38,038 nucleotides of DNA, taken from assembly GCF_027859075.1 (NCBI RefSeq), contig NZ_JAQIBL010000297.1:1-38038 (forward strand). Direction: 5' to 3'. The position numbers and the translations under genes are program-made. A model generated the notes under the pieces. That model was not told the DNA's origin and did no database searches. It saw only the letters and a program-made list of their open reading frames with translations. Shown here one piece after another: positions 1-38,038 of this stretch (position 1 is its first letter; the number at the start of each line of letters is the position of its first letter). Source of the DNA: Oceanispirochaeta sp. GTDB lineage: Bacteria; Spirochaetota; Spirochaetia; DSM-2461.

Positions 1-857
1 GTGAATCTGCCGCCATTCATTGTTCCGCCGATGATCACCGCGGCAATGGCATCCAGCTCGATCAGGAAACCTGTGCTGTAGGGGCTTGTGCTGGACTCTC
101 CCGAAACATGGATCAGTCCGGCGATCCCCGCACAGAGGGAAGAATAAACATAGGTGGCTACGATGACGGTGGTGGTTCTTATCCCCACATAGCGGCTGGC
201 TGTTCTATTCTCTCCAATGGCTTCTATAAATATGCCAATGGCTGTTTTTTTGGTCAGCACCATTGTTATGACAAAGATGACAAAACAGACCCAGACGGGT
301 ATGGGCAGTCCCATAAAATAGCCGTTACCGATATGAGTAAAGGGGACACCATAATAGGTGGGTGTCTGGCCCTGTACCATGAGCACGGCCAGGCCCCGGG
401 CGGTATACATCATGATCAGGGTGGCAATGATGGGCTGTACCTTTACCACCGCCACCAGAAGTCCATTGATGACCCCCAACACCATGCAGATGAGCAAGGG
501 GATCAGGATGATAAGGATCAGGGGAGGCTGGGGATCTACGACGGGTAAACCTGCCAGGTAACCGGGTCGGATGATCAGAGCGGCCATTCCTCCGGATACT
601 GCCATGACCGAACCGACGGAGAGATCAATCCCCCCTGTGGCATAGACCAGGGTCATTCCTACGGCAAGGATACAAACCCTGGCTCCATTATTGAGAATGT
701 TGATCAGATTCCCCCGCAGTTTCCCCCCTTCCTGGAGGGAAACTTCAAAAAATTCGGGGGAAATAAGTAAATTGAGCAGCAATACTGCAAACAAGCCCAT
801 AAAGGCCCAGAGTAATCGCTTTGTTAATGGGTCTTTGAATTGTATTAGATTATTCAT
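1..857 (-). CDS. ytfT: sugar ABC transporter permease, YtfT/RbsC type (3' end outside window)
   Basis: Inner-membrane permease of a monosaccharide ABC importer (BPD_transp_2 family). I read it directly from the minus strand: ATG at 857, open to the left edge, so 285 residues are present and the C-terminus is missing. It begins MNNLIQFKDPLTKRLLW, has several hydrophobic segments, and carries the family motifs VYATGGIDLSVGSV (about residues 70-83) and VIIGGTMNGGRF near the cut end. It starts 25 bases after the ATPase gene and has a GAGG ribosome-binding site about 10 bases upstream. In E. coli the ytfQRT-yjfF operon has a second permease next; here that would lie beyond the left edge. Substrate is inferred from the binding protein. 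Confidence 0.88.
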   Translation of the reverse strand, partial: MNNLIQFKDPLTKRLLWAFMGLFAVLLLNLLISPEFFEVSLQEGGKLRGNLINILNNGARVCILAVGMTLVYATGGIDLSVGSVMAVSGGMAALIIRPGYLAGLPVVDPQPPLILIILIPLLICMVLGVINGLLVAVVKVQPIIATLIMMYTARGLAVLMVQGQTPTYYGVPFTHIGNGYFMGLPIPVWVCFVIFVITMVLTKKTAIGIFIEAIGENRTASRYVGIRTTTVIVATYVYSSLCAGIAGLIHVSGESSTSPYSTGFLIELDAIAAVIIGGTMNGGRF

Positions 858-882
858 TAAAGGCAGTCCTCTTTTTCAATTT

Positions 883-2382
883 TCATGCTTCGGCTATGGT
901 ATGCATCACTGTCTGTTCATTTATATCGCTACCAGTCAGTTCTTTGATAACGCTTCTATCCCTGAGAACTGCGATTCTGCTGGAACAGCGAACGACTTCT
1001 TCCAGCTCCGAAGATATGAATAAAATGGCCAATCCCTTGTTTTTCAGTTCTATAATCAGCTTCTGAATCTCTATTTTGGCTCCGATATCGATACCCCTGG
1101 TAGGCTCGTCAAGGATCAGAAGTTCCGGGTTTGCAGCCAGCCATCGGGCCAGTATCACTTTCTGCTGATTTCCACCGCTCAGGTTTTTCACGCTTTGGTC
1201 GGCGCTGGGGGTGACAATGTTCAGGCTCTTGATGTACTTGTTGGCTATCTCGTTTCTTTTCTTTTTGCTCAGATAACGGAATACCCCTCTTTTAGCCTGC
1301 TTGGCCAAGATTATATTCTCTCTGACGCTCAACTCGGGAATGATCCCATCTTCCTTCCTGTCCTCAGGACAGAAGCCCATGCCTCTGGCAATGGCGTCTC
1401 TAGGATTCAGAGCCTTCACATCCTTGCCATGGATCTGAATCTGACCCGAATCGGGTTTGACAATACCGTAAATAATGTTGGATATTTCGGATCTTCCCGA
1501 TCCCAGCAGGCCAGCCAGGCCCAGAACCTCGCCCTTGTGCAGGTCAAGACTGAATTCATTGATATATTCAGCCTTCTTTATGTTCGTGAGGGAAATGTAT
1601 TTTTCACCCGCAATGCTGTCTTTCTGATCCCAGAGATCGGTCTCCAGTTCCTTGAGCTCCTTGCCCAGCATGCTGGATATCAGATCCAGCCGGCTCACCT
1701 TTGATGTCTCAAAAACATTGACTTTCCTACCGTTTCTTAAGACAGTAATCCTGTCGGTAATATCAAATACCTGATCCAGGAAGTGGGTAATGAAAATGAT
1801 ACTGAGTCCCTGATCCTTCAGGGCACGCATAACCTTAAACAGCTGTTCCACTTCATTGGCATCCAGAGAGCTGGTCGGTTCGTCCAGTATTAGTACATTG
1901 GCAGAGGTATCCAGGGCCCTGGCGATGGATACCATCTGCTGAATGGCTACAGAATAACTGTTCAGAGGCAGGGATACATCAATCTTCATATCCAATTTCC
2001 TGATCGCCTTTTCTGCTCCGGCTATCAGTGTTTTCCAGTCAATCAGGGATGAACGGCTCCCCTGGGGTTGTCTGCCCAGGAAGATGTTTTCTGCAACAGA
2101 TAACATCGGAATCAGGTTTATCTCCTGATAAACAGTGCTGATTCCGTTCTTAACTGATTCATTGGGCGAATTAAAACTGACATCCCTACCATTTAAGTTG
2201 ATGACCCCTGAATCCTTGACATATAAACCTGTGATTACTTTGATGAGTGTGGACTTTCCTGCCCCGTTTTCACCCATCAAGCCGTGGATCTCGCCTTTTA
2301 TCAAATCAAAATCAATTTCAGTAAGAGCTTTCACTCCTGGAAAGCTCTTACTCAAATTAGTTACTTTCAGGATTTCTCCCAT
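883..2382 (-). CDS. ytfR: sugar ABC transporter ATP-binding protein, YtfR/RbsA type (two ABC domains)
   Basis: ATPase that powers the neighbouring sugar importer on the cytoplasmic face. At 499 residues it has the usual length and tandem layout. Domain 1 has Walker A GENGAGKST (about 38-46), signature-region YSVAIQQMVSIARAL, Walker B VLILDEPTSSLD and H-loop ITH. Domain 2 has the degenerate Walker A GLLGSGRSE usual for this family, a full LSGGNQQKV signature and Walker B LLILDEPTRGID. The ATG at 2382 is preceded by AGGAA. It lies 29 bases after the binding protein and 25 before the permease, so one transcript is likely. The E. coli YtfR family imports galactofuranose; close paralogues (RbsA, MglA) take ribose or galactose, so the sugar is not proven. 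Confidence 0.93.
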   Translation of the reverse strand: MGEILKVTNLSKSFPGVKALTEIDFDLIKGEIHGLMGENGAGKSTLIKVITGLYVKDSGVINLNGRDVSFNSPNESVKNGISTVYQEINLIPMLSVAENIFLGRQPQGSRSSLIDWKTLIAGAEKAIRKLDMKIDVSLPLNSYSVAIQQMVSIARALDTSANVLILDEPTSSLDANEVEQLFKVMRALKDQGLSIIFITHFLDQVFDITDRITVLRNGRKVNVFETSKVSRLDLISSMLGKELKELETDLWDQKDSIAGEKYISLTNIKKAEYINEFSLDLHKGEVLGLAGLLGSGRSEISNIIYGIVKPDSGQIQIHGKDVKALNPRDAIARGMGFCPEDRKEDGIIPELSVRENIILAKQAKRGVFRYLSKKKRNEIANKYIKSLNIVTPSADQSVKNLSGGNQQKVILARWLAANPELLILDEPTRGIDIGAKIEIQKLIIELKNKGLAILFISSELEEVVRCSSRIAVLRDRSVIKELTGSDINEQTVMHTIAEA

Positions 2383-2411
2383 AATGTTCCTAATTCCTTT
2401 TGTTTTTTACT

Positions 2412-3368
2412 TCAGAATCCCATAGTAGGGTGATTTTTGTAATTATCCTGATCGTACAGAGAGTCGGGTGTAATGATGTACTTATCTACAGGTTCACCCT
2501 TTGTCGCGGCAATCAGACTCTTGAAACCGAGGGGTCCCAGGAGAGGACTGCACTCAACTGTTGCGTTCATATCGCCTCTTCCAATGGCCTCAAAAGCAGC
2601 CTTTATGGCATCAATAGAGATAATCAGAGCATCTTTACCAGGTGTCAAACCAGCGGATTTCATGGCTTCAACCGCACCGAGAGCCATTCCGTCGTTATGA
2701 GCATACACGACGTCAAAATCAACACCCGCGGCCAACCATGCTTCAACAACCTGACGTCCCTTGTCCTGGCTCCATTCACCTGTCTTGGATTCAACAACTT
2801 CGATACCGGGGTAGGTGTCGATGACTTCCATGAAACCCGAGTTTCTCAGAATGGCGGGGTCTGCGGCAGGGTCTCCGAAGAGCTCAACTACTTTTCCTTT
2901 ACCATCGAGTTTTTTGGCAACCCATTTAGCTGCTTCACGGCCTTCAAAGGCAAAGTCGGAAGAAATCTGGGTAACCCAGAGAGATTCGGGGGCATCCACA
3001 CCTCTGTCTAGAAGAACAACAGGGATACCTGCATTTTTGGCTTCCTGCAGTACTTCATCCCAACCGCTTCTTGTCTGAGGAGCGAGGAGTATGCCGTCTA
3101 CTTTCTGTGTGATAAAGTCTCTGATGGCCGCAACCTGACCTGCCTGGTCAGTGACGGACAGTTTCAATACAATGCCTAGTCTTTCAGCTTCCTGCTGAAC
3201 TGAGTTGGTCTCTGTTGTTCTCCAGGGACTGTCCTCTTTGATCTGAGCAAACCCGACAGTCATTTTTTTGCTGCCGCCGTCGTCTGTGGCTCCCTTTGCA
3301 AATGCAGAAGGGAGTACCATGAGAAGAACCATGAGAATCATAGTGAAGGTTACAAGTCTTTTTTTCAT
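2412..3368 (-). CDS. ytfQ: periplasmic galactofuranose-type sugar-binding protein, YtfQ-like
   Basis: Periplasmic substrate-binding protein that delivers sugar to the ABC importer. I choose the ATG at 3368, not the longer frame from 3416, because AAAGGAG lies 6 bases upstream, a signal peptide starts there (MKKRLVTFTMILMVLLMVLPSAFAKG), and the longer start would fall inside the sigma-54 promoter. The result is 318 residues, the same as E. coli YtfQ. YtfQ-like stretches recalled from the family are VGFAQIKEDSPWRTTETN, VVLLDRGVD, VYAHNDGMALGA, GLTPGKDALI and NATVECSPLLGP. It is the first gene of the leftward operon and probably the most strongly made product. Galactofuranose is the best guess by similarity; another pentose or hexose is possible. 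Confidence 0.92.
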   Translation of the reverse strand: MKKRLVTFTMILMVLLMVLPSAFAKGATDDGGSKKMTVGFAQIKEDSPWRTTETNSVQQEAERLGIVLKLSVTDQAGQVAAIRDFITQKVDGILLAPQTRSGWDEVLQEAKNAGIPVVLLDRGVDAPESLWVTQISSDFAFEGREAAKWVAKKLDGKGKVVELFGDPAADPAILRNSGFMEVIDTYPGIEVVESKTGEWSQDKGRQVVEAWLAAGVDFDVVYAHNDGMALGAVEAMKSAGLTPGKDALIISIDAIKAAFEAIGRGDMNATVECSPLLGPLGFKSLIAATKGEPVDKYIITPDSLYDQDNYKNHPTMGF

Positions 3369-3399
3369 AAAAGCTCCTTTGTTTGTTTGATATTGTATT

Positions 3400-3416
3400 T
3401 GCAATTCCTGTGCCAA
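3400..3416 (-). promoter_or_regulatory. sigma-54 (-24/-12) promoter for the sugar ABC operon
   Basis: On the minus strand the sequence is TTGGCACAGGAATTGCA. It matches the sigma-54 consensus TGGCAC-N5-TTGCA at every conserved base, with the correct GG-to-GC spacing. Transcription would start near 3390, leaving a leader of about 20 bases that contains AAAGGAG before the YtfQ-like start codon. A sigma-54 enhancer-binding regulator is encoded divergently, which supports the call. Confidence 0.88.
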
Positions 3417-3427
3417 TCGGGGATTCT

Positions 3428-3441
3428 GGTAAATTCTTACC
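3428..3441. promoter_or_regulatory. short palindrome next to the sigma-54 promoter
   Basis: GGTAA-ATTC-TTACC is a perfect inverted repeat (5-bp arms, 4-bp spacer) about 12 bp upstream of the -24 element. It shares the GTAA/TTAC core with the larger operator-like repeats but has a different spacing. It could be a site for another regulator or a partial site; function is unproven. Confidence 0.35.
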
Positions 3442-3525
3442 GTATTATCTTCATTCCATGAAACAAATTAGAATTTATTTTTTAAAATAATTGATTCTTG
3501 GATTCTATCTGCCATCCATAAATGT

Positions 3526-3599
3526 GTGCAATCTTTACACAAGCCTCCTCCCTTGTGTGTAACAGTTACACACAAGAGGGACGGGTGCAACTATTACTT
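3526..3599. promoter_or_regulatory. three operator-like repeats (candidate enhancer for the sigma-54 regulator)
   Basis: Three 15-bp copies of GTGYAAY-N-NTTAC(AC) lie at 3526-3540 (GTGCAATCTTTACAC), 3557-3571 (GTGTAACAGTTACAC) and 3585-3599 (GTGCAACTATTACTT). The middle copy is a perfect palindrome that extends outward to 12-bp arms over 3552-3576. The centres are 31 and 28 bp apart, close to three helical turns, so the sites face roughly the same side. They sit about 115-185 bp upstream of the -24/-12 promoter, a normal distance for enhancer sites, with an AT-rich stretch (about 3463-3492) between. The likely binder is the Fis-type HTH of the adjacent response regulator. Confidence 0.7.
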
Positions 3600-3626
3600 G
3601 ACATTTCGGCCTTTGAGTGCAAAAAT
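3598..3626 (+). promoter_or_regulatory. candidate sigma-70-type promoter for the response regulator gene
   Basis: TTGACA at 3598-3603 is followed after 17 bp by AAAAAT at 3621-3626, a good -35 with a weak -10, ending 19 bases before the chosen start codon. The third operator-like repeat abuts the -35, so the regulator could control its own gene. No strong ribosome-binding site is visible. Confidence 0.4.
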
Positions 3627-3645
3627 TCCTCAGATAATCAAATAT

Positions 3646-4944
3646 ATGAATCAAATAATCCTTGTAATCGATGACAAAGAAAAACTCTGCAAGAGTCTGG
3701 AGCTGAACTTCAGTAAGTTGGGATATGAGTACCATTATCGTCTAAATGGATCTACCGCTCTCCACTTTCTGGATGCCTGTGTACCGGATCTCATCCTCCT
3801 CGATCTGGCTTTGGGAGAGGAAGACGGCCTTGATATTCTGACCGTTATTAAACAGAAGCAACCCCTGGTTCCGGTTATCATGATCACCGGGTATGGGTCC
3901 ATTGATACTGCTGTGAAGGCCATGAAAATCGGGGCTTCTGATTACATTCAGAAGCCTCTCAATTTTAACAGCCTATATAAGATTGTAGAAAATACCCTAA
4001 AGAAGAATAGCAGTCCCATGGAACTGAGACCTCAGGGGATTATAACTAAAAGTGAAGTCATGATGGACTTATATGAAAGGGCTAAAAAACTGGCAGATAC
4101 CAATTTCCCGGTACTGATTACAGGGGAGAGCGGTACCGGGAAGGAGCGGATTGCCCATTTAATCCATGATTCTTCACCCCGCAGCGGGATTGAAATGCAG
4201 TGTATCAATTGCGCTGCCTTTCCTGAAAACCTTCTGGACAACGAACTCTTCGGTCATGAGAAAGGGGCTTACACGGGAGCGGATCAGCAGTTTAAGGGAA
4301 TCTTTGAACGGGCCGATAAGAGCACCCTCTTTATGGATGAAATCGGGGACATGTCTCTCCAGACTCAAGCCAAGATTCTGCGGACCCTCCAGAACAATGA
4401 AATCAGAAGAATCGGCGGTAATAACACCATCAAGATTGATGTCCGCTTTATTGGGGCGACCAACAAAAACTTATCTGAACTAATGATCCAGAAGCGATTC
4501 CGGGAGGACTTGTACTACAGACTGGGTACAGCCGTATTGAATATTCCCCCCTTAAGGGAGAGAGTCGAAGAGATTGCCTCCCTGGCGGAGTACTTTTTAA
4601 AGGAACAGTTTGAACACAAGGATTATTCCTTTAGTAAGGGGGCCATGGAAAAACTACGCCATTACGACTGGCCTGGAAATATCCGGGAATTGAGGAATGC
4701 CGTCCACTACGCCGGTGCCATGGTGACCGGGCAGGTCATCAATGAAGAAGATATACCCCGGGATCTACATGGTTCCTCCAGCGGGGACAACCCGGCGGTC
4801 TCTCTGGAAGAATATGAAAAATCACTCATAATGAAGGCCTTGAAGCAGGCTTTGAACAACAAAAGTAAAGCTGCAGAAATCCTCAATATCAGCAGGAAAA
4901 CCCTTTATAATAAACTGGATAAGTATGGATTGTCAGGTGAATGA
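3646..4944 (+). CDS. sigma-54-dependent response regulator (NtrC/AtoC type)
   Basis: Enhancer-binding activator for RNA polymerase with sigma-54. At 432 residues it has the normal three-part layout. The receiver (1-120) has acidic D9/D10, phospho-acceptor D53, T81 and K103. The AAA+ domain (about 130-365) has Walker A GESGTGKE (160-167), the sigma-54 contact loop GAYTGA (207-212, the accepted Tyr variant of GAFTGA) and Walker B LFMDEIGD (228-235). A Fis-type helix-turn-helix (405-430) ends the protein. A longer frame begins with GTG at 3526, but that start lies in the operator repeats and adds 40 residues with no receiver similarity, so ATG 3646 is preferred. Its end overlaps the kinase gene by 20 bases. 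It very probably drives the divergent sugar importer operon. Confidence 0.93.
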   Translation: MNQIILVIDDKEKLCKSLELNFSKLGYEYHYRLNGSTALHFLDACVPDLILLDLALGEEDGLDILTVIKQKQPLVPVIMITGYGSIDTAVKAMKIGASDYIQKPLNFNSLYKIVENTLKKNSSPMELRPQGIITKSEVMMDLYERAKKLADTNFPVLITGESGTGKERIAHLIHDSSPRSGIEMQCINCAAFPENLLDNELFGHEKGAYTGADQQFKGIFERADKSTLFMDEIGDMSLQTQAKILRTLQNNEIRRIGGNNTIKIDVRFIGATNKNLSELMIQKRFREDLYYRLGTAVLNIPPLRERVEEIASLAEYFLKEQFEHKDYSFSKGAMEKLRHYDWPGNIRELRNAVHYAGAMVTGQVINEEDIPRDLHGSSSGDNPAVSLEEYEKSLIMKALKQALNNKSKAAEILNISRKTLYNKLDKYGLSGE

Positions 4945-6736
4945 AAAACCTCTTTTGGAGCTCCGGGGCATTTCATTCTTCAAGGAGAAACTTCAGGTTT
5001 TCAATGATCTGAACTTTAAGCTCTATTCCGGAGAAATTCATGCCCTGGTGGGAGACCGGGGGACAGGTAAATCTTCTTTGGGTTTGATCATGTCTTTGAA
5101 CGAGCAGCCTGAAGACGGATCTGTCCTCTGGAAGGGCAGAAGGATGCTTTATCACTACCTGAAGCCCATGAAAAACCCGGGAATCCAGATTGTCTATCAG
5201 AATGATGGCTTGATTGACTATTTCACAGTGGCTGAGAATATGTTTCTGCCTGAGAATATATTCCGTCCTTTTCCCTTTTCCAGCCGCAAAAAACTGATTC
5301 TTCTGGCGGATGCTTTCATCAGGGAGCTGGGATTTGACATTGATCCCCTTCGAACCTTTCAAGACCTTTCCATGTCTGAGAGGGTCGTTGTCAATATACT
5401 CCGCAGTCTCTATCGTAAGCCCGAGTTGCTGATTCTGGATGAGGCTTTGGAGAAGCTGACTGGAAAAGACCTGGATCGGGTCATCTTTCTTCTAAAAAAG
5501 CATGCCGAAGAAGGGATGGCGGTTTTCTGCATCAGCCATAAAATTGATGATATTTATAATCTGGCCAGAAAAATCACGATCATCCGGGATGGGAAAATCC
5601 TACTCACCGATTCAAGCAAAAACATCGACCGCCTGAATCTGATCAAGATGTGTTACACCCAGGTGACCAGGAATAAAGAGTCCGAAGATATCAGCAAAGA
5701 GTTCTATCAGCTCCTGCGTTACAATGAAGCCATCCTGAAAAACCTGCCCATCTCACTGATCGTTACGGATGACCGGAATCATATCAAAATGATCAACGAC
5801 CAGGGGCAGAGTTTTTTCAATGTGACCTCCGAGCAATATCTGAATCAGCCTATGTCGAGTATCGTTACCGATGATGAAGCCCTGGATCAGATACAGCGAT
5901 GTTTCAATAAGAGGGAGGAGTCTTCCATATTTCATCAGACCATCAGCTCCATCATTGCAAATATCAAGATTTACCCGATTTTTGACGGTACTTTTCCCAT
6001 CGGAAATATTACGATTATCGAGGATATTACCGACCAGGAGAAGATGAGGCAGAGGGTTAATCTTTCGGAAAATCTGGCCTCACTGGGGCTTTTAGCTGCT
6101 GGAGTCGCCCATGAGATCAATAATCCTCTTGAAATCATCTACAATTACCTGAATTTTCTTCGAATGAATCCTGATCACGGCCAGACTTTGACGGCTGTGA
6201 ATCATCTGGAAGAGGAAATTGACGGGATTAAGCTGATTGTCTCTAATCTGGTCTCTTTTTCCGGAGACCGGCAGCACCTATGTGAATCTTTTGATATCAA
6301 CCTGCTGCTGAGTCAGACTCTGACCCTTTTAAGGCCTGCCGCAAAAGACAAAAATATCATCTGCTCCATTTCATCTACCGAGACAGAGTTATTCCTCTAT
6401 GCCAATAAGACCGAAATCAGGCAGGTGTTGCTCAATCTTATAAAAAACAGCTTTGAAGTTCTGATTTTCGGTGGGGCTATACATATCGAAACGGAAAGAC
6501 AGAAGGATAAAGCTGTCATGAGAATCCGGGATAACGGCCCCGGGGTCACTCCTGATATTGCCGAACAGGTCTTCCTCCCATTTTTCTCAACCAAAAAAAA
6601 TGAGGGGAATAACATGGGTCTTGGTTTGCCTATGAGTTATGGCATTGTAAAAAAGTATAACGGGGATCTGACATTCCGCAACTTAAATGACCATGGCTGT
6701 GAATTTATCATGACCCTGCCTAGAGAAGATCTTTAG
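4925..6736 (+). CDS. soluble sensor histidine kinase with N-terminal ABC-ATPase domain (ABC-PAS-HisKA-HATPase)
   Basis: Predicted cytoplasmic histidine kinase of 603 residues with no membrane segment. Residues 10-245 form an ABC-ATPase-like domain resembling the first half of RbsA/YtfR: Walker A GDRGTGKSS (43-51), Q-loop Q92, VAENMFLPEN, Walker B LLILDE (168-173) and H-loop H205. The signature is degenerate (LSMSER, 148-153) and DEPT is DEAL. A PAS-like domain (about 262-370) follows, then an H-box with H396 (VAHEINNP), N-box NLIKN (504-508), DNGPG (536-540) and GLGLP (565-569). It overlaps the regulator gene by 20 bases, so the two form a cognate pair. The start could instead be GTG 4937. 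The ABC part may sense nucleotide state or touch the importer; that is inference. Confidence 0.9.
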   Translation: MDCQVNEKPLLELRGISFFKEKLQVFNDLNFKLYSGEIHALVGDRGTGKSSLGLIMSLNEQPEDGSVLWKGRRMLYHYLKPMKNPGIQIVYQNDGLIDYFTVAENMFLPENIFRPFPFSSRKKLILLADAFIRELGFDIDPLRTFQDLSMSERVVVNILRSLYRKPELLILDEALEKLTGKDLDRVIFLLKKHAEEGMAVFCISHKIDDIYNLARKITIIRDGKILLTDSSKNIDRLNLIKMCYTQVTRNKESEDISKEFYQLLRYNEAILKNLPISLIVTDDRNHIKMINDQGQSFFNVTSEQYLNQPMSSIVTDDEALDQIQRCFNKREESSIFHQTISSIIANIKIYPIFDGTFPIGNITIIEDITDQEKMRQRVNLSENLASLGLLAAGVAHEINNPLEIIYNYLNFLRMNPDHGQTLTAVNHLEEEIDGIKLIVSNLVSFSGDRQHLCESFDINLLLSQTLTLLRPAAKDKNIICSISSTETELFLYANKTEIRQVLLNLIKNSFEVLIFGGAIHIETERQKDKAVMRIRDNGPGVTPDIAEQVFLPFFSTKKNEGNNMGLGLPMSYGIVKKYNGDLTFRNLNDHGCEFIMTLPREDL

Positions 6737-7967
6737 GCTTCTTCATTTTTTTAGGTTTTTTCGGCTTGAAGGGTCTCAGGTCCAGCTGGGATTCGGGAAG
6801 TGCTTTCTCCGGCTCAAAACCCTCCACAATCCGGCGGTCCAGAACCTGTTTCGTAAGCCGTTCGATATCTGCCAGTTTTTCAAAATCATCAAAGCAGACA
6901 AAGGAAATCGCCTCTCCTGTGGCCCCGGCTCTTCCGGTTCGTCCAATCCGGTGTATGTAGTCTTCCTTGAGATGAGGCAGATCAAAATTCACCACCAGAG
7001 GAAGCTGGTCAATGTCCAGACCCCGGGCTGCCAGATCTGTGGCGACCAGAATGGACAGCTTGTCGCTCTTGAATTCTGCCAGGGCCCTGCTCCGGGCTCC
7101 CTGGCTCTTGTTTCCATGAATTGTGGCCGTAGCTATCCCGGCCTTCAGCAGCTTTCGGCTCAAATGGTCGGCGCCGTTTTTTGTCTTGGTAAATATGAGG
7201 ATTTTATCCCAATGGTTGTCTCTTATCAGTTTTAACAGGAGAGATGATTTTTTTAACTTATCCACAGGGTAAATCCATTGCGTAACAGAATCGACGGTGA
7301 TTTCTTCGGGGTTGACGGAGATCTCGACGGGATGTGACACAAAGTCCTTGGCCAGAGCCCGGACTTCATCAGAAAAAGTGGCGGTGAACATCAGGGTCTG
7401 ACGCTTCGAAGGAATGAGAGCCTGAATTTCCCTGATCTCAGGGAGAAACCCCAGATTGAGCATCCGGTCGGCTTCATCCAGAATGAGGATCTCCAACTGC
7501 TGAAAATTTACGGTATTCTGCCTGTATAGATCCAGGAGGCGTCCGGGTGTGGCCACCAGGATATCCATCCCTTTGGTCAATCGGATCATCTGGGGATTGA
7601 TTTTCACTCCCCCGTATACCACTGTGGAGTGGAGGGGCATAAATCGGGAGTAGTTCGTCACACTTTCGTATACCTGTGCTGCCAGTTCCCTCGTGGGTGT
7701 CAGGATGAGAGCCCTGACATGATTCGGACGGACCTTGCTGCCTTTTGACAGATGATCCAGGATCGGGAGTGTATAGGCGGCGGTCTTGCCTGTTCCTGTC
7801 TGGGCCGCTGCCAGAACATCATGTCCCGCCATCACTGCCGGTATGGTTTGAATCTGAATGGGAGAGGGATCTTCATATTTCTGTCTTTCAATGGCTTTCA
7901 GCAGTGCCGGGGATAAACCAAAACCCGTAAATTTTTCTGATATTTTTTCACTCATGATATGTCTCAT
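6720..7967 (-). CDS. rhlE: DEAD-box ATP-dependent RNA helicase, RhlE-like
   Basis: RNA helicase that remodels RNA duplexes in cold adaptation, rRNA maturation or mRNA decay (family knowledge). It shows the Q-motif region FTGFGLSPALLKAI...PSPIQIQTIP, motif I AQTGTGKT (about 55-62), PTRELAAQ, ATPGRLLD, DEAD in LDEADRMLNLGF, motif III as TATF (usually SAT), ATDLAARGLDI and HRIGRTGR. A basic Lys/Pro-rich tail ends the 415 residues and may bind RNA. Two starts are possible: ATG 7967 (AGGAG, but only about 2 bases away) or ATG 7955, giving MSEKISEK. Its last 17 bases overlap the 3' end of the kinase gene tail to tail, so no space is left for separate terminators there. Confidence 0.92.
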   Translation of the reverse strand: MRHIMSEKISEKFTGFGLSPALLKAIERQKYEDPSPIQIQTIPAVMAGHDVLAAAQTGTGKTAAYTLPILDHLSKGSKVRPNHVRALILTPTRELAAQVYESVTNYSRFMPLHSTVVYGGVKINPQMIRLTKGMDILVATPGRLLDLYRQNTVNFQQLEILILDEADRMLNLGFLPEIREIQALIPSKRQTLMFTATFSDEVRALAKDFVSHPVEISVNPEEITVDSVTQWIYPVDKLKKSSLLLKLIRDNHWDKILIFTKTKNGADHLSRKLLKAGIATATIHGNKSQGARSRALAEFKSDKLSILVATDLAARGLDIDQLPLVVNFDLPHLKEDYIHRIGRTGRAGATGEAISFVCFDDFEKLADIERLTKQVLDRRIVEGFEPEKALPESQLDLRPFKPKKPKKMKKPKDLL

Positions 7968-8012
7968 CTCTCCTGGTCGACGGGGTAGAATTTTTTATCG
8001 CCTTTGTAAACG

Positions 8013-8034
8013 GGAAGTATAACAGGAAGTATAA
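8013..8034. repeat. tandem 10-bp repeat upstream of the helicase gene
   Basis: GGAAGTATAA occurs twice, at 8013-8022 and 8025-8034. On the minus strand each copy reads TTATACTTCC and so holds a TATACT -10-like hexamer, 12 bp apart. No good -35 is seen at the right distance, so this is only a candidate promoter or binding site for the helicase gene. Confidence 0.3.
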
Positions 8035-8038
8035 GTTA

Positions 8039-8794
8039 TTACTTAAGAGGATCACCCAGAAGTTTTGCCAGCACCGTGTGAGCAATCTGCAGACCAAAGA
8101 TGGCCGTGATGGTGGGCAGACTCCCCAGGACCTTCCTTGTCCTGCCCCGATCCAGCTCCTGATCATTCCTGCCTGCTGTCTCTTCATCTTCCGGCTCTCT
8201 GTACTCATAGTCCACGAGTTCGGTGGAATACAGGCAGGTAATTCCTTTGCCCACACCCCGACGGCGGAGTTTTTTTCTAATCTGCCTGGCCAGAGGACAG
8301 GTATGGGTTTTCATCAGGTCGCTTCTTTTAATTGAAAAAGGATCATAATGAAGAGCGGCCCCCATGGAGGAGACGATAGGGATTCCCTTCTTCCATGTGT
8401 ATTCCAGAAGGGACAGCTTTGCTGCCATGGAATCGATGGCATCTACCAGAATATCCGGCGACTTGTTGAAAATCTCTTCCATTGTATCGTCATGACCAAA
8501 GAACTTGAGGGTTGTCACACGGCAGGCGGGATTGATATCCAGAATCCTTTTGCGGGCCAGATCCACCTTACTCTCTCCAATGGTGGAATCCATGGCCAGG
8601 ATCTGCCGGTTAATATTTGTCAGATTCACAACATCAAAATCCACCAGGGTAAAGGCGCCGATGCCGCTCCGGGCCAGGGCTTCCAGGGCAAAGCCTCCAA
8701 CGGCTCCCATTCCGACGATACAGACCCGTATATCTGCCAGACTCTCTCTCTTCTCCTGCCCGATCAGGCGGTCAATGCGTAAAAACCGTTCCAT
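8039..8794 (-). CDS. tcdA: tRNA threonylcarbamoyladenosine dehydratase, TcdA (E1-like)
   Basis: E1/ThiF/MoeB-superfamily enzyme that, in the TcdA family, uses ATP to cyclise t6A37 to ct6A in tRNAs. The 251 residues match the family length. Visible features are the nucleotide-binding GMGAVGGFALEAL (about 28-40), LVDFDVVNLTNINRQ (50-64) where ATP is held, DAIDSMAAK, SSMGAALHYDP, and a C-terminal GSLPTITAIFGLQIAH helix typical of TcdA rather than MoeB or ThiF. The sequence between the paired parts is charged (YREPEDEETAGRNDQELDRGR). The ATG at 8794 lies inside the end of the upstream TatD-family gene (23-base overlap), so translation is probably coupled. A different E1-like activity cannot be excluded. 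Confidence 0.88.
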   Translation of the reverse strand: MERFLRIDRLIGQEKRESLADIRVCIVGMGAVGGFALEALARSGIGAFTLVDFDVVNLTNINRQILAMDSTIGESKVDLARKRILDINPACRVTTLKFFGHDDTMEEIFNKSPDILVDAIDSMAAKLSLLEYTWKKGIPIVSSMGAALHYDPFSIKRSDLMKTHTCPLARQIRKKLRRRGVGKGITCLYSTELVDYEYREPEDEETAGRNDQELDRGRTRKVLGSLPTITAIFGLQIAHTVLAKLLGDPLK

Positions 8795-9479
8795 TCTTCA
8801 TTATACTCCCGGCTAAAGCCTCTTTCTCAATTCCAAGGGCCCGGGCTACATTTTCATAGTGCCGGTTCAGCCTCTCAATATAGGATCTGTCTTCAGTTCC
8901 GGAAGAACCGGGCCAATCGGTTTCCAGAAGCAGCCTCTCCCGGGGGATTTTCCGGATCAATTCAGGGAATCCGGATTGCTGCCGGTCATCTCCCGGGCCG
9001 ATGGATATATACATTCCCAGGCGGATGCAGCGTTTTAATATCTCTTCAGATCCCCTGAACCCGTGAATCATAATGGGCGTGTCCGGCTTTTCACGGCTGA
9101 TAAAATCAGCCAGGGCTCCCGACGCCTGGACCTGATGCAGACAAAGGCTCCTGCCGTGTTTCCGGGCCAGGTCAAAGTGAGACTTCAAGACCCTTTCCTG
9201 CTCTCTCCGGGGGAAGGTCTTGTAATAGCGTTTATCCAGGCCGCACTCGCCAATTCCGGCTCCGGGATGCTTTCTCAGAATCATATCCAGTTTTTCAAGA
9301 TCCTTTTCCCAGCCTGGAGTCAGGTATTCCGGGAGGATTCCCAGGAAGGGTTTGATCCGGGTGTCCCGGAGCAAGACCTGCCAGTCAGACCTTGAGGCGG
9401 CGCAGGACAGATACAGCCCCCCCTCGGGGAGATCTGCAAAGGGTGCATGACTGCTGTGAAGATGGGCATCGCAGAGCAT
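8772..9479 (-). CDS. TatD-family metal-dependent hydrolase
   Basis: Amidohydrolase-like TIM-barrel protein of the TatD DNase family, expected to be a metal-dependent nuclease in DNA repair or RNA processing. It keeps the metal ligands: HxH in DAHLHS (residues 4-9), Glu in GIGECGLD, His in SLCLHQV, His in PIMIHGF, and Asp in LLLETDWPG. At 235 residues it is a little shorter than E. coli TatD (about 260) and has a compressed first third. It lies in a leftward run between the TauE/SafE gene (2-base gap) and tcdA (23-base overlap), so all three are likely co-transcribed. The family is clear; the particular subtype and substrate are not. Confidence 0.85.
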   Translation of the reverse strand: MLCDAHLHSSHAPFADLPEGGLYLSCAASRSDWQVLLRDTRIKPFLGILPEYLTPGWEKDLEKLDMILRKHPGAGIGECGLDKRYYKTFPRREQERVLKSHFDLARKHGRSLCLHQVQASGALADFISREKPDTPIMIHGFRGSEEILKRCIRLGMYISIGPGDDRQQSGFPELIRKIPRERLLLETDWPGSSGTEDRSYIERLNRHYENVARALGIEKEALAGSIMKNGTVFTH

Positions 9480-9481
9480 GA

Positions 9482-10249
9482 TCAGCCCAGGAATTCCTGA
9501 TAGATGAGTTTTGTTATGGTCAAAGCCACCATGCTGAGAAAGAAGATTCTGATGAATTTCGTTCCCTTGTTAATCACCATATGGCTGCCCAGCCAGGCTC
9601 CTCCAATCTGGCCCGAGGCCATGATCAGTCCAGGCAGAAAGAGGACATTGCCTCCCAGGATAAACAGAGTCAAAGAGACAATATTGCTCGTAAAATTCAT
9701 AATTTTGGTGTTGGCTGTGGCAGACTTCAGGTTAAAACCCATCAGGCTTACCAGAGCGATGGTCCAGAAGGAACCTGTACCTGGACCAAAAAAGCCATCA
9801 TAAAATCCCAGGGTCAGACCGGCGGTGGTATAAAAAACGCCGGCTTTGACCCGGGCGTGTCTGTCTGTCTTTCCCAGTTCGGGAGAGAATAAAGTATAGA
9901 AGAACACCCCCAGAAGGATAAAGGGGATGACTTTTTTGAGGGAATCCGCCGGGATAATCTGTATCAGACTGGTTCCTGTCAGAGCACCGATAAAGGTGAA
10001 AAAGACTCCCCTTATCAACTGGTCTTTGACTACCAGTCCTGAGCCGGCGTAGCGGATGGCCGCTGTACTGGAGCCGAAACTGGATTGGAGTTTATTGGTT
10101 CCCAGGGCAAGATGAGGAGGAATCCCGACGGCCAGAAGGGCTGGCAGGGTTATCAACCCTCCGCCCCCGGCGATTGAATCAACAAAGCCCGCTGTAATGG
10201 CTACAAAAAAGAGTATAAGTAGTTTCATCAGAGACGGTTCAAACATCAT
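9482..10249 (-). CDS. TauE/SafE (TSUP) family membrane transporter
   Basis: Integral membrane protein of the TauE/SafE/YfcA (formerly DUF81) family, proposed exporters of sulfite, sulfoacetate or related small anions. The 255 residues are very hydrophobic with about seven or eight helices. The two family repeats are visible: AGFVDSIAGGGGLITLPALL near the N-terminus and LGFYDGFFGPGTGSFWTIAL around residue 155. GTNKLQS and TANTKIMNFTSN are also typical. The start is ATG 10249 or 10246. It is the first gene of a leftward cluster with the TatD-family hydrolase and tcdA and is divergent from the small hydrophobic gene at 10439. No substrate can be assigned from this context. Confidence 0.87.
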   Translation of the reverse strand: MMFEPSLMKLLILFFVAITAGFVDSIAGGGGLITLPALLAVGIPPHLALGTNKLQSSFGSSTAAIRYAGSGLVVKDQLIRGVFFTFIGALTGTSLIQIIPADSLKKVIPFILLGVFFYTLFSPELGKTDRHARVKAGVFYTTAGLTLGFYDGFFGPGTGSFWTIALVSLMGFNLKSATANTKIMNFTSNIVSLTLFILGGNVLFLPGLIMASGQIGGAWLGSHMVINKGTKFIRIFFLSMVALTITKLIYQEFLG

Positions 10250-10387
10250 GAGTCAACAATATCCCAGTGAAGAAATGATGTATAGATATCTGGTGAATCA
10301 GGCCGAAAATCGGTGAGGAAGCCCATCCTGTTGACAATAGGCTTGTCCTTCAGCCTGAAAAATGGAGAATAAGGAAAGAAACAGAAA

Positions 10388-10403
10388 TTGGCACGCTTAT
10401 TGT
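10388..10403 (+). promoter_or_regulatory. sigma-54-like promoter before the small membrane protein gene
   Basis: TTGGCACGCTTATTGT matches the sigma-54 pattern TTGGCACG-N4-TTGC except that the -12 GC is GT. Transcription would start near 10415, giving a leader of about 25 bases that holds a GAGGTG ribosome-binding site. The spacing is correct and the gene it faces resembles a phage-shock protein, a class known for sigma-54 control. A GT at -12 lowers certainty. Confidence 0.55.
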
Positions 10404-10438
10404 TTTACTACTTGTGAGAATGAATGTGAGGTGAAGAA

Positions 10439-10702
10439 ATGATTGAATTGATGTTGTTAGCCTTTATAATAATATTTTCAGGAATCTTTGTTTTAAAGTT
10501 TCTGTTTTTTGTACTGGCCCTCTTGTTTTCCGGAGTCGGATTTTTCCTGAAGCTGGTACTGACTCTTGTGTTTTGTGTGTTGATTTTCCCCCTCGGACTG
10601 GCCCTGTTGGGGGTCCTTTTTTCAGGGGGAGGGCTGGTTTTCCTTTTGATTATTATGGGTCTGGGAGCCCTGATCAGTGAAAAAAAGGAACCTACTAAGT
10701 AA
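10439..10702 (+). CDS. small hydrophobic membrane protein, possibly PspG-like
   Basis: Protein of 87 residues that is almost entirely hydrophobic, with two or three predicted membrane helices and a short charged tail (SEKKEPTK). It begins MIELMLLAFIIIF, resembling the start and size of PspG, the small inner-membrane phage-shock protein (about 80 residues), but the rest is too low in complexity for a firm match. GAGGTG lies 6 bases before the ATG. A sigma-54-like promoter lies 36-51 bases upstream, as for psp genes in enterobacteria. No pspA, pspB, pspC or pspF is visible in the window. It is followed after 20 bases by an ABM-domain gene. It could equally be an unrelated small membrane protein. 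Confidence 0.6.
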   Translation: MIELMLLAFIIIFSGIFVLKFLFFVLALLFSGVGFFLKLVLTLVFCVLIFPLGLALLGVLFSGGGLVFLLIIMGLGALISEKKEPTK

Positions 10703-10722
10703 AATTATCAGGAGATTCACCC

Positions 10723-11013
10723 TTGTATACCGCGACCATCGTTTACGAGTTCAAAGAAGATCAATATGAAGAGGCCTGCACCCTCTGGGAAGAGCATGTC
10801 CTTCTCATTGCAAAAAAGCAGCCAGGTTTTGTCAGAATGCAGTTTTTGACAGCCCCGCCCAGGGCCATGGCCATCGGAACCAAGGAAGATGCCTCCTATG
10901 CCCAGGCCTTTATGAAGACGGGTGTATTCAAATACCTCCTTGAAATGCTGAAGCCCATGCTCGATGGAGAACCCCGGCCACAGGTCTGGGATCAGAAGTA
11001 CTACAGCGAATGA
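10723..11013 (+). CDS. ABM-superfamily (antibiotic biosynthesis monooxygenase-like) small protein
   Basis: Protein of 96 residues with the pattern of the dimeric alpha/beta ABM domain: a first strand TATIVYEFK, a helix carrying YEEACTLWEEHVLLI, then PGFVRMQFLTAPPRAMAIGT as the paired strands. Family members range from cofactor-free monooxygenases and heme-degrading enzymes to proteins of unknown role, so no reaction is assigned. The start is TTG 10723, supported by AGGAG 8 bases upstream and by the strand order of the domain. It lies 20 bases after the small membrane protein and may share its sigma-54-like promoter. The C-terminus (DGEPRPQVWDQKYY) is not one I recognise from a named family. 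Confidence 0.6.
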   Translation: MYTATIVYEFKEDQYEEACTLWEEHVLLIAKKQPGFVRMQFLTAPPRAMAIGTKEDASYAQAFMKTGVFKYLLEMLKPMLDGEPRPQVWDQKYYSE

Positions 11014-11062
11014 ATGCCGCGAATCAACTTGACCAATTGTAAGAATCCTTTATCATAAGAAA

Positions 11063-12529
11063 ATGACTTTTTTATGGTATGACCTGGAAACTTTCGGAAA
11101 GAATCCGCGCTGGGACCGTGTCGCCCAGTTTGCGGCGGTTCGCACAAATGAACAATTTGAAACAATTGAAGACCCGGTCGTCCTCTACTGCCGGATCACG
11201 CCGGATTATATTCCCGATCCCTATGCCTGCCTCATCACCGGGATTACTCCTCAGGAGTCTCTGGAAAAGGGCCTCAGGGAGTATGATTTTATAAAGGCCA
11301 TCGATAAAGAGTTTTCCCGCCCCGGGACCTGTGTGGCTGGTTACAATAACATTCGCTTCGATGATGAGTTTATCCGCAACCTGTACTACCGGAATTTCAT
11401 GGACCCTTACCGCAGAGAGTGGGCCGACGGCAACAGCCGCTGGGATCTGCTGGACCTGGTCCGGGCGACCCATGATCTCCGCCCCGAAGGGATCAACTGG
11501 CCCCTGCATGAGGATGGCCGCCCCTTGTTTAAACTGGAAAAACTTTCTGAAGCCAATAATATCAGCCATGAACACGCTCATGATGCACTTTCCGATGTGT
11601 ATGCCACCATCGGAATGGCACAGCTGATTGCGGCAAAACAGCCCCGCCTCTACAGCTATTTTTTTGAACACAGGCAGAAAGAGGATCTGAAAGAGATTAT
11701 CAACCTGGAGTCCAGGGAGCCCCTGGTTCATACCTCGGGAATGCTGACCGGTTTGACGGGCTGCACCACCCTGATGGCTCCTCTGGTGGTGGATCCCCTG
11801 ATCCGGAATTCCATTCACTGTTTTGATCTCCGTTATGATCCGGCACCATTGATGGAGCTTTCCGTTGAGGAGATCCGGCGTAGAGTGTTCACTCCCCGGA
11901 AAGAACTGGTCGATGAAGGGCTGGAGCGGATACCTCTGAAAGACATCAATATAGGAAAGTGCCCCATCGTCGCCCCTCTCAATACACTGGATGACGAGGC
12001 GGCTCTCCGTCTGGGTATCGATAAATCCCAGTGCCTGGAGCACAGCCGTATTCTTCAGTCAGATCCGGGACTACTGCAGAAAATACGGGAAGTCTTTAAC
12101 CAGGATAAGTCTAAGTACTACAGCATAGAGGATGATCCGGATCTGCAGATCTATTCGGGAGGCTTCTTTCGGAATGATGACAGAGTCCGGATGAAAATCA
12201 TCCATCAGACCGAGCCGGAAGAGCTGAAAACTCTGACTCTGAATTTCTTTGATCCCCGTATTCCCGAGATGCTCCGCCGATTCATCGGCCGGAATTTTCC
12301 TTCCACTCTGGATGAACAGGAAATGGCCTCCTGGAAAAGTGCCTGTGCCGGGCGCATTCTTTTTCCCAAGGCACGGGGTGCCCTGGATCATGGCGGGTTT
12401 TTAAAAGTTCTTGAAAATCTCAAATACTCAACAGATGTCTCGCCTCCTCAGAAGCTGGTGGTCAAGGAACTGGAAAAGTATGAAGAAATACTGAAAGATC
12501 AGGTCCTGAGGTACGCTCCGTCCGATTGA
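11063..12529 (+). CDS. sbcB: exodeoxyribonuclease I
   Basis: Exonuclease I degrades single-stranded DNA 3' to 5' in recombination and mismatch repair. The 488 residues match the E. coli enzyme (475) along its length. The DEDDh exonuclease part has DLETFG (D7 and E9), ITGITPQES, GYNNIRFDDEFIRNLYYRNF, NSRWDLLDLVRA and the HDALSDVYATIGMA helix with the catalytic His and Asp. The SH3-like and C-terminal helical domains follow (NKCP-like NIGKCPIVAPLNTLDD; later RFIGRNFPSTL). The ATG at 11063 is 49 bases after the ABM gene with only a weak ribosome-binding site. A Rho-independent terminator overlaps its stop. The enzyme is best known from gammaproteobacteria, so its presence here may reflect old transfer (inference). 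Confidence 0.95.
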   Translation: MTFLWYDLETFGKNPRWDRVAQFAAVRTNEQFETIEDPVVLYCRITPDYIPDPYACLITGITPQESLEKGLREYDFIKAIDKEFSRPGTCVAGYNNIRFDDEFIRNLYYRNFMDPYRREWADGNSRWDLLDLVRATHDLRPEGINWPLHEDGRPLFKLEKLSEANNISHEHAHDALSDVYATIGMAQLIAAKQPRLYSYFFEHRQKEDLKEIINLESREPLVHTSGMLTGLTGCTTLMAPLVVDPLIRNSIHCFDLRYDPAPLMELSVEEIRRRVFTPRKELVDEGLERIPLKDINIGKCPIVAPLNTLDDEAALRLGIDKSQCLEHSRILQSDPGLLQKIREVFNQDKSKYYSIEDDPDLQIYSGGFFRNDDRVRMKIIHQTEPEELKTLTLNFFDPRIPEMLRRFIGRNFPSTLDEQEMASWKSACAGRILFPKARGALDHGGFLKVLENLKYSTDVSPPQKLVVKELEKYEEILKDQVLRYAPSD

Positions 12530-12545
12530 GGGGCGGTCTTTTTTG
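12518..12545 (+). terminator. Rho-independent terminator of sbcB
   Basis: CCGTCC (12518-12523) pairs with GGGCGG (12531-12536) across a 7-base loop, five Watson-Crick pairs plus one T-G, followed by TCTTTTTT. The stop codon of sbcB lies in the loop. This ends the rightward unit before the structured element. Confidence 0.7.
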
Positions 12546-12599
12546 ATTTCATTTCCCCTGTCTTTTCCTTATAGTTCTATATGAGTCCCGTTTACTAGA

Positions 12600-12775
12600 G
12601 CTAAAGCCACCTCCTACGGGGGTGGTAACGGTTTTGGGCTTTGCCTCAAGGCATTTTCCTTGATATTTTGTGGCTTTGGCAATACTGTAAGCCCCTTTCA
12701 GGGGTGCCGCTTCCCAAACTACATGCTCCGCATGTAGTTGTTGATTGATCACAGCTGTTTCCCGAAGGGAGATCG
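12600..12775. repeat. hairpin-rich non-coding element, possible mobile-element remnant
   Basis: This stretch between sbcB and the efflux operon carries at least four stem-loops: 12607-12625 (8-bp stem, loop TAC), 12646-12663 (6-bp stem TCAAGG/CCTTGA), 12692-12704 (5-bp stem CCCCT/AGGGG) and 12717-12739 (10-bp perfect stem AACTACATGC/GCATGTAGTT, loop TCC). A weaker TCCC-GAA-GGGA lies at 12760-12770. AAAGCCAC (12603-12610) can also pair with GTGGCTTT (12670-12677), an alternative to the first hairpin. A 67-residue minus-strand frame crosses it but has no ribosome-binding site. Dense subterminal hairpins recall ends of IS200/IS605 elements, omega-RNA-like scaffolds or MITEs, but no target sequence is identified. 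Confidence 0.5.
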
Positions 12776-12864
12776 GTGGTATTCGTGTAAATATGACAAA
12801 AATACAGATAATAATTGATCCAGGGAACTAAGTGTTTTATATTTGGATCATTGAGGAGAAATCC

Positions 12865-13947
12865 ATGAAATTTAAGGGAATTCTGATCCTAATGATCATT
12901 ATTATATTGGCATCCTGTGGTTCCGGCAAAGAGGATTCAGTGACTGCTGCTTCAAGCTGGGATGTCGCAGATAAAGAGGCCCTGGCTGTGTTTACCGAGG
13001 CCGTGAGGGAGGAGCCTTTCGTTCTGGCCATCGAAGCCTCAGGCATCCTGGAAGGTATCAGAGAGGCCGATGTGATCAGCGAAACGACAGGGCTGATCCG
13101 TTCTGTTTCCTTTGAAATCGGGGATTATGTGAATCAGGGAGATGTTCTGCTGACTGTGGAGGATCGGCTGCCCGAAATCAATTTCAATTATGCCCAGCAG
13201 GACCTGAAAACGGCGGAGCTTGAGTTTGATGCTCTCAGGAAATCCTATGACACAGGAGGAACTTCCCGTGTCGTTTATAATCAGGGCCTCACCAGGATGG
13301 AGTCGGCCAGGCTGCGGATGGAGCAAGCCAGGGATAGCCTGGAGAATACCATGGTCCGGGCTCCCTTAAGCGGGTATATCAGTAACAGAGACAGCATTAT
13401 CAGCGTAGGGAGCTATATTCAGATGGGTCTTGCCGTAACACATATTGTGGATAACTCCTCTTTTAAAGTCAATCTGAGTGTGGGAGAAGATGAGATTCCC
13501 CTGATTCAGTCCGGTTCAGAGGCCCAGGTCATCGTAAACCCTCTTCCTGAATACAGCATTAAGGCTGTTGTCAGGGCTGTCTCTCCAGGGAGTCGCCGTG
13601 CAGGGGGTGGCTTCCCGGTCATTGTCACCTGGGTAAACAGTTATGGGGTTTCTTTAAAATCCGGAATGTCAGCCCTGGTCAAAATCAATCCCACTAATCA
13701 GGCCCGCAATGAATTGATCATTCCGGCTTCCGCCGTTGTGTACCGCAATGGTCTGCCCTATGTCTTCCGCATCAGGGATGATGCAGCCGAGGCTGTGGAG
13801 GTTGTTATTCTCCGGTCCCTGGGCGACCGCATGACCGTCAGGGATGGTTTGATTCCCGGGGAACCCCTCATTGTCAGCGGCTTGAACTCTCTGATTCCCG
13901 GAGATCCTGTGATGGCAACTCCACTGCTACCGGAGATTTCTGAATGA
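12865..13947 (+). CDS. RND efflux periplasmic adaptor (membrane fusion protein), lipoprotein
   Basis: Adaptor subunit that links the RND pump to an outer-membrane channel. The frame is open from 12832, but ATG 12865 is chosen: AGGAG lies 6 bases upstream and a lipoprotein signal starts there (MKFKGILILMIIIILASCGSG, lipobox LASC, Cys18). The 360 residues contain the first lipoyl/barrel strand (SGILEGIREADVISETTGLI), a coiled-coil hairpin (about residues 95-160, with QQDLKTAELEFDAL and ARLRMEQARDSLEN), the second lipoyl strand VRAPLSGYISNRD, and the beta-barrel ending in IIPASAVVYRNGLPYVFRI. Its stop overlaps the pump start (ATGA), so the two are translationally coupled. No outer-membrane channel gene is in the operon. 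Confidence 0.9.
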   Translation: MKFKGILILMIIIILASCGSGKEDSVTAASSWDVADKEALAVFTEAVREEPFVLAIEASGILEGIREADVISETTGLIRSVSFEIGDYVNQGDVLLTVEDRLPEINFNYAQQDLKTAELEFDALRKSYDTGGTSRVVYNQGLTRMESARLRMEQARDSLENTMVRAPLSGYISNRDSIISVGSYIQMGLAVTHIVDNSSFKVNLSVGEDEIPLIQSGSEAQVIVNPLPEYSIKAVVRAVSPGSRRAGGGFPVIVTWVNSYGVSLKSGMSALVKINPTNQARNELIIPASAVVYRNGLPYVFRIRDDAAEAVEVVILRSLGDRMTVRDGLIPGEPLIVSGLNSLIPGDPVMATPLLPEISE

Positions 13948-16900
13948 ACATCGGTCAGTTTTCGGTTAAAAACCCTGTGTTCGTCAATATTCTCATGGTC
14001 ACCCTCCTTGTTCTGGGAGGGCTCAGTCTCTCCCGTATGCCCCGGGAACAGTTTGCGGAGGTCCCTTTCTACTGGGTGACGATCCTGGTGCCCTATCCGG
14101 GAGTGGCCGCGGAAGATGTGGAAAAACTAATTACCATTCCCATCGAGAACGAGATGCAGGGTCTTGATAATCTGGATCAGATACAGTCTCTCACCACAGA
14201 GGGGGTCACTTCGGTCCGGGTCGCCTTTGACAGCGGAATCTCATCGGATGAATTTGACAAGCTTTTTCAGGATGTCCGCACCCGGTTTAGTAAGGTCTCC
14301 CTCCCCGAAGGAACCCTGGACAGCCTTGTCGATGATTTCTCTTCGAATGACTTTCTTCCTGTTGTGGAAGTGGTCCTTTCAGGCAGGGGCAGTTATACCT
14401 CCATGATCAATGAAGCGGAACGCCTTTATGAGCAGTTAATCCGTATTTCCGATGTCTCTTCTGTGGACCTTATCGGGGCACGGGACAGGCAAATCTTTAT
14501 TGAGGTGAACAGGACCCGTCTGGAAGCTCTGGGTCTTTCGGTGAATGAGGTGGTTCAGTCCCTTCAGGGTCAAAACAGTAATATCCCCGGAGGAACTCTG
14601 AACACGGGGAAGCGTCAGTATCTGGTCAGAACCATGGGAGAAGTTAAATCTGTTGATGAACTTGACTCTATCATCGTCCGTCAGATTCCCGGAGAAGAGG
14701 GTTTTCTCAGCATTGCCGATGTGGCCTCCATCCTGGATGGCTATGATCCCCGGGGTGTCAGGTCCCGGTTCAATGGCGATACCGCGGTGACTCTGCGGAT
14801 AGCCAAAATTCCCGGCGGAAATTCCCTGAAGATCGTGGAAAAGACCAGGGCCCTTCTGGAGGACTGGGAACCGACTCTCCCCGAAGGCATCTCTTTGAAT
14901 GTGCAGAACGACTCTACAATCCAGATCAGAGACAGCATCAATGTGCTCGTCAATAACGCCCTTTTCGGACTGTTTCTTCTGGTTATTCTGCTTTTTGCCT
15001 TTGTGGGACTCAGGAATGCCCTGATGACGGCCTTGGGTATTCCCGTCACCTTCGCAGTGACATTTTTGATATTGGATATGACAGGTGAGACTTTTAACAG
15101 CAATACTCTTTTTGCGCTGGTTCTGGTCCTGGGGCTCATTGTGGACCATGCCATTGTGATCATCGAGAACAGCTTCCGCCTGGAACAGAGTGGCCTTGAA
15201 CGGCATCAGGCGGCCATTCAGGGGACCAACCAGGTTGTGATGCCAGTCTTTGCTGCGACGGCGACAACTGTGGCCGCCTTTATACCCCTCATGCTGCTGC
15301 CGGGAACAATCGGCAAATTCCTCCGGATCATTCCTCTCACAGTCTCCATCGCCCTGATTGTCTCTACTCTGGAAGCCGTATTTTTTCTCCCCTCCCATTA
15401 TGCCGACTGGTGGGGCGGCAGGAAAAAGGCCCGGACCGAAGAGCGGTATTTCAAATATGTGAAACAGGGATTTTCCAGACTTCTCAAGTGGCTTTATAAT
15501 AGACGGAAACGTGTTGTTTTACTGGTCATTCTTTTCATGATCGCCTCATTTTCTCTGTCTCCCTTTTTGGCTCAGGACCTGTTCAGTGCAGAGGACTTTA
15601 CTCTCTTTTACATTGATCTGGATCTCCCTTCCGGATCGAACCTGGACAGTACAGAAAACCTGATCAGCCGTTTTGAAGAGAGGCTTGTTCCCCTGGTGGG
15701 GAACGGTGAAATCGCCGGAATTAATAGCTATGTCGGTTTTCGGGGAGAGAGCGGGGGAAATACGGTGCAGGGAAACCTGGGACAGATTGTTGTAGACCTA
15801 ACTGAAAAGGGAGAAGGCCGTCAAAGGAGCATCATTGCCATCATGAATGAGGCTAAAGACCTGACCTCGGATATTCCCGGGGCCGATCAGGTTCTCTTCC
15901 GCAGAGCCACAAACGGTCCGCCCACCAGCTCTGCCGTCTCCTTCCGTCTCTTTGGTAATTCCTATGAAGACCTGACTCGGGTCAGCTCTGTCCTTGCCGA
16001 ATCCCTGTCGGAATATCCCGAACTGTATAATGTCAAGGACAATTACGAACCGGGAACTCCCGAGCTGCGGGTCATCGTCGATGGAGCCAGGGCCGCCCGG
16101 TACGGATTGAATGCGGTCTATATCGGACAGTTCCTGAGAGCCTCTCTGGACGGCGTCAAGGCCAGTACTTTCTTTCAGAACAACGAAGAAGTGGATATCA
16201 TTATCGGGTTTTCCTCGTCGGGAACACTGAAGGCGGAGGAGCTCTCCCAGTTGAAGATCATTGCCCCCTCGGGACAGCAGATTCCCCTGTCTTCTCTGAA
16301 GAGGCTGGAGCAGGGGAGTGCCCTGGCCTCGATCAGACGTCTGGACGGAAAAAGGGAGATCACCATCACCGCCGATGCTTATGATAAGAGCAATCTCAGG
16401 GATATCAACGGCCGGATAAAATCTCTTTATGAGGAGGAGTTTCAACAGCGCTATCCCGATATGAGTCTCAGTGTAGGAGGAGCGTTTTCCGACCTGGATG
16501 ACCTGCTTATACAGATTGCCCAGATATTCCTTCTGGGGATTTTTCTGATCTATCTGATTCTGGGGGCCCAGTTTAATTCCTACTCTCAGCCTTTTCTGAT
16601 CCTTATGACCATACCCTTCGCTTTTGTGGGAGTAGTCCTGTATCTGTTTTTATCGGGAACGCCTTTCTCTACGACGGTCCTGTATTCAGCGGTAGCCCTG
16701 GCGGGGATTGCCGTCAATGACTCAATTGTCCTTATCAGCTTTATCAATGAGCTTAGAAAGGATGGGCTTCCCCTGGCGGACGCCGTGTTCTCTGCTACAG
16801 AAACAAGGCTCCGTCCCATACTGCTGACAACCCTGACTACTATTGCCGGATTACTGCCTACGGCCTTGGGGCTGGGAGGTGAATCCGTGGTTTGGGGACC

Positions 16901-17021
16901 GATGGCGAGCACTATCATCTTCGGACTGATCTTCTCGACCCTGACTGCTTTGATTTTGATTCCCTGTTTCTATGGGATACTCTACGATAAAGGAAAGAAG
17001 AATAAGATTCTGAAGGACTAA
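13944..17021 (+). CDS. RND-family efflux transporter permease
   Basis: Proton-driven inner-membrane pump of the RND superfamily, 1025 residues, with the usual two halves of six helices and large periplasmic loops. Recognisable parts are FSVKNPVFVNILMVTLLVLGG (first helix), GVAAEDVEKLITIPIE, ALGIPVTFAVTFLIL, and TETRLRPILLTTLTTIAGLLP. The proton-relay positions differ from AcrB: helix 4 reads GLIVDHAIVIIEN, so the AcrB Asp pair is D401-H402, and helix 10 reads GIAVNDSIVL with N925 where AcrB has Lys. Loss of the Lys is common outside the AcrB clade; the His is less usual. It overlaps the adaptor gene by 4 bases and is followed by a two-component pair. Substrate could be drugs, lipids, a metal or an envelope component. 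Confidence 0.92.
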   Translation: MNIGQFSVKNPVFVNILMVTLLVLGGLSLSRMPREQFAEVPFYWVTILVPYPGVAAEDVEKLITIPIENEMQGLDNLDQIQSLTTEGVTSVRVAFDSGISSDEFDKLFQDVRTRFSKVSLPEGTLDSLVDDFSSNDFLPVVEVVLSGRGSYTSMINEAERLYEQLIRISDVSSVDLIGARDRQIFIEVNRTRLEALGLSVNEVVQSLQGQNSNIPGGTLNTGKRQYLVRTMGEVKSVDELDSIIVRQIPGEEGFLSIADVASILDGYDPRGVRSRFNGDTAVTLRIAKIPGGNSLKIVEKTRALLEDWEPTLPEGISLNVQNDSTIQIRDSINVLVNNALFGLFLLVILLFAFVGLRNALMTALGIPVTFAVTFLILDMTGETFNSNTLFALVLVLGLIVDHAIVIIENSFRLEQSGLERHQAAIQGTNQVVMPVFAATATTVAAFIPLMLLPGTIGKFLRIIPLTVSIALIVSTLEAVFFLPSHYADWWGGRKKARTEERYFKYVKQGFSRLLKWLYNRRKRVVLLVILFMIASFSLSPFLAQDLFSAEDFTLFYIDLDLPSGSNLDSTENLISRFEERLVPLVGNGEIAGINSYVGFRGESGGNTVQGNLGQIVVDLTEKGEGRQRSIIAIMNEAKDLTSDIPGADQVLFRRATNGPPTSSAVSFRLFGNSYEDLTRVSSVLAESLSEYPELYNVKDNYEPGTPELRVIVDGARAARYGLNAVYIGQFLRASLDGVKASTFFQNNEEVDIIIGFSSSGTLKAEELSQLKIIAPSGQQIPLSSLKRLEQGSALASIRRLDGKREITITADAYDKSNLRDINGRIKSLYEEEFQQRYPDMSLSVGGAFSDLDDLLIQIAQIFLLGIFLIYLILGAQFNSYSQPFLILMTIPFAFVGVVLYLFLSGTPFSTTVLYSAVALAGIAVNDSIVLISFINELRKDGLPLADAVFSATETRLRPILLTTLTTIAGLLPTALGLGGESVVWGPMASTIIFGLIFSTLTALILIPCFYGILYDKGKKNKILKD

Positions 17022-17076
17022 AGATTTATGATTCATTCATACTCTCTTCATAAGAAAGCTGTACTATACTGACATT

Positions 17077-17775
17077 ATGAAGACAATACTTGTTGCTGAA
17101 GACGAAGCAGGCATCAATGAAATGATCTGCGATTACCTGGATGCCCTGGGGTTTAAAACCATTTCTGCGACGGATGGAATCGAAGCCCTCAAAATATACA
17201 GAAAAGAGAAACTGGACCTGGTTCTTCTGGACATCATGATGCCCCGTCTGGACGGAACGGAAGTTTTGCGGGAGATCAGAAAAGAATCGGAGATCCCTAT
17301 CCTGATGGTTACAGCCCGCAGTGGAGAAGGAGATACGGTTCTCGGTCTGGAGCTGGGTGCGGATGACTATATTGCCAAGCCTTTCAGCATGAAAGAGCTG
17401 GCAGCCCGGATCAGAACAGTCCTCCGCCGCAGTACGCCTCTTTCTGCTCCTGCACCGGAGGAGGATAATCCTGGACTGGTGCAGGCTGAGCTGCATATGG
17501 ACAGGATCAAGCGAACCGTATCGATCCGGGGAAAGTCGGTCGAACTCACAGCCGCCCAGTTCAATATTCTGGAAAAGTTAATGAAGTCTCCCGGGCGTGT
17601 TTTTTCACGGATGGATCTTCTTCAGGCTTTTCAGGAAGACCCCTACGAGGGCTATGAGCGCTCCATTGACGTACATATAAAAAATATCCGGAAACTCCTG
17701 GAAGAAGATCCAGGTCATCCGGAATACATCCTTACCGTATGGGGAGTGGGGTACAAAATGCAGGATTCTCAGTGA
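17077..17775 (+). CDS. OmpR/PhoB-type response regulator of the efflux operon
   Basis: DNA-binding response regulator of 232 residues. The receiver shows acidic EDE (8-10), phospho-acceptor D52 in LLDIMMP, T in VTARSG and the Lys in YIAKPFS. The C-terminal winged helix is typical of OmpR/PhoB: VELTAAQFNILEKLMKSPGRVFSR, YERSIDVHIKNIRKLLEED and YILTVWGVGYKM. It lies 55 bases after the pump and its TGA overlaps the GTG start of the sensor kinase. By context it controls the pump operon, which is a common arrangement (BaeR-like). No operator repeat is obvious to me in front of 12865. Confidence 0.93.
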   Translation: MKTILVAEDEAGINEMICDYLDALGFKTISATDGIEALKIYRKEKLDLVLLDIMMPRLDGTEVLREIRKESEIPILMVTARSGEGDTVLGLELGADDYIAKPFSMKELAARIRTVLRRSTPLSAPAPEEDNPGLVQAELHMDRIKRTVSIRGKSVELTAAQFNILEKLMKSPGRVFSRMDLLQAFQEDPYEGYERSIDVHIKNIRKLLEEDPGHPEYILTVWGVGYKMQDSQ

Positions 17776-19283
17776 AGATCTCTCTCAGCACCCGTCTTAT
17801 CTCCATCATGGTCCTTTCCATTCTTCTCAGTTCACTCATCACCATCTTTCTGGTGAGTTCTTTTACCATGAAGAAGGTCCAGGGTTATTCGAATCAGAGG
17901 GACAGGGACATCGCACTGACCATGGCCGAGGCTCTGAGCCGTGCAGCCGATGACGAGCAGTTGGAAATGGCCATTCGCTCTCTGGGAAATCAGAGGAGCA
18001 GGACCGGCCATGAGATGATGGGACCTATGATGGATCAAATGCAGCCTGGCCAGGGAGGCCGGCGCCGCGAAAGAGCCATGACTGCCCCGGTTCTGATGTT
18101 TTCTGCGGGAGACGAAGTCATCCCCCTGCTGATTGTCGATACGGAGGGACAGATTTTACAGGGGCAGTCCCCTGATTTACAGGGAATCCCTCATACATCC
18201 CTCCCAAAGGAGAGGCTGGAACTGGGAGCCCCCTTTTACTCTCAGGGCAATCTGGCCGGATATGTCCTGACTGGCAGACAGGCCGGGATAGGAGACGAGG
18301 AAGTCCAGTATTTTCGTTCCATTTTTCGGGGTATCCTGATCTATCCTTCCTTTGCCGCCCTGCTGGCCTCCCTTCTGGGAGCCCTCCTGCTTGGACGGGC
18401 TCTAAAACCATTGAAAAGCCTCTACAAGGGAGTCGTCACCATCAGGAAAGGAGAATACGGCTTTCGGGTGGAACTGCCTCCCAGACGAAAGATCTTCAAT
18501 AATGATGATGAACTGACCCGTCTTTCAGAAGGCTTCAATGAAATGGCTGCTACCCTGGAGGCCTCGGAAGAGTGGAAAAAACAGATTATTTCCGACACGG
18601 CTCACGAATTGAGGACCCCTGTCAGTCTTATAATGGGCAATCTGGAGATGATCATCGACGGGGTCTATCAGGCGGATAAGCCCCGCCTCAAATCCCTCTA
18701 CAGGGAGAGTCAGGTCCTGGCGGAACTGATTAGAAATCTTCAGGTTCTGGCCAGCGAGGAGTCCCGCCAAAACACGATGGAAAAAGAGGATTTTTCTTTG
18801 ACCCAAATGGTCCATCAAAGTTTCGATGATTTCCGGGCTTTGGCTGAAAAAGAGCATATTACCCTCCTGGATGAGGCTATTGATGATTGCTGGATCACCG
18901 GGGACAGGAGCAGGAGCAGGCAGGTTTTAAAAAACCTGATAGTCAATGCCCTCAGGTACTGCCCTCCCCATGGCATCATAACCCTGCGCTGCCGAAGAGA
19001 AGGAGAATCCATACTATTGGAAGTGGAAGATACGGGTCCCGGGATTCCCGAATCTTTGAGAAAACGGGTTTTTGACCGCTTTTTCAAGATTGATTCCTCG
19101 AGGAGTAGTGAGGGCAGTGGTCTGGGACTTTCTATCAGTAAGGTTCTCGTAGAAAATCAGGGTGGAAGCATTTGTGTACTGGAAGGTTCATCAGGGGGGG
19201 CGCTCTTTCAAATTTGCTTTCCCCAGACTTCTAATCAATGGAATAGACAGGAATTCACAGTATCAAAAGACGATTCCGAATAA
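17772..19283 (+). CDS. membrane sensor histidine kinase of the efflux operon
   Basis: Inner-membrane sensor kinase, partner of the OmpR-type regulator. An upstream ATG (17739) exists, but GTG 17772 is preferred: it overlaps the regulator stop as GTGA, has AGGA 6 bases upstream and starts just before the first helix. The resulting 503 residues contain helix 1 (about 7-30), an extracytoplasmic sensor region (about 31-185), helix 2 (about 187-212), HAMP, the H-box SDTAHELRTP with H278, and the HATPase boxes NLIVNALRY, DTGPGIP and GSGLGLSIS. The sensor region has a methionine- and arginine-rich stretch, HEMMGPMMDQMQP followed by GRRRERAM. That composition is unusual and could bind a soft metal or an anionic surface; this is inference. 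Confidence 0.92.
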   Translation: MKISLSTRLISIMVLSILLSSLITIFLVSSFTMKKVQGYSNQRDRDIALTMAEALSRAADDEQLEMAIRSLGNQRSRTGHEMMGPMMDQMQPGQGGRRRERAMTAPVLMFSAGDEVIPLLIVDTEGQILQGQSPDLQGIPHTSLPKERLELGAPFYSQGNLAGYVLTGRQAGIGDEEVQYFRSIFRGILIYPSFAALLASLLGALLLGRALKPLKSLYKGVVTIRKGEYGFRVELPPRRKIFNNDDELTRLSEGFNEMAATLEASEEWKKQIISDTAHELRTPVSLIMGNLEMIIDGVYQADKPRLKSLYRESQVLAELIRNLQVLASEESRQNTMEKEDFSLTQMVHQSFDDFRALAEKEHITLLDEAIDDCWITGDRSRSRQVLKNLIVNALRYCPPHGIITLRCRREGESILLEVEDTGPGIPESLRKRVFDRFFKIDSSRSSEGSGLGLSISKVLVENQGGSICVLEGSSGGALFQICFPQTSNQWNRQEFTVSKDDSE

Positions 19284-19371
19284 ATCTTGATACGATCCAC
19301 ACACAATCTTGACATAGAGAGATTAGAATCTGTGACATGTTGGTTTAAGTGTAGTGTTTTATAGAAACAAA

Positions 19372-19393
19372 AAGCCAAGCGTTGCTTGACTTT
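19372..19393. other. small inverted repeat after the sensor kinase gene
   Basis: CAAGC-GTT-GCTTG is a perfect 5-bp stem, extended by AAG/CTT around one mismatch. It lies about 90 bases after the kinase stop with no clear T-run, so it may be a weak or bidirectional terminator. The preceding 19284-19370 shows no gene. Confidence 0.3.
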
Positions 19394-19418
19394 CAATGAT
19401 GAGATTACTATATTTACA

Positions 19419-19595
19419 TCAAACAGTATTCTTCAGTTGGAGTTTTCCTCCTTTTCTTCGCTGAAGAGTTATTTTGAGTACTCTATTGTTAATTGAGTTC
19501 TCCGGAAGAAGAGATTGATTACCTTTTTTTCCTTTTTGCTTTTCGGCCCCTGGAGTTTCCTCCTTTTCTTCAGGGGCCTTTTTTGCTTTTGTCAT
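19419..19595 (-). CDS. possible small lysine-rich protein (uncertain)
   Basis: An open frame of 58 residues from ATG 19595 gives a very basic, Lys/Glu-rich product (MTKAKKAPEEKEETPGAEK at the start, RRKGGKLQLKN near the end). The frame continues upstream to 19649, and no strong ribosome-binding site is seen for either start. Much of its sequence coincides with two similar hairpin-forming repeats, so the frame may be a by-product of a structured RNA. If real it would be a small nucleic-acid-binding type protein. I do not recognise it. Confidence 0.25.
   Translation of the reverse strand: MTKAKKAPEEKEETPGAEKQKGKKGNQSLLPENSINNRVLKITLQRRKGGKLQLKNTV
19428..19578. repeat. two near-identical polypyrimidine repeats, each inside a hairpin
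   Basis: GGAGTTTTCCTCCTTTTCTTC (about 19438-19458) and GGAGTTTCCTCCTTTTCTTC (about 19552-19571) are near-identical direct repeats about 114 bp apart. Each sits in the loop of an inverted repeat: CTTCAG/CTGAAG around the first and GGCCCCTG/CAGGGGCC around the second. The second stem is followed on the plus strand by TTTTTTG, so it can act as a terminator. Within each loop GGAG can also pair with CTCC. On the minus strand both copies expose AGGAGG. Confidence 0.5.
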
Positions 19596-19645
19596 TTTCT
19601 CATCATAACGTCCATTTGTAAAGAAAAAAATACAATATCCCCATG

Positions 19646-19662
19646 ACATTTTACCAAAATGT
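19646..19662. promoter_or_regulatory. 17-bp palindrome
   Basis: ACATTTT-ACC-AAAATGT has perfect 7-bp arms and is followed by a short tandem repeat (GGTTTCAAGGTTTCAGG). It lies between the end of the DUF445 gene and the possible small frame at 19419-19595. It may be an operator; no regulator is linked to it. Confidence 0.3.
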
Positions 19663-19687
19663 AGGTTTCAAGGTTTCAGGTTCCTTT

Positions 19688-19731
19688 ATATAAACCTCCC
19701 GAAACCATGGATGATGACCCCGGGTTTATAT
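19688..19731. other. inverted repeat over the stop codon of the DUF445 gene
   Basis: ATATAAACC (19688-19696) and GGTTTATAT (19723-19731) are perfect 9-bp arms separated by 26 bases. The second arm contains the stop codon of the leftward DUF445 gene. It is AT-rich and lacks a T-run, so it may protect the 3' end of the mRNA rather than act as a classical terminator. Confidence 0.35.
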
Positions 19732-20451
19732 GCGGAAGAGGGACAGAAGGCTCATGATCAATCCAATCAGACCACCAAAGACTCCTCCCCAGAGGACAAG
19801 CCAGCCCAGGTGCTTGCGAATCATCTCCTGAATGATTTCCTTCACCATCTGTGGAGTCAGTTCATCCAGTCTTTTTTGTACCACAGCTGTTACATTTTCA
19901 ATAATGTCACGGGCCGCCTTTTCTGTATCCATTGACCCCGCCAGCATGTGATGAAACTCGGGAGTTGCCGTCTCGGCAATGATGATCTCCCTGGTTTTTT
20001 CCTTGAAGGGTTCTCTGAACCCTTCAAGCACCGAGGCTCCACCGAACAGTCCCAGCATGCCCCCCAGAGATGATGACAGGATAGTTTCACTCAATCCCTC
20101 AAAAATTCTGTCATAATTCACGGCTTCCGCTGCGGCTGAAAAATCGACCTTGTCAGTCAGAACACCAGTTTCTCCTTCCATAAGGCGGGACACATTCTCT
20201 GGAGTGAAGAACTGATCCATGATCAAGGTTCTGATACCCTTTTTAAAATCTTCAAAATGCAGAGGGATGACTCCCGAGCCATAGAGCCCCGGGACTCGTT
20301 CAAAAAGCATATGGATGGCCAGCCAGTTGGTGACGGCTCCCGAAAGTGCAAAAAAACCCACTGATCTGATCTGTTCCTGATACCAGGGGCTTATGGTGCT
20401 GACCCCGATGATTATCAGGGTCACCAGAGTAGTCATACTATTCATATTCAT
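19726..20451 (-). CDS. DUF445-family membrane protein
   Basis: Membrane protein of 241 residues from the DUF445 (YheB/YjiN-related) family, whose biochemical role is not known. The family hallmark is at the N-terminus: SGAVTNWLAIHMLFERVPGLYGSGVIP (about residues 37-63), where the second helix meets the conserved Asn-Trp and Phe. A long amphipathic middle follows (FKKGIRTLIMDQFFTPENV, AAEAVNYDRIFEGL), and a last helix (LGWLVLWGGVFGGLIGLIMSLLSLF) anchors the C-terminus. Starts at 20451 or the Met at residue 3 or 6 are all possible. It is divergent from the secreted ankyrin-repeat gene, 90 bases away. Confidence 0.8.
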   Translation of the reverse strand: MNMNSMTTLVTLIIIGVSTISPWYQEQIRSVGFFALSGAVTNWLAIHMLFERVPGLYGSGVIPLHFEDFKKGIRTLIMDQFFTPENVSRLMEGETGVLTDKVDFSAAAEAVNYDRIFEGLSETILSSSLGGMLGLFGGASVLEGFREPFKEKTREIIIAETATPEFHHMLAGSMDTEKAARDIIENVTAVVQKRLDELTPQMVKEIIQEMIRKHLGWLVLWGGVFGGLIGLIMSLLSLFRI

Positions 20452-20541
20452 GTCTAATTTTACGTCCTTTGGAATTGATCTGTTTTATACGGATTCAGTT
20501 CCCGATGATTTTTTAGAATTCTTCTGGTATATTAGAAAGAC

Positions 20542-21612
20542 ATGTACAGAATTTCAAGATGCTTCACTTTCAGTCTTTTTTTATTCACGATCCTCCTCAG
20601 CCCTTTGCAGTCACAGGAACGGTGGCCGGGTCCAGTTTTCCTGGATGAATTTGTCTTTGACAGGATGGCCCTGTACGCCATCGGTTGGTCAGAAAAAAGC
20701 GCGTTTGCCTACGGTGTCCTGACTCCCGGTGAAAAAGGGAGTTCTTACTGGCAGTGGTTTATACTGGATCTTGTTGAGGATAAGTTCCTTTATAACAGTC
20801 CCCGTTGGACCCTCCTGGAGGGACAGTCTCCCTCGGAGCTCTGGGAGCTCCATCCCGAATGGTATTCCCAGCTCGTCCGCTTCGGCATTACCCCCATGAA
20901 TGAGTTTCAGGCCGGGGGGCAGACCTTTCAGCAGGGGGGGGATTCCTATCGGATGGCCTATACTCTGGATCGTTCGGAATCCGGAACTTACCCCGAAGGT
21001 CAGACCAAAAATATAAGGATTGATCTGTTTCGTAACCATGATACCGCCAAGACCGTCTACTCCTACAGCCCTGATGGTGAAAAGGATTCAGTGGAAGACC
21101 TGATTCTTAAGGGGTATATCCTCAGTCCCTTTGAAAAAAGAACCGCCCTTGTTTCTCTGGAAAAGACGGTCTCACCCGGAGACAAGGCAGAATGGAAATA
21201 CCGGATTATCGGCGCTCATCTGACCATCGGATTTTCACAGGTCCGCCAGAGCGGCAGCAGTCTCTCCGAGGCGGTCCTGAACGGTCAGTATTATGTGAGC
21301 AGAATGCTTTTGTCCGAAGGAGCCGATCTCAATGCCGTTGATTCCCGGGGGTATTCGGCAATGCTTATCGCCGCGAGGTTACAGCACTGGTCCATCCTGA
21401 CCCTGCTGGTTGAATCTGGTGCCACCGTTTCGACTCTGGATGACAGAGGACGATCGGCTCTCCACTATGCCGCCGAAGGAGTGGATGCCGAACTGGTCAG
21501 GCTTCTGCTTAAAGCGGGGGGCGATCCCGATTTGAAAGACCGGAAGGGCCAGAGTCCCCGGCTCCTTGCCGGGCTGAAGGGAGATCCAGCGGTCATGTCC
21601 GCTTTTCAGTAG
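20542..21612 (+). CDS. secreted protein with C-terminal ankyrin repeats
   Basis: Exported protein of 356 residues: a signal peptide (MYRISRCFTFSLFLFTILLSPLQSQ) with cleavage probably after SQ, then a 215-residue region I do not recognise (rich in W and G, e.g. ILDLVEDKFLYNSPRW), then about three ankyrin repeats from residue 245 (VSRMLLSEGADLNAVDSRGYSAMLIAARLQ; LTLLVESGATVSTLDDRGRSALHYAAEG; LVRLLLKAGGDPDLKDRKGQS). Ankyrin repeats mediate protein contacts, so this may be a periplasmic adaptor or, if further exported, a surface protein. Its end is 1 base from the convergent RlmH gene. No enzyme motif is seen. Confidence 0.82.
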   Translation: MYRISRCFTFSLFLFTILLSPLQSQERWPGPVFLDEFVFDRMALYAIGWSEKSAFAYGVLTPGEKGSSYWQWFILDLVEDKFLYNSPRWTLLEGQSPSELWELHPEWYSQLVRFGITPMNEFQAGGQTFQQGGDSYRMAYTLDRSESGTYPEGQTKNIRIDLFRNHDTAKTVYSYSPDGEKDSVEDLILKGYILSPFEKRTALVSLEKTVSPGDKAEWKYRIIGAHLTIGFSQVRQSGSSLSEAVLNGQYYVSRMLLSEGADLNAVDSRGYSAMLIAARLQHWSILTLLVESGATVSTLDDRGRSALHYAAEGVDAELVRLLLKAGGDPDLKDRKGQSPRLLAGLKGDPAVMSAFQ

Positions 21613-21613
21613 A

Positions 21614-22093
21614 TTATTTATGATAGGGTTCGTTTCTGTTGATGCGATAGGCCCTGTAGATCTGTTCCAGAAGGATCACCCTCATCATCTGATGGGGATA
21701 AGTCAGTTTCGAGAATGACAGGGACAGGCTGCTTTGGCGGCAGAGTTCTTCCGAGAGTCCCAGGGAACCACCGATCACAAAGACAAGATGAGAGTGTCCC
21801 TGATGGGGAATCTTGTCTAACCAGCGGGCAAAACTTTCTGAATCCTGCTCCTTCCCCTGTATTTCGAGAGTGACAAGAAGAGAATCTACTGGTATCTTTA
21901 TATGAATCCTTTCGGCTTCTTTCCGGCGAATTCTGTTTTTCTCTTCTTCACTGGCGTTATCCGGACATTTTTCATCGGTCACTTCGATTATCTTGAGATT
22001 GCAGTAGCGGGTCAGTCTCTTCTGATATTCATCTACGGCGGCTTTCCAGTATTTTTCCTTCAGTTTTCCCACTGTGATGATGGTGATTTTCAC
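21614..22093 (-). CDS. rlmH: 23S rRNA (pseudouridine1915-N3)-methyltransferase RlmH
   Basis: SPOUT-class methyltransferase that methylates pseudouridine 1915 of 23S rRNA in assembled 70S ribosomes, using S-adenosylmethionine. The 159 residues match the usual length (about 155-160). Family motifs are KITIITVGKLKEKYWKAAVDEYQKRL at the N-terminus, FVIGGSLGLSEE (the knotted cofactor-binding loop) and the C-terminal signature LTYPHQMMRVILLEQIYRAYRINRNEPYHK, whose final Tyr-His is catalytic. It is the convergent neighbour of the ankyrin gene and has no clear operon partners. The ATG at 22093 has no strong ribosome-binding site but the N-terminus fits the family exactly. Confidence 0.95.
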   Translation of the reverse strand: MKITIITVGKLKEKYWKAAVDEYQKRLTRYCNLKIIEVTDEKCPDNASEEEKNRIRRKEAERIHIKIPVDSLLVTLEIQGKEQDSESFARWLDKIPHQGHSHLVFVIGGSLGLSEELCRQSSLSLSFSKLTYPHQMMRVILLEQIYRAYRINRNEPYHK

Positions 22094-22158
22094 AATTGAT
22101 CCTGTAACATGGCTTATGATATCAGGAATATGAAAAAAGATTTGAAGAAATGTTTTTT

Positions 22159-22189
22159 TTGAAAGAATTTGGGTTAATATACATATAAT
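22159..22189 (+). promoter_or_regulatory. weak candidate promoter for the gene at 22297
   Basis: TTGAAA at 22159-22164 and TATAAT at 22184-22189 are good hexamers, but the 19-bp spacer is longer than optimal. It would give a leader of about 100 bases before the GTG start at 22297. An imperfect inverted repeat AATCA/TGATT lies in that leader. Confidence 0.35.
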
Positions 22190-22296
22190 GGATAAAAAAG
22201 TACTATATTAATGCGATATCAGCTTATTGACTAATCAGCAATAAGTGTTGATTCTACGCTTTTTTTTATATGACTCAGCAAAGGGAGGATTGAGCC

Positions 22297-22848
22297 GTGG
22301 ATTTTAAGAATACTAACCTGGTAAATTCGGATTCCACCTGGGAATCCCTTGTCTGCGAAGTACTGAAGGGGATGCCGGGTATTGAAGATAATAAAGATTT
22401 TATTCTCAAACACAGGCTCTGCCGGCTTATTGGCATGCTGCCTTTCATTGCAGGGACGGATAATCCCTTCAGAGATGGTTATACAAACTTGTCTCTTTTT
22501 CTTTTGAGTAAATTCAATCCCGTGACTGATGTCTATAGTCACCAGCATCAGGATGACTCGGATATCATGCATACACTCATTCCCTACTGTCATTTCTCAG
22601 GAGGAGATGAGAAACTCCTCTCCAGGGGAATGCACCTAGTCGCCATGGTCCTTCTGATGGATTATAAGATAAACAGGGACCGTGATCTGGATCAGAATCG
22701 ATACAATCCCCTGAATTCGGGGAAATGGAATTATGAGGATGTCATGGACACTCTCGGACTCTGTGTTCGTGATATTTCCTGCCCCCTGATGGATAATATA
22801 CTTTCGGTAGAATATATACCTTTTACCCCCTGGGCTCTGGGAGCCTGA
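22297..22848 (+). CDS. hypothetical protein, family not recognised
   Basis: Soluble protein of 183 residues with no signal peptide or membrane segment. GTG 22297 is the best start because GGGAGG lies 8 bases upstream. I do not recognise the family. It has a helical first half (WESLVCEVLKGMPGIED, ILKHRLCRLIGMLPFIAG) and histidine/aspartate-rich centre (YSHQHQDDSDIMHTLIPYCHFSGGDEKLLSRGMHLVAMVLLMDYK) and ends in SVEYIPFTPWALGA. The His/Asp cluster is suggestive of metal binding but matches no motif I can name. It stands alone between rlmH and the hexokinase gene, with about 195 bases before the latter that show no gene. Confidence 0.7.
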   Translation: MDFKNTNLVNSDSTWESLVCEVLKGMPGIEDNKDFILKHRLCRLIGMLPFIAGTDNPFRDGYTNLSLFLLSKFNPVTDVYSHQHQDDSDIMHTLIPYCHFSGGDEKLLSRGMHLVAMVLLMDYKINRDRDLDQNRYNPLNSGKWNYEDVMDTLGLCVRDISCPLMDNILSVEYIPFTPWALGA

Positions 22849-23043
22849 TCTTTCACCGGGATTAAGTTTCAGTCTCATCTCAATCAAATCCCTCCTCTGT
22901 GGGTGATCTCATCATCTGGACATTTCAAGTGTATCCATGATTTTATAATAAGAAAAAAATGAACTGATCCGGATCGGGGAGAAGAATAGAATTGTTTTCA
23001 CCAGGCTTGATAGCGGGCAGGATTCTTCAGGGGGGATGATAGA

Positions 23044-24354
23044 GTGATTGAAACGAGGAATAAAGTAGAAGCATTTTTGAAGAAATACGGGATGCTTTCT
23101 GCGGGAGTGGATCTGAAGGAAGGAGTCAGTCTTTTTCTGGATGAAATGGAACGTGGACTTTCCGGAGAGAGCTCTATAGCCATGATTCCCACTTTTATTG
23201 AGACCGCAAATCCTGTCATCACAGATAAAAAAGTTGTGGTCATTGATGCGGGAGGCACAAATCTGAGGACAGGGTTGGTTTCTTTTGATAAAAACTATAA
23301 ACCCGTCATTGAAAACTTCAAAAAATATCCTATGCCCGGTACCCGCGGTGCCGTCAGCAAAGATGAGTTTTTTAGTACACTGGCAGGGTATATCATCGAT
23401 CTGGTTCCCCAGGGTGAAAAAATCGGATTCTGTTTTTCCTATCCTACCGAGATGTATCCCAATAAGGACGGCCGTCTGATTAAATTCAGCAAGGAAGTAG
23501 ACTGCCCCGAAGTCCATGGTGAAATGATCGGAGAGAATCTTCTGGCATCCCTGAAGAAAATGGGATTTACGGATAAACGGGATGTTGTTATCCTCAATGA
23601 TACGGTCGCCACTCTTCTGACTGGAATGATTTCCTTTCCCCAGCAGGTTTTCAGCGGGTTCATTGGTTATATTTTCGGCACAGGAATCAACGGCTGTTAC
23701 AGCGAGTCCAATCGGAATATTCTTAAGCTCCGCGGACTGGAGGCTTCCCACACTCAGATCATCAACACCGAATGCGGTTCATTCGGGAAACCGCCTCAGG
23801 GGTTGATCGATAAGGAACTGGATGCTAAAACCAGTGACCCCGGCCATTATCGCCTTGAAAAGATGGTTTCCGGGGGATATTTTGGTCTTGTTGTTACCAG
23901 GACCCTTGAAAAAGCACTGACTGAAGACCTATTTTCAAAAGAGGCACAGACCCTTCTGGGAGATCTGGGAAGACTGAGTACCAAGGATGTGGATGATTAC
24001 CTCCATAACCCTCATAATAAGAGCAATGTTCTTGTCAAAGCTCTGAAGAATCAGGAACTCTCTGACAGGGAAGCCCTGTTTTATCTGATCAATGATCTGC
24101 TGGACCGGGCTGCAAAACTGGCATCCTGCGCCCTGGCGGGAATCGTACTGAAATCCGGAAAGGGTACATCCCCTCTGGAGCCCTTGTGCCTCACCGTAGA
24201 TGGGACCACCTTTTACTGTTCCTATGAGTTTAAAACCCGGGTGGAACAGTATTTGCGGGAGATCCTTCAGGGAGAGAATCAGAGATATTACGAAATAGTC
24301 CGTGTTGAGGATGCTCCCCTTCTGGGGGCCGCAATTGCGGCCCTGACAAACTGA
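23044..24354 (+). CDS. hexokinase-family sugar kinase
   Basis: ATP-dependent hexokinase of the eukaryote-like hexokinase superfamily, found in some spirochaetes and Bacteroidetes. The 436 residues match single-domain hexokinases. Phosphate loop 1 is VIDAGGTNLRTGLVSF (about 67-82), the sugar region is FCFSYPTEM, the catalytic Asp is D186 in LNDTVAT, and phosphate loop 2 / adenosine region is GTGINGCY. The start is GTG 23044 with a GGGGGG stretch about 8 bases upstream, not the shifted ATG just before. It should phosphorylate glucose, mannose or a similar hexose to the 6-phosphate for glycolysis and could supply the same pathway as the sugar importer on the left; no direct link is visible. It is followed by a lone receiver gene. 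Confidence 0.9.
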   Translation: MIETRNKVEAFLKKYGMLSAGVDLKEGVSLFLDEMERGLSGESSIAMIPTFIETANPVITDKKVVVIDAGGTNLRTGLVSFDKNYKPVIENFKKYPMPGTRGAVSKDEFFSTLAGYIIDLVPQGEKIGFCFSYPTEMYPNKDGRLIKFSKEVDCPEVHGEMIGENLLASLKKMGFTDKRDVVILNDTVATLLTGMISFPQQVFSGFIGYIFGTGINGCYSESNRNILKLRGLEASHTQIINTECGSFGKPPQGLIDKELDAKTSDPGHYRLEKMVSGGYFGLVVTRTLEKALTEDLFSKEAQTLLGDLGRLSTKDVDDYLHNPHNKSNVLVKALKNQELSDREALFYLINDLLDRAAKLASCALAGIVLKSGKGTSPLEPLCLTVDGTTFYCSYEFKTRVEQYLREILQGENQRYYEIVRVEDAPLLGAAIAALTN

Positions 24355-24433
24355 TTCATTCTTGAATTATCCTGGTAAATCTCTCTAAAAAGTCTGATAA
24401 TTTGATTTATATGATTTTTCATAGGAGTCTGAT

Positions 24434-24778
24434 TTGCCAGAGTATGGGTCTTGGGCAGGAAAAAAAATAATAATCGCTGATGATGAGGAATTTATCCGCC
24501 GTCATCTGATGAAACGTCTCAGCAGTCTGGGCCTTATCGTCCTGGAAGCTGCCACGGGACGCCAGGTTCTTGAGCTTTTAATCAATACTCCCGATCTTAT
24601 TCTCATGGATGTGAGAATGCCGGAAATTGACGGATATGAAACCACAAGGCAGATCAAAACTAATTTGAGTACCTCGGATATTCCGGTGATCCTCCTCAGC
24701 GCATTATCCGGATGGGATGACATTGAGTACGGTTTCAGAGTTGGAGCCGATGAGTTCCTATGCAAACCGGTTACCTAA
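24434..24778 (+). CDS. stand-alone receiver (CheY-like) response regulator, apparently truncated
   Basis: Single receiver domain, 114 residues. The start is TTG 24434, with AGGAG 6 bases upstream. Acidic D16/D17 (ADDEE), phospho-acceptor D59 in LILMDVRMP, S in LLSALSG and K in FLCKPV are present. The protein ends right after KPVT, before the expected last helix. In the same frame past TAA (24776-24778), 17 codons run SVILESISKKLSSLQIS to TGA (24830-24832), a good helix-5 sequence. So the normal product would be about 132 residues, and the TAA looks like a recent nonsense change, a readthrough codon or an assembly error. The hybrid kinase gene follows 110 bases on and is a likely partner. Confidence 0.8.
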   Translation: MPEYGSWAGKKIIIADDEEFIRRHLMKRLSSLGLIVLEAATGRQVLELLINTPDLILMDVRMPEIDGYETTRQIKTNLSTSDIPVILLSALSGWDDIEYGFRVGADEFLCKPVT

Positions 24779-24888
24779 TCTGTCATTTTGGAATCCATTT
24801 CAAAGAAGCTTTCGTCCCTTCAGATCTCCTGAAAATGCTCCTCCCTTTTATCCATCCTGGTGTATAATGATTCCGAGGAATAATCCGT

Positions 24889-26916
24889 ATGAACAATGAA
24901 CCCTTAGCAGAGCTGGAACGCAGACGTCTACAGAGGCAGATGTTTGCTCTGGAAGATGAAAAAGAAGCCGTCGAAGCCCGGTACAAGTATCTTCTGCAGC
25001 AGGCCCGGGTCGGCCTTTTCTCACTGAATGCCAAGGATTGCCGGTTGAAGGATGCCAACTCAGAGATGATTTCTATGTTTCTTTGTTCAGATCTGGAGGA
25101 TCTCAAGCAGCATTTGACTCCCCTGTCGGCAGGGGATATTCATTTCATCGATCCCCGCCATTTTGCCAACTTGAAAGCCACGGAAGCAGTCTCATTTTCA
25201 CTACATTCCTTCAGGAAAAACGGGGACTCCTTCTGGGCCAGGATTATCCTGCAGGCCCTGGAGAAAAATGAGATTCTGGAAGGAATCATTACGGATATCT
25301 CCGATCAGGTCAAAGCGGATGTGGAGCTTCGGAAAGCCATCGTTCAGGCAGAACAGGCCCGGAAGGAGGCGGAGGAAGCCAATAATGCAAAGAGCCGCTT
25401 TCTGGCTAATATTTCTCACGAGATCCGGACTCCTTTGAACGGGATTATCGGATTTACTGAGATCATCATGGCTTCCATCGCTTCTCTTGAAGGACAGCTC
25501 TACGCCGGGAAGATTCTGGATGAGTCGGACAACCTTATGACCCTGATAAATCAGCTTTTAGATATCTCCAAGATTGAAGCACAACAGCTGGAACTGAATA
25601 ACAGTGTTTTTAATTTGAGGACCCTTCTGGAGGAAACCATCAGTTTTATCAGGCTCCGAGCCAGAAACAAGGGTTTGACCCTGGCTGTGGAATACGATGA
25701 GTCCATACCAGACTGCATCTGGAGTGATTCCTACCGATTGAGGCAGATCCTTTTAAATCTCCTTTCCAATGCGGTGAAATTTACCTCCCGGGGGGGGGTT
25801 GAGATGAAAGCCATTCTTCAGGAGCAGGAAGGAGATGAGCTGGTCCTCCGTTTTGAGGTTCATGATACGGGGATCGGAATACCTCAAGATATGCATTTAA
25901 AGGTTTTTGACAGCTTTGTTCAGGCCGACAGCTCCATTTCCAGGCATTACGGAGGCACGGGTCTTGGGATTTCAATCTCAAGGGAAATCGTCAACATCAT
26001 GAATGGTAAAATCTGGTTCGATAGTGTCGAGGGGGAGGGATCAACCTTCTTTTTTACCATTCCCTGCCAGGAAGCCGACCCTATGAATCCCGGAGCACCC
26101 CGGCTCCGCAGGAGTGCTCCCTTCATAAAGACCTCTTTGGTAGGGCTGAGGGTTCTGGTTGTAGAGGATTACCCTACAAACCGCGAGATTGCACAACATC
26201 ATCTTCAATCGGCAGGTTGTGATGTGGATATGGCTGCCAATGGGATCAGCGCTCTGTCTAAAGTGCAGGATAGGGATTACGATATCATCCTGATGGACGT
26301 TCATATGCCCGAAATGGATGGTATGGAAGCAACACGGAAAATCAGAAGTTTCCCCCGGTATAAAATGGTTCCCATCCTCGGCATGACAGCCAATGTACTG
26401 CCCGCTAATCTGCAAGACTGTAGAAGATCCGGAATGAATGACATCCTGACCAAACCTCTCAGGAAAAAAGAAATGCTTGAGTCTCTGGAGATCTGGTATA
26501 CTCTCGGGGATACAAAAACCCTGCCATCAGTCAATAAACCCGGTAGTCCACTGGAGCCTCAGGATGATCTGGATGACCTTCCCTTCGATTATGCGGGATT
26601 TTTGGAACAGATGGAGGGGGATGCCGGGGCTGCCCGGGATATCATTTTGGGTTTTATGGATAATCTTATCAAACAGATGGATGTCATTGCCGAATCAATC
26701 GAAAGAGATGACCTGATTCTGATTCATCGGGAAGCTCACTCCATTAAGGGAGGTGCCCTGAATCTGGGAGCATCTGAACTGGCATCCTGGGCCATGGCTC
26801 TTGAGAAAGCCGGGGCAGAAAAATATACCGAAATCATTCCCCATCTTTTTCTGAATCTCAGGAACAGCGTCGCCGAAATCCTCTCCTGCCGTGACAGAAT
26901 CAGTCTCATCGGTTAA
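24889..26916 (+). CDS. hybrid sensor histidine kinase with PAS, receiver and HPt domains
   Basis: Cytoplasmic hybrid kinase of 675 residues with no membrane helix. It has an N-terminal coiled coil (1-40), a PAS domain (about 35-150), a second coiled coil (QAEQARKEAEEANNAKSR), the H-box FLANISHEIRTP with H177, HATPase boxes NLLSNAVKF, DTGIGIP and GGTGLGISIS, a receiver with D470 in IILMDVHMP and K in ILTKPLR, and a C-terminal HPt domain with H617 in REAHSIKGGALNLGA. This is a complete internal phosphorelay (His-Asp-His), and the HPt would pass phosphate to a separate receiver, very plausibly the lone one just upstream. ATG 24889 has GAGGAA about 9 bases upstream. No output domain is nearby, so the process controlled is unknown. 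Confidence 0.93.
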   Translation: MNNEPLAELERRRLQRQMFALEDEKEAVEARYKYLLQQARVGLFSLNAKDCRLKDANSEMISMFLCSDLEDLKQHLTPLSAGDIHFIDPRHFANLKATEAVSFSLHSFRKNGDSFWARIILQALEKNEILEGIITDISDQVKADVELRKAIVQAEQARKEAEEANNAKSRFLANISHEIRTPLNGIIGFTEIIMASIASLEGQLYAGKILDESDNLMTLINQLLDISKIEAQQLELNNSVFNLRTLLEETISFIRLRARNKGLTLAVEYDESIPDCIWSDSYRLRQILLNLLSNAVKFTSRGGVEMKAILQEQEGDELVLRFEVHDTGIGIPQDMHLKVFDSFVQADSSISRHYGGTGLGISISREIVNIMNGKIWFDSVEGEGSTFFFTIPCQEADPMNPGAPRLRRSAPFIKTSLVGLRVLVVEDYPTNREIAQHHLQSAGCDVDMAANGISALSKVQDRDYDIILMDVHMPEMDGMEATRKIRSFPRYKMVPILGMTANVLPANLQDCRRSGMNDILTKPLRKKEMLESLEIWYTLGDTKTLPSVNKPGSPLEPQDDLDDLPFDYAGFLEQMEGDAGAARDIILGFMDNLIKQMDVIAESIERDDLILIHREAHSIKGGALNLGASELASWAMALEKAGAEKYTEIIPHLFLNLRNSVAEILSCRDRISLIG

Positions 26917-26925
26917 GATAGGGCT

Positions 26926-28752
26926 ATGAAAAAAGATGCTCTTGTCCTGTACAAACAGGTTCCAGCCCGAATCCGGGAAATCCTGTCTGATAAAATAGTC
27001 ATCCTCCTTCCCGATGGTAAGGAAAAGAAAGTCCGCAGCAAAGATATCCACCTCCTTCATCCCGGTCCTGTGACAACCCTCCCCGATGGGGCAGTTCCGA
27101 ATGGACAAGCTGAGGAAGCCTGGGAGCTGCTGCAGGGAGAATCTCCCAGCCTGCAGGATCTGGCAGAGCTTGCCTTTGGGGAGTATAATCCCCAGACGGT
27201 ATGGGCTGCTTTTCTCCTTTTAAACCGAACCCCCTGGTTTCGGGGTACCCTGGATGATATCCGTGTCCAAACACCTGAAGATGTTGAAAAAATTCAGAGA
27301 GAAGAAGAAGAGAAGAAAGAAGCAGATTTGCGCTGGACTTCCTTTATTACAGCCTTGAATAAGGGAACCATTCAGGAAGAGAACCGGGGATTACTCACCG
27401 ATCTGGAACAGTACTGCCTCCAGAAGAGTAAAAAATCAAGAATCCTTCAGGCTTTGGGTAAACAGCAGTCTCCTGAAAACGCACACCGCCTGCTCCTGCA
27501 GCTGGGAGTTTGGGATTTGAGGCGGAATCCATGGCCGGAACGAAATCAAATGCCTCTCAAGGCCCCTTCCTTTGCACTGGAAGCTGGCCCGGAATTGGAA
27601 CGGCTGGATCTGACAACCATGGAAGCCTATGCAATAGACGATGTGGGAAATAAGGACCCTGATGATGCCCTGAGTTTTCATGATGGTAAACTCATTGTGC
27701 ATATTGCGGATTCGTCCTCACTGATCCCTGCCGGTACCGAGGCAGACAAGGAAGCCCGCGGGCGGGCGGCTAATCTCTACCTTCCCGAATCGACCATCCC
27801 CATGCTTCCTCTGGAAGCAACGGAGAAGCTTGGTCTGGGTCTTCAGGAAATATCTCCTGCTCTCAGCTTTGAATACACCCTGAATGAAGAGTTTGATATT
27901 ACAGACTGCCGTATCAACTTTTCAAATGTAAAAGTGACCCGTATGACTTATGGGGAAGCCGAAGAGAAGCTGGAAGAAGAGCCTTTTTGCAGTATCATGA
28001 AAGTGACAAAGCGTTTCAATAGCTGGCGGAAAGAAAATGGGGCTCTCTTTTTACAGCTCCCTGAGGTTAAAATAAGAGTGACTGAAGAGGGCTTGGGAGA
28101 CATCCTTATTTCTCCTATTGAAGAGTATAAAAGTCGTGATATGGTTGCCGAGACCATGATGATGACAGGTTTTCACACGGCCCGTTTTTCCCGAGATAAT
28201 GGAATCCCTATTCCCTATGTGGTTCAGCCTGCTCCGGAGGGAGATCTCCCAGAGACCTCTCCCGATGATCCGGCTTCTATGGTTCAATTGCGGAAATTCA
28301 TGAAGCGCAGTCAGACCACCACTGTCGGAGGACCTCACAGCGGGATGGGCCTTCCCGTCTACACCAGAGCGACCAGTCCTTTGAGGCGTTACTCTGATCT
28401 ACTGGTACAGCAGCAGCTGCGCTTGTTTAAAGCAGGGCTTCCTCTCCTGACTGAAGAGGATATTCTGGAAGGAACTGCCTCCTGTGAGTCTGTCATCGGC
28501 CGGGTTATCGGGAGTGAGCGATCCTCCAATCTGCACTGGAAGCTGGTCTATCTGGCAGAAAATCCCGACTGGGAAGGTGAGGGCATCATTGTGGGCCGTT
28601 CGGATAAACAGATGATTCTGCAAATCCCTTCTCTGGCACTGGAAACCAGGATAGCCTTGACTGAAAAATTGCCACTGAACAGCCGGATTACCGTTGGTCT
28701 TGAGAGGGTGGATATTCCTGTGCAGCAGGTTCAATTTAAAGTCAGGGATTGA
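26926..28752 (+). CDS. RNB-domain exoribonuclease (RNase II/R family)
   Basis: Hydrolytic 3' to 5' exoribonuclease of the RNB family, 608 residues. The RNB domain begins near 235 and has the four catalytic Asp in IDDVGNKDPDDAL (D238, D244, D246, D247), later HIADSSSLIPAG, YLPESTIPMLP and TRATSPLRRYSDLLVQQQL. The N-terminus is not the usual pair of cold-shock domains. It begins LVLYKQVPARIREILSDKIVILLPDGKEKKVRSKDI, an SH3/KOW-like strand set, as in shorter bacterial and chloroplast RNB proteins, followed by a helical insert. The C-terminus forms an S1-like barrel. It starts 9 bases after the hybrid kinase gene, so the two may share a transcript, though a functional link is not evident. Confidence 0.9.
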   Translation: MKKDALVLYKQVPARIREILSDKIVILLPDGKEKKVRSKDIHLLHPGPVTTLPDGAVPNGQAEEAWELLQGESPSLQDLAELAFGEYNPQTVWAAFLLLNRTPWFRGTLDDIRVQTPEDVEKIQREEEEKKEADLRWTSFITALNKGTIQEENRGLLTDLEQYCLQKSKKSRILQALGKQQSPENAHRLLLQLGVWDLRRNPWPERNQMPLKAPSFALEAGPELERLDLTTMEAYAIDDVGNKDPDDALSFHDGKLIVHIADSSSLIPAGTEADKEARGRAANLYLPESTIPMLPLEATEKLGLGLQEISPALSFEYTLNEEFDITDCRINFSNVKVTRMTYGEAEEKLEEEPFCSIMKVTKRFNSWRKENGALFLQLPEVKIRVTEEGLGDILISPIEEYKSRDMVAETMMMTGFHTARFSRDNGIPIPYVVQPAPEGDLPETSPDDPASMVQLRKFMKRSQTTTVGGPHSGMGLPVYTRATSPLRRYSDLLVQQQLRLFKAGLPLLTEEDILEGTASCESVIGRVIGSERSSNLHWKLVYLAENPDWEGEGIIVGRSDKQMILQIPSLALETRIALTEKLPLNSRITVGLERVDIPVQQVQFKVRD

Positions 28753-28775
28753 TTTGCCTGCGGGGAGAGGGTAAT

Positions 28776-29339
28776 ATGAGGATCATGAAAGCGGTTTTCT
28801 CTCTCTTTTTCTTATGCCTGATCCTCCCTCTTTCGGCGCAGGAAAAAATTTCATTCCCCGGCAACCTCAAGTATGATCCTTTCTATGCGGTACAGATGAC
28901 TGATAGTGACGGGAGTCAATACACCCTTCACAATGCCTCTTGTATCAATCCCGAAGGGGAGATCAAATACTTTGCCTGGTTCCGGAGAGGTACAGATAAG
29001 GGGCTTGCTGAATATCCTCTGGACTTGTATAAGGTCCTCAGTTTTGAGCTGACCGGGAATTATGAAGTCTATCCAGACGGTTATACCCCCTGCAGGGTCA
29101 CTCTTTCGTCGGGAACATCCTTCGACGGATTTCTGGATACTACAGGATACATGGGGGGGGTGGATGAAGAGTTCGGTACCTATGTCAGGATATACCTGCA
29201 GTATAACGGGATAAAGTCCATCTCCTTTCTCCATGACGGGACCTATCTCCGTTGTCCCTTCTGCGGAGCTCTTTTCTATAATCAGACCCTGGCAGACTGT
29301 CCCTTCGATAAGACTCCCCTGATTCCACAGAATCCTTAA
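28776..29339 (+). CDS. exported protein with C-terminal zinc-ribbon-like motif
   Basis: Protein of 187 residues beginning at ATG 28776 (or 28785), with GGGGAGAGGG just upstream; the longer frame from TTG 28749 overlaps the ribonuclease gene and lacks support. A signal peptide (MRIMKAVFSLFFLCLILPLSAQ) leads to a beta-rich middle (e.g. YEVYPDGYTPCRVTLSSG, FGTYVRIYLQYNG). Near the C-terminus is CPFCGALFYNQTLADCPFDKTPL, a rubredoxin/zinc-ribbon knuckle with three clear Cys in motif spacing. Zinc ribbons in exported proteins are uncommon because of the oxidising space, though disulfides are possible. I do not recognise the family. It ends 4 bases inside the convergent acyltransferase gene. Confidence 0.75.
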   Translation: MRIMKAVFSLFFLCLILPLSAQEKISFPGNLKYDPFYAVQMTDSDGSQYTLHNASCINPEGEIKYFAWFRRGTDKGLAEYPLDLYKVLSFELTGNYEVYPDGYTPCRVTLSSGTSFDGFLDTTGYMGGVDEEFGTYVRIYLQYNGIKSISFLHDGTYLRCPFCGALFYNQTLADCPFDKTPLIPQNP

Positions 29340-30577
29340 ATTTTTTCTACCTCTTCTCCATGCCAGGCATAGGAGGAAGGAACGGCCAGTTTTCTCAGGG
29401 TACAGAGCCATTTATAGCCTGAAGTTCTAGGGTTGCTGAAGAAAAAGACATAGAGTGTTTTATCATGATAAAATTCCAGTTTCTGCCTTGTCATCACATG
29501 AACGCCGTTCATCTCGGTCAAAGGTATGCGCCGGATGTCGCCTTTTTCCGGGCGGACCAGAATATGATCACTGAAAAGAGCCAGTTTCCCTTTCCGGGTC
29601 CAGGGCCTCAATGGATCCATCCTGAAACCTGTTTTTATAAGAATATCATGATCTATTATAAAGGGTCGGGACGTCTTCTCATTCCTGTAATCTCTGAGTA
29701 ATTCGGGTAGAACCTGTTCCTGCCACTGGTTCCACTGCAAAACTGTTTGGAATGATTGGCCCTGCGTCTTGTAGTGAAATCTGTATTGATCATCCAGAGT
29801 CGTCTCAAAGCTGCAGCTTCTGCAGTAGAATTGATTTCCCTGAGAGTGGAGGGAGGCGATACTGCGGCAGGAGGGACAGATAAAGAGCAGGGCTTCCAGA
29901 TATTCCGCCCTGCTGGTGGACTTATACCTCCAGTTTCTACCGGGAATTGTCAGATCCATGTCTTTATAGCTGATGATGCTGGTCAGTTTTTCGAAAATCT
30001 CATCACTGTCGAGTTTTTTGACATCTCTGCCATCGGCAAACAGGGGATGAATGGTCAGCTCCATGGGACCCTTCCGCCTGGATTTTCCCCAGCGGGGAAA
30101 AACGCCGCTCCCTCCGGAGAACAAGGGAACATACACCGGGATTTTAAGTAGTTTTATGAGCTTGGCTGTGGAATAGAACAGAGGCATTCCTCCGCCATCC
30201 CAGCTCAATTGTCCTTCCGGAAATACGCAGATGACTCGACCTTTTCCTTTTAGATCCATCATATGCCTGATGGCTCCCAGGTCGCTTTTAGCCTTAGCCT
30301 TGGGGAAGACTCCGATGAGGGAGAAGAAGAATCCAATCACAGGGTTTCTGAAATGGGATTCAGAAGCCATACTATTTAAAGGAAGGGGGAAAATGAGGCT
30401 CAGGATGACAGCATCCCACTTCATAATATGATTGGGAAGAAGCAGATAAGGGGCTTTCATGGTTTTAAGAATTTCAGGGTTGGTTATCTTGACGGGATAA
30501 AAAAAAAGGAACCAGGGGCGTACCACTGTTTTTATAAAAAAATACAAACCCCTTTTGAACAATTTTATACGAGTCAC
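29336..30577 (-). CDS. PlsC-type lysophospholipid acyltransferase with C-terminal zinc ribbon
   Basis: Membrane-associated acyltransferase of the LPLAT/PlsC family, expected to acylate a glycerophospholipid precursor. Signature blocks are NHIMKWD (the NHx4D catalytic motif, about 53-59), the block II-like SHFRN, FPEGQLSWDGGG (block III) and VYVPLFSGGSG (block IV). The start is GTG 30577, with GAGAGGA 6 bases upstream. At 413 residues it is much longer than PlsC (about 245). After the acyltransferase domain comes a four-cysteine zinc ribbon, CPSC-x15-CRSC near residue 235-260, and then about 150 residues of beta-rich sequence of unknown type. It lies 80 bases after a small gene in a run that includes gpsA, which makes its glycerol-3-phosphate substrate source. 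Confidence 0.85.
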   Translation of the reverse strand: MTRIKLFKRGLYFFIKTVVRPWFLFFYPVKITNPEILKTMKAPYLLLPNHIMKWDAVILSLIFPLPLNSMASESHFRNPVIGFFFSLIGVFPKAKAKSDLGAIRHMMDLKGKGRVICVFPEGQLSWDGGGMPLFYSTAKLIKLLKIPVYVPLFSGGSGVFPRWGKSRRKGPMELTIHPLFADGRDVKKLDSDEIFEKLTSIISYKDMDLTIPGRNWRYKSTSRAEYLEALLFICPSCRSIASLHSQGNQFYCRSCSFETTLDDQYRFHYKTQGQSFQTVLQWNQWQEQVLPELLRDYRNEKTSRPFIIDHDILIKTGFRMDPLRPWTRKGKLALFSDHILVRPEKGDIRRIPLTEMNGVHVMTRQKLEFYHDKTLYVFFFSNPRTSGYKWLCTLRKLAVPSSYAWHGEEVEKI

Positions 30578-30657
30578 TCTTGTCCTCTCTTTTTAAACCC
30601 GGGATTATCATTTCAGGTTCTATTTTTAAATACATAGGGAGAAAGCCCGGAGTTCCC

Positions 30658-31062
30658 CTAAAATTCAAAGTCTTCCGGGAGGGGATTGTAATGCATATCC
30701 ACATCATCAATCGTCCATTCTTCGGGCAGGGAGAAAATGGATTTTATATCTGAACATTCCCTTTCGGTGAAATCATCTCCATGATAAATCACAAATTTTT
30801 TCTTTCTGAAGAGATACACAACCCTGCCCCGGGGAATCATGTCATATTCAGAGCGGTAGCTGGGAGGCAGCTTGTCGAGAATCCCCCTTTTCTGCATGAG
30901 AAACCAGGCCGCATAATGGCCCACTTTATAATCGACGCTGATGGATGTACTCATTCCCCGGGTGACAAGGGATGATTCGGCATGAAAAAGTGAATTCTGG
31001 TAACTCCAAAAAATGCCAACACAGGGTTCGGGATCAAGGGGTAAAAAGGGAAACTCACTCAC
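30658..31062 (-). CDS. hypothetical protein, family not recognised
   Basis: Small soluble protein of 134 residues. The start is GTG 31062, overlapping the upstream stop as GTGA, because a strong GGAGGAGGA lies 9 bases upstream; a longer frame to 31164 runs inside the preceding gene and is rejected. I do not recognise the family. It begins SEFPFLPLDPEPCVGIFWSYQNSLF, has GHYAAWFLMQKRG in the middle and an acidic end (EEWTIDDVDMHYNPLPEDFEF). It has no signal or membrane segment. It is translationally coupled to the binding-protein-like gene and followed by the acyltransferase, so it may be a cytoplasmic part of that envelope cluster. Confidence 0.7.
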   Translation of the reverse strand: MSEFPFLPLDPEPCVGIFWSYQNSLFHAESSLVTRGMSTSISVDYKVGHYAAWFLMQKRGILDKLPPSYRSEYDMIPRGRVVYLFRKKKFVIYHGDDFTERECSDIKSIFSLPEEWTIDDVDMHYNPLPEDFEF

Positions 31063-32330
31063 GGAATCAGGTCCTCCTCCTGACGGGTAATATCCGGTAG
31101 TTTCATCCTGACGGCATTGAAAAAGGCGGCGTTCCTGTCGCTCAGAATGAATCCTTTTTTCCATTCTTCGTAAACCTTCCGGGATGCGTCATCCAGTATT
31201 CTGTCCTCCAGGGACGCTGTGTCTGAAGGGATTTGTCTGTGCTCTGACGAAAGCAGGTTGTACTGCACTCCCGGTAGTTTCAGGAAATCCAGCAGGGCAC
31301 CCTCAGGTATATTTCGGCCTGTGGTTTTCAGTATCAAAGGGAAAATCCTGGCGGGCAGGGGCCTTTCCATTCCCTCCAGTTGAGGGAGAGCTAAGGTCCG
31401 GCCCGACTGAAGAGGGAAGGATCTGGCAGGGAAAAAAGCAATATTCCGGTTCCGGTATGTCTCACTCAGGAAACAGTCATCCTGCTCCATAAATCTGTGG
31501 TTTAGAATCTGATCCAGATAAAGGCGGGCGGCCTTTTTAAGGCTTTCCTTATCCGTCAGAAGACCGGGATCAAAGGGGGATGTCCTCTCAGAGAGGGAAG
31601 CCAGGATGCTCATGAAGAGATCTGGATGGATTCTATACCCTGAAGGGAGCACAAGTGTTTCTGTCTTCTCTATCATTCCGGGGACGAGGGTGCTCTGAAG
31701 TGCATAAGCACATGTTTTCTCCTCATCTAAGACTTCATCCGGGGGCTGAAATATAAGGATGAAGTCGGGAATCAGGTCGCCCGTCATCTCTCGATGGATT
31801 AATTCTGTTGAAATATTCTGTACTTCTCTGTATTCCACATCCACTTTGTGCAGGCTGCTCCAGACGGCGATCTGTTTATCCAGAGCCGCAAGACCGGGCT
31901 CAGCCCAGAGAATCAGGTCCTTACGCGGAAAGGCAGTCCCGTAGATTTCTATCCTGGTGGGGTTGTAGTACAGGCTGTTGCTCATGGACAGCTGCCAGAA
32001 CCCCTCTTCCTGGCTTTCGGCCAACACATCCGGGCTGAGAAGCTTGGCATTCCTGAGGCTGTGAATGTCTTCATTCAGCAGAATGTCCCCGCTGGGAATA
32101 ATGATTCTGATCCCGTTGAGTTCCGTCATGAGGGGAAGAATTTCCGCCAGAGGTATGCCCTGCTGTTCCTTCATTCCTCTGGACAGTTCAATCTTGAGAT
32201 CCCTGAGGTCGGAGGGACTATAACTATGCCAGAGGATGTCATTCAGATAAATATCCAGGGAGAACAGGAGGGGTGAGGCCAGGAGAAGGATTATAATAAG
32301 GAGGAACCGGCTCTTTTTCATTTCAGCCAA
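31059..32330 (-). CDS. exported protein resembling an extracellular solute-binding protein (weak)
   Basis: Exported protein of 423 residues. Two starts are possible: TTG 32330, which has AAAGGA at normal spacing, and ATG 32321, which does not; both give a signal peptide (MKKSRFLLIIILLLASPLLFSL). After residue 130 the sequence LILWAEPGLAALDKQIAVWSSLHKVDVEYREV resembles the first strand and helix of ABC solute-binding proteins, and DFILIFQPPDEVL and IAFFPARSFPLQ also fit. The N-terminal 120 residues (IYLNDILWHSYSPSDLRDL) are not typical of that class. No permease or ATPase is adjacent, so import is doubtful; it may be a ligand-binding or lipid/peptidoglycan-related envelope protein. It is the gene after gpsA in a leftward cluster. 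Confidence 0.6.
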   Translation of the reverse strand: MAEMKKSRFLLIIILLLASPLLFSLDIYLNDILWHSYSPSDLRDLKIELSRGMKEQQGIPLAEILPLMTELNGIRIIIPSGDILLNEDIHSLRNAKLLSPDVLAESQEEGFWQLSMSNSLYYNPTRIEIYGTAFPRKDLILWAEPGLAALDKQIAVWSSLHKVDVEYREVQNISTELIHREMTGDLIPDFILIFQPPDEVLDEEKTCAYALQSTLVPGMIEKTETLVLPSGYRIHPDLFMSILASLSERTSPFDPGLLTDKESLKKAARLYLDQILNHRFMEQDDCFLSETYRNRNIAFFPARSFPLQSGRTLALPQLEGMERPLPARIFPLILKTTGRNIPEGALLDFLKLPGVQYNLLSSEHRQIPSDTASLEDRILDDASRKVYEEWKKGFILSDRNAAFFNAVRMKLPDITRQEEDLIP

Positions 32331-32339
32331 ATTGTATCC

Positions 32340-32365
32340 TTTACCGGCAACCCTGGCAAGGTAAA
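32340..32365 (-). promoter_or_regulatory. inverted repeat that includes the ribosome-binding site of the gene at 31059-32330
   Basis: On the minus strand TTTACC and GGTAAA are separated by 14 bases, and the AAAGGA ribosome-binding site shares its first three bases with the second arm. Pairing would partly hide the site, so it may regulate translation of the binding-protein-like gene. No T-run follows it. Confidence 0.3.
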
Positions 32366-32393
32366 ATGTTAACTCCCTCTTCCTGTAGGATTA

Positions 32394-33440
32394 TTAGTTC
32401 AAAAACAGGTCTATAGCGTGTTCCGGTTTGATTTCCCTGTTTAAAATGGCGTAGACCAGCTGAATAATGGGAAGTTTCAGATTGTACTTTTCGCCTAGAA
32501 GAACAGCATAGCGTGCGGCAATGGCTCCCTCGGGGAGGTATCCGATGCTGCCGATATGATCGATGAGATCATCAATGCCGTTATACTTTTCATGAATCCG
32601 TTTGAGAATAATATCCCTTCCGAAGCGTCTGTTTCTTCCATAGATCGAACGGCAGGTCACGTCCAGGTCGCCTACTCCGGCAATGGATGTGAATGTCTCA
32701 GGATGGGTTGATCCCAGGCTTTTACCTAAAAGCTGTATCTCATTCAGACCGGCAGCAAAAAGGAAGGACTCCGTATTGTCTCCCACGATGGCCGAGGTTT
32801 CTTTCAAGGCATCCAGAATACCGAAGGCTATGGCAATCACATTTTTCACAGCGGCGCATGTCTGGACACCCACAACATCCAGTGAAGAAAACAGCCGGGT
32901 GTTGGTCGAGCTCATCAGCTTCCTGAATATGATGGAATTACGCGGGTTTGTGGAGGCGCTGATCAGTCCGGTAATCTTACCGGCACCAATTTCTTCGGCG
33001 TGACTGGGGCCTGATATATAAACCAGATTTCCCTTGTAAAAGCCGGGCAGGTAGTTCTCCAGAGTCTCCAGAATAAACTGGGGGCCGTTTTTCCCTGGAA
33101 CAAATCCCTTGGTAATGGTGGCGATCATTGTTTCCCCTTCCAGAATGTTGGGAACCGCCAGGATCTTCTTGATCGTGTCGACCAGAAAGAGGGAAGGTGT
33201 AGCCAGGAACAGGTAGTCCACCCCTGTCGCTGCTTCGACAATATCTGTTGTTGCCCTGACCGAGGGCGGAATGTTGACTCCCGGGAGGAACTCGCAGTTT
33301 TCTCTTTTCTCATTGATATCCCGGGCACCGGCTTCAGTGAAGCTCCATATGGTTGTGTCCAGATCCTTCTGACCCATGATTGTGGCAATGGCCGTTCCAA
33401 ACGCGCCAGCTCCGATGATCCCGATTTTTTTGTCACTCAT
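32394..33440 (-). CDS. gpsA: NAD(P)-dependent glycerol-3-phosphate dehydrogenase
   Basis: Cytoplasmic enzyme that reduces dihydroxyacetone phosphate to sn-glycerol-3-phosphate, the backbone of phospholipids. From ATG 33440 it has 348 residues, the usual length; this start has GAGGTG 6 bases upstream and gives MSDKKIGIIGAGAFGTAIA, whereas the open frame begins with GTG 33449. The Rossmann motif GAGAFG (about 10-15), LATPSLFLVDTI, GPSHAEEI (in place of the more common GPSFA/AEEV), the active Lys in AAVKNVIAIAFG (catalytic Lys), and NEIQLLGKSLGSTHPETFTSIAGVGDLDVTC are present. It follows the lipoprotein gene by 5 bases and is a central gene of the envelope/lipid cluster. Confidence 0.95.
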   Translation of the reverse strand: MSDKKIGIIGAGAFGTAIATIMGQKDLDTTIWSFTEAGARDINEKRENCEFLPGVNIPPSVRATTDIVEAATGVDYLFLATPSLFLVDTIKKILAVPNILEGETMIATITKGFVPGKNGPQFILETLENYLPGFYKGNLVYISGPSHAEEIGAGKITGLISASTNPRNSIIFRKLMSSTNTRLFSSLDVVGVQTCAAVKNVIAIAFGILDALKETSAIVGDNTESFLFAAGLNEIQLLGKSLGSTHPETFTSIAGVGDLDVTCRSIYGRNRRFGRDIILKRIHEKYNGIDDLIDHIGSIGYLPEGAIAARYAVLLGEKYNLKLPIIQLVYAILNREIKPEHAIDLFLN

Positions 33441-33445
33441 GATTT

Positions 33446-34195
33446 TCACCTCGATTTATATGTAAGAGAATAGTTAATGTCTTCTTTATGCAGAAGCAGT
33501 TTGATCAGGGGGAGAGATATCTTCATGGTCGAAGTGTTAAACATTTGTCCGCCTTTCTGTTCAATGATACGCCCTTCGACGGTGATCAGTAAATTCAAAG
33601 ATGCCGAGTTGATCAGAGACCGGAGGGTTTTTTCTTCGATCCCCCGGGCATCTTCAAAAATGAAAAAGAGCATCTCTTTATATTCAGCCTCACTGATGCT
33701 GGGTTCAGGGAGGAAATACTGGAATCCCGGGTCCTGAAGCATGGGGAAGAGCTGAAAAAGCTGTTGAAAATTGTCCTTATTGATCCGGATCTTCAACTGA
33801 TGAGTGTCCTGACTCAATGCCTTGTATTCCAGGACCCTGTTCTCAGCCGGCACCCCTGTTAACTTTCCCGTTGACAGGAAGAGCTCTTCAATATGATGGA
33901 AACTAAGGCTTCCTGAATATTTTCCGTCCCGGGGAGATTCGACCTTGATGTCGGTAAAGAAAGGATTCTGTTCCAGTTCCGCTTTAATGGATCCCGAGTC
34001 CAGTCTGTTTCCACCCCCCTGTCCGGAGTTGCTTAAATCCGTCAGATCCTGGAGGGTCGTAATAAAGAAGTCTTCCAGAAGGACAGAGGATTCCACATGT
34101 CCCGATCCGTCAGGGCTCAGATAGATCTGTTGATTCACGGAACAGGAGAAAAGAAAAAGTGAGACTGCTGCGCTCAACAGAAGGCTGTTCTTCAT
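33446..34195 (-). CDS. lipoprotein of unknown function
   Basis: Exported lipoprotein of 249 residues. ATG 34195 is chosen over the longer frame from 34249 because GGGGG lies about 7 bases upstream and a signal with lipobox LFSC starts there (MKNSLLLSAAVSLFLFSC, Cys17). The mature protein is beta-rich with polar helices (IYLSPDGSGHVESSVLLED, KYSGSLSFHHIEEL, LLITVEGRIIEQKGG); DGSGHVE at the start recalls LppM-like or DUF3153-type lipoprotein folds, but I do not claim a match. It is the first gene of the leftward lipid/envelope cluster and lies just before gpsA (5 bases). Confidence 0.78.
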   Translation of the reverse strand: MKNSLLLSAAVSLFLFSCSVNQQIYLSPDGSGHVESSVLLEDFFITTLQDLTDLSNSGQGGGNRLDSGSIKAELEQNPFFTDIKVESPRDGKYSGSLSFHHIEELFLSTGKLTGVPAENRVLEYKALSQDTHQLKIRINKDNFQQLFQLFPMLQDPGFQYFLPEPSISEAEYKEMLFFIFEDARGIEEKTLRSLINSASLNLLITVEGRIIEQKGGQMFNTSTMKISLPLIKLLLHKEDINYSLTYKSR

Positions 34196-34343
34196 GTTCT
34201 TACCCCCAAGTAAGTATATAAGCAGGAAATGGTGGATAGGATACACCAAAGAGTAGGGAAATTAAAGAGCCACTTCTTACTGATTTTACTCCTGGAGGAT
34301 ACTCAGCCAGTTCTCTCCCGGAGGTCCCTTAATAAATAGGTAT

Positions 34344-34371
34344 TTGTTCTGAAAGAATTTTCCACTATAAT
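34344..34371 (+). promoter_or_regulatory. candidate sigma-70-type promoter for the IlvY-like gene
   Basis: TTGTTC (34344-34349) and a perfect TATAAT (34366-34371) are separated by 16 bp, with transcription starting near 34378. The leader of about 22 bases has GGGAG before the ATG. GGAGGTCCCTT (34320-34330) and AAGGGAGACCTCC (34386-34398) form an inverted repeat around this promoter with 2 bp inserted in one arm. Confidence 0.5.
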
Positions 34372-34399
34372 GAAGGAAATCTGAAAAGGGAGACCTCCC

Positions 34400-35323
34400 A
34401 TGGATATACGAGAACTACAGCTATTCCTGAAGCTTTCCGAGAATCTTCATTATACCAAAACCAGTCATTTGATGGCGATCAGTCCTTCTGCTTTGAGCAG
34501 GACCATCCAGAGGATGGAGGATCAAATTGGGCAAAAATTGTTTTTCAGGGATAATCGGGGTGTCGTCCTCACTCCCGGGGGAATCCGGTTTTGTGAATAT
34601 GCCCAGTCGGTTCTGGAAAGCTGGCAGAGTCTGCAGAATGATCTGACCGAAGAGAGCCGGGAAATTAAGGGAGACCTGGTTGTATACACTTCTGTCACAG
34701 GCTGTTATACCATCCTTCCCGAACTTCTTGAAAAGTGCCGGCAGACCTATCCCGGTATCCATATTAATCTGAAAACCGGGTCTGCCGCCGATGCGGTGGC
34801 TGTCGTATTAAGCGGTCTGGTTGATCTTTCCGTGGCGGCCGAACCTGATTCTCTTCCCGAAAATCTGGTGTTTCTGAATGTGACCAGCACCCCCCTGCAG
34901 CTTATCGCTCCTGCGAAGGAGTGTCACCTCACAGACAAGATGAATACTCCCGGTACCGCCTGGTATGATATGCCTCTTATCCTCCCCGAGAAGGGCCTGG
35001 CCCGTAAGAGGCTGGATCGCTTTTTCAAGACACGCCAGATTCAGCCTGAGATCTATGCGGAAGTGGACGGGAATGAAGCTATCATTGCCCTCGTCAGCCT
35101 GGGCTTTGGACTGGGCATCGTTCCATCATTAGTGAGAGAATTCAGTCTGATTCAGGATAAGATCCGGGTTCTGCCGGATGTTCCCGACCTGGAACCCTAC
35201 CATGTGGGCATATGTGTTAATCGGCGCAAGAGTCAGACCCCCTTATTGCAGGCCTTTACTTCACTGATCACAAGCCTGGACGGAAAGGGGTCCTCTGCTC
35301 TCCCGGGACAAAAAGAATCATGA
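34400..35323 (+). CDS. ilvY: LysR-family regulator, IlvY-like
   Basis: DNA-binding regulator of 307 residues in the LysR family. It resembles E. coli IlvY, which activates ilvC when acetohydroxy acids accumulate: an HTH near the N-terminus (TSHLMAISPSALSRTIQRMEDQIGQKLFFRDNRGVVLTPGG), then VTGCYTILPELLEK, TGSAADAVAVVLSGLVDLSVAAEPDSLPENLVF and ALVSLGFGLGIVPSLV, all positions where IlvY reads similarly (from memory). The ribosome-binding site GGGAG is part of a small inverted repeat against CTCCC just before the ATG. It overlaps the NrpR gene as ATGA, so both are co-expressed. ilvC is not in the window. Confidence 0.85.
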   Translation: MDIRELQLFLKLSENLHYTKTSHLMAISPSALSRTIQRMEDQIGQKLFFRDNRGVVLTPGGIRFCEYAQSVLESWQSLQNDLTEESREIKGDLVVYTSVTGCYTILPELLEKCRQTYPGIHINLKTGSAADAVAVVLSGLVDLSVAAEPDSLPENLVFLNVTSTPLQLIAPAKECHLTDKMNTPGTAWYDMPLILPEKGLARKRLDRFFKTRQIQPEIYAEVDGNEAIIALVSLGFGLGIVPSLVREFSLIQDKIRVLPDVPDLEPYHVGICVNRRKSQTPLLQAFTSLITSLDGKGSSALPGQKES

Positions 35324-36330
35324 TGGAAAACACAGACAGCAAAAGACTCCTGATTCTGAAAATACTCAGTGAGGATGATCAGCCCCTTTCCAGTCAGATC
35401 ATCAAGGAACGCCTTCAGGAACGGGGTACAGCCCTCAGTGAAAGGACTGTCCGTTTTCATATGCTGGCACTGGACAAGGCCGGACTGACGGAATACAAGG
35501 GAAAAAAAGGCCGCTATCTGACAGCCTCCGGATATCGGGAAATTGCCCGGAACCAGGTCTATGACCGGGTGGGATTTTTATCCTCCCGCATCGATGAACT
35601 ATCCTACCAGATGAATTTCAACTGGAAAAAGAGGACGGGTACGGTCCTGGTCAATGTGAGTCTTGTGCCTCTTGAAAACAGCTCTGTGGTGTACCATCTT
35701 ATGGCACCGGTTTTTGAATCAGGCCTGACCATGGGGCAGAAGGTCGCTGTATTCTGTCCGGGTGAGAAAGTGGGGGATGTGGAGATTCCTGAAGGGTATT
35801 TCGGCATGGGAACGGTCTGCTCGATCACACTCAACGGTGTCTTTCTGCACAGCGGGATTCCTGTTACATCCGTCTTCGGGGGACTGCTGGAAGTGTCGGG
35901 CAGCCGTCCGGACCGCTTCGCTGCCATCATTAACTACAATGGTACAAGCCTTGATCCTTTAGAGATCTTTATCAGCAGCGGTATGACCGACTGCCGGGGT
36001 GCCGCGGAAGCGGGGCATGGTTTGATAGGAGCCAGTTTCAGGGAAATTCCCGCATCCAGTCTTGATGAGGTCACGGAAATTCATCAGCACCTGGTGGAAA
36101 TGGGACTGGGAGGCATCCTGAAAGTAGGGTATTCCGGCCACTCTCTTCTTGAAATCCCTGTGGCAGACGGCAGGATCGGCATTATCACCGCCGGAGGGCT
36201 TAATTCCATCTCAGCCCTGGTGGAAGCGGATATTCCTGTGCGGTCAAAAGCACTCTCGGGACTCATTGAGTATGACAGGCTCATCATGTATACCGATCTT
36301 TTTGAAGAATTGGGCCGCACCCGCAGCTGA
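35320..36330 (+). CDS. nrpR: NrpR-family transcriptional repressor
   Basis: Single-unit NrpR (DUF128) protein of 336 residues: an N-terminal winged helix (LLILKILSEDDQPLSSQIIKERL, ALSERTVRFHMLALDKAGL, about 9-70) and one NrpR effector domain (about 90-325) with GTVLVNVSLVP, GMGTVCSITLNGVFLHSGIPVTSVFGGLLEV, GLIGASFREIPA and GIITAGGLNSISALVEA. In methanogens NrpR represses nitrogen-assimilation genes and is released by 2-oxoglutarate; bacterial members are little studied. ATG 35320 overlaps the IlvY-like stop as ATGA (35323 is also possible). Both regulators may link nitrogen status with branched-chain amino-acid synthesis. The histidine phosphatase gene comes next on the opposite strand. Confidence 0.88.
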   Translation: MMENTDSKRLLILKILSEDDQPLSSQIIKERLQERGTALSERTVRFHMLALDKAGLTEYKGKKGRYLTASGYREIARNQVYDRVGFLSSRIDELSYQMNFNWKKRTGTVLVNVSLVPLENSSVVYHLMAPVFESGLTMGQKVAVFCPGEKVGDVEIPEGYFGMGTVCSITLNGVFLHSGIPVTSVFGGLLEVSGSRPDRFAAIINYNGTSLDPLEIFISSGMTDCRGAAEAGHGLIGASFREIPASSLDEVTEIHQHLVEMGLGGILKVGYSGHSLLEIPVADGRIGIITAGGLNSISALVEADIPVRSKALSGLIEYDRLIMYTDLFEELGRTRS

Positions 36331-36336
36331 TTCCCT

Positions 36337-36954
36337 TCAATCCCGATGGTGGAGGAGGGGGCGGATTTCTCCGGTTTCAAGATGCTTCAGAGAGCGGTGC
36401 TGACCCGGGGGGATGCCCTCAAGCCAGGTCAGGGCAATCTGCAGAATGTCTCCATGAGATACAATGAGGATCTGTTTCTTATCGAAACGTTTTTCCATCT
36501 CTTCGATGAAGCTCCGGAAGCGCATCTGCACTTCTCTTGGACTCTCCACATTCATGGCCCTGTTCTTATCGTTTTTAACATCTTCCATCCAGACCAGGCT
36601 GTAGTGTCTGTCCTCTGTCTTTTCATAATCACCAAAAGACCGCTCCCTCAGCAGGGGAGAGCTTTCGGGTGGAAGAGCTCCCAGAATTTCTGCTGCCACC
36701 TGGGCGGTCTCCCTTGTTCTGAGGAAGTCGGAGGACAGGATCAATGTTTCCCGGTTCAGAAGGCTCTGCTCCTGTAAAATATTCCGGATCTGTTCCCGCC
36801 CTGTTTCACTGAGACCGTAATGGTCGGCTCCATTGTCATAATGGCTTATGATGAGTCCCTCTTCGTTTGCCAGGCTTCTACCATGGCGCATGAGGTAGTA
36901 ACTATTGTGAAGTCCTTCCGGACACACTGCATAAGGTCGGATTATTTTATCCAC
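36337..36954 (-). CDS. histidine phosphatase-family protein
   Basis: Phosphohistidine phosphatase/phosphoglycerate mutase-like protein of 205 residues. The catalytic His is in LMRHGRS (about 22-28), the second set is SDFLRTRETAQVA, and the second His is in ILIVSHGD near residue 171, followed by ALTWLEG. Small-molecule phosphatase, PhpP/CobC-type or sugar phosphatase activity is likely; no direct link to true phosphoglycerate mutase is shown. The start is GTG 36954, which overlaps the TAG of the sugar-phosphate transferase gene by one base, so the two are translationally coupled and the phosphatase may act in that polysaccharide pathway (inference). Confidence 0.85.
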   Translation of the reverse strand: MDKIIRPYAVCPEGLHNSYYLMRHGRSLANEEGLIISHYDNGADHYGLSETGREQIRNILQEQSLLNRETLILSSDFLRTRETAQVAAEILGALPPESSPLLRERSFGDYEKTEDRHYSLVWMEDVKNDKNRAMNVESPREVQMRFRSFIEEMEKRFDKKQILIVSHGDILQIALTWLEGIPPGQHRSLKHLETGEIRPLLHHRD

Positions 36955-38038
36955 TAATATGCGTTTTTATTGACAAATCCATTTAATATCGTGAGCAGGA
37001 GGATTTTAAAATCTAGTGCCAGAGTCCAGTTCCGGATGTAATACATGTCAAACTCGATCCGTTTTTCCAGACTGGTATTCCCTCTCCAACCATTGATCTG
37101 AGCCCAGCCTGTAATGCCGGCTCTCATCTTGTGGCGGAGCATATATCCGGGTATCTCATCCTTGAACCCTTCGATCAGTTCCGGGCGTTCGGGACGGGGG
37201 CCTACCAGGCTCATATCCCCCTTCAACACATTCCATAACTGAGGGAACTCATCCAGACTTGTTTTGCGGATGAAGGTGCCAAAGCGGGTTCGCCGGGGGT
37301 CATTTTCCACGGTCCAGGTGAATCCTTCTTCTTTGTCCGCATACTGACGCATGGAGCGGAATTTCCACATTTTAAAAACTTTGCCGTTGGAGGTCATCCT
37401 TTCCTGGCTATAGAAAATGGGTCCCGGTGAAGTGAGTTTCACCAGCAGACTCACAATGAGCAGCATAGGGGAGAGAATCAGAATGCCAAGGAATGATCCA
37501 CCCATATCCATCAGACGTTTACTGAGAAGGCTTAAATGGATTTCAGATGGTTTATTGATGTAAAGGAGAGGGGTTCCCAGAAAATCCTCTATTGTTGTGC
37601 CAATGAGGGCATAGTTTACCTGGGGAATCATGATGATGGGAGTCACCTGGTTGTAATGGGTTTTAATAAAGTGGTCCTGCCTGTTATGGTTCTGTCCGGA
37701 ATAACCAACAATGATACTCTGGGGAAGCAGTTTTTCGATAACTCCATCAATTTCCTCGTATGTACAGGATTTTATCCCCTGCTCCTCGGCAGCACCTTCC
37801 GAGTCTGCCCAGCAACAGATAACCATACCTGCATGGGGATTCTTTTGAACTTTCTGGATGAACCTGTCTATATGGGGCCCCTGTCCGATAACAAAGAGCT
37901 TACTAATCAATTCTCCCTTAATCATCTTCATCATGATGTGATTCCGGAAGATGACCCTGTTGAGAATCAGGGATATCTGACAGATAATGAAGAAAAGAAC
38001 CAGGGTGAGCCTTGAGAGTCTATCGGCCTGAAGGTGAT
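36954..38038 (-). CDS. undecaprenyl-phosphate sugar phosphotransferase (5' end outside window)
   Basis: Polyprenyl-phosphate glycosyl-1-phosphate transferase (WcaJ/WbaP type) that starts a capsule, exopolysaccharide or O-unit on the membrane. The frame is open to the right edge; ATG 37934 is an internal Met because the upstream codons read a membrane segment (RLSRLTLVLFFIICQISLIL). At least 361 residues are present. A nucleotide-binding-like domain follows, then the catalytic part: KRLMDMGGSFLGILILSP (membrane-dipping helix), SPGPIFYSQ, FKMWKFRSM, RKTSLDEFPQLWNVLKGDMSLVGPRPERPEL, GITGWAQINGWRG. The end overlaps the phosphatase start by one base. Sugar (glucose, galactose or N-acetylated) cannot be told from sequence here. 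Confidence 0.92.
   Translation of the reverse strand, partial: HLQADRLSRLTLVLFFIICQISLILNRVIFRNHIMMKMIKGELISKLFVIGQGPHIDRFIQKVQKNPHAGMVICCWADSEGAAEEQGIKSCTYEEIDGVIEKLLPQSIIVGYSGQNHNRQDHFIKTHYNQVTPIIMIPQVNYALIGTTIEDFLGTPLLYINKPSEIHLSLLSKRLMDMGGSFLGILILSPMLLIVSLLVKLTSPGPIFYSQERMTSNGKVFKMWKFRSMRQYADKEEGFTWTVENDPRRTRFGTFIRKTSLDEFPQLWNVLKGDMSLVGPRPERPELIEGFKDEIPGYMLRHKMRAGITGWAQINGWRGNTSLEKRIEFDMYYIRNWTLALDFKILLLTILNGFVNKNAY

Follow-up and report, generated by a model that had tools for sequence, protein, structure and literature searches.

Gene organization of the locus

The analysed window, which is an entire contig of Oceanispirochaeta sp. of 38,038 nucleotides, starts within a sugar importer operon on the minus strand, from which genes for a response regulator and for a sensor kinase with a fused ABC-type ATPase domain diverge. 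The genes and the fused domain are as follows:

3..857, minus strand: CUT2-type permease (RbsC/YtfT-like; PF02653, 5e-39; YtfT model, 3e-69, under its cut-off), truncated by the contig end
883..2382, minus strand: CUT2-type double ATPase (RbsA/YtfR-like; PF00005 twice; YtfR model, 2e-202, under its cut-off)
2412..3368, minus strand: periplasmic sugar-binding protein (Peripla_BP_4, YtfQ-like), first gene of the importer operon, with its ATG at 3368
3646..4944, plus strand: NtrC-family response regulator with receiver domain (D53), sigma-54 AAA+ domain with GAYTGA, and Fis-type HTH
4925..6736, plus strand: soluble fused sensor kinase of 603 amino acids, with ABC-type NBD (residues 8-244), linker helix (256-272), PAS, DHp (H396) and CA domains
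4946..5656, plus strand: NBD1-like ABC ATPase domain of this kinase, with Walker A GDRGTGKS (43-50), Q92, Walker B D172/E173 and H205

A Peripla_BP_4 binding protein, an ATPase with tandem NBDs and a BPD_transp_2 permease identify the minus-strand genes as a CUT2 sugar importer. In the double ATPase, NBD1 has the Walker A lysine and a degenerate signature, and NBD2 has LSGGNQQ and a Walker A arginine. This residue pattern was established with 52 homologues, the ATPases of neighbouring importers: their NBD1 keeps the Walker A Lys, Q-loop Gln and H-loop His and has a poor signature, and their NBD2 carries LSGGNQQ in 100% of the cases, with the Walker A Lys replaced by Arg in 90% and the H-loop His by Ser. 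Although the galactofuranose importer YtfQRT-YjfF provides the best named models, the scores stay below the NCBIfam equivalog cut-offs (269/510, 673/850 and 234/535 bits, the last for the truncated permease), so that a substrate name derived from these models was rejected. An arabinofuranosidase gene adjoins the locus of one relative (L102), which only hints at furanose sugars. Since the operon is interrupted at base 1, the window shows neither its second permease nor whatever catabolic genes it may have; in another relative (L097) the operon goes on with a YjfF-like permease.

The regulator scores above the cut-offs for PF00072, PF00158 and PF02954, with Walker A at residue 160 and GAYTGA at residues 207-212, as in a sigma-54-dependent response regulator.

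The control region

The region between the divergent genes holds the following elements:

3416-3400, minus strand: sigma-54 -24/-12 promoter TTGGCACAGGAATTGCA, matching the consensus and facing the binding-protein gene
3526..3540, plus strand: enhancer-like dyad 1, GTGCAATCTTTACAC, with 13-bp core GTGCAATCTTTAC at 3526-3538
3557..3571, plus strand: enhancer-like dyad 2, GTGTAACAGTTACAC, a perfect dyad conserved in relatives, with 13-bp core GTGTAACAGTTAC at 3557-3569
3585..3599, plus strand: weaker enhancer-like dyad 3, GTGCAACTATTACTT, with 13-bp core GTGCAACTATTAC at 3585-3597
3598..3626, plus strand: sigma-70-like promoter of the regulator-kinase operon, TTGACA-17-AAAAAT with TG before the second hexamer (10/12 matches, so that a chance occurrence is possible)

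Transcription from the -24/-12 element is predicted to start near 3389, upstream of the binding-protein ATG, and the position and direction of the element are conserved in relatives. The pattern TTGGCAY-N5-TTGCW has only two copies in the 4.36 Mb assembly, the other of which (L130) lies inside an open reading frame. The dyads are spaced by 31 and 28 bp, with their centres about 132, 163 and 191 bp from the -12 element, and dyad 2 is embedded in a 25-bp palindrome with 12-bp arms (CTTGTGTGTAACAGTTACACACAAG, 3552-3576). Counting the palindrome on both strands, the 13-bp repeat has four exact matches in the window against 0.01 expected, a number reached in none of 100 shuffles. The common core, GTGTAA-N3-TTACAC, is found in nine loci if up to one mismatch is allowed (the window, L097, L090, L066, L098, L107, L050, L114 and L119), with shuffle p values between 0 and 0.007 for each, and is usually followed by another GTGTGTAA half-site. 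In more distant paralogues the dyad is lost or altered, as expected if the DNA-binding domain has diverged. Elsewhere in the genome, GTGYAAYNNTTAC has four matches, which probably are coding since they fall inside open frames, the longest of 120-530 codons; for the same reason a large regulon defined by this motif was rejected and no distant target is claimed.

An earlier sequence-only reading of the window had proposed a perfect -24/-12 promoter directed towards the importer, a neighbouring activator with a GAYTGA loop and Fis-type HTH, and three repeats 28-31 bp apart, and all of these were recovered. It had named a genome lacking rpoN, or repeats not conserved in relatives that keep the gene pair, as findings that would speak against it; rpoN is present, and the dyads are conserved in close relatives.

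The dyads may also serve the regulator's own expression. In the window, dyad 3 touches the -35 hexamer of the sigma-70-like promoter, and in L098, L100, L102 and L107 a dyad, as judged by eye, overlaps the -10 of a TTGACA-like regulator promoter. This arrangement suggests autoregulation, which is likely to be negative because the dyads of several relatives overlap the regulator's own promoter.

The fused sensor kinase

The NBD, PAS, HisKA and HATPase_c regions of the kinase are encoded in a single uninterrupted frame. To judge from near-full-length homologues (about 26-62% identity) in class-level relatives, the fusion is no assembly accident. PF00005, HisKA and HATPase_c were found in 33/33 members of the family alignment (A3), in which H396, N504/N508 and D536/G538/G540 are invariant, as in a histidine kinase. 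A membrane helix is not evident in the kinase, the maximum Kyte-Doolittle mean over 19 residues being 1.5. In the AlphaFold model (mean pLDDT 78) the NBD and the kinase core are well formed and separate, with a pTM of 0.43 that makes their relative placement uncertain, and Foldseek retrieved PAS-kinase structures and ABC ATPases, each matching its own half of the protein.

The PF00005 match covers residues 26-175 and is nearest to the first NBD of AraG/YtfR/RbsA. Like that NBD1, the domain keeps the Walker A Lys (100%), the Q-loop (97-100%) and the Walker B Asp (100%) and has no LSGGQ. The H-loop His is kept in 97% of the subgroup to which the window belongs and is mostly lost in a distant subgroup, and the Asn of GENGAGKS is replaced by His in most members and by Arg in the window. 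The signature (LSMSE in the window) and the D-loop (EKLT in the window, EKLS or similar in the family) are degenerate. Because the Walker A and B motifs, Q-loop and H-loop are present without an LSGGQ signature and a normal D-loop, the domain should be regarded as ABC-derived, but not as a normal transport ATPase. From these residue patterns, we infer that the two NBDs of a kinase dimer would form no normal hydrolytic site; one of them might pair with the NBD2 of an importer ATPase.

The sequence-only reading had recognized a two-component pair with an ordinary kinase. The protein is a kinase indeed, but not an ordinary one, as the importer-type ABC ATPase domain at its N-terminus had been missed. 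Similarly, the parts of the circuit as described are present, but that account was incomplete: it left out the fusion, and the circuit belongs to a recurrent module rather than being a one-off.

Occurrence in other genomes

At least one copy of the fused kinase was found in 57 of 395 genomes and 36 of 133 genera when the class was sampled, and in 9 of 296 genomes over the whole phylum. Named records are mostly from Spirochaetes, with some labelled UASB270, Poribacteria, Desulfovibrio and others; mis-binning of contigs may explain a few of these. Copies also occur in records labelled Labilibaculum, Treponema denticola, Desulfovibrio and Bacteroidia (L096, L111, L114, L123), most of them with the whole module, and mis-binning or lateral transfer may account for these. 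The CUT2 complement of these bacteria is very large, with about 20-40 RbsA-type double ATPases in each of six genomes counted (G000, G002, G003, G030, G048, G050), the number for the window's own genome being 22. Given these numbers and the 57 of 395 genomes that carry the kinase, only a minority of the importers can have an NBD-kinase.

We collected 91 non-redundant pairs of a regulator and a fused kinase, in a first set of 61 and a second of 30. CUT2 importer genes lie near 83 of these (59/61 and 24/30, respectively); several of the remaining pairs are on truncated contigs, and others adjoin a glycyl-radical enzyme or arabinose catabolism genes. For the 47 divergent loci of the first set, sigma-54 sites were counted within 350 bp upstream of the regulator. 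A site pointing towards the importer was present in 26 loci when at most one mismatch was allowed and in 38 with at most two, as compared to 0 and 1 pointing towards the regulator, and to 0.4 and 0.8 expected from the density in the same DNA. In the second set the site points away from the regulator in 18 of 30 loci and towards it in none. Where the importer is co-directional and downstream, the site is usually shifted to the front of it, 30-75 bp before the importer in six loci (L059, L060, L062, L069, L075 and L123).

As a control, CUT2 importers without the kinase were taken from G000 and G002. No site with at most one mismatch was found on the same strand within 3.5 kb for 34 of these 36, some of the stretches being short as contigs end, and one of the two exceptions is served by its own NtrC-family regulator, a HAMP kinase and an extra binding protein. 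Across relatives, including loci with another gene order, the site thus goes with the importer, and it is almost entirely lacking among the control importers, which supports the sigma-54 control of the importer predicted by the sequence-only reading. On these comparisons, the importer is very probably activated via sigma-54 by the divergent NtrC-family regulator. The combination of NBD-kinase and sigma-54-controlled importer is a recurrent module and not a one-off.

At least two pairs have targets or neighbours other than an importer, so the module is not strictly tied to one. In L220 (1479-8479) the pair is accompanied by a perfect sigma-54 site towards genes for two zinc alcohol dehydrogenases, a glycyl-radical enzyme and a radical-SAM protein (probable activase), with no importer as the target of this site. 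In L245 (10653-15630) the pair is followed by a LacI-type regulator, an FGGY kinase and an L-arabinose isomerase.

Proposed mechanism and alternatives

The sequences themselves show how genes and domains are ordered, that the kinase is a fusion, that the sigma-54 site and the dyads are conserved, and which NBD motifs have been kept and which lost. The following mechanism is proposed. The kinase would take in its signal through the ABC ATPase domain at its N-terminus, which derives from NBD1 of a CUT2 ATPase, and this signal most likely is the state of the neighbouring importer. To this end the domain would dock on the cytoplasmic face of the permease, or pair with the LSGGNQQ-bearing second NBD of the importer ATPase, and the binding protein and permease would therefore act as the sugar receptor. 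The kinase would then phosphorylate D53 of the regulator, which would bind the intergenic GTGTAA-N3-TTACAC sites and remodel the sigma-54 polymerase at 3416-3400, turning the importer on. That the fused kinase and the regulator are phosphotransfer partners is almost certain, and entry of the signal through the NBD appears probable, whereas for physical docking of the NBD on the importer the chances are about equal either way. The explanation as a whole, a self-contained module for importer regulation in which the fused kinase reads the importer's state, is the one we favour, with some reserve. The importer itself may be what the cell uses to sense the sugar.

The distance correlation was r=0.90 between regulator and kinase and a modest r=0.36 between the kinase NBD and RbsA. 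For a docking test, kinase NBD residues 85-109, comprising the Q-loop and the segment expected to face the coupling helix of the permease, were compared with NBD1 of RbsA; since the search for solved structures gave no match to the importer ATPase at E <= 1e-40, the choice of contact residues followed what is generally known of ABC importers. In 43 loci the cognate NBD1 resembled this segment more than shuffled partners did (p=5e-5), a result that 14 unseen loci did not replicate (p=0.26); after pruning, the combined sets had p values of 0.05, 0.23 and 0.66. The residue matching is thus no more than suggestive of docking, and it is because of the positive outcome in the 43 loci and the non-significant one in the 14 fresh loci that we place docking at about even chances.

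Alternatively, the NBD could sense ATP/ADP or a cytoplasmic ligand by itself, making no contact with the importer, and the control would then be plain regulation of a gene neighbour. Retention of the ATP-binding motifs with loss of the catalytic and dimer motifs would suit such a sensor, as would the docking-surface covariation that failed to replicate and the pairs that control or adjoin non-importer genes. However, a general energy sensor has no need of a CUT2 partner, whereas this domain is an NBD1 of specifically CUT2 type, and most pairs lie by CUT2 genes, which makes this explanation unlikely. The PAS fold, sitting between NBD and DHp, could also be the true sensor. The NBD would then be only a scaffold or dimer clamp, or a competitor of RbsA that regulates transport activity instead of sensing; judging from the residue patterns, a domain of the NBD1 kind that lacks LSGGQ could take the place of NBD1 in the importer, leaving a dead ATPase. 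The PAS region, however, is among the least conserved parts of the kinase family, whereas hardly any variation is seen in the Walker A, Q-loop and Walker B motifs or at the NBD-PAS junction, and we consider a PAS sensor quite unlikely.

A different matter is whether the sigma-54 site and the repeats could be there by chance or belong to another regulator, with something else controlling the importer. Nine of the 47 divergent loci do lack a recognisable site. Nevertheless, the site is strongly conserved in direction and position, it follows the importer when the gene order differs and is lacking in control importers, and the dyad is conserved in nine loci, so that this possibility is very improbable.

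The reading of importer state by the fused kinase could be generalized to a class of NBD histidine kinases (NBD-HK), in which a catalytically disabled copy of an importer ATPase domain would plug into the cognate ABC importer and read its transport state. We put this general form at somewhat less than an even chance; if it holds, the importer would be the receptor for its own sigma-54-driven induction.

Comparison with known systems and significance

CbrB of Pseudomonas belongs to the NtrC/sigma-54 activator family. Its partner CbrA is an SLC5 transporter-histidine kinase 'transceptor' (PMC13022988, PMC7096432) and resembles the fused kinase in that a transport-related domain is joined to a histidine kinase with a PAS domain in between. 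The difference is that CbrA contains a whole membrane symporter, whereas the kinase described here has only a soluble ABC ATPase domain and no hydrophobic segment suggesting a membrane helix, the permease being a separate gene of the target operon. Ks-Amt5, an ammonium transporter domain fused to a histidine kinase, likewise has a transporter-derived domain as sensor, but this is a membrane Amt channel domain instead of an ABC ATPase, and a sigma-54/importer context is not described in the relevant part of the review (PMC8534201).

ABC transporters that act as sensors for a separate histidine kinase are known from BceS-BceAB and PstSCAB-PhoU-PhoR (PMC6978683, PMC8534201). In these systems transporter state is proposed to set kinase activity, as it would here, and the Bce regulator controls transporter genes, but kinase and ATPase are separate proteins and BceS has two membrane helices. 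The fused kinase departs from the BceS type, with its two membrane helices and no ATPase domain. To our knowledge, neither BceS nor PhoR carries an NBD.

The regulator shares with NtrC-type systems the receiver, the AAA+ domain with a GAFTGA-type loop, the Fis HTH and paired dyads upstream of a -24/-12 promoter. It differs in its dyad, GTGTAA-N3-TTACAC here as compared to the NtrC box TGCACCAnnnTGGTGCA (PMC8743547), and in its target, a CUT2 sugar importer. The terms 'ABC transporter' and 'ribose' occur nowhere in the text of a survey of sigma-54 enhancer-binding regulators (PMC3162934), and the sugar systems under sigma-54 regulation in the part consulted are PTS systems. No description of an ABC ATPase-histidine kinase fusion was found in the literature searched, which was openly licensed papers only and does not thereby prove novelty.

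The known links between transport and two-component signalling are whole transporters fused to kinases or complexes of separate ABC transporters and kinases. A kinase that has kept an importer ATPase domain in disabled form would add a third solution, soluble and genetically simple, and would permit a direct test of ABC importers as sugar receptors for gene control. For this lineage a rule emerges, in that most CUT2 importers have no sigma-54 site and those by an NBD-kinase usually have one. The same genus also offers a variant: in L200 of G002 (4948-10654), a CUT2 importer with a perfect sigma-54 site (5985-6001) is found with an NtrC-family regulator, a HAMP histidine kinase and an extra Peripla_BP_4 protein. 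This locus resembles the window in the apparent sigma-54/NtrC control of a CUT2 importer, but a membrane HAMP kinase beside the extra binding protein takes the place of the NBD-kinase.
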